Positions 1 through 64,000 of a DNA stretch of 64,000 bases are shown in pieces. Every line of letters starts with the position of its first letter. Position 1 is the stretch's first letter. The translations under genes and the position numbers were made by a program. The notes under the pieces were generated by a model. It was not told the DNA's origin. It ran no database searches and saw only the letters and a program-made list of their open reading frames with translations. This stretch comes from Geothrix terrae. GTDB lineage: Bacteria; Acidobacteriota; Holophagae; Holophagales; Holophagaceae. The stretch lies in contig NZ_JAKZLA010000006.1 in assembly GCF_022808775.1 (NCBI RefSeq), positions 1 to 64,000 on the forward strand, written 5' to 3'.

Positions 1-328
1 GCGGCTTGACGGGCTTGGGCGGGGGCGGGGGGGCCTCGAACAAGAAGAGGTCCCGCTGCACCTTGGCCCCAGGAGGAAGCTCTCCCGCCCGGTCGAGGGC
101 GGCCAGGTCCGGGAGTTTCCTAAGTCCCGCCAGTTGGCGCGGGTCCAGGTTCGGCCCCGTTCCCGAAGCTGTCGCGCGCCGCGTCCGGGGGGCCTCGGGC
201 GCCAGGACGGTGTAGAGGGCGTAGGTGAGGACCAGGGCGAAGGCCACGAGGGCCGCCTGGGTCCGGCGGTTGGCCCGGAGCTCCTGGATCATGCCCTGGA
301 AGTCGAAGGCGCGGGCCGGCGTGGTCAT
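1..328 (-). CDS. PilP/GspC-like pilus assembly protein, N-terminal part (truncated by window edge)
   Basis: The reading frame starts with ATG at 328 and runs off the left end, so only about 109 residues are visible. It has a short cytoplasmic N-terminus, one membrane segment (about residues 26-42, rich in A, L, V) and then a periplasmic stretch that turns proline-rich (PPPPPKPVKP) at the cut. The ATG overlaps the stop of the pilO-like gene by 4 bases (ATGA), so it is the fourth gene of a coupled pilM-N-O row. In such rows the fourth gene is normally the periplasmic adaptor PilP (or GspC in type II secretion). That identity rests on position and topology; no conserved PilP motif is visible in this part. 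Confidence 0.6.
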   Translation of the reverse strand, partial: MTTPARAFDFQGMIQELRANRRTQAALVAFALVLTYALYTVLAPEAPRTRRATASGTGPNLDPRQLAGLRKLPDLAALDRAGELPPGAKVQRDLFLFEAPPPPPKPVKP

Positions 329-903
329 GCCTCCTCCTCGCGATCCGGGCCGCCGGCCTTGCGGAACGCCCGCAGCACGATGTCGATGCGGGCACCTTCG
401 GGGCTTTCCTCCAGGCGGCCATCCCTCACGGCGAAGGGAAGCCCGGATCCCTCGAGGTCGAGCATGAAGGCCTTGTGGTTGGCGTAGATGCCCACGGCGA
501 CGAATTCCACGTCCACGGCTTCCAGGTCCGACCCGCGGGTCCCCTCCCGGCTGGGCAGGCCGTACTTCACCATCTGGAGGCGCAGGTCATGCTTCTTGGC
601 CAGCTCGTGCAGGGTCTTGCTGAGGTTCCACTGGAGCTCGCCGGCGGAGCCGCGCGGCAGGCGGGCTTCCAGGTTCTCGAGGGTCTCCCGCCCCCGGCGG
701 ATCCGATCGGCCAATTGCTGGAGTTCCTGGAGCTGCTGCACCTGCTGGTTCCGGTTGCGCTCGGCCTCCTGCTTGGCCTTGACCTTCTGGGACCGCTGCT
801 GGGAAGCGTCCGGGAGCAGGAAGATCGCCACGCCGAGGCCCAGGGCCAGTCCCAGGATGCCCAGCCCCAGGCGGAGGCGGCTCGCGCGGAGGGGACTGTT
901 CAT
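325..903 (-). CDS. pilO: Type IV pilus alignment protein PilO-like
   Basis: 192 residues. A single N-terminal membrane helix (about 11-31, LGLGILGLALGLGVAIFLL) is followed by a Gln/Arg-rich coiled coil (about 35-85) and a small alpha/beta periplasmic domain. This is the PilO/GspM plan. PilO pairs with PilN in the inner-membrane alignment complex linking the cytoplasmic PilM ring to the outer-membrane secretin. It overlaps both neighbours by 4 bases (ATGA junctions), so synthesis is probably translationally coupled. Sequence conservation in this family is low; the call depends on architecture plus gene order. A type II secretion GspM is the main alternative. Confidence 0.72.
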   Translation of the reverse strand: MNSPLRASRLRLGLGILGLALGLGVAIFLLPDASQQRSQKVKAKQEAERNRNQQVQQLQELQQLADRIRRGRETLENLEARLPRGSAGELQWNLSKTLHELAKKHDLRLQMVKYGLPSREGTRGSDLEAVDVEFVAVGIYANHKAFMLDLEGSGLPFAVRDGRLEESPEGARIDIVLRAFRKAGGPDREEEA

Positions 904-1736
904 CGGGGGGGCCTCCTCGACAGGCGTGAGCCTCGGGGCGGACGCGATTCTTCATCGTCGTTCGGCGCCGGCATGGGGCGGGTCTGGGCTCCAGCCTTGT
1001 CACCCGGTGCCAGGGGGGAGGCCGGCGACGCCGGCGGGGGCGTGAGGCGTGCGGCCCCCGGGGCCGCAGGCGCGGGCGCTGGGCGTGGCGTGGCGGCTAC
1101 CGGTTTGGGTGGGGCGGCCGGAGCGGTGGGCGCGGGGCCGGTCTTCACGGGGCGCAGTTCGAAGGGCGGGGGCACGGCTGCGGCGGGCACGCTCAGCTCG
1201 AAGTCCCAGCCGCCGCCCTGACGCTCGGATTCGCGCTCCAGGATCACCTCGGAGAAGACCGGAGCCGTCCTGAGCGCATCCACGAAAGCGGCCTCCGCCA
1301 CGCGGCTCTGGGCCTCGGCCTTGAGCTTCATCACCACCTGTTGGCCATTGCCCCGGGTCCGCTGGAGGCTCTTCAGCCGCATGCCCGGGGCCATGCACTG
1401 CTCGAGTTCCGCGGTGACGCGGGACCAGGGCAGGCTCCGCTCCTGGAGGATGCGCTCGGCCAGCTTCCACCGGGCCTGCTCGCGGGTGGCATCCATGCTC
1501 TGGAGGGCTGCCTGGATCTGGGCCTCGGAACGCGCAGCCCGCCGGGTCTCCTCGGTCAGGCTCACGGCGTCGCGGCCCGCCCGGCTGGCCTGGTGGTAGA
1601 CCCGCCAGGTGAGCCCCAGGGAGCCGAGGAGGAACGCGCCGCCGAGGCCGAGGGCGGCCCAGCCGAGGACGCGATGGTGCTGCCGCCACAGGGTCGGCCG
1701 GGGCGCCAGGTTGAGGTGGAGGACGGGAACGGCCAT
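900..1736 (-). CDS. pilN: Type IV pilus assembly protein PilN-like
   Basis: 278 residues. The N-terminus carries the short cytoplasmic peptide typical of PilN (HLNLAPRP; PilN needs an N-terminal (I/L)NLLP-like peptide to bind PilM), then a membrane helix (about 24-44), a coiled coil (about 50-95) and a ferredoxin-like periplasmic domain to about residue 185. The last 90 residues are a Pro/Ala-rich low-complexity tail, longer than in most PilN proteins. The stop of the upstream pilM-like gene overlaps the start by one base. Role: inner-membrane part of the pilus alignment complex. Extra tail function unknown. Confidence 0.75.
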   Translation of the reverse strand: MAVPVLHLNLAPRPTLWRQHHRVLGWAALGLGGAFLLGSLGLTWRVYHQASRAGRDAVSLTEETRRAARSEAQIQAALQSMDATREQARWKLAERILQERSLPWSRVTAELEQCMAPGMRLKSLQRTRGNGQQVVMKLKAEAQSRVAEAAFVDALRTAPVFSEVILERESERQGGGWDFELSVPAAAVPPPFELRPVKTGPAPTAPAAPPKPVAATPRPAPAPAAPGAARLTPPPASPASPLAPGDKAGAQTRPMPAPNDDEESRPPRGSRLSRRPPR

Positions 1737-2467
1737 CAGGGCGTCTCCACCAAGGCGAACCGGTCATCCAGGATGCGCGTGGGGAGGCCCGTGTCAGGCC
1801 ACGCCGGAGCGCCCCAGATCGCCAGGCTCTGTGGGGTCCGGGACTCCCGCTGGAGGAAGGCGGCACTGGGGGTGATGCGCTCTTCATTCCAGGCTTGGGG
1901 ATCCAGGGGTTCCGTCCACTGGCGGAGCAGGCAGAGGGTGCGTCCCCAGGCCACCAGGGTGCCGGCGTAGCGGCCCTGGCCGGAGGGACTCAGGGAGAGG
2001 AGCATGCCCGGGAGGTCCAGCGACGGGGCCAGAAGGTTGTAGAGGTGCAGCCAGCGGGGCATGAGCCCGTGCAGGTTCCGGTCGAGGCGGAGGCCCAACT
2101 GGAGGAGGGTCTCCCGGAATTCCTCGCGGATCCCCGAGGCCAGCCAGATGCCGGGCTCGATCTCCAGAGCTTGGACGAAGTGGGGTTCCTCAAGGGCGAG
2201 GGTCTGGTTGAACCGCCACCGGAAGAAGGCCTCCTGGGCCTCGGCGCCCTTGGGCAGCTCGGCCAGGTCCCTCATCAGGACGGATGGGGTCCAGAGGTCG
2301 TCCAGCACCCAGCGGGTGGGGCCCTGGGGCAGGGAGGACAGGGCCTGGGCAAGTTGATCCTCCGTGGGGGGGCCTGAAAGGGCACGCCGGTGGATGCCGG
2401 CGTGGATCCGATGGGCTTCCAGCCACACCAGGGTCGCCGCAGGGGCCTGGAGGAAGGGAAATCTCAT
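1736..2467 (-). CDS. pilM: PilM/GspL-like cytoplasmic pilus platform protein
   Basis: 243 residues from the ATG at 2467; the frame continues much further upstream only because smc is GC3-rich on the other strand. PilM is an actin-fold protein that docks on the PilN N-terminus. This copy is about 100 residues shorter than typical PilM, and I cannot see clear actin-type nucleotide-binding loops, so it may be a reduced version. It is first in the leftward pilM-N-O-(P) row and lies divergent from smc. Identification is by gene order and general resemblance, hence moderate confidence. Confidence 0.6.
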   Translation of the reverse strand: MRFPFLQAPAATLVWLEAHRIHAGIHRRALSGPPTEDQLAQALSSLPQGPTRWVLDDLWTPSVLMRDLAELPKGAEAQEAFFRWRFNQTLALEEPHFVQALEIEPGIWLASGIREEFRETLLQLGLRLDRNLHGLMPRWLHLYNLLAPSLDLPGMLLSLSPSGQGRYAGTLVAWGRTLCLLRQWTEPLDPQAWNEERITPSAAFLQRESRTPQSLAIWGAPAWPDTGLPTRILDDRFALVETP

Positions 2468-2701
2468 GGCCTTGCCTCCGCGTTTCCGGCCCCGCGTTTC
2501 GGGCACGGCGCTCCCGACCGGGCGTCCGTGGCCGGGTCGCACAGGAGAAAACGGAGGGGATGCACAGACGGCTCCTGACAAGACAGGGGAAGGAATCGAG
2601 TCTAACGGGCCTGCTCCGGATTCCCAAGGGACGGACAGCACGTCTGATATGGAATGATGGAGGCAGATGTTCCCCACCCCTTCTCCTGGAGCGCTGACCG
2701 C

Positions 2702-5700
2702 GTGCGCCTGATCTCCCTTGAACTCCATGGCTTCAAGTCCTTCGCAGACGCCCAGAAGCTCAGTTTCCCAGGAGGCATGACTGCGGTCGTGGGGCCCAAC
2801 GGCTGCGGCAAATCGAACATTTCCGACAGCCTGGCCTGGGTGCTGGGCGAACAGCGGGCCTCGATGCTGCGCGGCGCGGAGATGGCCGACGTGATCTTCG
2901 CGGGCACGGCCCAGCGCCGGCCCACGGGCCTGGCGGAGGTGAAGCTGGCGCTGGAGATGCCGGACCCTGCCCTGCCTGGCTCCACGCGGGAGGTGACGAT
3001 CTCCCGCCGCCTCTACCGCGACACCGGGAGCGAGTACCGCATCAACGGCCGGGAGGCGCGGCTCAAGGACGTCCAGGACCTGCTGCTGGACACGGGCATG
3101 GGCACCCGGGCCTACAGCTTCATCCAGCAGGGCCAGATCGACCTGATCCTCAGCAGCAAGCCCAAGGACCGGCGCCTGCTGCTGGAGGAGGCCGCCGGCA
3201 TCACGCGCTACAAGCTGCGTCGGGCCGACGCGGAAAAGCGGCTGGACGAGACCCGCGGCAACCTCCAGCGGCTGGACGACATCCTCTACGAGCTGACCAA
3301 GCAGATGGATTCGCTCCGCCGCCAAGCGGCCCGCGCCCGGAAGGCGAAGGAACTCGATGCGGAGATCAAGGCCACGCAGCGGGTACTGCTGGCGGGGAAG
3401 GCGGTGGAGCTGGAGGAGGCCAAGCAGCGGATCCTGGACCACCTTGACGAGGTCGAGCGGCGGGTGGCCGAGCTCACGGCGCAGGTCTCCGAGAAGGCCT
3501 CCGAAGTGGAGGCCCTGCGCTTGTCCGTGGACGAGCAGCAGCAGGCCCAGGCCAAGCGGGCGAGCGCCATTCTCGGTCTCGACCAGCGCCTCCAGCTGGC
3601 CGACCAGGAGCGCAGCTTCCAGGAGGACCGGAGGGTCGAGGCGCGGGACCAGCGGGCCCGCCTGGAAGAGCACATCCAGATGCTGGTGGCGCGGTTGGCC
3701 GAATCCGGCGATTCCTTCACCGCGCTGGAAGCCCAGCTGAAGGAGGCCGGCGAGCGCCTCGCCCTTCAGGAGACGGAGCTGGCCAAGGCCGAGGAGGCCG
3801 TGGCCCTCGCCCAGGGGGCCCTCCGGCATGCCGAGGCGGAGCTTCATGCCCATCGCGAGCGCAAGGCCGACTCCCAGAAGGAGGCCCTGGCCCGCCAGAA
3901 GGAGCGGCTGGGGCTCCAGACGCAGATCGCCCAGCTGGAGGGCCGCCTGGACACCCTCAACCACGAGGAATCCGTCCGCGCGCCCCGCCTGGAAAGCCTC
4001 GAGGCCGAGTCGGGCCAGGTGGAGCGGGCGCTGGAGGGGCTGCTGTCCCAGCTCGAGCAGGCCGAGGAGGCCTCGCTGGATCAGCGCCGCCGGGCCGAGC
4101 AGCTGGAGGAGGCCCAGCGGGTCCTGGCCCAGGATCACCATCGGGCCGAGGCGGAGCTGGACGCCGCCGAGCGGCGCCTGCGGCAGATCTCCGACCTGCT
4201 GGCCAAGAGCTTCGGCGAGGCGGAATTGCAGAAGGGGCTCGCCTGGCTGCGGGAACAGGGCGTCCGCCCCCAGACCCTGGTGGATCTGCTCACGGTGGAC
4301 GAGGCCCTGCGGCCGGACCTGGAGCGCCTGCTGGGCAGCTGGCTCCAGGTCCTGGCCGTGGAGGCGTCTCTGGCGGGCCGCGCCGCCGAGGCTCCGGGCC
4401 ACCTGCTGCTGGCCTTGGAGGACAAGGGGGACCTGCCGCCTGTCCCGGAGGGTTGTGAGGCCCTGCGGGACCACCTCACGTGGACGGGCGCGAACCGCCC
4501 GCTCGGTGCCTTGCTGGATCGGGCCTTCCGATGCACGGACGCGGCCCTGCCCGCCCTGGCGGTGGCCCATCCGGACCTGGCCTTCGTCTCGCCCGCCTTC
4601 GTGCGCCTGCCCTTCGGTCCCGTGCAGCTCGGCGTGTCCGCCCCCGCGGCCTCTCCCCTGAAGCTGCGGGCGGAGCAGGAGGAGGCCAAGGCCACCCGCG
4701 AGGCCCTGCTGGACCGCATCGAGGATCTGGAGACCCGGCGCGGCAAGGGCGGCGACGACAGCCGCGCCGCCCGGGAGCGATCCGTCGAGATCGACGAGGA
4801 CCTGCGGGCCCTCCGGCGGCGGGCGGACACTCTGAAGGCCCAGCGGACCTCGCTGCTGACTCAGCTCTCGGAGATCCGGGCGGCCAGCGAGCGGGCGGAC
4901 GCCCTGTGGGAACAGATCGAGGCCGAGATCAAAGGCCTTCAGGGCCAGCTCCGGGACCTGGAAGCCCACCCGGAGGAGGCCAACGACACAGCCCTGGAAG
5001 AGGCCATCCGCCAGGCCGAGGAACTGGTCCGCGAGGCGCGGCATCGGCTGGATGAGCGCCGGGATCAGCGCGGCGAGGTGGCGCGCGCCCGTGACGCGGC
5101 CTGGGCGGAGCGGGACGGCCATGAGCGGCATCTCCAGCTGGCCCAGCGGGGCCGCTTCGACCTGGAGGCGGAACGGCAGCGCCTGGAGGTGGAGGCCTCC
5201 GAGCAGGGCAGCCGCATGGAAGCCTGCGTCCAGCGCCTCGCCGGCCTGGAATCGGAATCCCAGGGCCTGCTGAGGGAGCGGGAGGAGGTGCAGGCCCTGG
5301 CCCAGGAGGCGCAGCCCCACCTCGAGCTGGACCAGGAGACTCTCCGGGTGCAGGAGCGGGCGGCCCGCGAGCTTCAGGAGGCCCTGGAGAACGCCCGGGC
5401 CCAGCACCAGGAGGTGCTCATCCATGGCGCGCAGGTCCAGGGCAGCCAGGAGGCACTGGCCAAGGAGGTCGAGCTGGCCCTGGGGTTGGAGATCCCCGCC
5501 TTCCTGGCCGGCATCACTGAGGCCGAGCGGGAGGCCTGGGCCGAGGGCGGGCTGGTCCACCAGACCCGCCTCAACGAGCTCCAGGGCCGGCGCATGGACC
5601 TGGGTGGGGTGAATCCCCTGGCCATCCAGGAACTGGAGGAGGCGGAGACCCGCCTGGCCTTCATGAACGAACAGCGGGCCGACGTCACCGCGGCCATCGG

Positions 5701-6211
5701 CAACCTCGAGTCCACCATCCAGGAGATCAACGCCACCAGCGAGGAGCGCTTCAGGGAGGCCTTCGACTTCGTGAACACGCGGTTCCAGGAGGTGTTCCGG
5801 GAGGCCTTCGGCGGCGGTCAGGCCCAGCTGAGCCTGGAGGACCCCAAGAACCTGCTGGAATGCGGCATCGAGATCACCGCCCAGCCCCCGGGCAAGAGCG
5901 CCAAGGCCCTCACCCTGCTGAGCGGCGGCGAGAAGGCTCTGACGGCCATCTCGCTCCTCTTCGCCATCTTCCACTTCAAGCCCAGCCCCTTCTGCGTGCT
6001 GGACGAGGTCGACGCCCCGCTGGACGAAGCGAACGTGGGCCGCTTCGCCGCCATGGTCCAGAAGATGAAGGTCGACACCCAGTTCATCGTCATAACCCAC
6101 CAGAAGCCCACCATGGTGGCCGCGGACACGCTCTACGGCGTCACCATGGAAGAGGCCGGTTGCTCGCGCCTGGTGAGCGTCCAGCTCCGCGAGGCCGAGG
6201 CCCTGGTCTGA
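2702..6211 (+). CDS. smc: Chromosome segregation protein SMC
   Basis: About 1169 residues, full length for bacterial SMC. The Walker A motif (GPNGCGKSN) lies near residue 33 after the typical opening RLISLELHGFKSFADA. Long coiled coils flank a central hinge (about 500-650), and the C-terminus has the ABC signature LLSGGEKALTAISLLFA and Walker B CVLDEVDAPLD. I chose GTG 2702, with GGAG about 10 bases upstream, because the family begins exactly there; ATG 2654 would add 16 unconserved residues with no ribosome site. SMC organises and separates newly replicated chromosomes with ScpA/ScpB, which are not in the window. The hinge looks atypical: the usual glycine-rich GG..TGG stretch near its end is not recognisable. 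Confidence 0.95.
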   Translation: MRLISLELHGFKSFADAQKLSFPGGMTAVVGPNGCGKSNISDSLAWVLGEQRASMLRGAEMADVIFAGTAQRRPTGLAEVKLALEMPDPALPGSTREVTISRRLYRDTGSEYRINGREARLKDVQDLLLDTGMGTRAYSFIQQGQIDLILSSKPKDRRLLLEEAAGITRYKLRRADAEKRLDETRGNLQRLDDILYELTKQMDSLRRQAARARKAKELDAEIKATQRVLLAGKAVELEEAKQRILDHLDEVERRVAELTAQVSEKASEVEALRLSVDEQQQAQAKRASAILGLDQRLQLADQERSFQEDRRVEARDQRARLEEHIQMLVARLAESGDSFTALEAQLKEAGERLALQETELAKAEEAVALAQGALRHAEAELHAHRERKADSQKEALARQKERLGLQTQIAQLEGRLDTLNHEESVRAPRLESLEAESGQVERALEGLLSQLEQAEEASLDQRRRAEQLEEAQRVLAQDHHRAEAELDAAERRLRQISDLLAKSFGEAELQKGLAWLREQGVRPQTLVDLLTVDEALRPDLERLLGSWLQVLAVEASLAGRAAEAPGHLLLALEDKGDLPPVPEGCEALRDHLTWTGANRPLGALLDRAFRCTDAALPALAVAHPDLAFVSPAFVRLPFGPVQLGVSAPAASPLKLRAEQEEAKATREALLDRIEDLETRRGKGGDDSRAARERSVEIDEDLRALRRRADTLKAQRTSLLTQLSEIRAASERADALWEQIEAEIKGLQGQLRDLEAHPEEANDTALEEAIRQAEELVREARHRLDERRDQRGEVARARDAAWAERDGHERHLQLAQRGRFDLEAERQRLEVEASEQGSRMEACVQRLAGLESESQGLLREREEVQALAQEAQPHLELDQETLRVQERAARELQEALENARAQHQEVLIHGAQVQGSQEALAKEVELALGLEIPAFLAGITEAEREAWAEGGLVHQTRLNELQGRRMDLGGVNPLAIQELEEAETRLAFMNEQRADVTAAIGNLESTIQEINATSEERFREAFDFVNTRFQEVFREAFGGGQAQLSLEDPKNLLECGIEITAQPPGKSAKALTLLSGGEKALTAISLLFAIFHFKPSPFCVLDEVDAPLDEANVGRFAAMVQKMKVDTQFIVITHQKPTMVAADTLYGVTMEEAGCSRLVSVQLREAEALV

Positions 6212-6230
6212 GCATCCGGTGTGACGGAAT

Positions 6231-6250
6231 GGGTGGTGAACACCCTTTTC
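6231..6250 (+). terminator. Probable intrinsic terminator of smc
   Basis: Stem GGGTG / CACCC with loop GTGAA followed directly by TTTT, 20 bases after the smc stop codon. Short stem, so strength is uncertain. Confidence 0.5.
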
Positions 6251-6536
6251 GCCCTCCGGTCCATGCCCTGCAAGGGCGATCGGCCTGTCAATGCGAAAGA
6301 AAGCGTAAATTGTGGAAAACCCCGGATTGGAATTGTCCGGCAGATCCGTCAGACGTATTTAATTTAAAAATTGATTTGATTCAATTTGAATAGATGCAAA
6401 TCGACATTAAAACACCCCCGAAGTCCATCGAGGAACAGGGTTTAGCCCTTCCAGAAAGGATCAATCCACAGGCTTTTCCACAGAGGCGTCCTGGCGATTT
6501 GTAACTATCTGGTAATGCTGGGGTGACTTCGGTGTG
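6251..6536. other. Gene-free AT-rich island with DnaA-box-like 9-mers (origin-like)
   Basis: No credible gene lies between smc and the TPR gene. Within a very GC-rich region this stretch turns sharply AT-rich (about 6355-6412, including ATTTAATTTAAAAATTGATT). Two 9-mers match the relaxed DnaA box TTWTNCACA exactly: TTTTCCACA at 6474-6482 on + and its complement TGTGGAAAA at 6311-6319. A third, CAATCCACA at 6462-6470, has two mismatches and sits 12 bases from its neighbour. AT-rich DNA flanked by DnaA boxes is the plan of a replication origin. No dnaA, dnaN, gyrB, rpmH or parAB gene is nearby, so a secondary DnaA-binding region or a promoter island remains possible. Confidence 0.4.
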
Positions 6537-8078
6537 TCAGCTTTCCAGCTCGGCGGCGAGGAACTCGGGCCGCAGCCATTCGCGGAGGGTCTCTTCGCCC
6601 ACGCCCAGCTTGGTGAGATGCTCGGTGGCCATCTTCATGCTCTGGCCCGCGTCCCGGCAGATGAGCAGCCGCTGCTTCCAGGCTTCGATGGCGCGATGTC
6701 GCAGGTCGGGCTCGCCCTGGTCCATGCGCTTCTCCAGCACGAAACCCAGGTTGTTGGCCGCTTTGCGATGGCTGGGCTCCAGGGTCAGGGCCTTTTCATA
6801 GGCCTCCGTGGCCTCCGTCAGGCGTCCCGCAACTTCCAGGGCCACGCCCCGGGCGTTCCACACATCCGAGTCATCGGGGGCGAGGGCCATGGCCTGGTCC
6901 ACCATGCCCATCTGGTCCTCGGGGCGGTTGGAGGAACGGTAGACCTCGGACAGCCCGAGGTAGGCGCTGTACTCGCCGGGATCCGTCTCCAGGGCCTTCA
7001 GGAACGCCTGCTCGGCGGCAGGCCCCTGGCGGGTCTCGATGAGGGCATAGCCCAGCTGGACCTGGAGGTCCGCCGCATCGGGTTCCCGCATCATGGCCTC
7101 GCGGTAGCAGCGGAGCGCGTCCTCCCAGCGGGATTCCTCGCGGGCCATGTCGCCCAGCGCGGCCCACGGATTCGCGGCTTCCGGATCGGTCTCCGTGGCG
7201 AGGCTGAAGTAGGAGACGGCACCTTCGCGGTCCCCCATGTCGCGCTTCAGCTCGCCCAGCAGGGCCTGGGCCTCCGCCAGCACCGGCGCGGGGGGGGCGA
7301 GGAGCATCAGGGTGTGGAGCTGGCCCTGGGCGAGCTCCAGATGTCCCTGCTCGCTGAAGATCTCAGCGAGGATGAAGTAGCTGGCCGGATCGCACACGTG
7401 CAGGCTGCGAGCCCGTTGGATGCAGCGCAGGCCTTCCGCGAGTTCGCCGCGCTTCAGCAGCATCTCACCGAGGGCGTGCCAGCCCCAGTAGTAGGACCCA
7501 TCCGTCTGGAGCGCCGCCACCAGCTGCGCCTCGGCGCCGCTCCAGTCGGACAGCTGGTCCATGGCGATGGCGAGCAGGCGCAGGGTGCGGGGATCCGTGG
7601 GCCGCAGGCTGAGGGACTTCAGCAACCAGGCCTTGGCTTCCGCGGCCTGGCCGCGATGCAGGTGCACGAGGCCCGTGAGCTCGAGGGCCTTGGGATCCTG
7701 GCCGTCGAGGGCGAGAGCCTGGTGGAGGGCGAGCTCCGCCCCGTCGATGTCCTGGAGGAGAAGGCGCAGGTAGCCCAGGTTGCGCAGGTGGCCGCCGCAC
7801 TCGGGGTGCTCATCCCGGAGGGATTCGAGCTGTGCCAGCAGGTCAAGGCCCTCTTCCTCCTCGGCGTTGTCGCTGAAGCAGAGCAGGCGCTCGAACCAGG
7901 CCTCCGCGTGGGAGCGGTCCTCGACCAGGAGCTGCTCCAGGACCTCTTGGGCCTCTGCGTGCCGGGCGCGGCCGTTGAGGGCCCGAGCCAGCTTGAGGCG
8001 GTCAGCAAACGACGTTCCGGCCGCGGCCTTGAGGGCCGTCAGGTCCGGGTCGAGCAGCTTGATCCAGGGGCGTGCCAT
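6537..8078 (-). CDS. Tetratricopeptide (TPR) repeat protein
   Basis: 513 residues made almost entirely of 34-residue TPR units, with recurring helix signatures such as A..LG, Y..A and LEP or L.P at repeat ends (for example WNARGVALEVAGRLTEATEAYEKALTLEP). No signal peptide or membrane segment is visible, so it is probably a cytoplasmic protein-protein scaffold. The C-terminal 60 residues leave the repeat pattern. It is followed by the hydroxyacid dehydrogenase gene on the same strand after a short gap. No specific partner can be named. Confidence 0.85.
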   Translation of the reverse strand: MARPWIKLLDPDLTALKAAAGTSFADRLKLARALNGRARHAEAQEVLEQLLVEDRSHAEAWFERLLCFSDNAEEEEGLDLLAQLESLRDEHPECGGHLRNLGYLRLLLQDIDGAELALHQALALDGQDPKALELTGLVHLHRGQAAEAKAWLLKSLSLRPTDPRTLRLLAIAMDQLSDWSGAEAQLVAALQTDGSYYWGWHALGEMLLKRGELAEGLRCIQRARSLHVCDPASYFILAEIFSEQGHLELAQGQLHTLMLLAPPAPVLAEAQALLGELKRDMGDREGAVSYFSLATETDPEAANPWAALGDMAREESRWEDALRCYREAMMREPDAADLQVQLGYALIETRQGPAAEQAFLKALETDPGEYSAYLGLSEVYRSSNRPEDQMGMVDQAMALAPDDSDVWNARGVALEVAGRLTEATEAYEKALTLEPSHRKAANNLGFVLEKRMDQGEPDLRHRAIEAWKQRLLICRDAGQSMKMATEHLTKLGVGEETLREWLRPEFLAAELES

Positions 8079-8106
8079 GGGATGCCTCGTGAGGGAGTCC
8101 AGGGTA

Positions 8107-9042
8107 TCACCGCGATGGTGCCAGCGCTGCCGCGAGCCCGTCGCAAAGCAGCTGCGCCATGGCGCCGCGGGTCTCGACCGTGGCGGAGCCGAGGTGGGGG
8201 AGCAGCACGGCGCGGGGTGCCTTCAGCCAACGCGGATTGAGGCGCGGTTCACCTTCGTACACGTCCAGGCCCGCCCCGCCGAGGCGGCCCGATTCCAGCA
8301 GGTCGATGACGGCGTTCTCATCCATGATGCCGCCGCGCGCGGTGTTGATGATCACCGCGCCCTGGGGCAGCTTCTCAAGCGCAGCGCGGCCCAGCATGCC
8401 GCGGGTCTGGTCCGTCAGCGGGCAGTGGAGGGACAGCACGAGGCTCTTCGGGAGCAGGTCCGCCAGGGGCAGGCGCGCGGCCCTGCCGGCGCCGAAGTCC
8501 ACCTCGCCGCCTCGGCCCTCGCGATCCCAGAACCAGGGCGTCATGCCCAGGGCCTGGGCACGGCGGGCGAAGGCCTGGCCGATGGGGCCGCTGCCGAGGA
8601 TGCCGCAGCCCTTGCCGGAGAGGCCCAGGCCCAGCAGCTGGTCGGGCGCCCAGCCCTTCCACGCGCCGGACCGCACGAGCGCCTCGCCTTCCGCCACGCG
8701 GCGGGTCACGGCCATGAGCAGGGCCAGGGCGATGTCGGCGGTGGCGTCCGTCAGCACGCCGGGCGTGTTCACCACGGCGATGCCGCGGGCCTGGCAGGCC
8801 TTCACGGGCAGGTGGTTCACGCCCACGGAGTAGGTGCCGATGGCCTTCAGCCTCGGCGCGGCGTCGAGGTCCGTCTCGGTGATGGGCTCGGAGAGCATCA
8901 CCACCAGGGCCTCGGCCTCGGGCAGGGCGGCGTTCCATTCCGGGGAGCGGAAGGCCGCCAGCCGGAGGTCGGGAAAGCGGGTGCCGAGCTCGGCCAAGGC
9001 GGGGCCGACGAGAGGGGAGGTGGAGAGGATTCGCGTGCTCAT
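8107..9042 (-). CDS. D-2-hydroxyacid dehydrogenase (glyoxylate/hydroxypyruvate reductase type)
   Basis: 311 residues. NAD(P)-binding Rossmann motif GILGSGPIGQAFARRA lies mid-protein, followed by the family signature around NTARGGIMDENA and the catalytic His in LLPHLGSAT; Arg and Glu partners fit LSLHCPL and the DVYEGEP region. The family reduces glyoxylate, hydroxypyruvate or other 2-oxoacids; serine-pathway phosphoglycerate dehydrogenase is less likely because no C-terminal ACT domain is present. The start at 9042 overlaps the ruvA stop by 4 bases (ATGA). The frame reads on far upstream, but that extension is antisense to acuC and out of frame with ruvA. Confidence 0.85.
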   Translation of the reverse strand: MSTRILSTSPLVGPALAELGTRFPDLRLAAFRSPEWNAALPEAEALVVMLSEPITETDLDAAPRLKAIGTYSVGVNHLPVKACQARGIAVVNTPGVLTDATADIALALLMAVTRRVAEGEALVRSGAWKGWAPDQLLGLGLSGKGCGILGSGPIGQAFARRAQALGMTPWFWDREGRGGEVDFGAGRAARLPLADLLPKSLVLSLHCPLTDQTRGMLGRAALEKLPQGAVIINTARGGIMDENAVIDLLESGRLGGAGLDVYEGEPRLNPRWLKAPRAVLLPHLGSATVETRGAMAQLLCDGLAAALAPSR

Positions 9043-9626
9043 CGCTGCAGGGCCTTCAAAGCAAGGCGGATGGCCTCCGCCAGGGGCGGCTTCGAGGTGC
9101 GGAGGTCCGCCACCACCGGCAGCACCACGTCCTCCTTGAAGCCAAGATTCGTCAGGGCGGAGCGGAGGTTCTCCTCCCAGGGGTCGCCCGCAGGCCCGCC
9201 CGCCAAGCCGTCCAGGCCCGACAGGCCGCCCAGCTTCTCCGACAGCTCGAAGCACATCTTCTCGGCGGTCTTCTTCCCCACGCCGGGGATGCGCGTGAGG
9301 GCCTTCACGTCCCGGCCCCGGATGGCCCGCACCAGGTCCTCGAGGCTGAGGGCGCCCAGGGCCGCCAGGGCCATCTTGGGCCCCACGCCGTCCACCTTCA
9401 CCAGCAGCCGGTAGAGCTCCCGCTCCTGGGTGGAGGAGAAGCCCAGCAGCGCGATCTCGTTCTCGCGCACCAACAGCTCCGTGTGCAGTACTACCTGGGA
9501 GCCCGACTCCGGCAGCAGGCCGTAGGTGGAGAGGCTGATGGCCGCGGCGTAGCCCACGCCCCCGCACTCGACGAGGGCCAGGTTCGGCAGCTTCTGGATG
9601 AGTTCCCCGCGCAGGCGTCCGATCAT
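9039..9626 (-). CDS. ruvA: Holliday junction DNA helicase subunit RuvA
   Basis: 195 residues, the usual size. The N-terminal OB fold opens MIGRLRGELI, and the two helix-hairpin-helix motifs are visible as KVDGVGPKMALAAL (about 77-90) and IPGVGKKTAEKMCFEL (about 112-127). The C-terminal domain III (about 150-195) that contacts RuvB is present. RuvA tetramers hold the four-way junction while RuvB drives branch migration. Neither ruvB nor ruvC lies next to it; instead it is coupled to a hydroxyacid dehydrogenase. Confidence 0.96.
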   Translation of the reverse strand: MIGRLRGELIQKLPNLALVECGGVGYAAAISLSTYGLLPESGSQVVLHTELLVRENEIALLGFSSTQERELYRLLVKVDGVGPKMALAALGALSLEDLVRAIRGRDVKALTRIPGVGKKTAEKMCFELSEKLGGLSGLDGLAGGPAGDPWEENLRSALTNLGFKEDVVLPVVADLRTSKPPLAEAIRLALKALQR

Positions 9627-9677
9627 GTTTCGAGGATACCGGAAGGGAAACCCCCGGGACGGCGGCGTTTCCTGCCG

Positions 9678-10811
9678 CTACATCCAGTAGCGGAAGAGCG
9701 AGTCCACCAGCCGGGCGACCACGTCGCCGTTGCGCCGGTTGCGCTCCTCGCGGCCGGGAAGCTCCGGATAGGCCGGCACGGGATCGTGCAGGGTCCGCCC
9801 GACTTCCGGCCCCAGCAGGTCGCGCCAGCGGTCCAGCCATGCGTCGGGAAGCCTTTCCGGGATGGGGAGGTCCATCAGCGTGAGATAGAGGATCGTCCAG
9901 ACCCTGGCCACGACCTGGGCCTCGTAGCCGCCGCCCAGGGTGAAGAGCGCCCGGCCCTGGGTGTGGTCGGCGGCCAGGTCGAGGATCCGGCCGTAGAGGG
10001 CCTGGAAGGCCTGGGTGGTCAGGGCCAAGTCTCCGAGAGGGTCGGCGAAATGCGCGTCCGCGCCGGCCTGCACCACCAGGACGTGGGGCGAGAACCACTC
10101 CAGGGCCCGCGGCACCACGGCGTCGAAGGCCTCCAGGTAGCTCTCGGACTCCGTGAAGGGCTCCAGGGGAATGTTGACGCTGAGTCCCCGCGCGGTGCCG
10201 GCGCCCAGCTCCTGGATGTGGCCGGTGCCGGGATAGAGGTAGTGCCCCGTCTCATGCAGGCTGATGGTCAGCACCTGATCACTGTCGTAGAAGAGGCTCT
10301 GGACCCCGTCCCCGTGGTGGAGGTCGATGTCGAGGTAGGCCACGCGCCAGCCATGACGCACCATGGCCCGGATGGCCACGGCCAGGTCGTTGTACATGCA
10401 GAACCCCGCCGCCCGGTTCTTTTGGGCGTGGTGCAGCCCTCCGCCCAGCTGGAGCACCCGGGTCTCGGCCCCCTCCATCAGGAGCCGCGCCCCGTGGAGG
10501 GTTCCACCCACCAGCCAGCGGGCCGCGAGGTCCATGCCGGGGAAGATGGGGTTGTCCGGCGTCCCCAACCCGAACTGCTCGGCCTCGGGTCTGGACCCGC
10601 CGTGATCCAGGGCCTCGACCATGGCCACGTAGGCCTCGTCGTGGATCGTGAGGATCTCCTCCCGGGTGGCCGGAGGCGCCGCGATGGGCGAGGTGGCGTG
10701 ACCCAGGGTGTGGATCAGGTCCAGGAGCATGGCGAGCCGCGCCGGCGTGAAGGGGTGCTCCGGCCCGAAGTCGTACCCGGCGTACTCCGGGCGGTAGATC
10801 AGTGCTGCCAT
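9678..10811 (-). CDS. acuC: AcuC-type protein lysine deacetylase (class I HDAC fold)
   Basis: About 377 residues from ATG 10811 (MAALIYRPEYAGYDFG). Catalytic and zinc-site signatures are intact: the tandem His in GGGLHHAQ, DIDLHHGDG (zinc Asp and His), GADAHFADPLGD (second zinc Asp) and the late Tyr in LGGGYEAQ. In Bacillus subtilis AcuC removes acetyl groups from the active-site lysine of acetyl-CoA synthetase. The start lies 13 bases inside the end of the upstream CBS-ACT gene, so the two are translationally coupled. With the GNAT gene upstream and the divergent acyl-CoA synthetase it forms a reversible acylation locus. Confidence 0.9.
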   Translation of the reverse strand: MAALIYRPEYAGYDFGPEHPFTPARLAMLLDLIHTLGHATSPIAAPPATREEILTIHDEAYVAMVEALDHGGSRPEAEQFGLGTPDNPIFPGMDLAARWLVGGTLHGARLLMEGAETRVLQLGGGLHHAQKNRAAGFCMYNDLAVAIRAMVRHGWRVAYLDIDLHHGDGVQSLFYDSDQVLTISLHETGHYLYPGTGHIQELGAGTARGLSVNIPLEPFTESESYLEAFDAVVPRALEWFSPHVLVVQAGADAHFADPLGDLALTTQAFQALYGRILDLAADHTQGRALFTLGGGYEAQVVARVWTILYLTLMDLPIPERLPDAWLDRWRDLLGPEVGRTLHDPVPAYPELPGREERNRRNGDVVARLVDSLFRYWM

Positions 10812-11425
10812 GGCTTCTGGATGGGCCACAGGACCTCGAACTCCGCCTGCCGGAGCTCGTCCGCCAGGGGGCGGATCTGGTTGGAATCCACCCGCAGCAC
10901 CGTGCGGACAGCCTCGGGCGAGGGGTAGGTGAGGATGGAGTGGATGTTGACGTGGCGCTCCGCGAGGAAGGCCGTGAGGCGGGCCAGCTCGCCGGGCCGG
11001 TCCGCAAGGGCCACCTCGAGCCGGGAAGAGGGCTTGGTCACCCCGGTGAGGATCATCAGGGCGTCCAGCAGGTCCATGCCCGTGAGGATGCCCACCAGCT
11101 CCATGCCGTCCACCACAGGCAGGCAGCCGATCTTGTGCTCCCGCATGATCCGGGCGGCATCCTCCACGGGATCCAGGGGATCCGCCGTCAGGGGCGGGCT
11201 GCTCATGACGGCGGAGACGGGGTCCCCGGCGGGTCGGGGGTGCTGGCAGAGGCTGCTGGTGGCCAGGCGGAGGTCGCGGTCCGTGAGGACGCCCACCAGG
11301 CGTCCCCGGTCCACCACCGGCAGGTGGCGGAAGCCGCGGTCCTGGAGCAGCTGGTAGGCCTCTCCGATGGTGGCCTCCGCGGAGACCACTGTCACCGGCC
11401 GGCGCATCATCTCCTTCACGAGCAT
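10799..11425 (-). CDS. acuB: AcuB-like CBS-CBS-ACT regulatory protein
   Basis: 208 residues: two CBS domains (about 1-60 and 70-130, with LPVVDRGRLVGVLTDRDL and LPVVDGMELVGILTGMDL), then an ACT domain (about 135-205, RPGELARLTAFLAERHVNIHSI). This is exactly the AcuB domain order. CBS pairs usually sense adenylate nucleotides or S-adenosyl compounds and ACT domains sense amino acids; the ligand here is unknown. It sits between the acyltransferase and the deacetylase genes, so it probably tunes one of them according to energy state. It begins 18 bases after the acyltransferase gene ends. Confidence 0.85.
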   Translation of the reverse strand: MLVKEMMRRPVTVVSAEATIGEAYQLLQDRGFRHLPVVDRGRLVGVLTDRDLRLATSSLCQHPRPAGDPVSAVMSSPPLTADPLDPVEDAARIMREHKIGCLPVVDGMELVGILTGMDLLDALMILTGVTKPSSRLEVALADRPGELARLTAFLAERHVNIHSILTYPSPEAVRTVLRVDSNQIRPLADELRQAEFEVLWPIQKPWQH

Positions 11426-11443
11426 GGCGGTCCTCCTCGGGAT

Positions 11444-13882
11444 TCAGGGCTTGCGGAACCCGACCTGGGTGAAGGTCAGGCGCAGGTCCGGCTGCAGGGG
11501 CAGAGGGCTGAGGGCGCCGGTCTCACCGTGTACGGCGACCTGGGCCTCCAGGGTGTGGAGCCAGGGCAGCTCCTCCACGAGCTGGGTCAGGCGGCCCAGA
11601 GTCTCGCCCAGCCCGTTGCCAGGCGGCAGGTGCATCCGCTCGAGGACGTCGGCGATATCCAGGTCCGTGAGCGGGGTGATGCGCAGGATGGAGCCCACGC
11701 CCTGGCGGTGGAAGCGCCAGATGGGCCCGAAGTCGGGATCCGTGGTGAGGTTGAGCCCCACCCTGGGGCCTCGCCGCTCGGCGGGCTCCGGGAGGTTCGT
11801 GACGGGGACGCCGAAGAGCCCCATGAGCTCCCGGGCCTGGGTTGCGGAGAGGATCGCCTGGGCGGAATCGGGCAGCTTCTCCACCAGCTGCTCCACGCGC
11901 CGCCGGGCCTCGCCGGCATTGATGTCCGCGTAGCCCTGGAACCGGCCCGGGGGCTGCCGGCGGAAGTGGGCGTACTGGACCACCTTGGACAGGGCCAGGG
12001 CCGCCGACTCCGGAAAGCGGTAGGAGGGGAAGGTTCGGTTCAGGCCGCCGCTCTCGCCGAGGGCGGTCGACCCCACCGGAATGGCGCCGCTCACGCCCAT
12101 GAGGGAGAGCAGGGTGGGTTTGGGGATGCCCGTGGTCTGTTCGGCCCGCACGGCGGCCCGCCGGATGGCCCGGGCCACCAGGTCAGGATCGCAGTCCCCC
12201 AGGCAGGCGAAGGAGGCGATGAGGGCGTCCACCTCGGGATGCTCCAGAGCCTCCCGGCAGGCCCGTTCATAGTGTTCCGCCGTGGCCATGGCGTGGAGGT
12301 CCACCACGCCGGGACCCGCGATCCGCATGCCGTGGGATTCGCAGGCGTCCGCGCAGATGGTGGCCACGCCGCCGGAATTGCTGACGATGGCCACCCGGTC
12401 GCCCCGCGGGAGGGGCTGGTGCGAGAGCAGCAGCGCGATGTCGAACAGATCCTCCAGGGTGTCGGCCCGGATCACGCCGGCCTGGTGGAAGAGGGCCTCC
12501 ACCTCCGCGTCGTTCTGGGGACTCGCCGCGATGTGGGCCTGGGCGACGCGCCGCCCGGCATGGCTCCGGGCGCTCTTCACGCAGAGCACGGGCTTGCGGT
12601 GGGAGATCCGGCGGGCCAGCCGGGCGAAGCGGCGCGGATTCCCGAAGGTCTCCAGGTAGAGCAGGGCCAGGTCCGTGTCCGGGTCCTCCTCCCAGTACTG
12701 GAGCAGATCGTTGCCCGAGACGTCGGCCCGGTTCCCGGCGGAGACGAAGGAGGAGAACCCCAACCCGCGCTCCGCGGCGTACTGCAGGATCACCACGCCC
12801 AGGGCCGCGGAGTGGCTGAAGAAACCCACCCGTCCGCGCGGCGGCATCGCCGTGGCCAGGCTGGCGTTCAACTGGACGGCGGCGTGGGTATTGAGGAGCC
12901 CCAGGCAGTTGGGGCCCACCAGGCGCGCCCCGCGGCTGCGGGCGAGGCGCACCAGCCGTTCCTGGCGCCGGGCCCCCTCCGGGCCCGTCTCGGCGAATCC
13001 GGCGGTGAGGACCAGGAGGCCGCGCGCGCCCTTGTCCAGGGCCCGCCGGGCGAGGGCGGACACCTTGGCCGCCGGCACCGCCAGTACCACCAGATCCGGG
13101 GCCTCCGGCAGGGAGGCCAGGGAAGGATAGGCCTGCATGCCTTCGATGGTCTTGGCCCTGGGGTTGACCGGATAGACCGTGCCTTGGAAGCCTCCCTTGA
13201 GGATGTTGCGGAAGATGGTGCTCCCCACGGAGCCGGGATCCCGGGAGGCCCCCACCACGGCCACGCTGCCCGGCCGCAGGAGCGGCACCAGGGAGTTGGC
13301 GGTGGCCACCCGCTCGCGGATCTCGGCCCGTTCCCGCTGGGCCTCGGGGGCGCTCAGGGGGAACCGCACATGGATGATGCCGCCCTCCATGGCCCGGGTG
13401 GTCTCGAACCCGGAGTCCCGGAAGACATTGACCATCTTCTGGTTCTCATGGAGCACCTCGGCCTCGAAGCCGACATAGCCCGCGCCCGCCGCCAGACCTG
13501 CGAGCCGCTCGAGGATCAGCGTGCCGATGCCCCGCCCCTGATGGGCGTCCGCGATCATGAACGCAACCTCGGCGACGGCCCCGCCATCGCCCACGTAGTT
13601 CCCCAGGCCCAGCACCTGCTGCTCCGCCCCCTCGCCCTCGATGGCCAGGAGGCAGGCCCGCTGGCGGGGGTTCTCGTCGCAGAGATCCTCCACGAACTTG
13701 CGGGAGACGCTCGACACGCCGCCCATGAAGCGCATGGCCATGCTCTCCCGGGAGAGCCCGCGGATGAAGGTCTCCACGCGGTCCGTGTCCTCCGGGGAGG
13801 CGATCCGTAGCAAGACCCCCTGGCCGTCCTTCAGGAGGACGAATTCCCGGTAGCCTGCGCCGTCAGGGATGATGCTGAACAC
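11444..13882 (-). CDS. Pat-like protein lysine acyltransferase: GNAT + NDP-forming acyl-CoA synthetase fusion
   Basis: 812 residues. The N-terminal GNAT domain (about 20-175) has the acetyl-CoA loop QGRGIG (115-120). Then come the CoA-binding domain (about 195-320, VAVVGASRDPGSVG) and succinyl-CoA-ligase-like domains (about 345-590, FFSHSAALG; phospho-His position kept as H450 in AQAHIA). The remaining C-terminus resembles only the start of an ATP-grasp domain (ARELMGLFGVPV): the following segment with the ATP lysine and the KI.S.dI.HK motif is missing. So it is unlikely to make acyl-CoA and more likely senses a ligand and acetylates proteins, as Salmonella Pat does (there GNAT is C-terminal). 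First gene of the acu operon, divergent from the acyl-CoA synthetase. Confidence 0.85.
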   Translation of the reverse strand: MFSIIPDGAGYREFVLLKDGQGVLLRIASPEDTDRVETFIRGLSRESMAMRFMGGVSSVSRKFVEDLCDENPRQRACLLAIEGEGAEQQVLGLGNYVGDGGAVAEVAFMIADAHQGRGIGTLILERLAGLAAGAGYVGFEAEVLHENQKMVNVFRDSGFETTRAMEGGIIHVRFPLSAPEAQRERAEIRERVATANSLVPLLRPGSVAVVGASRDPGSVGSTIFRNILKGGFQGTVYPVNPRAKTIEGMQAYPSLASLPEAPDLVVLAVPAAKVSALARRALDKGARGLLVLTAGFAETGPEGARRQERLVRLARSRGARLVGPNCLGLLNTHAAVQLNASLATAMPPRGRVGFFSHSAALGVVILQYAAERGLGFSSFVSAGNRADVSGNDLLQYWEEDPDTDLALLYLETFGNPRRFARLARRISHRKPVLCVKSARSHAGRRVAQAHIAASPQNDAEVEALFHQAGVIRADTLEDLFDIALLLSHQPLPRGDRVAIVSNSGGVATICADACESHGMRIAGPGVVDLHAMATAEHYERACREALEHPEVDALIASFACLGDCDPDLVARAIRRAAVRAEQTTGIPKPTLLSLMGVSGAIPVGSTALGESGGLNRTFPSYRFPESAALALSKVVQYAHFRRQPPGRFQGYADINAGEARRRVEQLVEKLPDSAQAILSATQARELMGLFGVPVTNLPEPAERRGPRVGLNLTTDPDFGPIWRFHRQGVGSILRITPLTDLDIADVLERMHLPPGNGLGETLGRLTQLVEELPWLHTLEAQVAVHGETGALSPLPLQPDLRLTFTQVGFRKP

Positions 13883-13987
13883 AGGGTGCCTCGCGGATCG
13901 GGGTGCAATGCGACCACCCTATCATGCGCCCCCGGGGCCGGGCCCTACTTGAGATCCTTTCTCCCCCTGCATGTCGTTTTTCATCCT

Positions 13988-14009
13988 GGACGGCCAGTCA
14001 TGGCCGTCC
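13988..14009. promoter_or_regulatory. Perfect 9-bp inverted repeat upstream of the acyl-CoA synthetase
   Basis: Arms GGACGGCCA (13988-13996) and TGGCCGTCC (14001-14009) around GTCA, 40 bases before the synthetase ATG and in the divergent intergenic gap. There is no T-tract, so a protein operator or a 5'-leader hairpin is more likely than a terminator. Confidence 0.45.
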
Positions 14010-14049
14010 TAGATTGCTCTATACCCCCCAAGCGAATCAGGAGGACCAG

Positions 14050-15726
<1,677 letters not shown>

Positions 15727-15754
15727 CCATCGCCCTGGGAAGCCCGCTGCAACT

Positions 15755-15770
15755 TACCTGAGGACAGGTA
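15755..15770. promoter_or_regulatory. Short inverted repeat TACCTG-AGGA-CAGGTA
   Basis: Perfect 6-bp arms around 4 bases, about 90 bp before the acyl-CoA dehydrogenase start. Spacing fits a small repressor operator (for example a fatty-acid TetR/FadR type), but a chance palindrome cannot be excluded. Confidence 0.25.
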
Positions 15771-15857
15771 TTGGAAGGGCGGGCTCCCCATCGAAGAATG
15801 GAGATCCGTCCCCGTTCCCGTCACCCATCCCCTCAGCCACGCTTTCCGGAGGTTCCC

Positions 15858-17693
15858 ATGAAGTACCTGGACGATGCCCGTGACATCAAGTTCAACCTCC
15901 TCGAATGGCTGGATCTGGATGCGGTCTTGAAGGCCGAGGCCTATCAGGAGGTCGATCGCGACCAGCTGGCCATGGTGCTCGACGAGGCGCTCAAGGTGGC
16001 CAAGGGCAGCGTGGCCGCCTGCAACGAGGTCGGCGACCGGGTCGGCGCCCAGTGGGAGAGCGGCAAGGTCCGCCTGCCGGACGGGTTCGCCGAGGCCTTC
16101 CAGGATCTCGCCTCCGGCGGCTGGATCAGCGCCACCATGAATCCCGAGTTCGGTGGCATGGGCCTGCCGGAAGCCGTGGGCACCGGCATCAGCGAGTACC
16201 TCATGGGCGCGAACACGGCTCTGGGTCTCAAGGTGCTGCTCACCCGAGGCGCCGCCCACCTCATCGAGACCTTCGGGAGCGACGAGCTGAAGGCGGTCTA
16301 TTGCGAAAAGATGTACACCGGGGAATGGACCGGCACCATGTGCCTCACCGAGGCCGGCGCCGGCAGCGACCTGGGCGCGCTCACCACCAAGGCCGTGAAG
16401 CAGGCGGACGGCTCGTACCTCATCACCGGCGAGAAGATCTTCATCACCAGCGGTGACCACGAGCTCGTGCCGAACATCGTCCACGCCGTGCTGGCCCGCA
16501 CGCCGGATGCTCCCGCCGGCCCCAAGGGGCTCAGCCTCTTCGTGGTGCCCAAGGTCCGTGTGAACGCGGACGGCAGCCTCGGCGCGCCCAACGATGTGGC
16601 CTGCGCGGGCATCGAGCACAAGCTGGGCATCCACGGCTCGCCCACCTGCAGCCTCGTGTTCGGGAGCAACGGCGGAACCCAGGGCTTCCTCCTGGGCCAG
16701 GAAGGACAGGGCCTCCCCCACATGTTCCTGATGATGAACGCCGCCCGGTACGAGGTGGGCGTCCAGGGCCTGGGCAACGCCAGCGCCGCCCACCAGGCGG
16801 CCCTGGCCTATGCGAAGGAGCGCCTGCAGGGCCGCGCCCCCGGGGCCGCCAAGGGCGCCTCGCAGTCGCTCATCGTCGAGCACCCGGACGTGCGCCGGAT
16901 GCTCCTCATGCAGTCCGCCTACGTCCAGGCCATGCGCGCCCTCGTGACCTACACGGCCTGGTGCATGGACATGGCTCACGTCTCCGCCGGGGAGGAGCGC
17001 GACCGCTGGCAGGGGCTGGTAGAGCTGTTCACCCCCGTCTGCAAGGCCTGGTGCTCCGACTGGGGCTTCCGGGTGACCGAGTGGGCCCTCCAGACCTTCG
17101 GCGGCTACGGCTACACCATGGAATACCCCGCGGAGCAGTACCTCCGAGACTGCAAGATCGCCTCGATCTACGAAGGCACCAACGGCATCCAGGCCCTGGA
17201 CCTGGTGGGCCGGAAGTTCCGCATGCAGGAGGGCCGTCCCGTGAAGGCCCTGATGGGCCAGGTGGGGGCCGCGGTCCAGGCCCTGGCCGCGGATCCGGTT
17301 CTCGGTCCCTCCGCCCGCCAGCTGGGCGAGGCCGCGAAGGCGTTGGGAACGGTGCTCCAGGAGATCCCCGCCCACGAGAACGCCGCCCTGCTGACGGGTC
17401 TGAACGCCGTGCCCATCCTGGACATGGTCGGCCACATGGTGGCGGGCCACTTGCTGCTCCAGCAGGCCGTCCTGGCCAAGGGGAAGCTCACCGCGCTGCT
17501 GCAGGAGCGAGGCGTGGACGCCGCCGATGCCAAGGCCGTCCAGGCCCTCCTGGCCGGCAGCTCCGAGGCCGCCTTCTACCAGAACAAGGTGCAGGCGGCG
17601 ATCCACTTCGCCCATCGCGGCCTGCCCCTGGTGGCCGCCCAGGCGGTGGCTCTGCGCGCTGGCGAGACCGCACCCATGGAGGCGGTGTTCTAG
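15858..17693 (+). CDS. Acyl-CoA dehydrogenase
   Basis: 611 residues from ATG 15858 (GGAGG 5-9 bases upstream). The long form with a C-terminal extension, as in the AcdA/FadE5-type group. Signatures: CLTEAGAGSDLGALTTKA (FAD/substrate segment), ITGEKIFITSGDHE, ARYEVGVQGLG, and the C-terminal QTFGGYGYTMEYPAEQYLRDCKI with YEGTNGIQALDLV carrying the Glu of the usual active-site loop. It oxidises acyl-CoA to 2-enoyl-CoA with electrons going to ETF. Placed after the acyl-CoA synthetase, it suggests activation then oxidation of an organic acid. A strong terminator follows. Confidence 0.92.
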   Translation: MKYLDDARDIKFNLLEWLDLDAVLKAEAYQEVDRDQLAMVLDEALKVAKGSVAACNEVGDRVGAQWESGKVRLPDGFAEAFQDLASGGWISATMNPEFGGMGLPEAVGTGISEYLMGANTALGLKVLLTRGAAHLIETFGSDELKAVYCEKMYTGEWTGTMCLTEAGAGSDLGALTTKAVKQADGSYLITGEKIFITSGDHELVPNIVHAVLARTPDAPAGPKGLSLFVVPKVRVNADGSLGAPNDVACAGIEHKLGIHGSPTCSLVFGSNGGTQGFLLGQEGQGLPHMFLMMNAARYEVGVQGLGNASAAHQAALAYAKERLQGRAPGAAKGASQSLIVEHPDVRRMLLMQSAYVQAMRALVTYTAWCMDMAHVSAGEERDRWQGLVELFTPVCKAWCSDWGFRVTEWALQTFGGYGYTMEYPAEQYLRDCKIASIYEGTNGIQALDLVGRKFRMQEGRPVKALMGQVGAAVQALAADPVLGPSARQLGEAAKALGTVLQEIPAHENAALLTGLNAVPILDMVGHMVAGHLLLQQAVLAKGKLTALLQERGVDAADAKAVQALLAGSSEAAFYQNKVQAAIHFAHRGLPLVAAQAVALRAGETAPMEAVF

Positions 17694-17711
17694 GCACCTG
17701 CCCGCCCATGA

Positions 17712-17740
17712 GAAAGCCCCCTGGCGACAGGGGGCTTTTC
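17712..17740 (+). terminator. Intrinsic terminator of the acyl-CoA dehydrogenase
   Basis: 11-bp perfect stem AAAGCCCCCTG / CAGGGGGCTTT with loop GCGA, ending in TTTTCCTTT. Strong Rho-independent terminator. Confidence 0.9.
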
Positions 17741-17743
17741 CTT

Positions 17744-17763
17744 TGGTGGACCTGATCAGGATC
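17744..17763. repeat. Direct copy of the tRNA-Ala 3' end (attachment-site-like)
   Basis: The 20 bases TGGTGGACCTGATCAGGATC are identical to 17908-17927, the CCA end, acceptor strand and part of the T arm of the tRNA-Ala gene. The copies are 164 bp apart in the same orientation and on the 3' side of the tRNA, where integrases leave attL/attR. The 144 bp between them hold only the tRNA terminator and no gene, so this would be a remnant or excision scar. A local slippage duplication is the alternative. Confidence 0.6.
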
Positions 17764-17869
17764 ATGGGGCCCGCCTCCGCGAGCCGTGCGAGCGGGAGCA
17801 GGCTCCAGTGGAGCCTGCGATAGGTGGGCTGACGACCGACAGGAGATATCGGCGAGGTCGTCCATGACA

Positions 17870-17896
17870 GAGAAACGGCGGCCCGAAGACCGCCGT
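17870..17896 (-). terminator. Terminator of tRNA-Ala
   Basis: On the minus strand ACGGCGG and CCGCCGT pair around an 8-base loop and are followed by TTCTCT, 12 bases past the tRNA 3' end. Confidence 0.65.
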
Positions 17897-17907
17897 AACC
17901 ATGAGAC

Positions 17908-17983
17908 TGGTGGACCTGATCAGGATCGAACTGACGACCTCTGCATTGCGAACGCAGCGCTCTCCCAGCTGAGCTACAGGCCC
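17908..17983 (-). tRNA. tRNA-Ala (anticodon CGC)
   Basis: The 76-base minus-strand sequence folds as a complete cloverleaf. The acceptor GGGCCTG pairs with CAGGTCC, giving the G3-U70 wobble that identifies alanine tRNAs. The D arm contains AGCTCAGCTGGGAGAGC, the anticodon arm CTGCG-TTCGCAA-TGCAG has CGC at 34-36, and the T arm includes GTTCGATCC. The CCA end is encoded. It reads GCG codons, common in this GC-rich genome. Confidence 0.97.
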
Positions 17984-18017
17984 TGGATCCCCCAGTTTAG
18001 CGAGCTCTCGGCTCGCG

Positions 18018-18572
18018 TCAATGCAATGGATGGGGGGCCAGAAGATCCTCCAGGAAGAAGGCGGCGAGTTCTGCTCGGCCCTCCAGCCCAGCTTTGCGGT
18101 AGATGGCCTGCGCCTGCTGGCGGACCGTGGGCTCCCGGGTGTCACGAAGGGCAGCGATGTCCCGGGTGCTCAATCCCTTGAGTAGGAGCAGGGCCACCTC
18201 CCGCTCCGCGTCGGTCAGGTGCCACCGGTCGAACTGCTGGTCGATGGCTTCCGAGAGCCCCCGGAGCAGATCGGCGGCCTCCGCGCGCCAGTGGTTGGCC
18301 TCGGCCTGCACCTTGGCCAGGTCGCGACGGAGCCGATGGACATCCTGGCTGCGCGCCTGGAGCGCGCGAAACATCCAGAGCGACATGGCGAGTGCCAGGA
18401 CCGCCGCCAATCCTTCGACGATGAGATGACCCCAGCCTGCGGAGCGGAGCAGGCGGTCGGTCGCCAGATCCAAGATGAGCAGGGCACCTACCGCCAGCAG
18501 CGCCAAGGCGAAGGCGCGGGTCGGGTGCCATCGGCCTTCTGTCGGATCCTCCCGTCCAATGCCTTGCCCCAT
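18018..18572 (-). CDS. Membrane-bound LuxR-type transcriptional regulator
   Basis: 184 residues from ATG 18572 (GGGAGG 5 bases upstream). Two membrane helices (about 19-38 and 47-68) are followed by a coiled coil (about 75-105) and a C-terminal LuxR/FixJ helix-turn-helix (about 120-180; LTDAEREVALLLLKGLSTRDIA, then a KAGLEGRAEL ending). The same layout occurs in a family often found beside cytochrome b561-like genes. The gene is divergent from such a cytochrome here and shares its promoter gap of 79 bp, so it may control it. No sensor domain other than the membrane part is seen. Confidence 0.8.
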   Translation of the reverse strand: MGQGIGREDPTEGRWHPTRAFALALLAVGALLILDLATDRLLRSAGWGHLIVEGLAAVLALAMSLWMFRALQARSQDVHRLRRDLAKVQAEANHWRAEAADLLRGLSEAIDQQFDRWHLTDAEREVALLLLKGLSTRDIAALRDTREPTVRQQAQAIYRKAGLEGRAELAAFFLEDLLAPHPLH

Positions 18573-18651
18573 GAGGCCCTCCCTGCATCGGCCATGCGTT
18601 GGATGGCCCGTCTTTTCACTGTGGCTGATGCTGCTCAGGCGGGAGGCTACC

Positions 18652-19425
18652 ATGACCGAAAATGGTTCGACTTCAACGGAATCCAAGGATGATCCAGCAT
18701 CCCACGTGACGATCCGGGTCTGGGACCTGCCCACTCGCCTGCTGCATTGGGCCTTGGCAGGCCTCTTTGCGGCCGCGATGGTCCTGGCCGGGCTGACGTC
18801 GGAGCACAGCCCCGCATTCCGGTGGCACATGCTCGCAGGTCTGATGATGGTCGCGGTTGTGGCGCTAAGGGTGGTGTGGGGGCTCTTCGGATCGAAACAT
18901 GCCAGGTTCGGCTCCTTCCTGTGTGGCCCGGGGGCGCTGTGGCGTTACCTGGGAGACAGTTTGAAAGGCAGGGATGCCAGGCAGGCCGGCCACAACCCAG
19001 GGGCTGCCTATGGGGCCATCGCCATGCTGGTTCTGTCGCTGGCGATCGTCGCGACAGGTCTGATGATGCAAGGGCGGAAGGATGCCTTCGAGGATCTCCA
19101 CGAAGCCTTGGCCTATGGGATGGCGGCGGCCGTGGCGGCCCATCTCCTGGGCCTGGGATTCCATGCTTTCCGCCACCGGGACCGGACGATCGGGAGCATG
19201 GTGACTGGCCTGAAACGGGGCATGGGAAAGGAGGGAATCTCCTCGTTCCACCGCATTCCGGCACTGGTTGTGCTCCTGCTCTTGGGCGGATGGGGCGCCG
19301 TCCTGGTGACCTCCTTCGATGCCCACACCGGATCCCTGGTCGTTCCTGGGACTCAGGTCAGGCTGCAACTTGCAGAGGGAGCCGAGCGGGGCGGCGCGCC
19401 CCTCTCGGAGGATGACGACGACTGA
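18652..19425 (+). CDS. Cytochrome b561-like di-haem membrane protein
   Basis: 257 residues from ATG 18652 (GGGAGG 6 bases upstream). Four core membrane helices with paired candidate haem ligands: His in RLLHWAL, RWHMLAG, EDLHEAL and AAHLLGLGFHAF. This is the plan of Ni/Fe-hydrogenase-type cytochrome b subunits and of cytochrome b561-like electron carriers, which move electrons between the quinone pool and soluble c-type carriers. A fifth helix and a periplasmic tail ending in DDDD are extra. No cytochrome c or hydrogenase gene is next to it, so the partner is unknown. Divergent membrane LuxR regulator suggests redox or envelope control. Confidence 0.85.
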   Translation: MTENGSTSTESKDDPASHVTIRVWDLPTRLLHWALAGLFAAAMVLAGLTSEHSPAFRWHMLAGLMMVAVVALRVVWGLFGSKHARFGSFLCGPGALWRYLGDSLKGRDARQAGHNPGAAYGAIAMLVLSLAIVATGLMMQGRKDAFEDLHEALAYGMAAAVAAHLLGLGFHAFRHRDRTIGSMVTGLKRGMGKEGISSFHRIPALVVLLLLGGWGAVLVTSFDAHTGSLVVPGTQVRLQLAEGAERGGAPLSEDDDD

Positions 19426-19444
19426 ATTCCGCTCCAGATACGAC

Positions 19445-19470
19445 AGGAGGCCGCCTTTCAGCGGCCTCCT
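19445..19470. terminator. Bidirectional terminator between cytochrome b and korB
   Basis: Perfect 10-bp stem AGGAGGCCGC / GCGGCCTCCT with loop CTTTCA between convergent genes; T-tract weak. Confidence 0.65.
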
Positions 19471-19495
19471 GCATCGTTGGCTTGGCCTGGGTTGC

Positions 19496-20548
19496 CTACA
19501 TCAATGCCTGCATGATCTTGTCCAGCTCGGCGGGGCTGGGCTTGAGGAGATCCTCGCCCAGGGTGGCCAGGGGCTCGTCCACCAGGTTCAGCACCTCGGG
19601 GAGGGGGGGCTGGGTGGGGTTGATGTAGAGCAGGCCCGTGAGGAACTCTCCCTTGGCCATGGACTCATGGATGGCCTTCATGGCGCCGAAGCGGTCCGTG
19701 GGCTCGTAGCCCTCGTGGATGGCCTTGATGGAGACCTTGGAGCCGTCGGGGAAGGTGACGATCTCGGTCTCGCCGGCGGGGATGTCCACTTCTTCCACCT
19801 CGGAGTACTGGATGAAGCCCAGGTCATGGAGGGGGAAGTCGTGGTCCTTCACGTGCTTGTAGGATCGGGTCGAGGCGTCGTGGTTGTTGAAGGTGACGCA
19901 GGGGCTGATGACGTCGAGGACCACCGTGCCCTGGTAGGCGAAGGCGGCCTTCAGGATGGCGTTCAGCTGCTTGGGATTGCCCGAGAAGCTGCGGGCCACG
20001 AAGCCACAGCCCAGCTCGATGGCCAGGGTGCAGGGGTCGATGGAGGGGAAGTCGTTCACCGCGCCGGACTTCAGGTGGGAACCCTTGTCGGCGGTGGCGG
20101 AGAACTGGCCTTTGGTGAGGCCGTAGACGCCGTTGTCCTCGATGATGTAGATCATCGGGATGTTGCGCCGCACGGCGTGGACGAACTGGCCCATGCCGAT
20201 GGACATGGAATCGCCGTCGCCGGAGACGCCGATGTTGATCAGCGTCCGGTTAGCGAGGGAGGCGCCGGTGGCGATGGAAGGCATGCGGCCGTGGACGCTG
20301 TTGAAGCCCCAGCCCTGGTTGATGAAGTAGGCGGGCGTCTTGGACGAGCAGCCGATGCCGGAGTACTTGGTGACGCGGTAGCCCTCGAGGCTGGACTCGA
20401 AGGCGGCGTTGATGATCTGGGCGGTGATGGAATCGTGGCCGCAGCCGGCACACAGGGTGGACTTGGAGCCCACGTAGTCCTGCTTGGTGAAGCCGAGCTT
20501 GTTGGTGGGGGCGGAGGGGGCCGGGGTGGCAGAAGTCGTGGTGGTCAT
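19496..20548 (-). CDS. korB: 2-oxoglutarate (2-oxoacid):ferredoxin oxidoreductase, beta subunit
   Basis: 350 residues. The thiamine-diphosphate site is clear: CAGCGH near the N-terminus, then GDGDSMSIGMGQFVHAVRRN and DNGVYGLTKGQ. The enzyme decarboxylates 2-oxoglutarate with CoA to succinyl-CoA and reduced ferredoxin, replacing the NAD-linked complex or running in reverse CO2 fixation. It lies 14 bases after korA in the same operon. The separate gamma and delta (ferredoxin) genes are absent, as usual for KorAB. 2-oxoisovalerate or pyruvate substrates cannot be fully excluded from sequence alone. Confidence 0.9.
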   Translation of the reverse strand: MTTTTSATPAPSAPTNKLGFTKQDYVGSKSTLCAGCGHDSITAQIINAAFESSLEGYRVTKYSGIGCSSKTPAYFINQGWGFNSVHGRMPSIATGASLANRTLINIGVSGDGDSMSIGMGQFVHAVRRNIPMIYIIEDNGVYGLTKGQFSATADKGSHLKSGAVNDFPSIDPCTLAIELGCGFVARSFSGNPKQLNAILKAAFAYQGTVVLDVISPCVTFNNHDASTRSYKHVKDHDFPLHDLGFIQYSEVEEVDIPAGETEIVTFPDGSKVSIKAIHEGYEPTDRFGAMKAIHESMAKGEFLTGLLYINPTQPPLPEVLNLVDEPLATLGEDLLKPSPAELDKIMQALM

Positions 20549-20562
20549 GGTCGGCTCCTCAG

Positions 20563-22386
20563 TTACTTCTGCTCGAAGGCGGTGATCTGGTCCACGACGG
20601 ACTTGGCGTCGATGGCGTGGCCGTCGTAGTGCAGGACGCTCTTGAACTTGGTGGCGTGCTCCGGATAGGTCTCACGGAAGAGGTTCGCCATCTGGCCGTC
20701 GCGGTTCTGCTCGACCACGTAGACCACCTTCTTCTCCTTCACGAAGGCGTCCACCTCGGCGGTGAAGGGCAGGGCCCGCAGGCGCAGGTAGTCGGTCTTG
20801 AGCCCGCCCTCGGCCAGGATGTCCTGGGCCTCGATGACGGCGGGATCGCTGGAGCCGAAGGCCAGCACGCCCTTGTCGGAGCCCTGGTTGCGGAACACGG
20901 GGCCCGGCACGTGGGACTTCGCCGTCTCGTACTTCCGCTTCAGGCGGTCCATCACCTCGAGGTAGTCCTCGGGCTTCTCGGAATACTGGGCGTAGGCGTT
21001 GTGGCCGGACCCGCGGGTCAGGTAGGCGCCCTTGCCGCCGGGGGTGCCGGGCAGGGTGCGGTAGGGGATGCCGTCCCCGTCCACGTCCTTGTAGCGGCCC
21101 CAGTCCTTCACCTCGGCCAGCTGCTGCTGGTTGAGCACCTTGCCGCGGTCATAGGGCTTCGAGGGGTAGGCGAAGGGCTTGGAGGACCAGTTCTGCATGC
21201 CCAGGTCGAGGTCGGTGACGACGAAGATCGGCGTCTGGAACCGCTCGGCCAGGTCGAAGGCGTCGTAGGCGAACTGGAAGCACTCCTCCATGTTGCCGGG
21301 GTAGAGGTTCACGTGCAGGGTGTCGCCGTGGCTGCACTTGGCGCAGAGCTCGACGTCGGACTGCTGGGTGCGGGTGGGCAGGCCCGTGCTGGGGCCCGTG
21401 CGGGCGACGTTGAAGAACACGCCGGGCGCCTCCACGTAGTAGCCCAGGCCGATGAACTCGCTCATCAGCGAGACGCCGGGACCGGCGGTGGAGGTCATGG
21501 AGCGGGCGCCGGCCCAGCCGGCGGACAGCACCACGCCCGCGGAAGCCAGCTCGTCCTCCATCTGCACGATGGCGACGGTGGACTTCCCGGTCTTGGGATC
21601 CTTGCGGTACTCCTCGGCGTACTCGATGAACGTCTCGACCAGGCTGGAGGCCGGGGTGATGGGGTACCAACCCACCACGGTCACGCCGGCGAAGAGGGCG
21701 CCCAGGGCGCAGGCCTCGTTGCCGTCGATGATGATGAGGCCCTGCGTCTTGTTGTCGCGCACGACCTTGATGTGGTCCTGATCCTCCAGGTTTTCCATGG
21801 CCCAGTCGTAGCCGGCCACGCAGGCGGTCTGGTTCAGCTCGATGGCCTTGGCCTTGCCCTTCAGCTGCTTGGCGATGGCCTTCTTGACCTCCTCCATGTC
21901 GATGCCGAGCAGGCGGGCGGCCACGCCCACGTAGATCATGTTCTTCACGAGCTTGTGCAGCTTGGGCTCGGGGCAGGAAGCTGTCACGAGCTTCTGGAAG
22001 GGCACGGGCGTGTAGGCCAGATCGCTGCGCAGCTTGTCGAGCTGCAGGGGCTCGTCGTAGATCACGAGGGCGCCGGGGTCGGCCTTGGCGATGTCTTCCT
22101 TGGCCGTCTCGGGGTTCATGAGGATCAGCATCTCGTTGCTGGCCTTGCGGGCCACGTAACCCTTGGCGCTGGCGCGGATGGTGAACCAGGTGGGCAGCCC
22201 CGCGATGTTCGAGGGGAAGAGGTTCTTGCCGCTGACGAACACGCCCATCTGGAAGATGGCGCGCAGGAGAACCGTGTTAGCCGTCTGGGAACCCGATCCG
22301 TTGACCGTGGCCACCTGGATGGAAAAATCATTGATCCGGGTTTTCGCTCCACCGACGGGCGAGGGGGCGGCAAGGGCGGCAGTCAT
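20563..22386 (-). CDS. korA: 2-oxoglutarate (2-oxoacid):ferredoxin oxidoreductase, fused gamma-alpha subunit
   Basis: 607 residues. The N-terminal ~190 residues are the gamma domain (VNGSGSQTANTVLLRAIFQMGVFVSG), joined to the alpha domain starting near GNEACALGALFAGVTVVGWYPITPASSLVE, a KorA hallmark. Further alpha motifs are MEDELASAGVVLSAGWAGARSMTSTAGPGVSLM and the C-terminal domain with ENRDG-like VVEQNRDGQMANL. A ribosome site AAGGAG precedes the ATG. It makes a heterotetramer with KorB. First gene of a two-gene operon, divergent from lexA across 192 bp. Confidence 0.92.
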   Translation of the reverse strand: MTAALAAPSPVGGAKTRINDFSIQVATVNGSGSQTANTVLLRAIFQMGVFVSGKNLFPSNIAGLPTWFTIRASAKGYVARKASNEMLILMNPETAKEDIAKADPGALVIYDEPLQLDKLRSDLAYTPVPFQKLVTASCPEPKLHKLVKNMIYVGVAARLLGIDMEEVKKAIAKQLKGKAKAIELNQTACVAGYDWAMENLEDQDHIKVVRDNKTQGLIIIDGNEACALGALFAGVTVVGWYPITPASSLVETFIEYAEEYRKDPKTGKSTVAIVQMEDELASAGVVLSAGWAGARSMTSTAGPGVSLMSEFIGLGYYVEAPGVFFNVARTGPSTGLPTRTQQSDVELCAKCSHGDTLHVNLYPGNMEECFQFAYDAFDLAERFQTPIFVVTDLDLGMQNWSSKPFAYPSKPYDRGKVLNQQQLAEVKDWGRYKDVDGDGIPYRTLPGTPGGKGAYLTRGSGHNAYAQYSEKPEDYLEVMDRLKRKYETAKSHVPGPVFRNQGSDKGVLAFGSSDPAVIEAQDILAEGGLKTDYLRLRALPFTAEVDAFVKEKKVVYVVEQNRDGQMANLFRETYPEHATKFKSVLHYDGHAIDAKSVVDQITAFEQK

Positions 22387-22542
22387 AGGACTCCTTTCTC
22401 AGCGGGGCAATGGCGACGAAGAGGGCGTAAATACTAGGTTCACCAAAGCATCCTCGAGTATGGCAGAGGCCACCGAGGGCATCCAGGCAAGGTGTCGGAA
22501 CCGCCTTCTGGAGGGATCTGAAATAAAGCGAAAAAAAAGGGA

Positions 22543-22571
22543 TTGACGACCCAGGGATCGACTCTTACTTT
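22543..22571 (+). promoter_or_regulatory. lexA promoter
   Basis: -35 TTGACG (22543-22548), 17-base spacer, -10 TACTTT (22566-22571). The predicted transcription start falls at or within a base or two of the lexA ATG at 22579, implying an almost leaderless mRNA. No obvious GAAC-type or CTGT-type SOS box overlaps it. Confidence 0.6.
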
Positions 22572-22578
22572 GAAGAGC

Positions 22579-23232
22579 ATGAAAGCCAGCGATCTCACCA
22601 AACGCCAGCAGGCCGTCCTGATGTTCATCCGCACCTTCGTGCAGGAGGAAGGGCGAAGCCCGACCCTGGCGGAAATCGCGAAAGGGGTGGGGTCGAGTGC
22701 CGTCTCAACCATCCACAAACACGTCCAGCACCTGATGGACAAGGGATTCCTCGTCCGCAGCCACGGCAAGGGGAACAACCTGGTGGTGGCCGCGGGACCG
22801 GTGATGGATGAGGTGTCCCCGCGGACAGAGCGTGCCGAGCCCCTGAGCCCCGTGCGGATCTTCCCGTTCTGTGGGGATGTGGCCGCCGGTTCCCCCATCC
22901 TGCCCGAGAGCCGGGCCCTCCCCATCGAAGTGCCGAACAGCATCCACCGGCAGAAGGAGGAGCTCTTCGTGCTGAGGGTGCGGGGTGACTCCATGGTGGA
23001 CGACGCCATCCTCGACGGGGATCTGGTGGTGCTGCAGCGCAAGGGCGAGTATCGCAACGGCGACCGGGTGGTGGCGCTCATCGACCAGGAAGAGGTCACT
23101 CTCAAGGAGTTCCGAAGGGACAGCAGGGGCGTGTGGCTCATTCCCCACAACCCCGAGCTCCAGCCCCGCTGCTACGCCCCCGAGAACATCGACATCCAGG
23201 GCGTGCTCGTCGGCGTCATGCGCAGCTGTTGA
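22579..23232 (+). CDS. lexA: LexA repressor
   Basis: 217 residues. N-terminal winged helix (about 1-70; RQQAVLMFIRTFVQEEGRSPTLAEIA, then VSTIHKHVQHLMDKGFL) and C-terminal S24 protease domain. The catalytic serine is in RVRGDSMVDDAILDGD and the lysine in NGDRVVALIDQEEVTLKEF. The cleavage site appears as CGDVAAGSP, where Cys-Gly replaces the common Ala-Gly. It represses SOS genes and cleaves itself when RecA is activated. The last six codons (GVMRSC) and stop lie in a 40-bp tandem repeat that continues downstream. Confidence 0.95.
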   Translation: MKASDLTKRQQAVLMFIRTFVQEEGRSPTLAEIAKGVGSSAVSTIHKHVQHLMDKGFLVRSHGKGNNLVVAAGPVMDEVSPRTERAEPLSPVRIFPFCGDVAAGSPILPESRALPIEVPNSIHRQKEELFVLRVRGDSMVDDAILDGDLVVLQRKGEYRNGDRVVALIDQEEVTLKEFRRDSRGVWLIPHNPELQPRCYAPENIDIQGVLVGVMRSC

Positions 23233-23308
23233 CGCTGACAGAGCATCCATTGGCGTCATGCGCAGCTGTTGACGCCGACAGAGCATCCATTGGTGTCATG
23301 CGCAGCTG
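23212..23308. repeat. 40-bp tandem repeat (about 2.4 copies) spanning the lexA stop codon
   Basis: Units at 23212-23251 and 23252-23291 differ by one base (GACGCTGAC versus GACGCCGAC), and a 17-base partial third unit follows at 23292-23308. Each full unit contains the last lexA codons and TGA. It looks like a recent slippage duplication of the gene's 3' end. Confidence 0.95.
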
Positions 23309-23368
23309 CCGAAGGCCGAGTGCTCTCCTGGAAAAGATGAGATATGCGGAGGATCGCTGAAGGGCTGA

Positions 23369-23414
23369 GGAAAGCGGAGAACAGAAACAGGCCTTCACCT
23401 GCTCTCCGCTTTCC
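23369..23414. terminator. Long hairpin between convergent lexA and leuB-like genes
   Basis: Perfect 12-bp arms GGAAAGCGGAGA / TCTCCGCTTTCC with a 22-base loop. The T-tract is poor, so it may be a processing or barrier hairpin rather than a true intrinsic terminator. Confidence 0.5.
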
Positions 23415-23476
23415 TCCCCTGCGCCACAACCCCCCGCTTCTATAAAAGTTTTTCCAGAAGACCTGAGATGCTGCTT

Positions 23477-24505
23477 CTAGGGCAGCCGCTCGCGGATGGC
23501 CCGGCCCATCGCGGCGGTGCCATGGGTACCGCCGAGATCATGCGTCTTCGCGCCGTCACGCAGGGCGGCTGCCACGGCTTCTTCCACCGCCATGGCCTCG
23601 GGTTCCCAGCCCAGATGGCGGAAGAGCAGGGCGGTGCTGAGGATCATGCCCACGGGGTTGGCCAGGTTCCTTCCCGCGATGTCCGGCGCGGAGCCATGCA
23701 CCGGTTCCGCCAGGACCGCGCAGCGGAAGGGGCGGTGGGGCGCCCAGCTCAGGGAGGGAGCCGTGCCCATGCCCCCGGCGAAGGCCGCGGTGAGGTCGCT
23801 GATGAGGTCTCCCAGGTAGTTGTCGGCGGCGATGACGCCAAAGGGACGGGGATCCTGCACCAGGGCGCAGAGCAGGGCATCCGCGTGCATGGCGCGGGCG
23901 GACACCTCGGGATGCAGCGCCTGGAGCTCCTGGAACAGCCGCACCCAGAGGCCGTGGCCATGCTTGAGCACATTGGCCTTGTGGGCCAGGGTGAGGACGC
24001 GGCCCCGTTGCGCGGCCCTGACGAAGGCCGCTTCCAGCAGGCGGCGCACGGCCGGCGCGGTATGCACCGCCAGATCCACCGCCCGATCAGGTTCGGTGCT
24101 GCCCTGGAGGCAGTAGGGGCCCTCGGTGTTCTCCCGGAAGACCTCGAGGTGGAGTCCTTCGGGTCCGGTACCGGGAAGGGGCCGGCAGGGGCGGAAGTTG
24201 ATGGTGAGCTCCAACCCCTGGCGGAGGCGCAGGAGGATCTCCTCGGCATGGCGCCCGTCCGGCACCCGCGGATCGCCCACGGCCCCGAACAGGATGGCGT
24301 CGAATCCGTCGCGGAGGTCGGCATAGGCGGCCTCGGGCAGAGTCTCGCCCGTGGCGAGGAAGTGCTCCGCCCCGTAGGGCATCGGGACCGCCTCCAGATG
24401 GCGTCCCCGCACCCTGGCCCAATCCAGCAAAGGTCTGGCCTCGGCCATGACCTCTGGACCGACCCCGTCGCCGGGGATGAGGGCAATACGTGTCGCGACA
24501 TTCAA
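23477..24505 (-). CDS. Isopropylmalate/isocitrate dehydrogenase family protein (LeuB-like)
   Basis: 342 residues if started at TTG 24505, which has GGAG 8 bases upstream and gives the family opening NVATRIALIPGDGVGPEVM. The only upstream ATG (24655) would run through the divergent peroxiredoxin gene. Motifs: FRENTEGPY, close to the REGTEGPY of actinobacterial LeuB rather than the RELTGG of enteric LeuB; the Lys/Tyr region TLAHKANVLKHG; metal Asp residues near HADALL and NYLGDLISDLTA; and PVHGSAPDIAG. It oxidatively decarboxylates a 3-substituted malate with NAD(P). Monocistronic, away from leuACD, so a different substrate (tartrate, isocitrate) is possible. Confidence 0.75.
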   Translation of the reverse strand: MNVATRIALIPGDGVGPEVMAEARPLLDWARVRGRHLEAVPMPYGAEHFLATGETLPEAAYADLRDGFDAILFGAVGDPRVPDGRHAEEILLRLRQGLELTINFRPCRPLPGTGPEGLHLEVFRENTEGPYCLQGSTEPDRAVDLAVHTAPAVRRLLEAAFVRAAQRGRVLTLAHKANVLKHGHGLWVRLFQELQALHPEVSARAMHADALLCALVQDPRPFGVIAADNYLGDLISDLTAAFAGGMGTAPSLSWAPHRPFRCAVLAEPVHGSAPDIAGRNLANPVGMILSTALLFRHLGWEPEAMAVEEAVAAALRDGAKTHDLGGTHGTAAMGRAIRERLP

Positions 24506-24575
24506 CGTGTCTACTCCGTTTTCTGTTTCTGTGCCAAACCGATGGTGCCACACTGCCACCCCTCGGGAGGCGGCC

Positions 24576-25088
24576 ATGGGCGGGGGATGGAGGGCGGCGA
24601 TGGGAATCCTGGCGATCTTCGGGGCGGCCAGTGCAGGGGTGGTCAAGGAGGGCATGAAGGCCCCGGCCTTCGAGGCCCCGGACCAGCACGGGACCCACGT
24701 CCGCCTGGCGGATTTCCAGGGTAAGTCGGCCGTGGTGCTCTATTTCTATCCCAAGGACGACACGCCCGGCTGCACCACCGAGGCCTGCAGCCTGAGGGAT
24801 GGGTTTGCCGCCATCCAGGCCGCGGGGGCGGTCATCCTCGGGGTGAGTGCGGACACCACGCAGAGTCACAAGGCTTTTGCCGAGAAGTTCCACCTGCCCT
24901 TCAGCATCCTGGCGGATCCCGACCGGCGGATCATCGAAAGCTACGGGGTGAAGATGCCCCTCCTTGGCATGGCCAAGCGGATCACGGTCCTCATCGACCG
25001 GCAGGGCATCGTCCGGAAGGTCATCACCGAGGTCCGCACGAAGGACCACGATCAGCAGGTGCTGGCCCTTCTCAAGAACCTGTCCTGA
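24576..25088 (+). CDS. bcp: Exported peroxiredoxin, Bcp/PrxQ type
   Basis: 170 residues from ATG 24576 (GGGAGG 5 bases upstream). A hydrophobic N-terminus (about 8-22, MGILAIFGAASAG) suggests export, unusual for Bcp, which is mostly cytoplasmic. The AhpC/TSA domain has YFYPKDDTPGCTTEACSLRD: peroxidatic Cys followed five residues later by the resolving Cys, the alpha2-type PrxQ pattern. It reduces hydrogen and organic peroxides using thioredoxin-like donors. Monocistronic; a hairpin follows. Confidence 0.88.
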   Translation: MGGGWRAAMGILAIFGAASAGVVKEGMKAPAFEAPDQHGTHVRLADFQGKSAVVLYFYPKDDTPGCTTEACSLRDGFAAIQAAGAVILGVSADTTQSHKAFAEKFHLPFSILADPDRRIIESYGVKMPLLGMAKRITVLIDRQGIVRKVITEVRTKDHDQQVLALLKNLS

Positions 25089-25113
25089 AGGCGGAAAAGC
25101 CGCATTTGCGTTG

Positions 25114-25135
25114 AGCCCGGCGGGTTTTCCGGGCT
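25114..25135 (+). terminator. Hairpin after the peroxiredoxin gene
   Basis: Stem AGCCCGG / CCGGGCT around CGGGTTTT, 26 bases after the stop. No T-tract on the 3' side, so moderate support only. Confidence 0.4.
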
Positions 25136-25163
25136 AAACTTATTTCTCCCAAGAGGTTCAGGA

Positions 25164-26468
25164 ATGGTCTTCTTCAACCACGCCACCCGGCAGATGACGG
25201 CGAAGATCGTCTACTACGGGCCCGGCCTGTGCGGAAAGACTACCAACCTCAACACCATCTACAGTAAGACGAGCCAGAAAGCCCGCGGGGAGATGGTCAG
25301 CCTCAACACCGAGACGGACCGGACTCTGTTCTTCGATCTGCTGCCCATGGACGTGGGCGTGGTGGGCGGCTTCAGGACCAAGCTCCAGCTCTACACCGTG
25401 CCCGGCCAGGTGTTCTACAACAGCACCCGCAAGCTCGTGCTCAAGGGCGTGGACGGGATCGTCTTCGTGGTGGACAGCCAGGTGCCCATGCTGGACGCCT
25501 GCCGCGAGAGCTGGATGAACCTGGAGGAGAACATGCGGGAGCTGGGGCTCAACCTCCAGGACATCCCAGTGGTTTTCCAGTGGAACAAGCGCGACCTGAA
25601 GAACGTGGTCTCCGTGGACGAGCTGGAAGCGGTCTTCAACCCCCGGGGCGTGCCCAGCTTCCAGTCCGTGGCGTCGGACGGCACGGGTGTCTTCGAGACC
25701 TTGCGCGGCATCACCAAGCTGGCCTTGTCCCACATCAAGACCCATGTGCTCGAGGAGCCTCAGGCGGCTCCCGGTCCCATGGCTTCCAGGGCTCCTTCCG
25801 AATCGTCCGAGATCGAGGCCCTCACCCTGTCGGATCTGCCATCCGTCACGGATCTCCTCGACATGGACGGTCCCGTCCAGCCGTCCGGGATCGGCCCGCT
25901 GCCGGATCTGGACGACGATACCGGCATCTTCATCGAGGCCCCCCATCTGCCGGAACCACCCGCGGAGGACGACGGTCTGGCCTTCCTCACGGAGGAGGGC
26001 GAGGCCGGGTTCGATGCCGAGGCCTTCTCGGCCTTCCAGGGGGAAGCCGTGGCCGCCGAGGCCCAGGGGCCGGCCGCCGAGGCCCAGGGGCCGGCCCCCG
26101 AGGCCTTGACGCCTTGGGAACCCGCACCCGCCGTCCCCCCGCCCGCGCCCAAGCCCATCGTAAAGGCTGATCCGCTGGCGGCCCTGGCCTCCCTGAAGGT
26201 CGAGACGCGGCGGTCGGCCCCGCCCTCCAAGAACCCGGATCCCAGGGATGCGATTTCGTCGCTGCTCGAGGAACTGACCCAGGTGGGCCGCCAAGGTGCC
26301 CCGTCGGTGCTGCGGATCGAGGTTCCCTCGGATCTGGAGGGCCAGGAGATCGAGGTGGTCGTCCAGCTGCGCCGCCAGGGGGTGGTCCTGGCCGAGGGGC
26401 AGATCCAGCGGCCGGCCCCGGCCAAGGGCAGCACGGCCAAGCTCAGCGTCGAGCTGAAGCGGAGCTGA
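25164..26468 (+). CDS. mglA: MglA-like Ras-family GTPase with a long C-terminal extension
   Basis: 434 residues. Residues 1-195 match MglA: P-loop GPGLCGKTTN (19-28), the switch/G3 region TVPGQVFYNSTRKLVLKGVDGIVFVVDSQ and the G4 motif QWNKRDL. MglA sets the leading pole and drives type IV pilus-dependent motility in Myxococcus and Thermus. The following ~240 residues are not part of normal MglA (about 195): acidic and Pro/Ala-rich, with short imperfect repeats (AAEAQGP, AEAQGPAPEA), then a small conserved-looking end (about 365-434). A partner MglB is not adjacent. The next gene starts one base after its stop. It may act with the pilus genes at the window start. Confidence 0.88.
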   Translation: MVFFNHATRQMTAKIVYYGPGLCGKTTNLNTIYSKTSQKARGEMVSLNTETDRTLFFDLLPMDVGVVGGFRTKLQLYTVPGQVFYNSTRKLVLKGVDGIVFVVDSQVPMLDACRESWMNLEENMRELGLNLQDIPVVFQWNKRDLKNVVSVDELEAVFNPRGVPSFQSVASDGTGVFETLRGITKLALSHIKTHVLEEPQAAPGPMASRAPSESSEIEALTLSDLPSVTDLLDMDGPVQPSGIGPLPDLDDDTGIFIEAPHLPEPPAEDDGLAFLTEEGEAGFDAEAFSAFQGEAVAAEAQGPAAEAQGPAPEALTPWEPAPAVPPPAPKPIVKADPLAALASLKVETRRSAPPSKNPDPRDAISSLLEELTQVGRQGAPSVLRIEVPSDLEGQEIEVVVQLRRQGVVLAEGQIQRPAPAKGSTAKLSVELKRS

Positions 26469-26469
26469 G

Positions 26470-27063
26470 ATGGCCTTCCGTCCACATGCCTTCTGCCTCG
26501 CGGCCCTGCTCGCGGGGCCCCTGGCCGCAGCCCTGCCCGGGTGGTGGACCGCCTTCCCGAAGGTGCCGGTCCTGGCGAGCCGCTTCCGCCAGGAGAGCGA
26601 CAGCGCCGTATTCGGGAAGATGGCCCGGGAGGGAAACCTGCTGCTGGCCCGGGGTGGGAAGCTCAAGGTGACCTACGACTCGGGCCTGACCGTGACCTCC
26701 GATGGCCGCCATCTGGTGCAGTACGATCCCGACACGCGGACGGCCCAACGGGTGGAACTCGCCCGGGCCGTGCGCGACTTCCCCCTGCTGGGGATCCTGC
26801 TGGACCCCGCCCGGATCGGGACCCTCTACCGGGCCGAATCCGCCGGCGGGGAGGCCGTGAAGCTGGTGCCCCGGGCGCCAGACATCCCCGCCCTGACCGC
26901 CACGGGACGGAAAGGGCTGCTGCACACCCTCGAGTGGACGGATCCCACGGGAGCCCGCCAGCGGCTGGAGCTGCTGGATGCGAAGGTCGCCCCGCCGCCC
27001 GCGCCCTCGGCCTTCAAGGCCCAGGTGCCGGCCGGTACCCGCTGGGCTACTCCGAACGGCTGA
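26470..27063 (+). CDS. LolA-like outer-membrane lipoprotein carrier protein
   Basis: 197 residues with a signal peptide (about 1-21, HAFCLAALLAGPLAAALPG). The mature part follows the LolA pattern: FRQES near the start, a GNLLLARGGKLKVTYDS segment, DGRHLVQYDPDTRTAQR, then beta-rich sequence. LolA shuttles lipoproteins across the periplasm to LolB. The gene follows mglA directly and its last 17 bases overlap the convergent phosphatase gene. A general LolA-fold protein with another lipid cargo is possible. Confidence 0.72.
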   Translation: MAFRPHAFCLAALLAGPLAAALPGWWTAFPKVPVLASRFRQESDSAVFGKMAREGNLLLARGGKLKVTYDSGLTVTSDGRHLVQYDPDTRTAQRVELARAVRDFPLLGILLDPARIGTLYRAESAGGEAVKLVPRAPDIPALTATGRKGLLHTLEWTDPTGARQRLELLDAKVAPPPAPSAFKAQVPAGTRWATPNG

Positions 27064-27754
27064 AGGCGTCGAACACTTCCGCCTGCGGGAACCGCTCCCG
27101 CAGCCAGACATCCAGCTCCGGCACCGTGTCGAAGATGCGTTCGGCTCCCGCCTCCTCCAGTTCCCGCCGGCTGCCATAGCCCCAGCCCACCCCGATGGCT
27201 TCGAGGCCGTGGTCCCGGGCCGCGACCATGTCGACGCCGCGGTCGCCGATGAACACGCCGCCGGGCCAGAGGGTGCCCTGGCGGACCAGGCCCGCCACCA
27301 CGTCGGTCTTGGGCTGCCAGCGCCCCTTCAGGGTGCTGCCGAAGATGTCGTCGAAGATGAGGTTCAGATCGAACTGGTAGGCGATGCGCCGGGCGAAGAG
27401 GGTCGGCTTGGCGGACACGATGTAGATGCGGTGCCCCTGGCGCTTCAACCGATGCAGGAGGTGGAAGACACCCGGATACAGCTCATGCTCGAAAACGCCG
27501 TCCTCCCGGTACCGCTCCCAGTAGAAGTCCAGGGCCTCCTCCAGCCGCTCCGGATTCTCCAGGCCCTGGAGCGTGGCCAGAGATTCGCGCATGCCGAAGC
27601 CGATCCAGCCGCGGACGGTGGTTTCGTCCGGAAGGACCAGGCCGAAGGCGTCGCAGGTCTTCCGCAGACAGTTGCGGACGCCCAGCAGGGGGTCCACCAG
27701 GGTTCCGTCCAGGTCGAAGCAGACGAGGCCGGGCGCCTCCTCCGAAGCCGTCAT
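27047..27754 (-). CDS. HAD-family phosphatase (phosphoglycolate phosphatase-like)
   Basis: 235 residues from ATG 27754. HAD motifs in order: CFDLDGTLVDP (nucleophile Asp and acid/base Asp), YIVSAKPTLFARRIA (motif II Ser), KGRWQPKTDVVAGL (motif III Lys) and FIGDRGVDMVAARDHGL (motif IV Asp). The cap is helical (type C1), as in Gph and PpaX. It likely dephosphorylates a small metabolite such as 2-phosphoglycolate or pyrophosphate. It starts 8 bases before the end of the pyrophosphatase spacing and is co-directional with ppa. Confidence 0.85.
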   Translation of the reverse strand: MTASEEAPGLVCFDLDGTLVDPLLGVRNCLRKTCDAFGLVLPDETTVRGWIGFGMRESLATLQGLENPERLEEALDFYWERYREDGVFEHELYPGVFHLLHRLKRQGHRIYIVSAKPTLFARRIAYQFDLNLIFDDIFGSTLKGRWQPKTDVVAGLVRQGTLWPGGVFIGDRGVDMVAARDHGLEAIGVGWGYGSRRELEEAGAERIFDTVPELDVWLRERFPQAEVFDAFSRSE

Positions 27755-27761
27755 CGGTATC

Positions 27762-28286
27762 CTACTTCTTCTGCTTGTCGAAGGCCTCGATGGCGGCCCG
27801 CACGAAGGCGTGGGCCTCGTCCTTGCCACCCCAGCCGTCGCTGGAGACGCTCTTGCGCTCGAGATCCTTGTACGTGAGGAAGAAGTGCTCCACCTCGAGC
27901 AGGAAATGCGGGGGCAGGTCGCTGCGGGATGTCACGTGGGCATAGGTGGGGTCGTCCGTGGCCACGGCCAGGACCTTCGAATCCAGGCCCTTGTCATCCC
28001 TCATGCGCAGCAGACCGATGGGCCTGGCGCGCATCACCACGCCGGGATAGGTGGCGCCGTTGATGAGCACGAGGATGTCCGCGGGATCGCCGTCCTCGGC
28101 CAAGGTGCCGGGGATGAACCCGTACTCGGCCGGATAGTGGAAGGGGGAGAACAGCACGCGGTCCACGTGGACCAGGCCGGTGTGGTGGTCGATCTCGTAC
28201 TTGATCCGGGAGCCTGTGGGGATCTCGATGATGGCGTTGACGATCTCGGGCGCCTGCTTGCCGGGATCAAGGTGGACCAGAGACAT
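27762..28286 (-). CDS. ppa: Inorganic pyrophosphatase (family I)
   Basis: 174 residues, the standard size. Conserved sites: IEIPTGSRIKYEID, PAEYGFIPGTLAEDGDPADILVL (metal-binding Asp cluster with the D-G-D-P-x-D signature) and the C-terminal HFFLTYKDLE with basic residues. It hydrolyses pyrophosphate and so pulls biosynthetic reactions, including acyl-CoA synthetase reactions, forward. Co-directional with the phosphatase gene downstream. Confidence 0.96.
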   Translation of the reverse strand: MSLVHLDPGKQAPEIVNAIIEIPTGSRIKYEIDHHTGLVHVDRVLFSPFHYPAEYGFIPGTLAEDGDPADILVLINGATYPGVVMRARPIGLLRMRDDKGLDSKVLAVATDDPTYAHVTSRSDLPPHFLLEVEHFFLTYKDLERKSVSSDGWGGKDEAHAFVRAAIEAFDKQKK

Positions 28287-28340
28287 GGAAGCTCCGCGAA
28301 GACCTCGATTTTCACATGTCCTGTGATGCGCGTCACGCGC

Positions 28341-30587
28341 TCAGGTGGTCCGCTCCAGGAGGCTGAGGAAGGCTTCGCGTTCCTCGCCCCGGGGCTCGGC
28401 CTCGATCACTCGGCGGAGGGTGGCTTGCGCCTCCGGAAGGCCCAGGTGTGCCAGGGCCCGGGCGGCGGCCAGGCGCACCGGCGGGGGCTCGGAGCTGGCG
28501 AACAGTCCCTTCCGGCGCAGGAGGTCGGCCAGGGCGGGCAGGCTCCGCGGGGACGCGATGAGGCCCAGGGTATCGATGGCCTGGACGCGGAGGCGTTCCT
28601 GGACGCGCCGGTCCTGGGCCAGCCCGGCCACCTGGGCGACGCTTCCCTCGGCGCGGAGCTGGCCCAGGGCGAACAGGATCTCCTGGAGCGTCTCGAAATC
28701 CGTCTCGCCCAACCGGGCCAGGAGATGCGACTCCGAGGCCGGTCCCCCAAGCCGCCAGAGGGCCCGCACCGCCGTGCGGCGCACCCGGGGCTCCGCGTGG
28801 CGCAGAAGGGGGGCGATGGCGGGCAGGCAACCCGCATCCCCCAGGTCCGCCAGCAGCGTGAGAGCGTTCCGTACCAGGTACCAGGCCGGCGAAACCAGGG
28901 CCTCCTGCAAGGGGGGAAGCGCAAGGGGGCCCAGGCCGCGCAAGGCCTCTACCAGGCGGCCTCGCCGGGTGCGATCACCTTCATCCTCGAGCCGGGCCAC
29001 GAGGTGGCGGGCCATGGGCGCTCCGAGGAATTCCAGGTAGGGCTGGACCTCGGCGACCATCTGGTGCCGGTCCACCCCCAGGATGTGGGTCGCGGCGGCA
29101 TCCAGCAGCTCGGGCCTCGCCAGGGCCGCCCGCAGCCGTCCCACGGCCTCCATGCGCCATGGCTGCGGCTCTTCCAGGAAGGCACACAGCTCCTCGAGCT
29201 CCCGCAGCTCGGAAACCACCCGGCCCAGCTCGCCCCGCAGGACCGTGGCCGCCAGGAGGGCGTCCAGGGCCTCCGCGGTCCACCGGTGCACCGGGGGCTC
29301 CGGCTCCCAGGCAAAATGGGCACGGAGGGCCTCGGTCAGGGCGCCTTCGCCGCCGGGCGGCAGTCCCGGCTCATGGGCCCACTTGGCCACGCCGGCCAGG
29401 GTCTGGGCCGCCTTGAGCCGGACCTCGACCCGGTCGTCGCGGAGCGTGTCCAGCAGGAGGTCCTGCACCCGGAGGAAGGCGTCGAACTGGCGGAGGTCCA
29501 GCAGCTCGCGAAGGAAGGCCAGGCGCTGGACGAGGCTCAGCTCGAACAGGTGGCCCTCCTCGAGGACCTTCACCAGCTTGGCCTCCAGGCTGAGGGCCTC
29601 CCAGTCCGCCTGGCGGAGCAGCAGCTCAGCCTGGCTTGCGTCGTGGCCGGCGCTTCGGAGCTGGGCGGCCAGGATGCGAACGAGGGATTCGCGGTCAGGC
29701 AGCGGAAGCAGGATGCGCTCGAGGGGACCCCGGAGCTGGGGCCAGGTCGCCCCCAGGGCCAGGGCGGAGGTGACCGACACCGAGAGGATCTCGCCCGCCA
29801 GGGCCTTGATGCCCAGGGCCAGCCCCGCGGGATGGGCCGGCAGCGAAGCCAACCCTCCCAGGAGGCTCAGCTGCACGTCCGGCTCCAGGCCCATGAGGAT
29901 CTGGCGCAGGGTTCCGAGCTGGGCCGGCGAGGGCATGGTGTCATCCAGCCCCAGCTCATGGCCGAGGGGGCCGAGGCCGCTCAGGTCCGTGGCCTGGAAA
30001 CCCTGCAGGAATCCGAGTCCCCGCCGCCCGCCGGGCCCAGGAGGGCCCGGGATGCCCGGCAGCACCGCCAGCAGGGCCTCCCGGATGGCCTTCACCAGTG
30101 GATCTTCAGCGGGTCGCGGGGGCGCGACGGTCGCCGGCTGGGCCACGACATCCTCCTGCCCTTCATGCACCGCCTGGTAGCGGATCTGCGACACCTTGAT
30201 GCGCCGCACGTCCGCCGCCTGCAGGAGGAACTCGAGGCCCCCCAGCTCCTCGAGCTTCTGGGGCTTGAGCGCGAGGGCCTGGAGGAAGGCGAGGCACTCC
30301 GCCTCGGTGACCCCCCGCTCGAAGACGAGGCCTCCCACGCCCCGCTCGGACACCAGCCGCACCAGCACGGCGACATGGGGATTGCGGCCATCCTGGACCG
30401 CGCCATCGACGAAGGCCTTGGCGCCGGTGACCACGAACTGGAGGCGCCCAGTCTCCGCCAGCCAGCGCTCCAGCTCGGCATGGGCGGCGCCCACCGCATC
30501 CTTGGCCCGCGGGTGGGCCGCGGTGTACATCTGAAGGGCCTTGAAGGCCAGGGCCAGGGCCTGGGCGAGGGAGAGGAAGTCGCTCAT
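28341..30587 (-). CDS. HEAT-repeat protein
   Basis: 748 residues from ATG 30587. The N-terminal ~160 residues form a helical/alpha-beta module of unknown family. The C-terminal half has regular HEAT/PBS-type repeats with VRRTAVRALWRLGG-, VRLAAARALAHLGLPEA- and LRVQAIDTLG-like helices. No signal peptide or membrane segment, so a cytoplasmic scaffold. It is the last gene of the leftward operon MFS-ammonia-lyase-HD-HEAT, and its start overlaps the HD stop by 4 bases. Function unknown. Confidence 0.75.
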   Translation of the reverse strand: MSDFLSLAQALALAFKALQMYTAAHPRAKDAVGAAHAELERWLAETGRLQFVVTGAKAFVDGAVQDGRNPHVAVLVRLVSERGVGGLVFERGVTEAECLAFLQALALKPQKLEELGGLEFLLQAADVRRIKVSQIRYQAVHEGQEDVVAQPATVAPPRPAEDPLVKAIREALLAVLPGIPGPPGPGGRRGLGFLQGFQATDLSGLGPLGHELGLDDTMPSPAQLGTLRQILMGLEPDVQLSLLGGLASLPAHPAGLALGIKALAGEILSVSVTSALALGATWPQLRGPLERILLPLPDRESLVRILAAQLRSAGHDASQAELLLRQADWEALSLEAKLVKVLEEGHLFELSLVQRLAFLRELLDLRQFDAFLRVQDLLLDTLRDDRVEVRLKAAQTLAGVAKWAHEPGLPPGGEGALTEALRAHFAWEPEPPVHRWTAEALDALLAATVLRGELGRVVSELRELEELCAFLEEPQPWRMEAVGRLRAALARPELLDAAATHILGVDRHQMVAEVQPYLEFLGAPMARHLVARLEDEGDRTRRGRLVEALRGLGPLALPPLQEALVSPAWYLVRNALTLLADLGDAGCLPAIAPLLRHAEPRVRRTAVRALWRLGGPASESHLLARLGETDFETLQEILFALGQLRAEGSVAQVAGLAQDRRVQERLRVQAIDTLGLIASPRSLPALADLLRRKGLFASSEPPPVRLAAARALAHLGLPEAQATLRRVIEAEPRGEEREAFLSLLERTT

Positions 30588-31258
30588 GGGGGCGTGGCCT
30601 TCATGGGATCGGACCATTCCCGGCGCAGCTGGGCGTAATGGGCCTCCAGGAAGGTCAGGCGCCGCCGGCCCTCCTCCCGGGCGGGCTCGGTGTTGAAGCT
30701 GGCGGTGATGCCCCTAGCCAGGTCCAGCCAGGCCTCGCCGCGCCGGAGGATCTCCGCCGTGGTGATGGGCTGGAAGGCGCCGCTGATGCAGCCGAAGTGG
30801 ATGAGGCTCGCCGCGCCGATCTTGCTGAGCTTGTCGCAGTCCCAGAGGCAGGCGGTCTCCAGAGGCTCCAGCCGCTTCGTGAGCTTGAGGCCCACGTGGT
30901 GCTCGATGGCGTGGCGCACGGCGGGGATCTTCTCCGGCGGGAAGTCCGTGGTCGATAGGATTTCCTCCACCCGGGCCGAGGCGTCCTGGGCGTGGGTGTC
31001 CTTGGCCTGGGGGTCCTTCAGGCGCTTGGCCACGTCATGGAGCCAGGCCGCGCACTCCACCACCTCGAGGTCCGCGCCCACCAGGGGCGCCAGCCACCGG
31101 GCCAGGAGCACTGCCGCGTAGGTGTGCTCGAAGCGGTAGTTGAAGATGGGCTGATACTCGCCGTTCACCTGGTGGCCGATGCCCCAGAACCGGATGGCGT
31201 CGGCATCGGAGAATTGCCGGAGCGCCAGTTCGCAGGCAGGCCGCCAGGGAGTCGTCAT
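30584..31258 (-). CDS. HD-domain phosphohydrolase
   Basis: 224 residues from ATG 31258. HD signature: His in FEHTYAAVLLARW, then WLHDVAKRL (HD pair), a further His in AIEHHVGLKL and Asp in LWDCDKLSK. These metal ligands fit a nucleotide or cyclic-nucleotide phosphohydrolase; HD proteins of this size include uncharacterised YfbR/YedJ-like enzymes. It overlaps both neighbours by 4 bases (ATGA at each end). Substrate unknown. Confidence 0.8.
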   Translation of the reverse strand: MTTPWRPACELALRQFSDADAIRFWGIGHQVNGEYQPIFNYRFEHTYAAVLLARWLAPLVGADLEVVECAAWLHDVAKRLKDPQAKDTHAQDASARVEEILSTTDFPPEKIPAVRHAIEHHVGLKLTKRLEPLETACLWDCDKLSKIGAASLIHFGCISGAFQPITTAEILRRGEAWLDLARGITASFNTEPAREEGRRRLTFLEAHYAQLRREWSDPMKATPP

Positions 31259-32745
31259 GGGCAAACGTCCTGGTGGGCGCGGAGGGCGCCAAGGGTGGCG
31301 TCGATCTCCTTGAACATCACCCGGTCGGTCCAGGGGGCGCAGGCCTCCGCCAAGCGGGCGACCAGGGGCTGGAGGCCCGCGGCCGGAGCGAGCCCGACAA
31401 TGCGCAGCCCCTCGAGAGCCATGCGGGCCTCGATGGCCAGCACCTGCTCCAGGGCATCCACGGCGCGCAACAGCTTGCGGGCGGCGATGGGGCCCATGCT
31501 GACGTGGTCCTCCTTGCCCGCGCTGGTGGGGATGGTGTCCACACAGGCCGGGTGGGCCAAGCCCTTCATCTCGCTCACCAGGGCGGCCGAGGTGACGTGG
31601 GCCATCATGAAGCCGGACTCGAGGCCGCCATTCTGGGTGAGGAAGGCCGGAAGATCCGAATAGGCCGGGTTCACGAGGCGCTCCTGGCGGCGCTCGGAGA
31701 TGCTGGCGAGGTCCGCCGCCGCGATGGCGAGGACATCGCAGGCGAAGGCGGGATACTGGCCGTGGAAGTTGCCACCGGAACGGGACTCCTGGGTGTCTGT
31801 GAAGATCATCGGATTATCCGTGGCACTGTTGAGTTCCCGCTCGAGGATGGCACCGGCGAACTGGAGGGCGTCCCGCGTCACTCCATGAACCTGGGGGATG
31901 CAGCGCAGGCTGTAGGCGTCCTGCACGCGATGGCAGTCCTTGTGGCTTTCCGAGATCTCGCTGGAGGCGCCCAGGATTTCCCGCATGCGCTCGGCCACGG
32001 CGATCTGGCCCGGGTGGGGCCGCGCGGCGTGGATGCGGGGGTCGAAGGCGGCGCGGGTGCCCCGCAGGGCCTCCAAGCTGAGGCCCGCGATCTCATCCGC
32101 CAGGGCCGTCAGGCGCGTGAACTTCTCCACGGCCAGGTTGCCCAGCGAGGTGATGAGCTGGGTGCCGTTGATGAGGGCGAGCCCCTCCTTGGCCTGGAGG
32201 GTCACCGGCTGCAGGCCGGCCTGGGCCAGGGCCTCGCCGCCGGGGATGTGGCGCCCTTGCGACCAGGCAAGGCCCTCACCCACCAGCAGCAGCGCCATGT
32301 GGGCCAGGGGGGCCAGGTCGCCGCTGGCGCCCACGCTGCCCTGGCTGGGCACCACGGGCACCACGCCGCGGTTGAGGCATTCTGCCAGCAGGCGGATGGG
32401 TTCGGGGCGGATGCCGCTGTGGGCCTTCAGCAGGCAGTTGATGCGGGCCGCCATCAGGGCCCGAGTCTGGTCCACGGGCAGGGGCTCGCCCACGCCGGCG
32501 GCGTGGCTGCGCACGAGGTTGAGCTGGAGCTGCTGGAGCTGGTCCGGGGGGATCACCACCGTGGCGAACTGGCCGAAGCCCGTGTTGATGCCGTAGACCG
32601 TGCGGCCCTCGGCCACGATGCGGTCCACCACGACCCGGTTCTCGGCCACGAGGGCCAGGGCGCCTTCATCGAGGGAGACGCCCTCGCCGGCGGCGATGCG
32701 CGCGAGCAGGGGGGCGGTGAGGGAGCGTCCATCGAGGCGGATCAT
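31255..32745 (-). CDS. hutH: MIO-type ammonia-lyase, probably histidine ammonia-lyase
   Basis: 496 residues. The Ala-Ser-Gly triad that forms the MIO cofactor is at 140-142 (GSVGASGDLAPLAHM); Tyr51 in VYGINTGFG is the catalytic tyrosine and RSHAAGVG holds the substrate-pocket His. Also NGTQ, RVQDAYSLRC, NSATDNP and TSAGKEDHVSMG. Histidine ammonia-lyase makes urocanate and ammonia. The usual hutU, hutI and hutG genes are absent and HAL's TSANQEDHVSM is changed to TSAGKEDHVSM, so tyrosine or another aromatic amino acid is possible. Overlaps the MFS gene by 4 bases and the HD gene by 4 bases. Confidence 0.85.
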   Translation of the reverse strand: MIRLDGRSLTAPLLARIAAGEGVSLDEGALALVAENRVVVDRIVAEGRTVYGINTGFGQFATVVIPPDQLQQLQLNLVRSHAAGVGEPLPVDQTRALMAARINCLLKAHSGIRPEPIRLLAECLNRGVVPVVPSQGSVGASGDLAPLAHMALLLVGEGLAWSQGRHIPGGEALAQAGLQPVTLQAKEGLALINGTQLITSLGNLAVEKFTRLTALADEIAGLSLEALRGTRAAFDPRIHAARPHPGQIAVAERMREILGASSEISESHKDCHRVQDAYSLRCIPQVHGVTRDALQFAGAILERELNSATDNPMIFTDTQESRSGGNFHGQYPAFACDVLAIAAADLASISERRQERLVNPAYSDLPAFLTQNGGLESGFMMAHVTSAALVSEMKGLAHPACVDTIPTSAGKEDHVSMGPIAARKLLRAVDALEQVLAIEARMALEGLRIVGLAPAAGLQPLVARLAEACAPWTDRVMFKEIDATLGALRAHQDVCP

Positions 32746-34004
32746 GCGGGCACCTTGCGGGAGAGGGTGAGGGCGAGGAGGAGGGCGAGGCCCATGGTGA
32801 GGCCGGCCACCGTGTAGGAAGCCTGGCCGCCCCAGCGGGCGAAGGCGAAGGTGCCGACGGCCGGGCCGATGATGCGCCCCAGGCCCGTCATGGCATTCAG
32901 CACGCCGAAGAGGCTGCCCTGGTCCTCCGGCGGGGTCAGGCGGCTGGCGAGGGCCGAGCCGGCGGTGTTGCTCATGCCACTGCCCCAGGAGAGGGGGATG
33001 AACAGCAGCACGAAGGGCCACATCCAGGCGGCCTTCGGCATGAGGGGCAGGGTGATGCCCAGGAGGAGCAGCCCGGTGATGAGGGCCATCCGCTCGGGGA
33101 TGCGCTTGGACACCATCCGGACGAGGCCGCCCTGGTAGATCACCATGAGGATGCCGATGCCCGCGAAGAGGAAGCCCACCTCCCGCTGGTGGAAATCGAA
33201 GCGGGCATGCACGAGCAAGGCGAAGGTCCCCTCCATCATGGAGAACCCCGCCATGGCCAGCAGGGACACGATCAGCAGCTGGGGCATGCCCGGGCGCTTG
33301 AAGGCCTTCACCAGGGCATGGCCGCGGGTCTCGCGGGACCGCGCCCGCGCCTCCTGGTCCAGCGTCTCGGGCACCCACAGGGCCACCAGGAGTGAGGCGG
33401 TCAGCGACAGCCCCGCCGCCACGAAGAAGGGCAGGTGCCAGCCGCGGGTCGCCAGCAGGTGATGCCCGAAGGCGCTGCCGCTGAGGATGCCGGCCATGGC
33501 CGGGCCCAGCACGAAGCCCAGGCCGAACGCGGCGCCGATCATGCCCATGGCCTTGGAGCGTTCCTCCGGGGCCGAGCTGTCCGCCATGGCCGCCTGGGCC
33601 ACGGAGATGTTGCCGCCGGTGATGCCGTCCAGGATCCGCGCCGCCAGCATCCACTCGAAGCGGCTGGTGAGGGCCAGCATCAGGTAGCCGATGGCCGAGC
33701 CCACCAGGCTCATCCACAGCACGGGCTTGCGCCCCACTTTGTCCGAGGTGCGGCCCAGGATGGGCGAGGCGATGAACTGCATGAGGCTGAAGCTGAGGAA
33801 ACCCACGCCGGCCCAGAAGGCTCCCGGGGTGGTGCCCGTTCCGCCGAGGCCGAGGAAATGGTTGACGCCCTCCATCCAGGCGCTCGGGTGGTCCGCGATC
33901 TCCTTGGCATAGAGGGGCAGGATCGGGATGACGATGCCGAAGCCCAGCAGGTCGGTGAACACGGTGAGGAAGATGGCCAGCCTGGCGCGCTTGGAAGACG
34001 GCAT
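32742..34004 (-). CDS. MFS multidrug/tetracycline-type exporter
   Basis: 420 residues, 12 predicted membrane helices. The opening DLLGFGIVIPILPLYA is typical of the TetA/DHA1 family, with the MFS loop signature GRTSDKVGRKPVLW between helices 2 and 3 and RILDGITGGNISVAQAAMAD in helix 4-5. Such proteins exchange protons for drugs or metabolites. It is first in the operon with the ammonia-lyase, so it might export an aromatic or imidazole acid product, or simply be a drug pump. Confidence 0.88.
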   Translation of the reverse strand: MPSSKRARLAIFLTVFTDLLGFGIVIPILPLYAKEIADHPSAWMEGVNHFLGLGGTGTTPGAFWAGVGFLSFSLMQFIASPILGRTSDKVGRKPVLWMSLVGSAIGYLMLALTSRFEWMLAARILDGITGGNISVAQAAMADSSAPEERSKAMGMIGAAFGLGFVLGPAMAGILSGSAFGHHLLATRGWHLPFFVAAGLSLTASLLVALWVPETLDQEARARSRETRGHALVKAFKRPGMPQLLIVSLLAMAGFSMMEGTFALLVHARFDFHQREVGFLFAGIGILMVIYQGGLVRMVSKRIPERMALITGLLLLGITLPLMPKAAWMWPFVLLFIPLSWGSGMSNTAGSALASRLTPPEDQGSLFGVLNAMTGLGRIIGPAVGTFAFARWGGQASYTVAGLTMGLALLLALTLSRKVPA

Positions 34005-34042
34005 GAGGATCTCCAGCCGACCAGTTTAGCTTGGGATGCGTC

Positions 34043-36460
34043 TCAGCTTCCCAGGGCTCTCTGGATGACGGCCTTCAGATCCTTGAGCTGGTAGGGCTTC
34101 TGGAGGAAACCCGTCGGTCCGCCCTCGGGGAAGGTCTGGAGGGAGTCTTGCTCCGAATACCCGCTGCTGAGGACCACGGGGATGGTCGGATCCAGGTTCC
34201 GCATGGTCCGGAAGGCCTCCCGGCCATCCAGGCGCGGCATGGTGAGGTCCATGATCACCAGATGGAGGTCCTTCCCGTGTTCCCGGAAGCGCTCCAGGGC
34301 CTCGAGGCCATCCTGGGCCACCAGCACCTGGAATCCGAGTGAATCGAGGGCCATCCCCGTGGTCCGGAGGATTTGCTCCTCGTCGTCCACGAGCAGGACC
34401 AGACCGCGGAGGAGAGGCTTGTCGGGCATCGGGACCGGCGGCTCCGCGCATGTGGAGGCCCCCTCCACGGCGGGGAAGCAGAGCCTGAACCGGGTTCCCA
34501 GGCCGACCTGGCTGCGGATGTCCAGCCCCGCGCCGTGGCCGCGGAGGATTCCGAGCATGGCGGAGAGGCCCAGGCCGCGCCCCGTGGCCTTGGTGGTGAA
34601 GAAGGGGTCGAAGATCCGCTCCATGACCTCCGGCGTCATGCCGCAACCCGTGTCCTCGACCTCAAGGACCACGTGGCGGCCGGGTCTCGGAGCCTCGAGC
34701 CTGAACTCGTTCCGGAGGGTCGAGTCGTCGAGATCCAGGGCCGAGGTGGTGATGTGGATCGTACCTTCCTGGTCGCCGATGGCGTCAGACGCGTTGGTGA
34801 CCAGATTCATGATGACCTGCTGGAACTGGGCCGCGTCGGCCTCGACGGCCGGGAGGGCCGGCGCCAGGTCCAGGTGGAGGCGGATCTTCCTGGAGATGGA
34901 CACCTCCAGCAGGTGGGTCAGGTCCCGGACCACGGCGTTGAGGTCGTGGGGCCGGACCTCGAAGTGGCCGCGCCCCGAGTACGCCAGCATCTGCTTCGTC
35001 AGCTCCGTGGCGCGCAGGATGGCCGCTTCCATGTTTGCGAGGTAGGGACGGGCCCGGGAGGTGTCCTCGAGCTTGAGCTGGGCCAGGTTCAGGTTCCCCA
35101 GCACCACGGTGAGCAGGTTGTTGAAGTCATGGGCGATGCCCCCGGCCAGCACGCCGAGGCTCTCCAGTTTCTGGGCCTGGCGGAGGGCATCCTCGGCCCG
35201 CCGGCGGTCCGTGATGTCCGTGGCGATGCCGATGACGGATTCAAGGTGGCCGCGATCGTCGAAGACGGGTGTGAGCAGGTTGTCGAAGATCCGGTCCCGG
35301 AACCGGGCCACTTCGCGGGAGGGCTCACCGTGGAGGCTCCGGCGGATCTGGTCCAGCACCACCGGGTCCCATCCGGCGGGCTCCAGGAGGGCGGAGTGTC
35401 CCACCACCTCGCCGGGTCTCAGGCCGATCTTCGCGAGCCCCAGGCCTTCGGACAGGGTGAAGCGGCCTTCGGGATCCAGCTGGTAGATGATGGCCTCGGA
35501 ATAGGCCAGGACGGTCCGGAGGCGCCGCTCGGCGATTCGCAGCGCCTGTTCCGCGGCCTTGCGGTCTGTGATGTCGCGGGTGATGGAGAGCAGGCAGGGC
35601 GTGCCATCCACTTCCATGAGCTTCCCGGACATGAGGCCGGTGACGACTCCGCCATCCTTCCGCCGGAACCGGGCTTCCAGGCCTGTGAACGCTCCGTGTT
35701 CCTGGATGAGCTGGACGGCCCGATCCCGATCCTCGGGGTCGGCCCAGATCCCCAGCTCCAGGACCGAGCGACCTACGGCCTCCTCCCGCGTCCAGCCGGT
35801 GAGGCGGGTGAACCCTTCGCTGACATCGAAGTAGGAGCCGTCCGCCAGCCGGGTGAGGTTGATGGCATCCGGGCTGGCCTGGAAGGCCTTCGAGAACTTG
35901 TCCTCGCTGAGTCGCAGGGCATCCTCGGCCGTCCTGCGCTCGATGGCCATGGCCACCTGGCCCGACACGAACACGAGCAGGTCCCGTTCCTCGGGGGTGT
36001 AGTGCCGGTCGCCCTCGTAGATCTGGATGGCCAGGACCCCGAACACGCCCTCGGCGCCCAGGAGGGGGGCCCCCAGCCAGTCCAGGAAATCCGTTCCGAA
36101 CGGCTCGACTTCGCCTGAAGCCTCCAGCTGGTGGAGGATGTCCCGGTCCAGGAGCAGCGGCCGCTCCGTGCGCAGCACGTACTCCGTCAGCCCCCGGCGG
36201 AGTTTTCGGGGTTCCGGAACGGGATCCTGGGTGTCCACGAAATAGGGGAAGGAGACGGTTCCCGAGGGCCGGTCCCACAGGGCGAAGTAGAGGTTCTCCG
36301 CCGGCATGAGGTCGCGGATGATGGTGTGAACCCGGCCGTAGAGCTCTCGCAGGTCCGTGGCCCGCATGGCGGCTTCCGCGATGCGATAGGTGGCCTTCAG
36401 GTACCGACGCACCAGAGCCAGAGCCTCGGCCGGATCCCGGGGTTCCCTCGGTGGATGCAT
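34043..36460 (-). CDS. Hybrid sensor histidine kinase (GAF-PAS-PAS-HisKA-HATPase-REC)
   Basis: 805 residues from ATG 36460. Order: GAF (about 30-180), PAS (about 185-310, ending SITRDITDRKAAEQ), PAS (about 320-435, ending ATDITDRRRAEDALRQAQKLESLG), HisKA with the phospho-His in GGIAHDFNNLL, HATPase with NLVTNASDAI (N box), DTGCGMTPEV (G1) and GRGLGLSAMLG (G2), then a receiver domain with phospho-Asp in LVIMDLTMPRLDG. No membrane segment, so a cytoplasmic sensor; the GAF/PAS signals are unknown. No separate output regulator is adjacent. Confidence 0.92.
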   Translation of the reverse strand: MHPPREPRDPAEALALVRRYLKATYRIAEAAMRATDLRELYGRVHTIIRDLMPAENLYFALWDRPSGTVSFPYFVDTQDPVPEPRKLRRGLTEYVLRTERPLLLDRDILHQLEASGEVEPFGTDFLDWLGAPLLGAEGVFGVLAIQIYEGDRHYTPEERDLLVFVSGQVAMAIERRTAEDALRLSEDKFSKAFQASPDAINLTRLADGSYFDVSEGFTRLTGWTREEAVGRSVLELGIWADPEDRDRAVQLIQEHGAFTGLEARFRRKDGGVVTGLMSGKLMEVDGTPCLLSITRDITDRKAAEQALRIAERRLRTVLAYSEAIIYQLDPEGRFTLSEGLGLAKIGLRPGEVVGHSALLEPAGWDPVVLDQIRRSLHGEPSREVARFRDRIFDNLLTPVFDDRGHLESVIGIATDITDRRRAEDALRQAQKLESLGVLAGGIAHDFNNLLTVVLGNLNLAQLKLEDTSRARPYLANMEAAILRATELTKQMLAYSGRGHFEVRPHDLNAVVRDLTHLLEVSISRKIRLHLDLAPALPAVEADAAQFQQVIMNLVTNASDAIGDQEGTIHITTSALDLDDSTLRNEFRLEAPRPGRHVVLEVEDTGCGMTPEVMERIFDPFFTTKATGRGLGLSAMLGILRGHGAGLDIRSQVGLGTRFRLCFPAVEGASTCAEPPVPMPDKPLLRGLVLLVDDEEQILRTTGMALDSLGFQVLVAQDGLEALERFREHGKDLHLVIMDLTMPRLDGREAFRTMRNLDPTIPVVLSSGYSEQDSLQTFPEGGPTGFLQKPYQLKDLKAVIQRALGS

Positions 36461-36508
36461 GGGCTCGTTATCGGCCCTTCCTGGTGGCCGCACAAGTAAT
36501 GGATGGTC

Positions 36509-37567
36509 TCAGGCCCAGCGGAACCGTCGGACCGCCAGAGCGAACGCGGCCAGGCCCCAGGCGGCCACGATGGCCAGGCCGGTCCCATGTCCGACCAGGG
36601 AGCCCCCGTCGTTGAACACGGCCCGCAGCGCCCGGAGGAAGGGAGCCAGGGGCGCCAGGGCCACGGCGTGCTGGAGCCAGGCCGGAGCGGAATCCAGCGT
36701 GAAGTACACGCCGCTGAGCAGCATCAGGGGGAAGAACACCAGGTTCGAGATGGCGGCGTAGCCTTCCGAGGTGTCCGCGAAGCCGCTGAGGGCGAAGCCG
36801 AAGGCCATGAAGCAGCCGGTGCCCAGGGTCATGATGAGGAACAGATCGACGAATGATCCCTGGTTCTCGATGCCGAAGACCAGGCGGCCCACCAGCAGCA
36901 GGATGGCGGCCTGGATCACCGTCACCGTGAGCCGGTGCAGCACCTGGCCCAGGAGGAAGATCCACTTGGGCAGCGGCGTGACGGCCAGGCGGCGGAACTT
37001 GCCCTTCTCGCGGTAGGACACGTTCACCATGCCCACGCTGAAGAGCCCCATGCTCACGAGGTTCAGCCCCAGCAGGCCCGGCAGCAGGAAGGCGGCGTAG
37101 TTGGCGGAGTGCTTGTGGCCTGGGCTCTCCACCGAGACGGGGATCCGCTGGGGCTCGGGCGATCCGTTCAATCGCGCCTGGGCCATGAGCCAGGCCTGGT
37201 TCACCAGCCCCGCCGTGGCCCCGGCCTGGGCCATGAGGTAGCTGTTCAGGCGCAGGCGATAGCCCGCGCCATCGGTCTCCAGCTGGGCGGCGGTCTCGCC
37301 CCTCGCCCAGCGGGCCTCGGCCTCGGGCTTCGGGAGGGCCTGCACCTTGAGCTGCACATCGGTCAGCGCCTGGTCCAGGGCGGTGTCCTGCGGACCTGGA
37401 GCCGGGGCCTGCACGCGGACCACGGAGAGCTTCGGTCCGCCGCCATCCCGGAAGATGGTGCCGAAGCCCAGGAGCAGCACCACCGGGAAGGCGAAGGTCC
37501 AGAACATGGCCACGCGGTCCCGGCGGTAGAGCCGCCATTCCATTGCGAACTGGCGCCAGAGCATCAT
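36509..37567 (-). CDS. ABC-2 type exporter permease
   Basis: 352 residues. One N-terminal membrane helix (about 22-38), a large external domain (about 45-165), then five helices in the ABC-2 pattern, with LSGVYF late in the protein as in DrrB/NatB-like permeases. With the ATPase gene whose end lies 2 bases before its start it forms a two-gene exporter. Substrate unknown: drugs, lipids or sodium ions are typical for the family. Confidence 0.88.
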   Translation of the reverse strand: MMLWRQFAMEWRLYRRDRVAMFWTFAFPVVLLLGFGTIFRDGGGPKLSVVRVQAPAPGPQDTALDQALTDVQLKVQALPKPEAEARWARGETAAQLETDGAGYRLRLNSYLMAQAGATAGLVNQAWLMAQARLNGSPEPQRIPVSVESPGHKHSANYAAFLLPGLLGLNLVSMGLFSVGMVNVSYREKGKFRRLAVTPLPKWIFLLGQVLHRLTVTVIQAAILLLVGRLVFGIENQGSFVDLFLIMTLGTGCFMAFGFALSGFADTSEGYAAISNLVFFPLMLLSGVYFTLDSAPAWLQHAVALAPLAPFLRALRAVFNDGGSLVGHGTGLAIVAAWGLAAFALAVRRFRWA

Positions 37568-37569
37568 CG

Positions 37570-38490
37570 CTACTCCCTCAGGCTGCGGCCGGTGCGGTGC
37601 AGGAAGACATCCTCCAGGGTGGCCCGGCGGACATGGACCTGCTGGAAGGGGACGGCGGCAGACTCGGCGGCCTCGAGCAGCCGCGGCAGCAGGGCCTTGG
37701 GATCCGGCGTGGGGATCTCCCAGAGGTCCGCGCGGCGCTCCACGGCCTGGCCCAGCCGTGCGGCGAAGGCCACGGGGTCGGGTGCGTCGCCCTCGAAGGT
37801 CAGCTCCACGACGCTGGGAATGGCCAGGTCCGCGATGAGCGAGGCCGGCGTGCCCGTGGCGATGACCTGGCCGTGGTCCATGATGGCCAGGCGGTCACAG
37901 AGCGCTTCCGCCTCATCCATGTAGTGGGTGGTGAGGATCACCGTCCGTCCCTCGGCCTTCATGCGCCGCACCACATCCCACAGGCTGCGCCGGGCCTGGG
38001 GATCGAGGCCCGTGGTGGGCTCGTCCAGGAAGACCAGCTCCGGATCGTTCACCAGGGCCAGCGCCAGGGCCAGTCGCTGCTGCTGGCCGCCGCTGAGGGT
38101 GATGTGGTAGGCGTCGGCCTTCTCCTGGAGCTGCACCAGGTCCAGCAGCTCCGAGGTGCTCCGGCGCTTCGGGTAGTAGCTGCCGTAGAGGTCCAGGGCC
38201 TCCCGGGGCGTGATCTTGTTGAAGAGGCTGGTGCTCTGGAGCTGGACGCCGATGCGGGCGCGGATCTCCTGCCCCTGGTTCGCCCAGGTGAGGCCCAGGA
38301 TCTCGATGTCGCCGCCGTCGGCCTCGGTCAGGCCCTCGATGATCTCCAGCGTGGTGGTCTTCCCCGCGCCGTTGGGGCCCAACAGGCCGAACACCTCGCC
38401 CCGGGGAACCTCCAGATCCACGCCATCCACTGCGAGCGTCTTGGGGTACTGCTTCCTGAGCCCCCTCACGTGCAAGGCAAGTTCGGCCAT
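37570..38490 (-). CDS. ABC transporter ATP-binding protein (drug/NatA type)
   Basis: 306 residues from ATG 38490, which has GAGG 5 bases upstream (GTG 38496 is less well placed). Walker A GPNGAGKTT, signature LSGGQQQRLALA, Walker B LVFLDEPTTGLD, and the H-loop His in ILTTHYMDEAEALCDR. The C-terminal ~80 residues are the regulatory extension common in DrrA/CcmA-like ATPases. It energises the permease downstream. Confidence 0.93.
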   Translation of the reverse strand: MAELALHVRGLRKQYPKTLAVDGVDLEVPRGEVFGLLGPNGAGKTTTLEIIEGLTEADGGDIEILGLTWANQGQEIRARIGVQLQSTSLFNKITPREALDLYGSYYPKRRSTSELLDLVQLQEKADAYHITLSGGQQQRLALALALVNDPELVFLDEPTTGLDPQARRSLWDVVRRMKAEGRTVILTTHYMDEAEALCDRLAIMDHGQVIATGTPASLIADLAIPSVVELTFEGDAPDPVAFAARLGQAVERRADLWEIPTPDPKALLPRLLEAAESAAVPFQQVHVRRATLEDVFLHRTGRSLRE

Positions 38491-38560
38491 GGCCACCTCG
38501 ATCCTTCAGATTTCCACGATGCCCTGCGCGTGACCACCCCAGATCGGCGAAGTCTGGAAT

Positions 38561-38576
38561 TCCGCCGGCCGGCGGA
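38561..38576. promoter_or_regulatory. 16-bp perfect palindrome in the divergent ABC/membrane-protein gap
   Basis: TCCGCCGGCCGGCGGA is self-complementary and sits 70 bases upstream of the ATPase start. Simple GC-rich palindromes arise readily by chance here, so only a weak operator candidate. Confidence 0.2.
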
Positions 38577-38690
38577 GGGGCGGGCCGGCGAGTCCGATGG
38601 CACCGGCTTCCGCCTCCATTTTCCTGTGTGGACACCATGTGCATGCGGTGCCACCCTGACGGACCCGTCCATCTCCGTGGAGGCAGGATC

Positions 38691-39437
38691 ATGGAACCGT
38701 CGAGCTCTCCGGCCCTGCCACCACCGGCCGCCCTCGCGGTCCCCGGCTTCGACCCGGCCGGACGGGCCTTCCGCGTGGCGGCGGGCCTCCTCGTGCTCGG
38801 CTATGTCGCCGTGCAGGGTTTCCAGGACTATGTGTTCAACGCCTTCCGGCCTCCCCTGGATGTGGCCGAGGAACTGCTGCAGGGCGCCGCGGGGCTGCAC
38901 CTCGCCCGCTCGGCCCTCATGCTGATCTGGATGTTCGCGCTGGTCTTCATCGCCTGGGTCATCTGCGCCCAGGGCATGCGCCGGCGCCCGCTCCTGGCCT
39001 GGGCCGCGTTCCTGGGGTTCTTCATGTTCGGCCTGTTCGAGGTGGCCCTGCGCTCGGTCGAGCTCTTCTGGACCCAGATCCAGCTCCCGGCGGAGTACCT
39101 CAAGGCGGTGGATCCGGTGATCCGCGCGGGAATCCTCGACAAGGTCGCCACCTTCCAGTCCGTCCAGCATGCCCTCTACTTCCCCCTGATGCTCGCGCCC
39201 TGCCTGGGCAGCCTGGGGGTGTACTTCCTGTTCCCCGGAAGCCCGCGCATCCACTGGGCCCTGAAGTCCGTCATGGCGATCGCCGTCGCGCGGATGACGG
39301 TCCGGCTGCTGACCTACGCCGGCATCCACCTCATGAGCATGGCCTTCTACGAGCGGATCTACTTCCTGCTCGTCGTGATCGAGCATCTACCCAAGGCCTA
39401 CTGGCTCTTCCGGGTGGGGGACGAGGACCTGCCATGA
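38691..39437 (+). CDS. Integral membrane protein of unknown function
   Basis: 248 residues from ATG 38691 (GGAGG about 8 bases upstream). Five likely membrane helices, with charged or aromatic stretches between them (SVELFWTQIQLPAEY and YERIYFLLVVIEHLPKAYWLF). I do not recognise the family. It stands alone between a divergent ABC exporter and a convergent UbiA fusion gene, closed by a strong hairpin. Confidence 0.7.
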   Translation: MEPSSSPALPPPAALAVPGFDPAGRAFRVAAGLLVLGYVAVQGFQDYVFNAFRPPLDVAEELLQGAAGLHLARSALMLIWMFALVFIAWVICAQGMRRRPLLAWAAFLGFFMFGLFEVALRSVELFWTQIQLPAEYLKAVDPVIRAGILDKVATFQSVQHALYFPLMLAPCLGSLGVYFLFPGSPRIHWALKSVMAIAVARMTVRLLTYAGIHLMSMAFYERIYFLLVVIEHLPKAYWLFRVGDEDLP

Positions 39438-39451
39438 ATGGCGGACCCCCT

Positions 39452-39482
39452 CGTGATGCCTGAGCAAAGCCCAGGCATCACG
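39452..39482. terminator. Strong hairpin between convergent genes
   Basis: Perfect 11-bp arms CGTGATGCCTG / CAGGCATCACG around a 9-base loop, between the membrane-protein stop and the UbiA fusion stop. No T-tract follows on the + strand. Likely bidirectional terminator. Confidence 0.65.
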
Positions 39483-39505
39483 TCTGCGATCCCGGCGGGA
39501 TGCGC

Positions 39506-41074
39506 CTAGGACAGGTGGGCCAGGGGGATGATCCCGAACCACAGGAGGTAGGTCAGGGCCAGGGCCATGAGGCCGTCGATGCGCTCGCAGGGCGCGCCCC
39601 GGCGGAGGTAGCGGAGGATGGCGCGGACCAGCAGCAGGGCGTGGGGGATGGCCAGGTAGACGACGAGTCCGCTGGTCCCGCCGAAGAGGCCCCACTGCTG
39701 CCAGGCCACTCCGCAGGCGGCAGCCGCCACCGCGAATCCCAGGGCGGCCCAGGCAGCCCCCCGGCGGCCCAGGAGCACCGCCAGCGTCCGCTTGGCCACG
39801 GCTCCGTCCGCCTCGTGGTCCGGCAGGGCCGAGAGCGTGATGGCGGAGAGGGTGGCCAGGAACAGGGGCAGGCCCATGAGCCAGGGGAACGGGTCCCGCC
39901 AGATGCCGGACTGGAGCAGGCCCCCGACGAAGATGGCCGCGAAGCTGTGGGTGAGGCCCACGTCCAGCTCCCCCAGGCCCCGGTAGACGAGCTTCAGGGG
40001 GGGCACGGTGTAGCCCGCGGCGAGCGCCGCCAGGGCGATCATCGCCGCCAGGCCCGGCCCGCCGGACGGGGCCAGGGCGGCGCTCAGGGCCGCCAACCCC
40101 GCGCCCAGCGCCAGGGCCAGCCCGGCCATGGCCCGCCGGACGCTGCCGGGGCCGAGTTCCCCGTCCGCCAGCACGCGGCTGCCGCCGTTGAAGGGGCCCG
40201 CGTGGCGGTTGAGGCGGTCCGTGTCCTGGTCGAACCACTCGTTGCTGACCACGGTGAGCGCCTCCATCAGGAAGAGGCACAGGTAGCCGAGCCAGTAGAC
40301 GGGGTGCGAGAAGGAGCCGTGCCGCGCGGCCGCCAGGGCGCCGATGGTGTAGGCCACCCAGGCCATGGGGTAGAACTGCAGGCGGAGCAGCCGCAGCCAG
40401 GCCCCGGCGCGGTGGAGGAGGGCGTGCCGGTGGAGGCGACCGGGCAGCCGGGCCGCTTCGGCTCGCGCCTGGTCCAGCCACCGGGCCCGCGCCTCCTCAG
40501 TGGCGGGCTTCACGGGGGCGAAGGTGGAAATGAAGGTGGGCGCTACGCCGCAGAAGCCCAGGGTGGCGCGCCGCATGGCCTGGTGGCCGGGCTGGCGGTA
40601 GATGAGCCGGTAGACCCAGGATGGCGTGTCCATGGTCACCAGCAGGTGTGCCGAGCGCCCCTTCAGCAACTTCGTCCAGTTGGCGGGATCCTCCTCGTCG
40701 GCCGCGAACGCGAAGCCGGGGGTGAGCACGCGATCGAGGAAGCCCTTGAGCAGGGCGGGCAGGGTGCCCCACCAGGCCGGGTAGACGAAGACCAGGTGGT
40801 CGGCCCATTGGATCAGCGCCTGGGCCCGGGCCAGGTCCGGCTCCAGGGCCTGGTCCCGGGGCGAGGGCAGCCGCACGTGGGGATCGAAGGTGAGACCGGC
40901 GAGGTCGAAGCGCTCGACCTCGAACCCGGCGGCCCGGGCGCCTGCCTCGTAGGCACTGGCCAGGGCCCCGCAGAAGCTGCCCACGCGGGGATGGCCGAGG
41001 ATCACGAGAATCCTGGGCGTTGCGCCTTCCGTGGATGCCGCCACCTGCCCTCCGTCCGGATGGGATGGGGCCAT
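39506..41074 (-). CDS. Fusion: flavodoxin-fold quinone reductase + UbiA-family prenyltransferase
   Basis: 522 residues from ATG 41074 (AGGAG just upstream). Residues 20-210 match the NQO1/KefF-type NAD(P)H:quinone oxidoreductase flavodoxin fold: RILVILGHPR, VFVYPAWWGTLPALLKGFLDRVL and the GFAFA loop. Residues 225-522 are a UbiA membrane prenyltransferase with about nine helices; the first Asp-rich motif is NEWFDQDTD (278-286) and the second ALPDHEADGAVAKRT. UbiA enzymes attach prenyl chains to quinone, chlorophyll or haem precursors. One chain could reduce and prenylate a quinone ring. The frame is continuous; a sequencing frameshift would separate, not join, them. ispE follows upstream. Confidence 0.85.
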   Translation of the reverse strand: MAPSHPDGGQVAASTEGATPRILVILGHPRVGSFCGALASAYEAGARAAGFEVERFDLAGLTFDPHVRLPSPRDQALEPDLARAQALIQWADHLVFVYPAWWGTLPALLKGFLDRVLTPGFAFAADEEDPANWTKLLKGRSAHLLVTMDTPSWVYRLIYRQPGHQAMRRATLGFCGVAPTFISTFAPVKPATEEARARWLDQARAEAARLPGRLHRHALLHRAGAWLRLLRLQFYPMAWVAYTIGALAAARHGSFSHPVYWLGYLCLFLMEALTVVSNEWFDQDTDRLNRHAGPFNGGSRVLADGELGPGSVRRAMAGLALALGAGLAALSAALAPSGGPGLAAMIALAALAAGYTVPPLKLVYRGLGELDVGLTHSFAAIFVGGLLQSGIWRDPFPWLMGLPLFLATLSAITLSALPDHEADGAVAKRTLAVLLGRRGAAWAALGFAVAAAACGVAWQQWGLFGGTSGLVVYLAIPHALLLVRAILRYLRRGAPCERIDGLMALALTYLLWFGIIPLAHLS

Positions 41075-41091
41075 CCTACTCCTGGGGTCGA

Positions 41092-41928
41092 TCAGACGCG
41101 CCAGAGGCCCCAGTTGGGCCGGAGGCCGGAGATCTGCGTCGCAGCGGCATCCCGGTCCTGGACGCTGTCGTACCGGGCCGCCCAGCAGCTGCCGGAGCCG
41201 CAGAGCAGGGGCTCGCCGCCGGTATCGCGCAGGGCGTCGCGCACCTCGGCCAGGGGCGGGCACACCCACAGGGCCGCGCCCGTGAGGTCGTTGCGCCAGG
41301 GCGCCGCGGCGCCTTCAGATTGCGAGGCCAGGGCCTCGGGAAAGGGATAGCCCACGTCCTGGAGGGCCCGGTACACGCTGGGCGTGCTCACATGCAGGCC
41401 CGGATGGACCAGCAGGATGGGTTCCAGCGGCACCGGCCGCAGGGGGAATACCCGCTCGCCCCGGCCCAGGCCCAGCACCGTCCCGCCCAGGAGGAACAGG
41501 GGCACGTCGCTGCCCAGGCGGGCGGCCATCCTCAGCAGCACCTGATCTTCCAATCCCAGGTCGAACATCCGGTTGCCCAGGCGCAGGGCCGCCGCCGCAT
41601 CGCTGCTGCCGCCGCCGAGGCCGGCGCCGTGGGGGATGCGCTTCTCCAGGCGCAGGGCCGCGGGCAGGGGCCGCTTGGCGGCCTCCTCCAGCAGGCGCCA
41701 GGCCTTGACCACCAGGTTCGATCCGTCCGCCGTCAGGCCCTGGCCCGTGGGGCCAGTGATCTCGAGCGTCAGCGCCGGGGCTGGCTCGGCCGACAGCGTG
41801 TCCGTCAGCTCTGCCACACCCTCCAGCACGGTGGTGACCAGCTCCAGCTCGTGGAACCCGTCCGCGCGCCGGCCCAGCACGGCAAGGAAGCGGTTGAGCT
41901 TGGCAGGGGCGGGAACCTGGAGAGCCAT
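41092..41928 (-). CDS. ispE: 4-diphosphocytidyl-2-C-methyl-D-erythritol kinase
   Basis: 278 residues from ATG 41928. GHMP-kinase motifs: PAPAKLNRFLAVLGRRADGFHEL at the N-terminus, the ATP loop IPHGAGLGGGSSDAAAAL, and the C-terminal GSGSC motif. It phosphorylates CDP-methylerythritol in the MEP isoprenoid pathway. Its neighbour 17 bases downstream is the UbiA fusion, which consumes isoprenoid, so the pair links precursor supply to prenyl transfer. Confidence 0.94.
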   Translation of the reverse strand: MALQVPAPAKLNRFLAVLGRRADGFHELELVTTVLEGVAELTDTLSAEPAPALTLEITGPTGQGLTADGSNLVVKAWRLLEEAAKRPLPAALRLEKRIPHGAGLGGGSSDAAAALRLGNRMFDLGLEDQVLLRMAARLGSDVPLFLLGGTVLGLGRGERVFPLRPVPLEPILLVHPGLHVSTPSVYRALQDVGYPFPEALASQSEGAAAPWRNDLTGAALWVCPPLAEVRDALRDTGGEPLLCGSGSCWAARYDSVQDRDAAATQISGLRPNWGLWRV

Positions 41929-41966
41929 GGCTCCAAGGTAGCGCATCGCTCCGCTAGGCTGGTCGG

Positions 41967-42470
41967 ATGGTCCTCTTCTTTCGCACCCTCTGGAAACTGC
42001 TCACGCTCTGGCGCCGTCCGGCCCTGGATCCCATGGGCGTCTCCGTGCTCCATTTCCGCGTGTGGCCCAACGACCTGGACATGAACGTCCACATGAACAA
42101 CGGGCGCTTCCTCAGCATCATGGACCTTGGCCGGTTCGACCTCACGTTCCGGACGAAGCTGGGCCGGGCCATGCTGGGCCACCGCTGGAAGCCGCTGGTC
42201 GGCGGCATCACCATGCGCTACCGCCGCAGCCTCGAGCTGTTCGAGCCCTTCACCCTGCACACGCGGCTGCTGGGCTGGGACGAGAAGTGGGTCTTCCTGG
42301 AGCAGCGCTTCCTGAAGCGGGACGGCGACCTCGCCGCCGAAGGCGTCGTGAAGGCCCTCTTCCGGGGGAAGGCCGGCAACGTCCCCATGGCCGAGGTGCT
42401 ACGCCTGATGGAGTACAAAGGGCCCCAGCTCGAAGTGCCAGAAGCCATCAAGCGGTGGGCGAAGGGGTGA
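41967..42470 (+). CDS. Hotdog-fold acyl-CoA thioesterase family protein
   Basis: 167 residues. DLDMNVHMNNGRFLSIMDLGR is the 4HBT/THEM-type hotdog signature (Asp and Asn of the catalytic helix region), and LGWDEKWVFLEQRFLKRDG fits the later strands. It probably hydrolyses an acyl-CoA. Divergent from ispE by 38 bp, followed by a good terminator. Confidence 0.8.
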   Translation: MVLFFRTLWKLLTLWRRPALDPMGVSVLHFRVWPNDLDMNVHMNNGRFLSIMDLGRFDLTFRTKLGRAMLGHRWKPLVGGITMRYRRSLELFEPFTLHTRLLGWDEKWVFLEQRFLKRDGDLAAEGVVKALFRGKAGNVPMAEVLRLMEYKGPQLEVPEAIKRWAKG

Positions 42471-42472
42471 GT

Positions 42473-42496
42473 CGAAAAATGCATTCGCGTTTTTCG
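42473..42496. terminator. Terminator after the thioesterase gene
   Basis: 10-bp stem CGAAAAATGC / GCGTTTTTCG with loop ATTC and one wobble pair; poly-A and poly-T arms allow function in both directions. Confidence 0.8.
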
Positions 42497-42533
42497 TAGG
42501 CGCACGGGCATAGCCCGCACGCCTGAAGACTGC

Positions 42534-42652
42534 CCTACAGCCCGTCCTCCAGCTCGTGGCATGAATTCGAGCAGGGCCCCACTCGCAGCGCCGCCGGTGC
42601 GGCGTTCCTTGCGACCCTTGGAGACCGGGCCTACAGCCCGTCCTCCAGCTCG
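42534..42652. repeat. 23-bp direct repeat copying the map stop-codon end
   Basis: Bases 42630-42652 (minus-strand codons ELEDGL and TAG of map) recur identically at 42534-42556, 96 bp downstream of the gene end. The region between them is non-coding and holds a small hairpin (CGCCGC / GCGGCG around CGGT). Confidence 0.9.
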
Positions 42653-43428
42653 AATTCAGGATCGGGAATGCTCAGGATCTCAGGGCCGTCCTTGGTGATG
42701 GCGATGTCGTGCTCGAACTGGGCGGAGAGCTGGCCGTCGCGGGTACGGACGGTCCAGCCGTCGGGTTCCACCAGGCACCTGTGGCTGCCGATGTTGAGGA
42801 TGGGCTCGATGGTGATGGTCATGCCCGGCTCCATGCGGAACCCGGTGCCCGGCCGCTGGTCGGCGAAGACCACCTGGGGATCCTCGTGGAGGTCCCGGCC
42901 CAGGCCGTGGCCGATGTACTCGCGCACCACCGAGTAGCCGCGCTCCTCCGCGAAGGTCTGCACGGCGGTGGCCATGTCGCCCAGGCGCTCGCCGGGGCGG
43001 CAGTGCTCGATGCCCACGAACATGGCCATCTGGGCGGTCTGGATGAGGCGGCGGGCCTCGTCGCTGATCTTGCCCACGCCCACGGTGAGGCAGGTATCGC
43101 CGTGATAGCCGTCCAGCTTGGCGCCACAGTCGATGGCGATGATGTCGCCCTCCTGGAGCACGTACTTGGACGGGATGCCGTGCACCACCTTGTCGTTCAC
43201 CGACGTGCAGAGGGTGGCGGGGAAGCCGTGGTAGCCCTTGAAGCTGGGCGAGGCGCCCTGCTGGCGGATGTAGGCCTCGGCCACGCGGTCGATCTCCAGG
43301 AGGCTCACGCCGGGTTTCGCGGCGCGGGCGGCCAGGCGGAGCGCGTTGGCGGCCACGCGGCCCGCCTCGCGGAGCTTCTCGATCTCCTTGCGGCTCTTGT
43401 AGCGGATCTGTTCTCGGATCAGGACCAT
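42631..43428 (-). CDS. map: Methionine aminopeptidase, type I
   Basis: 265 residues from ATG 43428. The five metal ligands of the pita-bread fold are in place: Asp in IIAIDCGAKLDGYHGDTCLTVGVG (two Asp), His in YIGHGLGRDLHEDP, Glu in MTITIEPIL and Glu in SAQFEHDIAIT. It removes the initiator methionine from new proteins. The frame extends about 980 bases further upstream without a stop, but that part is antisense to two + strand genes. Its 3' end is duplicated downstream. Confidence 0.95.
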   Translation of the reverse strand: MVLIREQIRYKSRKEIEKLREAGRVAANALRLAARAAKPGVSLLEIDRVAEAYIRQQGASPSFKGYHGFPATLCTSVNDKVVHGIPSKYVLQEGDIIAIDCGAKLDGYHGDTCLTVGVGKISDEARRLIQTAQMAMFVGIEHCRPGERLGDMATAVQTFAEERGYSVVREYIGHGLGRDLHEDPQVVFADQRPGTGFRMEPGMTITIEPILNIGSHRCLVEPDGWTVRTRDGQLSAQFEHDIAITKDGPEILSIPDPEFELEDGL

Positions 43429-43474
43429 CTTGCCCTCGGTCACCAGTCTAGCGGGGTGGCGGTAGAATGTCGGC

Positions 43475-43828
43475 ATGGCGCGAGCTCTGAAGATCCTGGC
43501 GACGACAACCCTGCTGGCTTCCGCCCTGGTGGTGGGCCTGATGGCCTGCCGTGGCGTTCCCGCCCGCCCCGCCTCGGTCTCCTCCGAGGCTATGTGGTGC
43601 GCGGAGGCCAAGGAGGGTGTGTTCCTCAAGGTGGGAGGCCACCAGGGTACGCTCTGGCAGCTGGAGATCTGGGACCGAAAGGGCCGCTCCCTGGCCTCGG
43701 GCTCCTTCCGGCTGCGCGGCTTCGCCAAGGCCAAGATCGTTCCCGAGGAAGTGGTGTCCTGGCAGAACGGCGTCCTCCAGCTGAGGGACGGCACCGTGCT
43801 GGTGCAGGAAGCCCCGGCCGCGCCCTGA
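43475..43828 (+). CDS. Small lipoprotein of unknown function
   Basis: 117 residues. A type II signal peptide with lipobox LMAC (Cys at about 25) marks a lipid-anchored protein. The mature part is a short beta-rich domain (LKVGGHQGTLWQLEIWDRKGR and onward). I do not recognise a family. Divergent from map by 46 bp; its TGA overlaps the next gene's ATG (TGATG), so the two are coupled. Confidence 0.7.
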   Translation: MARALKILATTTLLASALVVGLMACRGVPARPASVSSEAMWCAEAKEGVFLKVGGHQGTLWQLEIWDRKGRSLASGSFRLRGFAKAKIVPEEVVSWQNGVLQLRDGTVLVQEAPAAP

Positions 43829-44451
43829 TGCCCTATACCCGCGAGGAGAAGGACTGGCTGGAGCGCGAGTGGGCCTTCCGGGCCTGGGGCCGCGCCGGCC
43901 TGCTCAGCACCGACGACTACCGCCAGGTGCTGGCCTGGGAGGCCGATGGCGTGCCCATGGACTTGGTGGTGTCCGCCCTCAACGCATTCTTCGACCGCCG
44001 CGAGAAGCGGGAGAAGCCGCGCACCTTCGTCGCCCTCAAGCACCTCGACCGCGACGTGGCCAAGGCCGTGAAGCTGCGGGAAGCCGTGGTCCGCGCAGGC
44101 CCGGAGCTGGATGCGGGCAAGGGCTGGGATCAGGTCAAGAAGCCTCTGAGGGGGGATCCCGCCGCGAAGGCTGCCTTCGAAGCCTGGCAGCGTCTGCGGG
44201 CTGCCGCACCCTCGCCGGAATCCGCCGGCTACCTGGCCCATCATGACCAGGAGCGCGATGCCCGCGCCGTCCTGCTGGCCTTGGCCGAGGCGGCCCTGGG
44301 GTCCGCGGCCGAGGCGCTGAAGGCCGACCTGCGCCAGCGGCTCGAAGCCTCCGACATGAAGGAAGGCAGCCTCGTGTGGAAGCGGGCCTGGAACCACCAC
44401 TGGGCCCGCCACGTGGCCGCCGCCTGGAACCTGCCGCTGGAGGGCGCATGA
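43828..44451 (+). CDS. Conserved hypothetical protein
   Basis: 207 residues from ATG 43828. Soluble, helical, rich in Ala, Arg and Lys, no signal peptide. The N-terminal region (WLEREWAFRAWGRAGLLSTDDYRQVLAWEADGVPMDLVVSALN) resembles no family I can name. It is coupled by overlapping start/stop codons to the lipoprotein gene before and the 434-residue protein after it, so the three probably act together. Confidence 0.65.
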   Translation: MPYTREEKDWLEREWAFRAWGRAGLLSTDDYRQVLAWEADGVPMDLVVSALNAFFDRREKREKPRTFVALKHLDRDVAKAVKLREAVVRAGPELDAGKGWDQVKKPLRGDPAAKAAFEAWQRLRAAAPSPESAGYLAHHDQERDARAVLLALAEAALGSAAEALKADLRQRLEASDMKEGSLVWKRAWNHHWARHVAAAWNLPLEGA

Positions 44452-45752
44452 CCGTGGATCCCCGCTGGCAGCATGAGCTGGAGGCTCCGACGGAACAATT
44501 CTTCGGGAGCTTCGCGGCGCAGCTCGCCCAACCGGACGGTGTGCGCGACGGGGTGCGTGAGGCAGTGAAGGCCCTCGCCCCCCGCATCGACTGGGAGGCC
44601 TACCTGCCCCACGTGCCGCACGGCATCCTCGGCCTGCGGGCGGTGCTGCGGCTACAACCGCTGCTGAGCGAGGCGGGTTTCCGTCGCGCCCTGGCCACGC
44701 AGCTGCACATGGCCGCCCATGAAGGGCGCCGGTCGCCCCAGAACCTGGCGCAGGTGTCGGCCGCCAAGGGCAGCGGCCAGTGGCGGAACCTGGAGGCCTT
44801 CATCCAGTCCCGCCGGCCCGGGCTGGCCTACGCGGAGGCCCAGGGTTTCGACGTTCCCGCAGAGGATGACTTCCAGCGCCTTCGCGGGCTCACCGAGCTG
44901 GACATGGCCACGGTCGGGCACAAGGCGGTGGTGTGCGACCATCTCGCCGACCTGCACGCGAGGCTGGAACGGCCCAAGGCCACCGGGCGGAGGCTCTTCG
45001 GTTTGGCTGCCTGGGTGGCGGCCACGCCGGAGGACACCTTCTGGGCCCGCCGAGCCGCCAAGCGTTTGGGGGATGCAGCGGTGTCCGTGCCCTGGGTCCC
45101 GGCCACGCTCGGCGAGGCGGCCTGGGAATCCCAGGTGCGCGAGATCTGCGACCTGGGCCTGGTGGCGCTCCTGGATCCGTTCACGGCTCGGCTGAAAGCG
45201 GGCCAGGGAAGCGGGGACACGCTGGCGGCCCTGGTGCTGGCCGCTTCCGAGAAGCAGCTGGATGCCCGGCGCGACCTGGAGGGCAAGACCGCCTGGACCT
45301 ACGTCTACCTGGCCGCGGTGGCGCGGGCCCGGCCGGCGGATCCGCGAATCTGGTGCCAGGCCGCGGCCCTGGTGAACCTCTTCCCCACGGACGAGCCCGA
45401 GGAGCGGGTGCGGGCGGCCCACATCGGGGAACCGGATGCCGGGGCCCTGACGGAGGCCATCCTGGACGTGGAGCCGGCCCTGGCCATGGCCCATGCCGGT
45501 GGGCTGGCGCGGACGGGTCGGGCTGAGGCGGCCCTGGCTGCTCTGGCGGAGGCGGCAGCCCAGGACGACCCCACCTTCAACCACGCCCACCAGGTGTTGG
45601 CCGTGGCGGCCGCCGCCGACCTGCTGCCCGAGCTGCCGCCTCCCGCAGGCGAGGCCATGCTGGTGGCGCTCGCCAAGAGCCTGGCCAACAGCCAGGGCAG
45701 CGGGGACCTGGGCCGGCTGGCGGACCGGGCGCTGGCCGCAGCTCGGCCGTGA
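44448..45752 (+). CDS. Hypothetical helical-repeat protein
   Basis: 434 residues from ATG 44448 (ATGA overlap with the gene before). Strongly alpha-helical, Ala/Leu-rich, with TPR- or HEAT-like stretches in the second half (EAILDVEPALAMAHAGGLARTGRAEAALAALAEAA). No membrane segment or signal peptide. Function not recognisable. The DUF1697 gene starts within its last four bases. Confidence 0.6.
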   Translation: MTVDPRWQHELEAPTEQFFGSFAAQLAQPDGVRDGVREAVKALAPRIDWEAYLPHVPHGILGLRAVLRLQPLLSEAGFRRALATQLHMAAHEGRRSPQNLAQVSAAKGSGQWRNLEAFIQSRRPGLAYAEAQGFDVPAEDDFQRLRGLTELDMATVGHKAVVCDHLADLHARLERPKATGRRLFGLAAWVAATPEDTFWARRAAKRLGDAAVSVPWVPATLGEAAWESQVREICDLGLVALLDPFTARLKAGQGSGDTLAALVLAASEKQLDARRDLEGKTAWTYVYLAAVARARPADPRIWCQAAALVNLFPTDEPEERVRAAHIGEPDAGALTEAILDVEPALAMAHAGGLARTGRAEAALAALAEAAAQDDPTFNHAHQVLAVAAAADLLPELPPPAGEAMLVALAKSLANSQGSGDLGRLADRALAAARP

Positions 45753-46291
45753 GCCGAACCTTTGCCTTCCTCCGTGCCATCAATGTCGGTGGCCATACGG
45801 TCACCATGGAACGGCTGCGGGAGCTGTTCGCGGACTTCGGTCTGCGGGACGTGGAAACGTTCATCGCCAGTGGCAATCTCATCTTCGAAACTGGCCGGGA
45901 GACCGAGGCGGTCCTTTCCAGACGCATCGAAGCGGGTTTGAAGGCAGCCCTGGGTTACGAGGTGGCGGTCCTTCTCCGAGGAGAAGCGGAATTGGCTGCC
46001 TTGGTGGCGGGGTGTCCCTTCCGCGAGGCCGAAGTGTCCGCCGCCAAGGCCTTGAACGTGGCCTTTCTCGCCGCGCCGCTCACGGAGGCCCAGGAAACGA
46101 AGCTCCAGACCCTCGCCACGGCGGTGGATGCCTTTCGAACCACCGGCCGCGAGGTGTGGTGGCTCTGTCAGGTGAAGCAGAGCGAATCCACCTTCTCCAA
46201 TGCCGTCATCGAGCGGGCCCTCGGCGTGCGGGGCACCATCCGCAGCTTCAGCACCTTGAAGCGGCTGGCGGCAAAGCACCTGAAGGCTTGA
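45749..46291 (+). CDS. DUF1697 family protein
   Basis: 180 residues. Starts at GTG 45749 (overlapping the previous stop as GTGA). Typical opening FAFLRAINVGGHTVTMERLRELF and the FIASGNLIFET motif define DUF1697, a widespread family of unknown function with a two-domain alpha/beta fold. Coupled to the hypothetical genes upstream. Confidence 0.85.
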   Translation: MSRTFAFLRAINVGGHTVTMERLRELFADFGLRDVETFIASGNLIFETGRETEAVLSRRIEAGLKAALGYEVAVLLRGEAELAALVAGCPFREAEVSAAKALNVAFLAAPLTEAQETKLQTLATAVDAFRTTGREVWWLCQVKQSESTFSNAVIERALGVRGTIRSFSTLKRLAAKHLKA

Positions 46292-46337
46292 CCCCCCGGC
46301 CTCTGGCTATGGAACAATCGCGGATCCGAGGTCACGC

Positions 46338-46943
<606 letters not shown>

Positions 46944-46964
46944 CGGGAGGGGAGGGGATCCAGG

Positions 46965-48035
46965 TCAGAACCGGTAGGTGGCGCCCAGCGCGAAGGAGGC
47001 ATCGTCGGTGTTTTCGTGGTGGGTGATGTTGTTCACGTAGCGGAAGGTCAAGGTGGTCCGGCGGTTCAGGTAGGCATGGAAGCCCAGGTCGTGCTGGAGG
47101 CTGTTGTCGTGCAGCTTGGCGAAGGGCTGGGGTGTGCTGAAGCCGCTCAGGAAGTAGAGCTGGATGAAGGGCTGGATCACCTTGTTGCGGCGCCCCTGCC
47201 AGGTCAGGTGGGCCCCCAGGTCGGAGGTGTAGTCGAGCTGGTTGTAGGCGGCGTTGCCGCGCCCCCGGTGGGTGTAGGCGGCGCCCGCGTAGACCACCTG
47301 GGTGGCGGAGGGCTGCCACCAGCCGCTGAGCCCGCCTTCGACGTCCCAGCCTGACTTGAACGAGTTGTAGGTGCGGGCCAGCGGGGGTTTCACGGTGAGG
47401 GTGGCGCTCAGGCCCGTGGACGCGTCCTGGTGGATCAGGTGGACCAGGCCGAACAGGGGATCCTGGACGCGGGTGGGCTGGGCGCCCTCCCGCACGAAAT
47501 CCAGGCGTCCGTACCGGATGGTGGCCACCACGGCCTGGTTGCGGGCCACTTCGGTGCGTCCCCACTGCTCGAAGCCGAAGGTCTTGTGGAAGGCTTCGAT
47601 GGGGGCGTCCAGGTCGCCCCCGCCATGGCGTTCCACCGGCAGCTCCGCCCAGACATCCGTGCGTTCCGTGAGGCCGCGCCGCACCTGGAGGGTGGTCCGG
47701 GCAATCTCCTCGTCGAAGTAGAAGACGAAGGGGGCGGTGGGATACTCGGCGGCCAGGGCCTCAAGGGAAGCCCGGTCCATGCGGTGGCGCCCCTGGAACC
47801 AGGCGGGCGGGTGGTCCTTGATCAGGTCGGAGAACTCGAAGACGTTGGCCCGGACATGGGTGAGGGTCACCTGCCAGCGACCCTCGCCGATGGGGCGTGG
47901 GGCCTGGGGCTGGTAGGTCATGGGGGCCTGGAGCAGGGTGAACATGTTCCGGGTGGGCAGGGGGCCCATCTCGGGGTAGGGCTCGTCCTGGGCCTGGAGG
48001 GACAGGCCGAGGGCCAGCGCGAGAACGGCGCGCAT
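46965..48035 (-). CDS. DUF3187 outer-membrane beta-barrel protein
   Basis: 356 residues with a short signal peptide (about 1-15, cleaved near LQAQ). GPLPTRNMFTLLQAP at the N-terminus is the DUF3187 signature; the rest is alternating beta strands ending in an aromatic residue (FALGATYRF), as outer-membrane barrels do. Function unknown. The divergent gap to the HxlR gene holds a large dyad symmetry. Confidence 0.8.
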   Translation of the reverse strand: MRAVLALALGLSLQAQDEPYPEMGPLPTRNMFTLLQAPMTYQPQAPRPIGEGRWQVTLTHVRANVFEFSDLIKDHPPAWFQGRHRMDRASLEALAAEYPTAPFVFYFDEEIARTTLQVRRGLTERTDVWAELPVERHGGGDLDAPIEAFHKTFGFEQWGRTEVARNQAVVATIRYGRLDFVREGAQPTRVQDPLFGLVHLIHQDASTGLSATLTVKPPLARTYNSFKSGWDVEGGLSGWWQPSATQVVYAGAAYTHRGRGNAAYNQLDYTSDLGAHLTWQGRRNKVIQPFIQLYFLSGFSTPQPFAKLHDNSLQHDLGFHAYLNRRTTLTFRYVNNITHHENTDDASFALGATYRF

Positions 48036-48134
48036 GGGAGGTGCTCCTTGGTGAAGACGGGTCGATGACCCTCCCCAGCCACGCGGGGATGCCGCTGGCG
48101 ATGGGTGGTTGGATGCCGGAGTCGTCCGGTTTGT

Positions 48135-48169
48135 GCTTTCTTTCGGGAAGCCTATTTCCCTATGAAAGC
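48135..48169. promoter_or_regulatory. Nested dyad symmetry in the DUF3187/HxlR divergent gap
   Basis: Outer arms GCTTTC / GAAAGC and inner arms GGGAA / TTCCC share almost the same centre (about 48152). The composite 35-bp dyad lies in an AT-rich patch between the two starts and is a good candidate operator for the neighbouring HxlR-type regulator. Confidence 0.4.
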
Positions 48170-48249
48170 AATATTGAGATCACGGCTTCCCCTTGTCAAG
48201 CAGCTTTCTTTGGGATAGTTTTGTGGTGCCCCCGAGCTCTCCCGGGCCC

Positions 48250-48597
48250 ATGGACCGCCTCATGAACCTCTCCGAATCACCCAGCTGCCGCTGCTTCCGC
48301 ATGGCCATCGACCTGCTGGGCAAGCCCTGGACCGGCCAGATCCTGTGGATCCTCCAGGAGGGTCCCCTCCGGTTCAATGAGCTGGCCACGCGGGTCCAGG
48401 GCATCGGCGAGAAGGTCCTTTCCGCCCGGCTGAAAGAGCTGGAGTGCCAGGGCCTGCTGGTGCGCCGCGTCCTGCCCACCACGCCCGTGCGGGTCGAGTA
48501 CGAGCTCACCTGCAAGGGACAGGGCTTCCGCCAGGTGGTGGAGGCCGTCACCCAGTGGGGAACCCAGATCGCGGACGCTGAGGATCAGGCCCGGTAG
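48250..48597 (+). CDS. HxlR-family transcriptional regulator
   Basis: 115 residues from ATG 48250. Cys-containing start (SPSCRCFRMAIDLLGKPWTGQILWIL) and winged helix with GPLRFNELATRVQGIGEKVLSARLKELE and LVRRVLPTTPVRVEYELT match HxlR. Some members sense electrophiles or oxidants through an N-terminal Cys, and a CRC pair is present here. Divergent from the DUF3187 gene; its end overlaps the convergent Lrp gene by 13 bases. Confidence 0.9.
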   Translation: MDRLMNLSESPSCRCFRMAIDLLGKPWTGQILWILQEGPLRFNELATRVQGIGEKVLSARLKELECQGLLVRRVLPTTPVRVEYELTCKGQGFRQVVEAVTQWGTQIADAEDQAR

Positions 48598-49061
48598 TTC
48601 GGCATCGCCTGGCCTTTGGCCCACTCGAAGATGAGGCTGGTCTGGATGTGGGCCACCTCGGTCCGGGTGGTGAAGGCGTCCAGGGCCAGATCGCGCAGGT
48701 GGTGGGCGTCCCGCACGGCCACGTGCACCTGGAAGTCATGGGTGCCGGCCACGTGGAAGACGGCAAGCACCTCCGGCAGGCCCATGGCGTGCTTCCAGAA
48801 GGCCTTCACCTGGGCCCTGCTGTGCTGGCGCAGCTGCACCGCGATGAGGGCCTGGAGGCCCACCCCCAGGGCTCCGGGGTCCACGTCCGCATGGGCGCCC
48901 TTCAGCACGCCCTCGGAACGCAGGCGCTGCACACGCGCCAGACAGGAAGACGGCGCCAGACCCACGGCGGCGGCCAGTTCCTTGTTGGATAGCCGAGCAT
49001 CCTTCTGTAGAAGATCCAATATGGCGCAGTCGATTCTGTCAAGTTCCATGAATGACATCAT
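48585..49061 (-). CDS. Lrp/AsnC-family regulator
   Basis: 158 residues. N-terminal HTH (ELDRIDCAILDLLQKDARLSNKELAAAVGLAPSSC) and C-terminal RAM/ACT-like ligand domain (GVGLQALIAVQLRQH, GLPEVLAVFHVAGTHDFQVHV). It senses amino acids. It is divergent from a methionine gamma-lyase-type gene 65 bp away, the same pairing as MdeR-MdeA in Pseudomonas, so it probably controls that gene. ATG 49049 is an alternative start. Confidence 0.92.
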   Translation of the reverse strand: MMSFMELDRIDCAILDLLQKDARLSNKELAAAVGLAPSSCLARVQRLRSEGVLKGAHADVDPGALGVGLQALIAVQLRQHSRAQVKAFWKHAMGLPEVLAVFHVAGTHDFQVHVAVRDAHHLRDLALDAFTTRTEVAHIQTSLIFEWAKGQAMPNYRA

Positions 49062-49073
49062 TCCACGAAAAAG

Positions 49074-49092
49074 ATTCGGGGGATTGCCGAAT
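49074..49092. promoter_or_regulatory. Candidate Lrp operator
   Basis: Inverted repeat ATTCGG-N7-CCGAAT in the gap between the divergent Lrp and gamma-lyase starts, placed to affect both. Confidence 0.35.
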
Positions 49093-49126
49093 TCATGAAA
49101 CCTACATTGGGGACAGGAGTGTCCCC

Positions 49127-50341
49127 ATGTCCAAGCCCAACACCGCCCTGTCCATCGAGACCCAGGCCGTCCACGCCGGCCGCGAGGTGCTCCACGAACA
49201 AGGCGTCCATGCCCTGCCCATCGATCTCAGCAGCACCTATCCCCTGCACGACCTGGATGAGGGCGGCCGCAGCCTGGAGGCCATGGCCATGGGCGGCCTG
49301 CCCATCGGGAGCCCCGTCTATTCCCGCCTCTACAATCCGACCACCGCCCGCTACGAGCAGGCCCTGGCTCAGATGGAGGGCGCCGAGGAGGCGGTGGCGT
49401 TCGGTTCGGGCATGGCGGCGGTGACCGCCTGCCTCATGGCGGCGAAGCAGCGCGGCGGGCATGTGGTGGCCGTGCGCCCCCTCTACGGCGGCACGGATCA
49501 CCTGCTGGCCTCCGGGATGTTGGGCCTCGAGGTGACCTGGGCCGCGGCCGACGGCATCGCTGCCGCCATTCGCCCCGACACGGCCATGGTCATCGTGGAG
49601 ACGCCCGCCAACCCGACCCTGGCGATGGTGGACCTGGACGACGTGGTGCGCCAGGCGGGCAAGGTCCCCGTGCTGGTGGACAACACGTTCGCCACCCCCA
49701 TCCTCCAGAACCCCATCAAGCAGGGCGTGACCCTGGTCCTCCACAGCGCCACCAAGTTCCTGGGCGGGCACGGCGACGTGCTGGCGGGCATCGTGGCCAC
49801 CAACAACGACTGGGCCACGGAGCTGCGCAAGGTCCGCGTCATCACCGGCAACGTGCTGCACCCCCTGGCGGCCTACTTGCTGCACCGCGGCCTGCCCACG
49901 CTGCCCCTGCGCGTGCGCGCGCAGCAGGCGGGCGCCCAGGTGATCGCCGAGCGCCTGGCCAGGCATCCCGCCGTCTCCGCCGTCCACTTCCCGGGCCTTC
50001 CCGGCCAGGATCCCAAGGGCCTGCTCGGCCGCCAGATGAAGGGTCCCGGTTCCCTCATGGCCTTCGAGCTGAAGGGGGGCTTCGAGGCCGCCTCCGTGGT
50101 CATGGCCGAGGTGAAGCTCATGACGGCCGCCGTATCCCTCGGCAGCGTGGATACGCTCATCCAGCACCCGGCGGCCCTCACCCACCGCGTGGTGGATCCT
50201 GCGGCGCGCGAGCACAGCGGCGTGTCCCAGTCCCTCATGCGCCTCTCCGTGGGTCTGGAGAGCCCCGAGGATCTGTGGGCCGACTTGGAGCAGGCCCTGG
50301 CCAAGGCCATGGCGAAGCAGGCTGTCGGTACTGCCCGCTGA
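49127..50341 (+). CDS. Methionine gamma-lyase / cystathionine gamma-synthase family PLP enzyme
   Basis: 404 residues from ATG 49127 (GGAG 8 bases upstream). Cys/Met-metabolism PLP fold: YSRLYNPTTARYEQALAQMEGAEEAVAFGSGMAA, active-site lysine in LHSATKFLGGHGD, and SLGSVDTLIQHPA near the end. The catalytic Tyr of the SRLYNPT motif is kept. With an adjacent Lrp regulator, degradation of methionine to methanethiol, 2-oxobutyrate and ammonia is the best guess; cystathionine gamma-synthase/lyase cannot be excluded. Confidence 0.85.
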   Translation: MSKPNTALSIETQAVHAGREVLHEQGVHALPIDLSSTYPLHDLDEGGRSLEAMAMGGLPIGSPVYSRLYNPTTARYEQALAQMEGAEEAVAFGSGMAAVTACLMAAKQRGGHVVAVRPLYGGTDHLLASGMLGLEVTWAAADGIAAAIRPDTAMVIVETPANPTLAMVDLDDVVRQAGKVPVLVDNTFATPILQNPIKQGVTLVLHSATKFLGGHGDVLAGIVATNNDWATELRKVRVITGNVLHPLAAYLLHRGLPTLPLRVRAQQAGAQVIAERLARHPAVSAVHFPGLPGQDPKGLLGRQMKGPGSLMAFELKGGFEAASVVMAEVKLMTAAVSLGSVDTLIQHPAALTHRVVDPAAREHSGVSQSLMRLSVGLESPEDLWADLEQALAKAMAKQAVGTAR

Positions 50342-50423
50342 AGGCTTCGGTTCGTCCGAGATCGGGTCGGCAGATCGATTGACCCGGGTCGTATGCTTGG
50401 GTGTCTCCATGTCGGAGAGGCCC

Positions 50424-51134
50424 ATGGCTTCACGTGACAGCCTGATCCACCTCCACTGCGGCGATGCCGCAGCCGCGGTGCATCGGCGGTCCGGCCTGCC
50501 TGGCATCGTGCGCGTCTGCCGGGATTCCCCCGCGGTGGGTCCCTGGACCTCCGAAGTCTCCCGGTTGCCTGGATTGAGGGCCGCCTGGTGGGACCTGCCC
50601 GGGGATGAGGCCCCGCCAAAGCTGGTCCTGGACGACCTGGGCGGCACCGCTGAGCCCGTCCTCTGGTTCGGTCCGGACCCCTGGGAGCAGGCCTGCCTGC
50701 TGTGGGTGCTGGCAGGGCTGCCCGAGGGCACCCTCGCCGATCTGGTCCCCCTGGACCGGGGCGTGTCCCAGACCGCGCCGGCCGCCCTGCCTGGCCTGTT
50801 CGCCGGGCGGGTCCTGCTCGAGGAGGAGACGCTGGCCCAGGCCCGGGGCCTCTGGGATGCGTTCCTGGAAGGGGGCTGGCGGGCGCTCGCCGGCTGCGGC
50901 ATCCCGGCCCTCCCCTGGATGGCCCGGGCCCTGGCGCGGCTCGCAGAGGACCATCCCGTCGCCGGCCCCGGCCGGACCCGGACCCAGATCCGGGGCCTCG
51001 TGGACCGCGGGATCCTGGATCTGCCGGCCCTGATGGCTGGTCTCCGGAAGCTGGAGGATCCCCGCCACGGGGCCTGGTACGGAGACCGCTACGTCGCCAA
51101 GATGGTGGAGTCCATAGAGGCGCGGCTAGGCTGA
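50424..51134 (+). CDS. DUF1835-like protein
   Basis: 236 residues from ATG 50424. The start LIHLHCGDAAAAVHRRSGLPGIVRVCRDSPAVGPW resembles DUF1835 (HVLCGDSL...WRD...GP). It is soluble, with many Trp and Leu residues, and ends 10 bases before recG, so co-transcription is likely. Function unknown; the domain call is from pattern resemblance only. Confidence 0.6.
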   Translation: MASRDSLIHLHCGDAAAAVHRRSGLPGIVRVCRDSPAVGPWTSEVSRLPGLRAAWWDLPGDEAPPKLVLDDLGGTAEPVLWFGPDPWEQACLLWVLAGLPEGTLADLVPLDRGVSQTAPAALPGLFAGRVLLEEETLAQARGLWDAFLEGGWRALAGCGIPALPWMARALARLAEDHPVAGPGRTRTQIRGLVDRGILDLPALMAGLRKLEDPRHGAWYGDRYVAKMVESIEARLG

Positions 51135-51144
51135 AACAGCCGCC

Positions 51145-53229
51145 ATGACGCTCGCGCCCCTGCCCCTATCCACCAAGGTCACGGTCCTCCGGGGCCTGGG
51201 CCCGGCGCGCGCGGCGGCGCTGCAGGAGGCGGGCGTCGACACCCTGCGGGACCTGCTGTGGAGCCTGCCCTACCGCTATGTGGACCGGGGCAGCCTGCGG
51301 ACCCTGGGCAGCCTGGACCTGAGGGGCTTCGAGCCGGTGGATTCGGGGATCGTGACCGTCCTGGGCACCTTGCGGGGCCTGCGCCAGAGCACCACGCGCG
51401 TGCAGCGGATGGCCCTCACCGAGGCCCTGCTGGAGGATGGCACCGGCACCCTGCGCCTCATCTGGTTCAACCAGCCCTACCTGGGCCGATCGCTGAAGGT
51501 GGGCGACCGCCTGCTGGCCTTCGGCCCTCTCTCGGTGGGCCGCCAGGGCCTGGAGATGCGCGCGCCTCAGTTCGAGGTCATGGGCCGGGGCGAGGATCTC
51601 GCCTGGGTCCGGCGCTTCCTGCCCCTCTACCGCAAGCTGGGACCCCTGCCGGGCCGGGCGCGGCAGAGGCTGGTGCAGGAGGCCCTGGGCCGGGCCCATG
51701 CGGCGGAGGAGTGGCTCCCTCTGGAGCTGGCGAAGGATCTGCCGGACGCCATGACGGCGTTCCGGCTGCTGCACGATCCCCCGGACGGCAGCGATCCCGC
51801 CCTGCTGGAGAAGGGCCAATCGCCAGCCCACGAACGCCTGGCGGCGGAGGAGCTGTTCGCCTTCTCCCTGGGTGTGGCCCTGCGCCGCGCCGGCCGCCTG
51901 AAGCGCCGCGGCCTGGTGGTGCCCACCTCACCGGAACTCCGCGAGCGGCTGAGGTCCTTCCTGCCCTTCCACCTCACGGGGGCGCAGCGGCGGGCCTTCA
52001 AGGACATCGTGGACGACCTCACCTCGGGCCGCGTCATGAACCGCCTGCTCCAGGGCGACGTGGGCAGCGGCAAGACGCTGGTCGCCCTGCTCTCCATGGC
52101 CATGGTCGCCGAGACGGGCGGGCAGGGGGCGCTGCTGGTGCCCACGGAGGTGCTCGCGCGTCAGCACGCGGCCAGCTTCCGGCGCTACCTGGGGGATCGC
52201 GCCGACAGCCTCCAGCTCCTGCTGGGCGGCATGAAAGCCGCGGAGAAGCGCGCGGCCCTCGCCCGCATCGCCAGTGGCGAGGCCCGGTATGTGGTGGGCA
52301 CCCACGCCCTCTTCCAGGAGGCCGTGGCCTTCCACAGGCTGCAGCTGGTGGTGGTGGACGAGCAGCACCGCTTCGGCGTGAAGCAGCGCGAGGCGCTGAA
52401 GGAGAAGGGGGGCGATCCCCACTGGCTGGTCATGAGCGCCACGCCCATCCCGCGCTCCCTGGCCCTGGCGATCTTCGGCGACTTGGACCAGAGCGTGCTG
52501 GACGAGCTGCCACCGGGCCGGCAGCCCATCACCACGAAGCTGCACAAGCCCGAGTCCGCGGAGCGGGCCTGGGAGCAGGTGCGGCGTGAGCTGGCCGAGG
52601 GCCGCCAGGCCTTCGTGGTGAGCCCCAGCATCGACCCCTCCGACGAAGGGAAGGTGCAGCTCCGCGACATCCAGGCCATGGAGGCCCTGCTGCGGGGCAT
52701 CTTCCCGGAGGTGGAGCTCGAGGTGGTTCACGGCCGCGTGCGGGCTGACGAGATGGCGGCCCGGATGGCGCGGTTCGCCTCCGGCGAGGCCAAGATCCTG
52801 CTGGCCACCACCGTCATCGAGGTGGGGGTGGACGTGCCCAATGCCACGGTGATGGTGGTGGACCACGCCGAGCGCTTCGGCCTCAGCCAGCTCCATCAGC
52901 TGCGGGGTCGCGTGGGCCGGGGGGCGCACCGCAGCCACTTCCTCATGATCAGCGGCTCGGAGACTGAGCGCCTCCAGACGCTGGTGGAGACCCAGGACGG
53001 CTTCCGCATCGCCCAGCGCGACCTGGAGCTGCGCGGTCCCGGGGAATTCTTCGGCGTGAGGCAGGCGGGGCTGCCCCAGTTCCAGGTGGCGGATCTGGTG
53101 CGCGACCGCCGGCTCCTGGCCCGCTGCCGGGAAGCCGCGGACCGGGCACTGGCGCACGGCCTCAGCGAGGCCCAAGCCGCCTGGCTGCAACGCGAGCAGG
53201 TGCGGCTGAGGCTGGCCGAGGTGAGCTGA
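51145..53229 (+). CDS. recG: ATP-dependent DNA helicase RecG
   Basis: 694 residues. N-terminal wedge/OB domain (ARAAALQEAGVDTLRDLLWSLPYRYVDR...), then superfamily 2 helicase motifs: FHLTGAQRRAF, Walker A LLQGDVGSGKT, DEQH box VVVDEQHRFGVKQRE, LVMSATPIPRSLAL and the motif VI region QLRGRVGRGAHRS. RecG remodels stalled forks and Holliday junctions. It joins ruvA, lexA and smc as DNA-maintenance genes in this window. Confidence 0.97.
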   Translation: MTLAPLPLSTKVTVLRGLGPARAAALQEAGVDTLRDLLWSLPYRYVDRGSLRTLGSLDLRGFEPVDSGIVTVLGTLRGLRQSTTRVQRMALTEALLEDGTGTLRLIWFNQPYLGRSLKVGDRLLAFGPLSVGRQGLEMRAPQFEVMGRGEDLAWVRRFLPLYRKLGPLPGRARQRLVQEALGRAHAAEEWLPLELAKDLPDAMTAFRLLHDPPDGSDPALLEKGQSPAHERLAAEELFAFSLGVALRRAGRLKRRGLVVPTSPELRERLRSFLPFHLTGAQRRAFKDIVDDLTSGRVMNRLLQGDVGSGKTLVALLSMAMVAETGGQGALLVPTEVLARQHAASFRRYLGDRADSLQLLLGGMKAAEKRAALARIASGEARYVVGTHALFQEAVAFHRLQLVVVDEQHRFGVKQREALKEKGGDPHWLVMSATPIPRSLALAIFGDLDQSVLDELPPGRQPITTKLHKPESAERAWEQVRRELAEGRQAFVVSPSIDPSDEGKVQLRDIQAMEALLRGIFPEVELEVVHGRVRADEMAARMARFASGEAKILLATTVIEVGVDVPNATVMVVDHAERFGLSQLHQLRGRVGRGAHRSHFLMISGSETERLQTLVETQDGFRIAQRDLELRGPGEFFGVRQAGLPQFQVADLVRDRRLLARCREAADRALAHGLSEAQAAWLQREQVRLRLAEVS

Positions 53230-53297
53230 CCCCCGGACCGGAGCACAGGCGCCGATGAACTGAACGTCGCCGCTCTTTCAGTGGATCCACGGGTTTG

Positions 53298-53326
53298 TTG
53301 ACATGGTCTTTGTAAATGACCATGTT
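53298..53326 (+). promoter_or_regulatory. Subtilase promoter overlapped by an 8-bp inverted repeat
   Basis: TTGACA (53298-53303) with 17 bases to CATGTT is a plausible promoter. Overlapping it, ACATGGTC (53301-53308) and GACCATGT (53318-53325) form a perfect dyad with a 9-base spacer, well placed for a repressor to cover both promoter elements. Confidence 0.5.
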
Positions 53327-53416
53327 ATCAAAATCGTATCGTTGTTTTTTCTTGATGAAGGTTTCTCGATGCAAACCTGCTGCCGGCATTCCGGCAGTCC
53401 TAGAAGGAGATGGACC

Positions 53417-54739
53417 ATGAAGTCCCTTCCCACCGGTCTCTTCTTGACCCTCGCCCTGGCCGGGGGCGTCGCCCTGGCCGCGGACGCTCCGCGCGCCTAC
53501 CTGATCCTGGCCCGGGGGCAGGGCCGCGGCAGCACCAACCTGGACGATCTGGTGGCCTCGGCCGGTGGCGCCATCACGGGTCGCCTACCCGACATCGGTG
53601 TGGTGCTGGCGACATCCGCCAACCCAGCCTTCCTGGCGCAGGTGACCGCCGATGCCCGGGTGCAGCAGGCCGCCGAAGACCTCGAGGTGCCGTGGCTTCC
53701 CGACGTGCACGCCACGGCGGCGCAGGACTCCGACCTCCAGGCGAATGGGCTCAACAGCGAACCCTACTGGAGCTACCAGTGGAACATCCGCCAGATCCAC
53801 GCGGACCAGACGGCGCTCAACGGCGACCAGGGCTGGGGCCTGACGCGGGCGCGGGTGGCCGTCCTCGACGCGGGCATCTGGAGCGGGCATCCCGACATCG
53901 GGCCCAACGTCAACCTGGCGCTGAGCCGGTCCTTCGTCCCCGCCGAGCCCAACATTGACCCCATCGTGTACGGCTTCAACCATGGCACCCATGTCGCCGG
54001 GATCATCGCCGCGCCGATCAACGACCGCGGCATCCAGGGCGTGGCCCCCAAGGCCGAGATCGTCGCCGTCAAGGTGCTGCGCAGCGACACGGGGAGCGGG
54101 TCCTTCTCGTGGATCATCTCCGGCATCCTCTACGCCGCGGGGCCCGAAGTCCGGGCCGACGTGATCAACATGAGCCTGGGGGCCACCTTCGACCGCATCA
54201 ATGCGGGCGGCAGCGGGTCCGGCCCGCTGATCGCGGCCCTCAACCGGGCCATCACCTACGCCACGGCGGCCGGCACCCTCTGCGTGGCCTCCGCGGGCAA
54301 CGAAGGCGTGAACCTCGACAGCCGGCTCTGGGCGATCCCGGCCCAGTCGGGCAACGGCATGGCCGTATCGGCCACCGGGCCGTACGGGCTGGCCGACTTC
54401 GACCGGGCCGCCTCGTACACCAACTACGGGGTTTCGGTCGTCAATGTGGCCGCTCCCGGTGGCGACTTCGCCTCCACAGCGGGCTACCCCTTCGACATGG
54501 TGATCAGCCCCGCAGGCCGCACCAGCGGGGGTGCTTGGCAGTACTTCTTCGCGGCCGGGACCTCCATGGCGGCGCCGCATGTCTCCGGCGTGGCGGCCTT
54601 GATCGTGGGCAGGTACGGCAAGATGACGCCCGCCGAGCTGAAGCGGAGGATCGAGCAGCGCGCCGACGACATCCTCAAGCCCGGAGTCGATCCCTACTCG
54701 GGCCGGGGCCGCGTGAACGCCCTGGAAGCCCTGCGCTGA
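53417..54739 (+). CDS. Secreted subtilisin-like serine protease (S8)
   Basis: 440 residues from ATG 53417 (AAGGAG 8 bases upstream). Signal peptide 1-22 ([13 protein letters not shown]), an I9-like propeptide (about 26-95), and the catalytic domain with Asp151 (VAVLDAG), His192 (GTHVAGI), Asn295 (ASAGNEG) and Ser383 (GTSMAAPH). It is an exported endopeptidase activated by removal of the propeptide. The C-terminus ends with the domain, with no anchor. Upstream is an AT-rich gap with a promoter and palindromic operator candidate. Confidence 0.95.
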
Positions 54740-54764
54740 GACCTGAAGGCTGATGGACCCTCCC

Positions 54765-54790
54765 CCGGGGCCGGCCCTGTCCGGCCCCGG
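54765..54790 (+). terminator. Hairpin after the subtilase gene
   Basis: 10-bp perfect stem CCGGGGCCGG / CCGGCCCCGG around CCCTGT, 25 bases after the stop; T-tract lacking. Confidence 0.5.
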
Positions 54791-54824
54791 CTGCGCCTGG
54801 GTGCTACCGTGGGGTGGGAGGCCG

Positions 54825-55196
54825 ATGATGCTCGATGCAACCGTTCTTGCCGTGCTCGAAGCAGAAGGGTCCGCGACCTTCGTGACGAAGGGGCCCGAGG
54901 GGCCGCACCTGGTGGCGACCTGGCAGAGCTATCTCGAGGCGGTCGATGCCACGACCCTGGTGTTTCCCGCAGGAGGCTACCGGGTGACCGAGGCGAACCT
55001 CGCCAGGGATCCCTCCTTCCAGATGATCATCGGCCGGCAGCGGAGCGCCGCGGGCCCGGCGGTCGGGTTCCGCCTCTCGGGGACGGCGGAGGTGCAGTCG
55101 GGCCAAGCGCTCCACGAGCGCATGAAGGCCAAGTACCCCTGGTGCCGCGGTGTGGTCGTGATGCGCGTGGCGAAGGTCGAGCGGATCCTGGGCTAA
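54825..55196 (+). CDS. Small FMN-binding split-barrel protein (pyridoxamine-phosphate-oxidase-like)
   Basis: 123 residues from ATG 54825. The order ATFVTKGPEGPHLVATWQSYLEAV, LVFPAGGYRVTEANLARDP, IIGRQR and FRLSGTAEVQSG fits the split-barrel flavoprotein family that binds FMN or F420. It is shorter than true PdxH and lacks its PLP-site motifs. Function unknown; possibly flavin reductase or redox storage. Confidence 0.75.
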   Translation: MMLDATVLAVLEAEGSATFVTKGPEGPHLVATWQSYLEAVDATTLVFPAGGYRVTEANLARDPSFQMIIGRQRSAAGPAVGFRLSGTAEVQSGQALHERMKAKYPWCRGVVVMRVAKVERILG

Positions 55197-55221
55197 GAGA
55201 GCCCAACCCTCCCCGGGGAGC

Positions 55222-55704
55222 CTACCGGTTCATCAGCCGGTCCGCGATGCGGCTGCGCAGCACCTCGGGCACCAGGTCCGCCAGGTTGCCGCCCATGCCG
55301 CCGATCTCGCGGACGAAGCGGCTGCTGACGGCGCTGTACTTCTCCTTGGGCATGAGGAAAACCGTCTCCAGCTCCGGGGCCAGCTTGCGGTTCATGAGGG
55401 CCATCTGGAACTCGTATTCGAAGTCGCTGAAGGCCCGCACGCCCCGAATGATGAACTGGGCGTTCTGGGCCTTGGCGAAGTCCACCAGCAGGCCGTGGAA
55501 GGTGGTCACCTCCACCTGGGGCAGGGCGGCCGTCAGCTCTCTCAGCATGGCCACGCGCTCGTCCACGCTGAAGGCGGGGGACTTCGCCGGGTTGTGGAGG
55601 ACGGCCACCACGAGGCGATCCACGAGCTTCGCGGCCCGCTGAATGAGGTCCCAGTGGCCAAGGGTCACGGGATCGAAAGAGCCTGGATAAATGGCCGACC
55701 GCAC
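55222..55704 (-). CDS. coaD: Phosphopantetheine adenylyltransferase
   Basis: 160 residues from GTG 55704, preceded by GGAG at 5 bases; this gives the family length and opening RSAIYPGSFDPVTLGHWDLI. Motifs: (T/S)xxH-like TLGHWD, the phosphopantetheine region FHGLLVDFA and RGVRAFSDFEYEFQMALMNRKL, and the C-terminal SSRFVREI. It makes dephospho-CoA from 4'-phosphopantetheine and ATP. Confidence 0.95.
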   Translation of the reverse strand: MRSAIYPGSFDPVTLGHWDLIQRAAKLVDRLVVAVLHNPAKSPAFSVDERVAMLRELTAALPQVEVTTFHGLLVDFAKAQNAQFIIRGVRAFSDFEYEFQMALMNRKLAPELETVFLMPKEKYSAVSSRFVREIGGMGGNLADLVPEVLRSRIADRLMNR

Positions 55705-55777
55705 GGGCGCTCCGTCAGGATGGGGAATCAGCCTAGCGCAACCTCGTCGCATCCCGCGTCAAAGGTGATCCCGATTC

Positions 55778-56287
55778 TCATGGCTTGAGGATCCAAGTCC
55801 GGAAGCGGCCCGTCCCCTCGGCCTCGCACCAGCAGGGTGTGCCTTCTTGGCGGAACTGGTCCAGCAGGGGCTCGGGGCGGAAGGGGCTCAGGAGCTGCAT
55901 AGCCTCGCCGGAGGCTAGGGTCAGCAGAGCCCGTCGGACGCGGGCCAGGGGATGCTCGCCCGCTGCCATAAGGGCATCCGCGTCCAGGGTGGAGCGCACG
56001 GTGCTGGAGCGCGCCCAGTCGGGGCGGAGATCCTCCACCGGGGCCGTTCCCTCCGCCACGGAGCCGGCGGCCTCGCCGGCTAGCTCCCGTAGGAAGCGCA
56101 CCAGCTCCGCCGTGGGGAGTCCGGCCATGCGGGCCGCGTGCTCCACCGTGGCCAGCTTCGCCACCGTGCGGCGGAGGACGGGATTGCGGAGTCTGGCGAA
56201 CTCGGGGACGCGGGCGATGAGGGCCTCCTGCTGGTCCGGGTGGGCCGCCAGGAAGTCGCCGATCTTGGTTTCGGGGGTGATGGCCAT
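55778..56287 (-). CDS. DUF1858 + DUF2249 domain protein
   Basis: 169 residues. The N-terminal 65 residues match DUF1858 (ETKIGDFLAAHPDQQEALIARVPEF), the domain found on ScdA/YtfE-type and hybrid-cluster-associated proteins. The C-terminal part (LARVRRALLTLASGEAMQLLSPFRPEPLLDQF) matches DUF2249, also seen in NO/nitrite operons. It lies 8 bases after the DUF438/hemerythrin gene, probably in the same operon and pathway (nitrosative or iron-sulfur stress; inference). Confidence 0.78.
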   Translation of the reverse strand: MAITPETKIGDFLAAHPDQQEALIARVPEFARLRNPVLRRTVAKLATVEHAARMAGLPTAELVRFLRELAGEAAGSVAEGTAPVEDLRPDWARSSTVRSTLDADALMAAGEHPLARVRRALLTLASGEAMQLLSPFRPEPLLDQFRQEGTPCWCEAEGTGRFRTWILKP

Positions 56288-56295
56288 GGGATGCC

Positions 56296-57534
56296 TCAGG
56301 CTTCGTCGTAATGGAGCAGGCGTCGGTCGCCCTCAAGGGCGCGGAGGCGGGTGAGGTCCTGAGTGACTTCCAGGGTGCCCAGGTAGGCCCCAGCCTCGTC
56401 GCGCACGGCGAAGTAGCGGATGTGGACGAACTTCCCCTGCATCTGGATCCAGAACTCCGCCACGGTCTGGCGGCCGGTCTTGAAGTCGTTGAGGATGCGC
56501 TCCACCACGTCCACGCTCTTGGGCGGGTGGCAGTGCTTCACCTCCCGGCCCAGGATGGTGCGGCTGCGGGCGAAGACCCGGTCGGGCCCCTCGCTGAAGA
56601 AGGCCACGCGGTCGTCCGCGTCCACGAAGGTGATATCCACGGGTAGCGAGGAGAAGATGCCGATGAGCTGCTGGACGCTGAGGGCTCCGCTGGGGAAGGC
56701 CACGGCCGAGGCATTGGGCAGGCGGATGGGATCCTCGGGCAGGGTGGCCGCCGGCGGCGTGTAGCCCGCGGCAGGCTCCACCAGGCACCAGCCGTAGCGT
56801 GGGCTGTCCCGCCAGACCTCGCCCCACTCCTCTTCGGTGAACAGGCCCAGGCACATGGGCAGGAGGATGGTCTCCTCCTTGTAGACCATGGACTCCAGGG
56901 CGGCCAGGGCCGGGCGCAGCACCGTCGGGACGAGGATCTTCAGCTCGGCGCCGCTGAGGCTCTCCTCCCGCAGCACCTCGATGGCCCCCTTGAGCAGCTC
57001 GCGCACCTCATCGTCCTTGGCCCACATGACCTTGGAGGGTCCCGTGTTGCCGTGGCGCTCCAGGATGGAGAACACCAGATGCTCCTTGCGCTGGTAGTGC
57101 TTGTCCACGTCCATGAGGGCGTTGAAGGCCCCCAGCACGGCCAGTCGCTCATCAGTGGGGTAGGCTTGATCCGCCACGGATTCCAGGGCGGCGACCTGCT
57201 GCCGGGCCGTGCCAATGGCGGCTTCCAGTGCCCGGTTCTCCCGGCGGAAGGTGTCCACGGGATGCCCTGCGGGCAGCTCCATGGCCTTGGGCTGGACCAC
57301 GGTGTCCTGGAGCACCTCCGCGTGGAGGTCGCACATGGACTTCACCTCCTCGGGGCTCATGCCGTCGGCCATGAGGGACTGCTCCATGGCCGTGATCTCG
57401 CTGGCATCCACCTCGCCCACGAGGTGGGCCAACCGTCCCCGCACCTCCTCGGGGGCCTCACCCCGATGGAGGTGCAGGATGATCTCCTTGAGGGTGGCGA
57501 TCCGGTGTTCCCGGTTGTTGAGGAGTTCGCTCAT
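56296..57534 (-). CDS. DUF438-hemerythrin-PAS protein (nitrosative/oxygen stress type)
   Basis: 412 residues from ATG 57534. Order: DUF438 (about 5-75, REHRIATLKEIILHLHRGEAPEEV), a hemerythrin-like di-iron helical bundle (about 90-240) with ligand candidates H in GHPVDTF, HYQRKEH and ILERHG plus Glu in KEETILLPM, then a C-terminal PAS domain (about 290-400). ScdA/YtfE-like proteins repair iron-sulfur clusters after NO; the PAS adds sensing. Divergent from ddl. A site shared with the NO-reductase promoter lies in the gap. Confidence 0.85.
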   Translation of the reverse strand: MSELLNNREHRIATLKEIILHLHRGEAPEEVRGRLAHLVGEVDASEITAMEQSLMADGMSPEEVKSMCDLHAEVLQDTVVQPKAMELPAGHPVDTFRRENRALEAAIGTARQQVAALESVADQAYPTDERLAVLGAFNALMDVDKHYQRKEHLVFSILERHGNTGPSKVMWAKDDEVRELLKGAIEVLREESLSGAELKILVPTVLRPALAALESMVYKEETILLPMCLGLFTEEEWGEVWRDSPRYGWCLVEPAAGYTPPAATLPEDPIRLPNASAVAFPSGALSVQQLIGIFSSLPVDITFVDADDRVAFFSEGPDRVFARSRTILGREVKHCHPPKSVDVVERILNDFKTGRQTVAEFWIQMQGKFVHIRYFAVRDEAGAYLGTLEVTQDLTRLRALEGDRRLLHYDEA

Positions 57535-57589
57535 GGTGACTTTCCGTGGGGGCATCCCCGGGAACATGAGTATCAGATAAAAATGATCA

Positions 57590-57604
57590 ACAATTCTTAA
57601 ATGT
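57590..57604 (-). promoter_or_regulatory. Putative NO-stress operator, copy 1
   Basis: On the minus strand ACATTTAAGAATTGT, a dyad of the form ACA-N-TT-N3-AA-N-TGT, 56 bases upstream of the DUF438 gene. A near copy lies before the NO reductase (62958-62972). The regulator is unknown. Confidence 0.5.
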
Positions 57605-57674
57605 GACCTTCGTCGCACCCCACCTGGGTTTCATCCCCGAAGAGCCCGCCAGGGGCGAGTGCTAGAGTAGGGGC

Positions 57675-58772
57675 ATGAGCGAGAAACTGAGCGTCGGCCT
57701 CCTTTTCGGCGGGGAATCCCCCGAGCACGAAGTCTCCATCGTCACGGCCCGGGCCATCGCGGAGCACCTGGACCCCGAGCGGTTCGAGGTGCGGCCCATG
57801 GGCATCGCCCGGAACGGCGTGTGGGTGGTGACCGGCGACCCCTTCACGCGCCTGGCGGCCGGGGAGCTTCCGGAGCGCAGCAGCCATCCCTTCCTGCCCC
57901 TGGAGAGGGGCGCCGAGGCCACGCCCCTTCCGGACCTCTTCTTCAACGCCCTGCACGGCGCTGGTGGTGAGGATGGCCAGATCCAGGGCTACCTGGAGCT
58001 GCTGCACCGCCCCTACACCGGGGCCGGCCTGCTGGCCATGGCCGCAGGCATGGACAAGTGGATCACCAAGCGCCTGTGGGAGTCCGAAGGCCTTCCTGTC
58101 GTGCCCTACGTCGGCCTGACCGAGGAACGGTGGCGGCGGGAGCAGCCGGCCTGCCTGGCGGAATGCGCCAAGCTGGGGCTGCCCCTCTTCGTCAAGCCCG
58201 CGAACCTCGGCAGCAGCATCGGCGTGGAGAAGGTGAAGCGCGCCGAAGACCTGCCCGCGGCCCTGGACCGGGCCTTCACCTTCGACCGGCGGGTGCTGGT
58301 GGAGCAGGGCCTGGATGTCCGGGAGATCGAGGTGGCGGTGCTCGGCGGCGACGAGCCCCTGGTGTCCCAGCCGGGGGAGGTCATCGTGGCCGACGAGTTC
58401 TACACCTTCGAGGACAAGTACCTCCACGGCAAGAGCCGCACGGAGATCCCGGCCAACATCCCCGAGGAGCTGGCGGATCTGGTGCGGAAGCTGGCGGCCA
58501 AGGCCTTCGCGGCCTCCGACGGCTACGGCATGGCCCGGGTGGACTTCTTCCTGGAGCGGCTCACGGGGCGGGTGTTCCTGAACGAGCTGAACTTCATCCC
58601 CGGATTCACCAGCATCTCCATGTATCCCAAGATGATGGCCGTCAGCGGCGTGCCCTACGCCGAGCTGCTCACCCGCCTCATCAACCTGGCCCTGGCCCGC
58701 CACGCCCAGACCGCCACCAAGCAGAGGGGCTTCCGGTCGGGCAGCGACTGGTTCCGGGGCTCGCAGGGCTAG
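57675..58772 (+). CDS. ddl: D-alanine--D-alanine ligase
   Basis: 365 residues. ATP-grasp ligase: GLLFGGESPEHEVSI, NALHGAGGEDGQIQGYLELL, FVKPANLGSSIGVEKV, the omega-loop segment FEDKYLHGKS with the Tyr typical of D-Ala (not D-Lac) ligases, and RVDFFLER plus FLNELNFIPGFT. It makes the D-Ala-D-Ala end of peptidoglycan precursors. Not in an mur/fts cluster here. Confidence 0.95.
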   Translation: MSEKLSVGLLFGGESPEHEVSIVTARAIAEHLDPERFEVRPMGIARNGVWVVTGDPFTRLAAGELPERSSHPFLPLERGAEATPLPDLFFNALHGAGGEDGQIQGYLELLHRPYTGAGLLAMAAGMDKWITKRLWESEGLPVVPYVGLTEERWRREQPACLAECAKLGLPLFVKPANLGSSIGVEKVKRAEDLPAALDRAFTFDRRVLVEQGLDVREIEVAVLGGDEPLVSQPGEVIVADEFYTFEDKYLHGKSRTEIPANIPEELADLVRKLAAKAFAASDGYGMARVDFFLERLTGRVFLNELNFIPGFTSISMYPKMMAVSGVPYAELLTRLINLALARHAQTATKQRGFRSGSDWFRGSQG

Positions 58773-58855
58773 GCTCGGCCGGGTGGGTGGAGCCGGGTTT
58801 CCGCGGGCCGCGGATAGCTGACAGTGGACGGCCCATTTCCACGTAGACTGTCCCC

Positions 58856-60019
58856 ATGCACGCCCGTACCTGGCTCTCGGTGTTCTCCTTCCCCCTCGTC
58901 GCGGTCTTCACCCTGCCGGTGATCCAGCGGGGCGAGCCATCCCGTCCCCAGCCCAAGCCGGGAGTCAAGGCTCCGCCCCAGGACCCCCTGGCGGGCCTGT
59001 CCGACATCCAGGACGTCCTGTCCCTGGTGCAACAGAACTACGTCGATCCGCCCGACATGGAGAAGGTCGTCTCCGGCGGCATCCAGGCCGTGCTCGAACG
59101 TTCGCACCCCCTGAACGCCTACCTGTCCGCCGACGACCTGCGGTTGCCGGATCCAGGCCCGGCTGAGGCGGGCCTGGTGGTCGTGAAGCGGGGCATCTAC
59201 GCCACGGTGCTGGCGGTGACGCCCGGCGGCCCGGCCGCCAAGGCCGGCATCCAGCCCGGCGATGTCATCCGCAAAGTGGATGGCGATTCGGTGGGCCGGC
59301 TCAGCGCCTGGACCCTGGAGCGCCGCCTTCGGGGGACCGAAGGCACGGCCGTGGACCTCTACCGCTACAACGCCACCGGCGACCTGACCAAGACCACCCT
59401 GCAGATGCAGCGGTTGCCCAAGGCGCCGGTGACCCTCAAGCAGGGGGCCGGCGCCCTGATGGTGTCCCTGCCAGACCTGAATCCCGGCCGGGCCGAGGAG
59501 CTCAAGAAGCTGCTGGCGCCGGTGGACCGGAAGCAGACGCTGGTGCTGGATCTGAGGCAGTGCGTGAAGGGCACGCCCGATGAGGCCGCCGCCGTGGCGG
59601 GTCTCCTGGGCGCCAAAGGTCCCCTCGGCACCGTCCAGGAAGCGGGCAAGCCCGACCAGGAGGTGCCGCTGGCCGGAACGGGCGCTCCCTTCGCCCGCCT
59701 GTCGCTGCTGGTGGGACGCTCCACCCTGGGCCTTCCCGAAGTGCTGGCCTCCTGCCTGAAGAAGGGCGGCGCGCGGACCTTCGGGGAGAAGACCCCGGGC
59801 CTGGGCGTGGAACGCAGCCGCTTCCTCCTGAAGCAGGGCGGGGCGGTGGAGCTGGTGTCCCGCCGCTGGGTGGGCCTGGGCGGCGAGAAACTCGATCGCC
59901 AGGGCGTGGCCCCGGACCAGGTGCTGAAGCTCACGGATGCCGATGACGCCCTGGCCAAGGTGCTGGCTGCCCTCGAGGCGCCGGCGCCCGCCACACCCAC
60001 GCCGACGAAGGCCGCCTAG
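58856..60019 (+). CDS. S41/CtpA-like PDZ protein with missing catalytic residues
   Basis: 387 residues. Signal anchor (about 7-23), N-terminal helical domain (about 45-95), PDZ domain (about 105-185, GGPAAKAGIQPGDVIRKVDG) and an S41 core. Aligned to E. coli Prc, the catalytic Ser430 in SASASE is Gly292 here (STLGLPEV), Asp441 is Lys and Lys455 is Leu316 (GEKTPGLG). So all three key residues are gone and the protein should bind but not cut. The next gene is YibQ-like, and ctpA-yibQ next to envC is a known neighbourhood in peptidoglycan remodelling. The tail is Ala/Pro/Thr-rich. Confidence 0.85.
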   Translation: MHARTWLSVFSFPLVAVFTLPVIQRGEPSRPQPKPGVKAPPQDPLAGLSDIQDVLSLVQQNYVDPPDMEKVVSGGIQAVLERSHPLNAYLSADDLRLPDPGPAEAGLVVVKRGIYATVLAVTPGGPAAKAGIQPGDVIRKVDGDSVGRLSAWTLERRLRGTEGTAVDLYRYNATGDLTKTTLQMQRLPKAPVTLKQGAGALMVSLPDLNPGRAEELKKLLAPVDRKQTLVLDLRQCVKGTPDEAAAVAGLLGAKGPLGTVQEAGKPDQEVPLAGTGAPFARLSLLVGRSTLGLPEVLASCLKKGGARTFGEKTPGLGVERSRFLLKQGGAVELVSRRWVGLGGEKLDRQGVAPDQVLKLTDADDALAKVLAALEAPAPATPTPTKAA

Positions 60020-60020
60020 C

Positions 60021-60935
60021 TTGGCTCGAGGCAAAGGGAAGCGCACGTCCACCCTGGCCCTGCTGGGCTGGGCCACCTTCACCCTGCTCCTGGGCCTGGG
60101 CGCGGGCCTGATGCTCGGCCAGCAGGGCTGCGGCCGGCGCCAGGTTCCCGCGAAGCGGGAGGCGCCGAGCCCGGAATTGAAGAAGCCCGAGAAAAAGCCC
60201 GCTGAGCCGAAGGCGAAGCCCACCTCCGAGGCCGCCAAGCCCCAGAGCGGGGAACCGGAACATTCGCTGCCCCGCCTTGCCCTCGTCATCGACGACCTGG
60301 GCTACATGCAGCCGGAGCTGGTGACGCGGCTCTGCAGCCTGCCCGTGCCCTTCAGCGTGGCGGTGCTGCCCTACCAGGAATTCACCCGCGACAGCGCCGA
60401 TATCGCCCACCGCCTGGGCAAAGAGGTCATGCTCCACCTGCCCATGGAACCCATCGGGTACCCGGGGCCGGGTCGCGATCCAGGGCCCAACGCCATCCTC
60501 TTCAACCTCCCGGAGCCCGAGGTCCGCCGCCGCGTCCGCATGGCGCTGGACGGCATCCCCCACCGCGCGGGCGTGAACAACCACATGGGCAGCCGCATCA
60601 CGCCCGACCGCACCCGCATGACCTGGGTGCTGCAGGAGCTCAGGGCGCGGAAGCTCTTCTTCGTCGACAGCCGCACGGAGAAGGACAGCGTGGCCTATGA
60701 CGTCGCAGAGGAGCTCGGCATCCCGGCGGTCCAGCGCAAGGTGTTCCTGGATGACGACAAGGCTTTCCCCGAGATGGAGAAGCAGTGGGACCGGGCCCTC
60801 AAGCTCGCGGAGAAGGATGGCTCGGCGCTCATCATCGGGCACATCTACCCCGAGACCGTGGAGGCCCTGGAGAAGCTGGTGCCCCGCAGCAAGGGGCAGG
60901 TGCGCTTCGTGAAGGCGAGTGAACTGGCGAAGTGA
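60021..60935 (+). CDS. YibQ-type divergent polysaccharide deacetylase
   Basis: 304 residues from TTG 60021, one base after the previous stop; the ATG further up would overlap the S41 gene by 83 bases. One N-terminal membrane helix (about 14-36), a Lys/Pro-rich linker, then the deacetylase-like domain: LVIDDLGYMQPELV, VMLHLPMEP, NNHMGSRIT, FVDSRT and GHIYPETVEAL. The Asp-Asp and His positions of carbohydrate deacetylases are largely kept. Probably acts on peptidoglycan or septal glycan in the periplasm with the S41-like partner. Confidence 0.85.
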   Translation: MARGKGKRTSTLALLGWATFTLLLGLGAGLMLGQQGCGRRQVPAKREAPSPELKKPEKKPAEPKAKPTSEAAKPQSGEPEHSLPRLALVIDDLGYMQPELVTRLCSLPVPFSVAVLPYQEFTRDSADIAHRLGKEVMLHLPMEPIGYPGPGRDPGPNAILFNLPEPEVRRRVRMALDGIPHRAGVNNHMGSRITPDRTRMTWVLQELRARKLFFVDSRTEKDSVAYDVAEELGIPAVQRKVFLDDDKAFPEMEKQWDRALKLAEKDGSALIIGHIYPETVEALEKLVPRSKGQVRFVKASELAK

Positions 60936-60947
60936 TACGCTGACGCT

Positions 60948-60996
60948 GGCGATGGCGTCCGCCCCATAACCGCCGGCCGGTCGGCTGATGACGCCT
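60948..60996 (+). ncRNA. Fluoride riboswitch (crcB motif)
   Basis: The transcript begins GGCGATGGCGTCCGCC, then AACCGCC and GGCTGATGACGCC. These are the conserved fluoride-aptamer elements: GGCG pairs with CGCC, GGCGTC with GACGCC, and GCCG with CGGC flank the pseudoknot-forming loop with the hallmark CTGATG. It ends 22 bases before the crcB ATG, so fluoride would switch on crcB expression. Confidence 0.95.
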
Positions 60997-61018
60997 GTGG
61001 ATCCTGGAGGACACAGGC

Positions 61019-61405
61019 ATGGCTGTCTATTCGTTTCTGGCGGTGGGCGTCGGCGCGGCCCTCGGCGCGTGGCTGCGCTGGGGCCTGGGCGCCCTCCTGA
61101 ATCCATTTCTTCCCTCGCTGCCGCTTGGCACCCTGGCGGCGAACCTGCTGGGGGGCTACCTTGTGGGCGTGGCCGTCGCTGTGTTCACCCAGCATCCGGG
61201 CTTGGCTCCCGAGGCGAGGCTCCTCGTCATCACGGGCTTCCTGGGGGGGCTCACCACCTTCTCGACGTTCTCGGCCGAGGCGGTGCATCTCTTGACCCGC
61301 GGCGAATATGCCTGGGCCGCCGGCCACATGGCCGTCCACCTGGCGGGATCCCTTTCGATGACCCTGCTGGGCCTGCTGACGGTGAAGGCGTTCGTGAAAG
61401 CCTGA
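61019..61405 (+). CDS. crcB: Fluoride ion channel CrcB/Fluc
   Basis: 128 residues, four membrane helices. Motifs: [27 protein letters not shown] and the pore signature [16 protein letters not shown] (Phe box and central Thr/Ser). It exports fluoride as a dual-topology dimer. Controlled by the riboswitch directly upstream and followed 9 bases later by a DUF190 gene. Confidence 0.96.
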
Positions 61406-61414
61406 GGAGGCGTC

Positions 61415-61744
61415 ATGAAGGGCACCTACCTGACCTTCTTCGTCCAGGAGGACCGGACACACCACGGCGTCCTGGTCTACGAATGGCTGCTGAAGGAGGC
61501 GCGGCGGCTGGGTCTCAAGGGTGGCACCGCCTTCAAGGCCATCGCCGGTTTCGGCCGCCACGGGCTCATCCATGCGGACCACTTCATCGAGCTGGCGGGC
61601 GATCTGCCCGTGGAAGTGACCTTCATGGCCACCGAGGAGGAGGCGAACCGCCTCATCGCCTTCATCCAGGCCGAAGGTCAGTCCATGTTCTACATCTCCG
61701 TGCCCGCCGAGTGCGGCTTCATCAACGAGCAGGTGCGTTCCTAG
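61415..61744 (+). CDS. DUF190 family protein, crcB partner
   Basis: 109 residues. LTFFVQEDRTHHGVLVYEWLLKEARRLGLKGGTAFKAIAGFGRHGLIHADHFIEL is the DUF190 signature, a small PII-like fold commonly co-transcribed with crcB. It probably senses a ligand and tunes fluoride export. GGAGG lies 5 bases before the ATG. Confidence 0.9.
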   Translation: MKGTYLTFFVQEDRTHHGVLVYEWLLKEARRLGLKGGTAFKAIAGFGRHGLIHADHFIELAGDLPVEVTFMATEEEANRLIAFIQAEGQSMFYISVPAECGFINEQVRS

Positions 61745-61768
61745 GATCCGCGGGTGTTCTAGCCGCGC

Positions 61769-62392
61769 TCAGTGCCCGCAGCCGCACCCGCCCGTGAAGC
61801 AGGAGCTCTTCGCCGCGCGGGTCATGCCGAGGCCCTCCTTCCCGATGAGGAACGCCAGCCCCAGGGCCGCGGCGGCGTCCACCCACCAGAGGGCGGGGGC
61901 GATCAGGAAGAGCAGGCTGCCCGCGAAGAGCACCACGGAAAGCTGGATGCAGGCCAGGCTGCAGGCCGCGTCCGCCGCCACCGTGGCGCTGTCCAGGGCC
62001 TGGGCCGCCCGGAGCTTGGCGCGCCAGAGGAACACCATGAAGGCCAGCGAGAGGGCCGAGATCACGAGTCCTGGCACTGTGGTGGGTGGGTGGGCGCGGG
62101 CCGTGAGCTGGAGGACGGCGCCGCCCGCGATGCCCGCGGCCAGGAAGAGGAACAACCGGCCGATGCCGAGCGTGGCCTTGCGCTCGCGCTCGAGGTTGCC
62201 GTGGTCCAGGAGCTTCCACAGCACCAGCAGCGCCGAGGCCACCTCGATGAAGCTGTCGGCGCCGAAGCCGAAGAGGGCGACCGAGTCGTCCGCCCAGCCG
62301 AAGGCCATGGAGACTAGGCCTTCCACCAGGTTGTAGGCGATCGTGAAGCCCGCCAGCCAGAGCGCCCGGCGGCGCCAGTCCGGACCGCTCAT
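61769..62392 (-). CDS. Cation diffusion facilitator-like transporter
   Basis: 207 residues, about five to six membrane helices. Metal-site Asp pairs fit DDSVALFGFGADSFIE (helix 2) and DAACSLACIQ / WWVDAAAALGL (helix 5). It lacks the C-terminal cytoplasmic domain of standard CDF proteins and ends instead in a Cys/His cluster (CFTGGCGCGH). Likely a divalent-metal carrier. Its start overlaps the anti-sigma-type kinase gene by 4 bases. Confidence 0.75.
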   Translation of the reverse strand: MSGPDWRRRALWLAGFTIAYNLVEGLVSMAFGWADDSVALFGFGADSFIEVASALLVLWKLLDHGNLERERKATLGIGRLFLFLAAGIAGGAVLQLTARAHPPTTVPGLVISALSLAFMVFLWRAKLRAAQALDSATVAADAACSLACIQLSVVLFAGSLLFLIAPALWWVDAAAALGLAFLIGKEGLGMTRAAKSSCFTGGCGCGH

Positions 62393-62829
62393 GCGTGGGC
62401 TTCCCGTACCTTCCGCGCCTTCACGAGCACCAGGGTGGAGCCCTGGGGATGGCATTCCATGTGGACCTCGTCCATGACCTGGCGCATGAAGTACACGCCC
62501 CGGCCGCCCGGCTTCAGGAGGTTCTCGGGCAGGTTCGGATCGGGCAGGGCCTCCAGGTCCACGCCGGGTCCCCGGTCCTCGATGCGGATCTCGAAGCGGT
62601 CGGTCTTGGGGGTGAAGGTCACCTTCACGGGCTTGTCCCGGTCCAGCTTGTTGCCGTGGCGCATGGCGTTGGCGATGCCTTCCTGGATCGCCAGCCACAG
62701 GCGCTCACCATCCTCCTGGGTGAAGCTCAGGTGCTTCAGGAACTCCGCGCCCACCACCTGGATGAGGTCGATGAAGCGCAGGTCCGTATTGCAGGTGAGG
62801 ACGACGGGCAGGAGGGCGGGGTGGGCCAT
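62389..62829 (-). CDS. RsbW-like serine kinase / anti-sigma factor ATPase domain
   Basis: 146 residues. HATPase_c type 2 fold: AIQEGIANAMRHGNK (N box), IEDRGPGVDLEALP (G1) and GGRGVYFMRQVMDEV (G2). These proteins hold sigma factors or phosphorylate RsbV-like antagonists. No antagonist or sigma factor is adjacent; the coupled neighbour is a metal transporter. Confidence 0.88.
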   Translation of the reverse strand: MAHPALLPVVLTCNTDLRFIDLIQVVGAEFLKHLSFTQEDGERLWLAIQEGIANAMRHGNKLDRDKPVKVTFTPKTDRFEIRIEDRGPGVDLEALPDPNLPENLLKPGGRGVYFMRQVMDEVHMECHPQGSTLVLVKARKVREAHA

Positions 62830-62957
62830 GGGACGGGAATTCCCTTTCAGAGATCAGGCATGCCAAGGTCAAGGTACTTGGAATCTGCCTTCCGAAGCCA
62901 GAGGTTTTGCCATGTCCCGATAGGCATCCGGGGAGGGTGAGGGGCGTGTCGGAGATC

Positions 62958-62995
62958 ACAATTAAGAATTAATGGTCCTAAATATGGAGAATTGT
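62958..62995 (+). promoter_or_regulatory. Putative NO-stress operator, copy 2, before the NO reductase
   Basis: ACAATTAAGAATTAA (62958-62972) shares 12 or 13 contiguous-frame bases with copy 1 (CACA-W-TTAAGAATT). A further AATTGT half-site follows at 62990-62995. The element lies 70 bases before the NO-reductase ATG in an AT-rich patch. Confidence 0.5.
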
Positions 62996-63041
62996 GGAAC
63001 ACTGCTGTCCGGCGCCCAGAGCGGGCAAGACGGAGGTTTCC

Positions 63042-64000
63042 ATGAAGGCAAGGTGGTGGCTGGTGTTGCTGGTGCTCCTGGCGGGCTTCGGCGTGCTGGG
63101 GTTGGGGGGGAGGCAGATCGCCCAGAACGCTCCGCCCATTCCGCAGCATGTGGTGGCCGAGGATGGCACCCAGCTGGTGGGCCCCGGCCAGATCCTGGAA
63201 GGCCAGGTGAGCTACCTGGGCCACGGCGGCCAGCACATCGGCTCCATCTGGGGCCATGGGGCCTATCTGGCGCCTGACTGGACGGCCAAGGCGCTGCACC
63301 AGTGGGCCGCCCACACCCTGGACGGCGTGAAGGCCCAGGGGGCATCCCTCGCGGACGCGAAGGCCACCACTGTGTCCATATTTCAGAGCAATCAGTATGA
63401 AAATTCCACGGAAACCCTGAAGCTGAATGCCGCCCAGGCCGCCGCCTACCTGAAGGCCCGGGAGGAGCTGGCCAAGGTCGCCGTGGAAGGCGACAAGGGC
63501 GCGGCCATTCCTGCCCACTGGATCCCCACCATGCAGGAGGGCGAACGCGTGGCCGACTTCTGGCTCTGGACCGCCTGGACCGCGGCCGCCCGCAGGCCCG
63601 GGGCGGACCACAGCTACACCCAGAACTGGCCCCAGGAGCCCCTGGTGGGCAACACCATCACGCCCATCAGCCACCTCTGGAGCATCCTGTCGATCATCCT
63701 GCTGATCCTGGGCGTGGGCCTCATGGTCTGGCACCACGCCAGCCAGCCCGCCGAGGAATTCCCGGACCCCAAGCCCATTCCGCCCGCCCCGGCGACCCCC
63801 AGCCAGCGCTGGTCAGCCATCTACTTCGCGGTGGCCATGGCCCTGTTCCTGGTGCAGATCGGCATGGGCGTCCTGACGGCCCATGACGCGGTGGAGGGCA
63901 ACGGGCTCTACGGTCTCGACCTCTCGCACATCCTGCCCTACGCGGCGTCCCGCACCTGGCACCTCCAGCTGGCGGTCTTCTGGATCGCCACCTGCTGGCT
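63042..64000 (+). CDS. norB: Quinol-dependent nitric oxide reductase qNOR, N-terminal part (truncated by window edge)
   Basis: About 319 residues are visible from ATG 63042 (GGAGG 5 bases upstream). An N-terminal membrane helix (about 4-22) is followed by a periplasmic domain (about 30-205) with QVSYLGHGGQHIGSIWGHGAYLAPDW, the qNOR/NorZ-type entry that replaces the NorC cytochrome. The second and later helices start near HLWSILSIILLILGVG. Haem-ligand His residues of the core lie beyond the cut. It reduces NO to N2O using quinol. Confidence 0.9.
   Translation, partial: MKARWWLVLLVLLAGFGVLGLGGRQIAQNAPPIPQHVVAEDGTQLVGPGQILEGQVSYLGHGGQHIGSIWGHGAYLAPDWTAKALHQWAAHTLDGVKAQGASLADAKATTVSIFQSNQYENSTETLKLNAAQAAAYLKAREELAKVAVEGDKGAAIPAHWIPTMQEGERVADFWLWTAWTAAARRPGADHSYTQNWPQEPLVGNTITPISHLWSILSIILLILGVGLMVWHHASQPAEEFPDPKPIPPAPATPSQRWSAIYFAVAMALFLVQIGMGVLTAHDAVEGNGLYGLDLSHILPYAASRTWHLQLAVFWIATCW

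Follow-up and report, generated by a model that had tools for sequence, protein, structure and literature searches.

A recurrent fusion of an NQO-type reductase and a UbiA prenyltransferase in Geothrix and haloarchaea, a putative accessory enzyme of quinone metabolism

The window, a stretch of 64,000 nucleotides from Geothrix terrae, carries on its minus strand a gene (39506..41074) recognised by its open reading frame, its Pfam domains and its homologues, which encodes a protein of 522 aa in which a reductase is fused to a prenyltransferase. The frame was described as uninterrupted in the initial annotation, and it is indeed a single ORF running from an ATG at 41074 to a stop codon at 39506-39508; on the same strand, four bases before the ATG, an AGGAG (41079..41083) is likely the ribosome-binding site. 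Upstream, after a gap of 17 bases, lies ispE (41092..41946, minus strand), an order that is kept within the genus, while the conserved far flank of the locus is an ABC transporter ATPase gene (37570..38496, minus strand), taken from the ORF list and the comparison of the genus loci. Between the fusion and the transporter gene, the ORF list gives a convergent membrane-protein gene on the plus strand (38628..39437) that, among the genus loci compared, is seen in L123 only. A plus-strand ORF that overlaps the fusion gene appears spurious, an antisense frame of the kind common in GC-rich DNA.

The N-terminal half (residues 21-202; 40469..41014, minus strand) is a flavodoxin-fold reductase of NQO/KefF type, as proposed initially, and both sequence and fold agree on this assignment. 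It matches Flavodoxin_2 of Pfam (PF02525, E 1.4e-37, 129.8 bits against a cut-off of 27), and its profile and fold matches are quinone reductases (3lcm, 4r81, NQO2 and NQO1). In the AlphaFold2 model of the whole protein, obtained from a 39-row alignment (mean pLDDT 84.6, pTM 0.77), the NQO fold spans the entire half: structure comparison gives Z 24.0 with 3lcm_B (rmsd 2.1, 184 aligned), Z 23.3 with 1qr2_A (rmsd 2.2, 194 aligned) and Z 23.2 with NQO1 (1d4a), the assignment being based on Z 23-24, and Z 22-24 overall, against NQO2, NQO1 and Smu.1420. The cut-off of the KefF equivalog (NCBIfam NF002044) is missed by the fusion, with 36.1 bits against 210. Two residues, W102 and Y155, are invariant in the fusions aligned (38 and 39 rows) and correspond to a Trp and a Tyr in active-site stretches of NQO2, where these residues presumably have catalytic-site roles.

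A single long helix (residues 193-231; 40382..40498, minus strand) is predicted by the model to connect the reductase half to the membrane half, a UbiA prenyltransferase domain (residues 243-492; 39599..40348, minus strand) that had also been named correctly. This domain is recognised by Pfam PF01040 (E 4.8e-22, 78.9 bits against a cut-off of 34.2) and shows the UbiA helical fold in the model, with Z 21.8 to the UbiA homolog 4od5_A (rmsd 3.1, 263 aligned), Z 21-22 to UbiA homologues and Z 20.9 to UBIAD1 (8djk). Both Asp-rich motifs reported for it are borne out by the 38-row and 39-row alignments: N278, D282 and D286 of the first one, N278-E-W-F-D282-Q-D-T-D286 (residues 278-286; 40217..40243, minus strand), are invariant, and likewise D419 and D423 of the second one, D419-HEA-D423 (39806..39820, minus strand), and K428. 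The departure of NEWFDQDTD from the usual NDxxDxxxD, noticed at the outset, is real; in particular, E279 is at least 90% conserved in the same alignments, and therefore NE is a signature of the fusion family and not a defect.

These residues bear on the possibility that the protein is a membrane-tethered quinone reductase, whose UbiA half would only anchor it and bind lipid quinone, the pool being kept reduced with no prenylation. NQO-type enzymes do reduce quinones, the halves are modelled as joined by one long helix, and the Roseinatronobacter homologue is annotated as a whole simply as NAD(P)H-dependent oxidoreductase; however, K428 and both Asp motifs do not vary among the 38 and 39 aligned fusions, and UbiA-only descendants of the fusion retain both Asp motifs, with dN/dS of 0.27-0.40 in the five comparisons including a UbiA-only gene. 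A role as an anchor alone is insufficient to account for this conservation, and the tethered reductase is considered decidedly unlikely.

As regards the specificity of the prenyltransferase, NCBIfam gives sub-threshold matches only, to an NAD(P)H oxidoreductase model, to KefF and, for the C-terminal half, to prenyltransferase and MenA models; the best MenA model reaches 41.6 bits against an equivalog cut-off of 264, and TIGR00751 is absent among the matches to the fusion at E 0.001. In the tree, from which the rows acid_G567a and UONLY_L194 were dropped for lack of columns and in which some long branches meet, the C-half forms a clade of its own (97/94) that is not inside the MenA clade. The clade beside it comprises E. 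coli MenA, haloarchaeal MenA and acidobacterial UbiA proteins, the joining fork being drawn open, and the branches of heme O, lipid and lycopene-elongase type lie apart. The view that, among solved structures, UBIAD1 is clearly closest to the C-half was set aside, because UBIAD1 leads only with two MenA rows in the alignment; without them the C-half profile scores 29.2 bits for UBIAD1 against 28.8 for chlorophyll synthase, and with the whole-fusion alignment UBIAD1 falls behind chlorophyll synthase. The near equality of these two scores is one of the points in favour of a C-half that prenylates a non-quinone compound (e.g. a lipid, a pigment or a phenolic), with the reductase half performing another redox step there; UbiA enzymes accept many acceptors and, in Roseinatronobacter, a P450 gene is located one gene downstream of the fusion. 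The position of the C-half next to MenA and away from the other branches, together with a partner half of quinone-reductase type, speaks against such an acceptor, which seems unlikely.

Within the genus, the ispE locus was compared in 47 Geothrix-type genomes. The full-length fusion, with the same domain order, is present in 11 of them, in 10 intact between ispE and the ABC transporter gene and in one elsewhere; among 297 genomes of the phylum it is confined to Geothrix, with these 11 full-length copies. The copy placed away from the locus of the other genus members is found in G454 (C1:637164-638663, locus L209) and is 63% identical. In three draft genomes (G034, G012 and G461) the UbiA half stands alone at the ispE locus; the UbiA-only genes (L129 9082-10017, L130 4022-4975, L194 820-1878) differ in their N-terminal leaders, and their Asp motifs are intact. 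The fusion gene of G018 (L170, within 836-1320) has been shortened to 138 aa by an in-frame internal deletion, so that the beginning of the N-half runs directly into the final residues of the C-half. Thirty genomes, G454 included, have ispE and then the ABC gene with nothing of the fusion between them, which makes the fusion dispensable; as for the rest, two stretches stop short of the ABC gene, and ispE was not found in one genome. Where the locus lacks the fusion, the rest of the genome was checked as well, except for G455, G457 and G462. In the tree of the flanking genes, whose bootstrap had not settled, the three UbiA-only genomes group together (100/90), as do eight of the ten fusion carriers (88/81), and the other two carriers fall together with the remnant, and with three genomes lacking the fusion, in one clade (100/100). 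This distribution points to a single loss of the reductase half and to several losses of the whole gene, the counts being unable to tell gain from loss. Because three related genomes retained the UbiA half alone, prenylation appears to be the core function; it would not always need the fused reductase, for which another reductase can presumably stand in.

A scan of genome contigs with the single protein gave at least 14 loci, a number to be read as an undercount that may miss further phyla, as the scan used short exact patterns. Full-length relatives with ~49-52% identity were found in Haloterrigena salina, a Natronomonas draft, Halostagnicola and two Halococcaceae drafts; in a sample of Halobacteria, 33 of 391 genomes carry the fusion, full-length in all 33 and at least 62% identical to the Haloterrigena copy. 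Among 72,556 plasmid records, 101 matched and one covered at least 80% of the query, a Roseinatronobacter plasmid with a fusion of 44% identity over 95% of the query. The search for the same domain order in relatives was therefore positive in Geothrix, Halobacteria and Roseinatronobacter (44-91% identity among full-length homologues), that is, across three phyla from both bacteria and archaea, and the halves are neither two genes nor always separate in relatives. In fact, the fusion is genuine, due neither to chance nor to an assembly error, since it occupies the same place in 10 of the 47 genus genomes and other contexts in the 33 haloarchaea.

In the tree of each half, the copies of Geothrix, haloarchaea and Roseinatronobacter group together (95/73 for the N-half and 97/94 for the C-half). 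As each half forms one clade and the nearest free N-halves have no UbiA gene in the stretch examined beside them, the simplest history would be a single fusion event followed by transfer as a unit between domains of life. The stand-alone relatives of the N-half, L210 and L211 in Acidobacteriota and L224-L228 in IMG/VR contigs, are 49-53% identical to it over its length and lack a UbiA gene within the stretch of ~1.5-6 kb beside each. The five IMG/VR genes are 51-53% identical to the reductase half; the fusion was not found in viral contigs, where each of these five relatives is an N-half alone.

The dN/dS values of ten Geothrix pairs, 0.21-0.34 for the N-half and 0.16-0.36 for the C-half, indicate that purifying selection acts on both halves. 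A neutral fusion, in which two unrelated enzymes are joined but not functionally linked, would agree with the fact that the halves can part, as in the three genomes with UbiA alone and in the 138 aa remnant of G018, but it accords poorly with selection on both halves, with full-length matches in 33 of 33 haloarchaeal carriers and with the grouping of both halves, which fits transfer as a fused unit; it is hardly credible. Of the coupling between ring reduction and prenylation put forward in the initial annotation, the two domains are right and the fusion recurs across domains of life, and because of this recurrence in three phyla a functional link is likely.

The gene context was compared in 28 of 35 loci, the others (L108, L117, L122, L123, L129, L130 and L131) having no fusion ORF called; L129-L131 hold no full fusion. 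The haloarchaeal copies have at least three contexts that are unrelated to one another: beside a gene that we take to be phosphoglycerate mutase-like; downstream of presumed ABC-2 transporter, carbonic-anhydrase-like and cupin genes; and beside a gene presumably related to valyl-tRNA synthetase. No quinone gene adjoining the fusion was recognised in the haloarchaeal loci examined. Operon context was rejected as a clue to the substrate, since ispE upstream of the fusion is seen only in the genus of the window and the haloarchaeal contexts are unrelated. The link to ispE holds here in so far as the two genes adjoin, and it falls outside the idea of coupling, as the haloarchaeal contexts differ and haloarchaea, according to PMC8305020, make their isoprenoids via a modified mevalonate pathway.

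Catalase and superoxide dismutase genes are located near the Roseinatronobacter copy, and this neighbourhood is compatible with a detoxification function, in which toxic free quinones from outside would be reduced and anchored in lipid, the product being incidental. The patchy presence and repeated loss of the fusion would also suit this function, as would the KefF and MdaB type relatives, which are tied to quinone or electrophile stress. On the other hand, the haloarchaeal neighbourhoods examined contain nothing recognised as a stress gene, and for detoxification a reductase alone would suffice; such a function is very unlikely.

The other enzymes of the carriers define the place of the fusion in quinone metabolism. 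A separate ordinary MenA is encoded by all 33 haloarchaeal carriers (E 2.1e-59 or better), and the four Halobacteria without a MenA match include no carrier; in the Halococcaceae draft G063, outside the sample of 391, none of six UbiA matches was recognised as MenA, the partial match L066 being unclassified. The genome of the window encodes an MqnP-like UbiA protein (L046) and a heme O synthase-like UbiA protein, and has two matches to the MqnA/MqnD family, which are futalosine-type genes. The fusion is ruled out as the main menaquinone enzyme by these findings, and the initial suggestion of a new way to organise quinone biosynthesis does not hold for the main pathway, as the carriers retain a separate main prenyltransferase; because of this separate MenA or MqnP-like enzyme, the fusion is to be regarded as an accessory enzyme.

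Two further UbiA-type genes of the window's genome were observed outside this locus. One, at G000:C11 ~69616-71337 and outside the window (L050: 403-2124, plus strand), is an IspH-UbiA fusion in one 573-aa frame, with 252 bits for ispH_lytB against a cut-off of 188 and 57 bits for the UbiA domain. The other, L049 (G000:C1 ~447000-448100), has a very long tree branch, and the frame scanned matches no NCBIfam model at 1e-10.

When UbiA enzymes act on the precursors of quinones, the ring that receives the chain is reduced and electron-rich. Since such a ring is needed and reductases like the N-half produce hydroquinones, reduction would precede prenylation. With middling confidence, we propose a bifunctional, membrane-bound accessory enzyme for salvage or remodelling, in which the N-half makes a hydroquinone and the MenA-like half prenylates it. 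Electrons from NAD(P)H would pass through a flavin to the free head group of a quinone, with a naphthoquinone as the likeliest candidate, and so yield the hydroquinone; in the C-half, the electron-rich ring and a polyprenyl diphosphate would then be joined inside the membrane. The fusion may hand over the unstable hydroquinone at the membrane surface, preventing its re-oxidation. As main synthesis is served by a separate enzyme in the carriers, the fusion would more likely salvage or remodel unprenylated quinones. This interpretation is plausible, strengthened by the occurrence of the fusion across domains and weakened as a claim on the main pathway.

The presence of the fusion in Geothrix and in salt-loving archaea suggests that the two steps are physically coupled and form an extra route to membrane quinones. 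Its preservation in both bacteria and archaea provides evidence that a single process can include NQO-type reduction as well as UbiA-type prenylation and, if the fusion salvages quinones, some prokaryotes would build respiratory quinones from scavenged head groups. It is also a simple test object, with one gene, two catalytic sites that can be inactivated separately and natural relatives lacking the reductase.

In comparison with known systems, the N-half shares with NQO1/NQO2, Smu.1420 (3lcm) and Pfam Flavodoxin_2 the whole fold, an active-site stretch and the alignment; it differs in its fusion to a membrane prenyltransferase and in the identity of ~24-27% to NQO1/NQO2 and Smu.1420 in structural alignments. 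MenA (TIGR00751 and PRK06080 models) adjoins the C-half in the tree and its models match it below threshold, but the C-half is only 26-27% identical to haloarchaeal MenA, far under all MenA cut-offs; moreover, only the fusion has a reductase domain, and it coexists with a true MenA. In animals, menadione is reduced to menadiol and then prenylated by UBIAD1 (PMC10719312), whereas the part of NQO1 in the mammalian vitamin K cycle is doubted (PMC11119062). It is conceivable, but improbable, that the fusion is a single-polypeptide prokaryotic counterpart of NQO1-UBIAD1, which would reduce and prenylate free naphthoquinones (menadione-like, or quinones of other organisms), by-pass the DHNA pathway and have travelled as a module between bacteria and haloarchaea. 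In that case, Geothrix could gain an additional quinone for respiration or electron shuttling. An unidentified shuttle is an idea associated with Geothrix, and a search of the open-licence literature on Geothrix shuttles yielded no mention of a prenylated quinone. No paper describing the fusion was found in the open-licence PMC literature. UBIAD1 and NQO1, proposed for the formation of menaquinone-4 from menadione in animals, have in common with the fusion the two kinds of domain, supported by fold matches of Z 20.9 (UBIAD1) and Z 23.2 (NQO1, 1d4a), and the proposed order of reduction and then prenylation; in contrast, they are separate proteins in animals and one polypeptide in the fusion, in which two known enzyme families are arranged in a new way.
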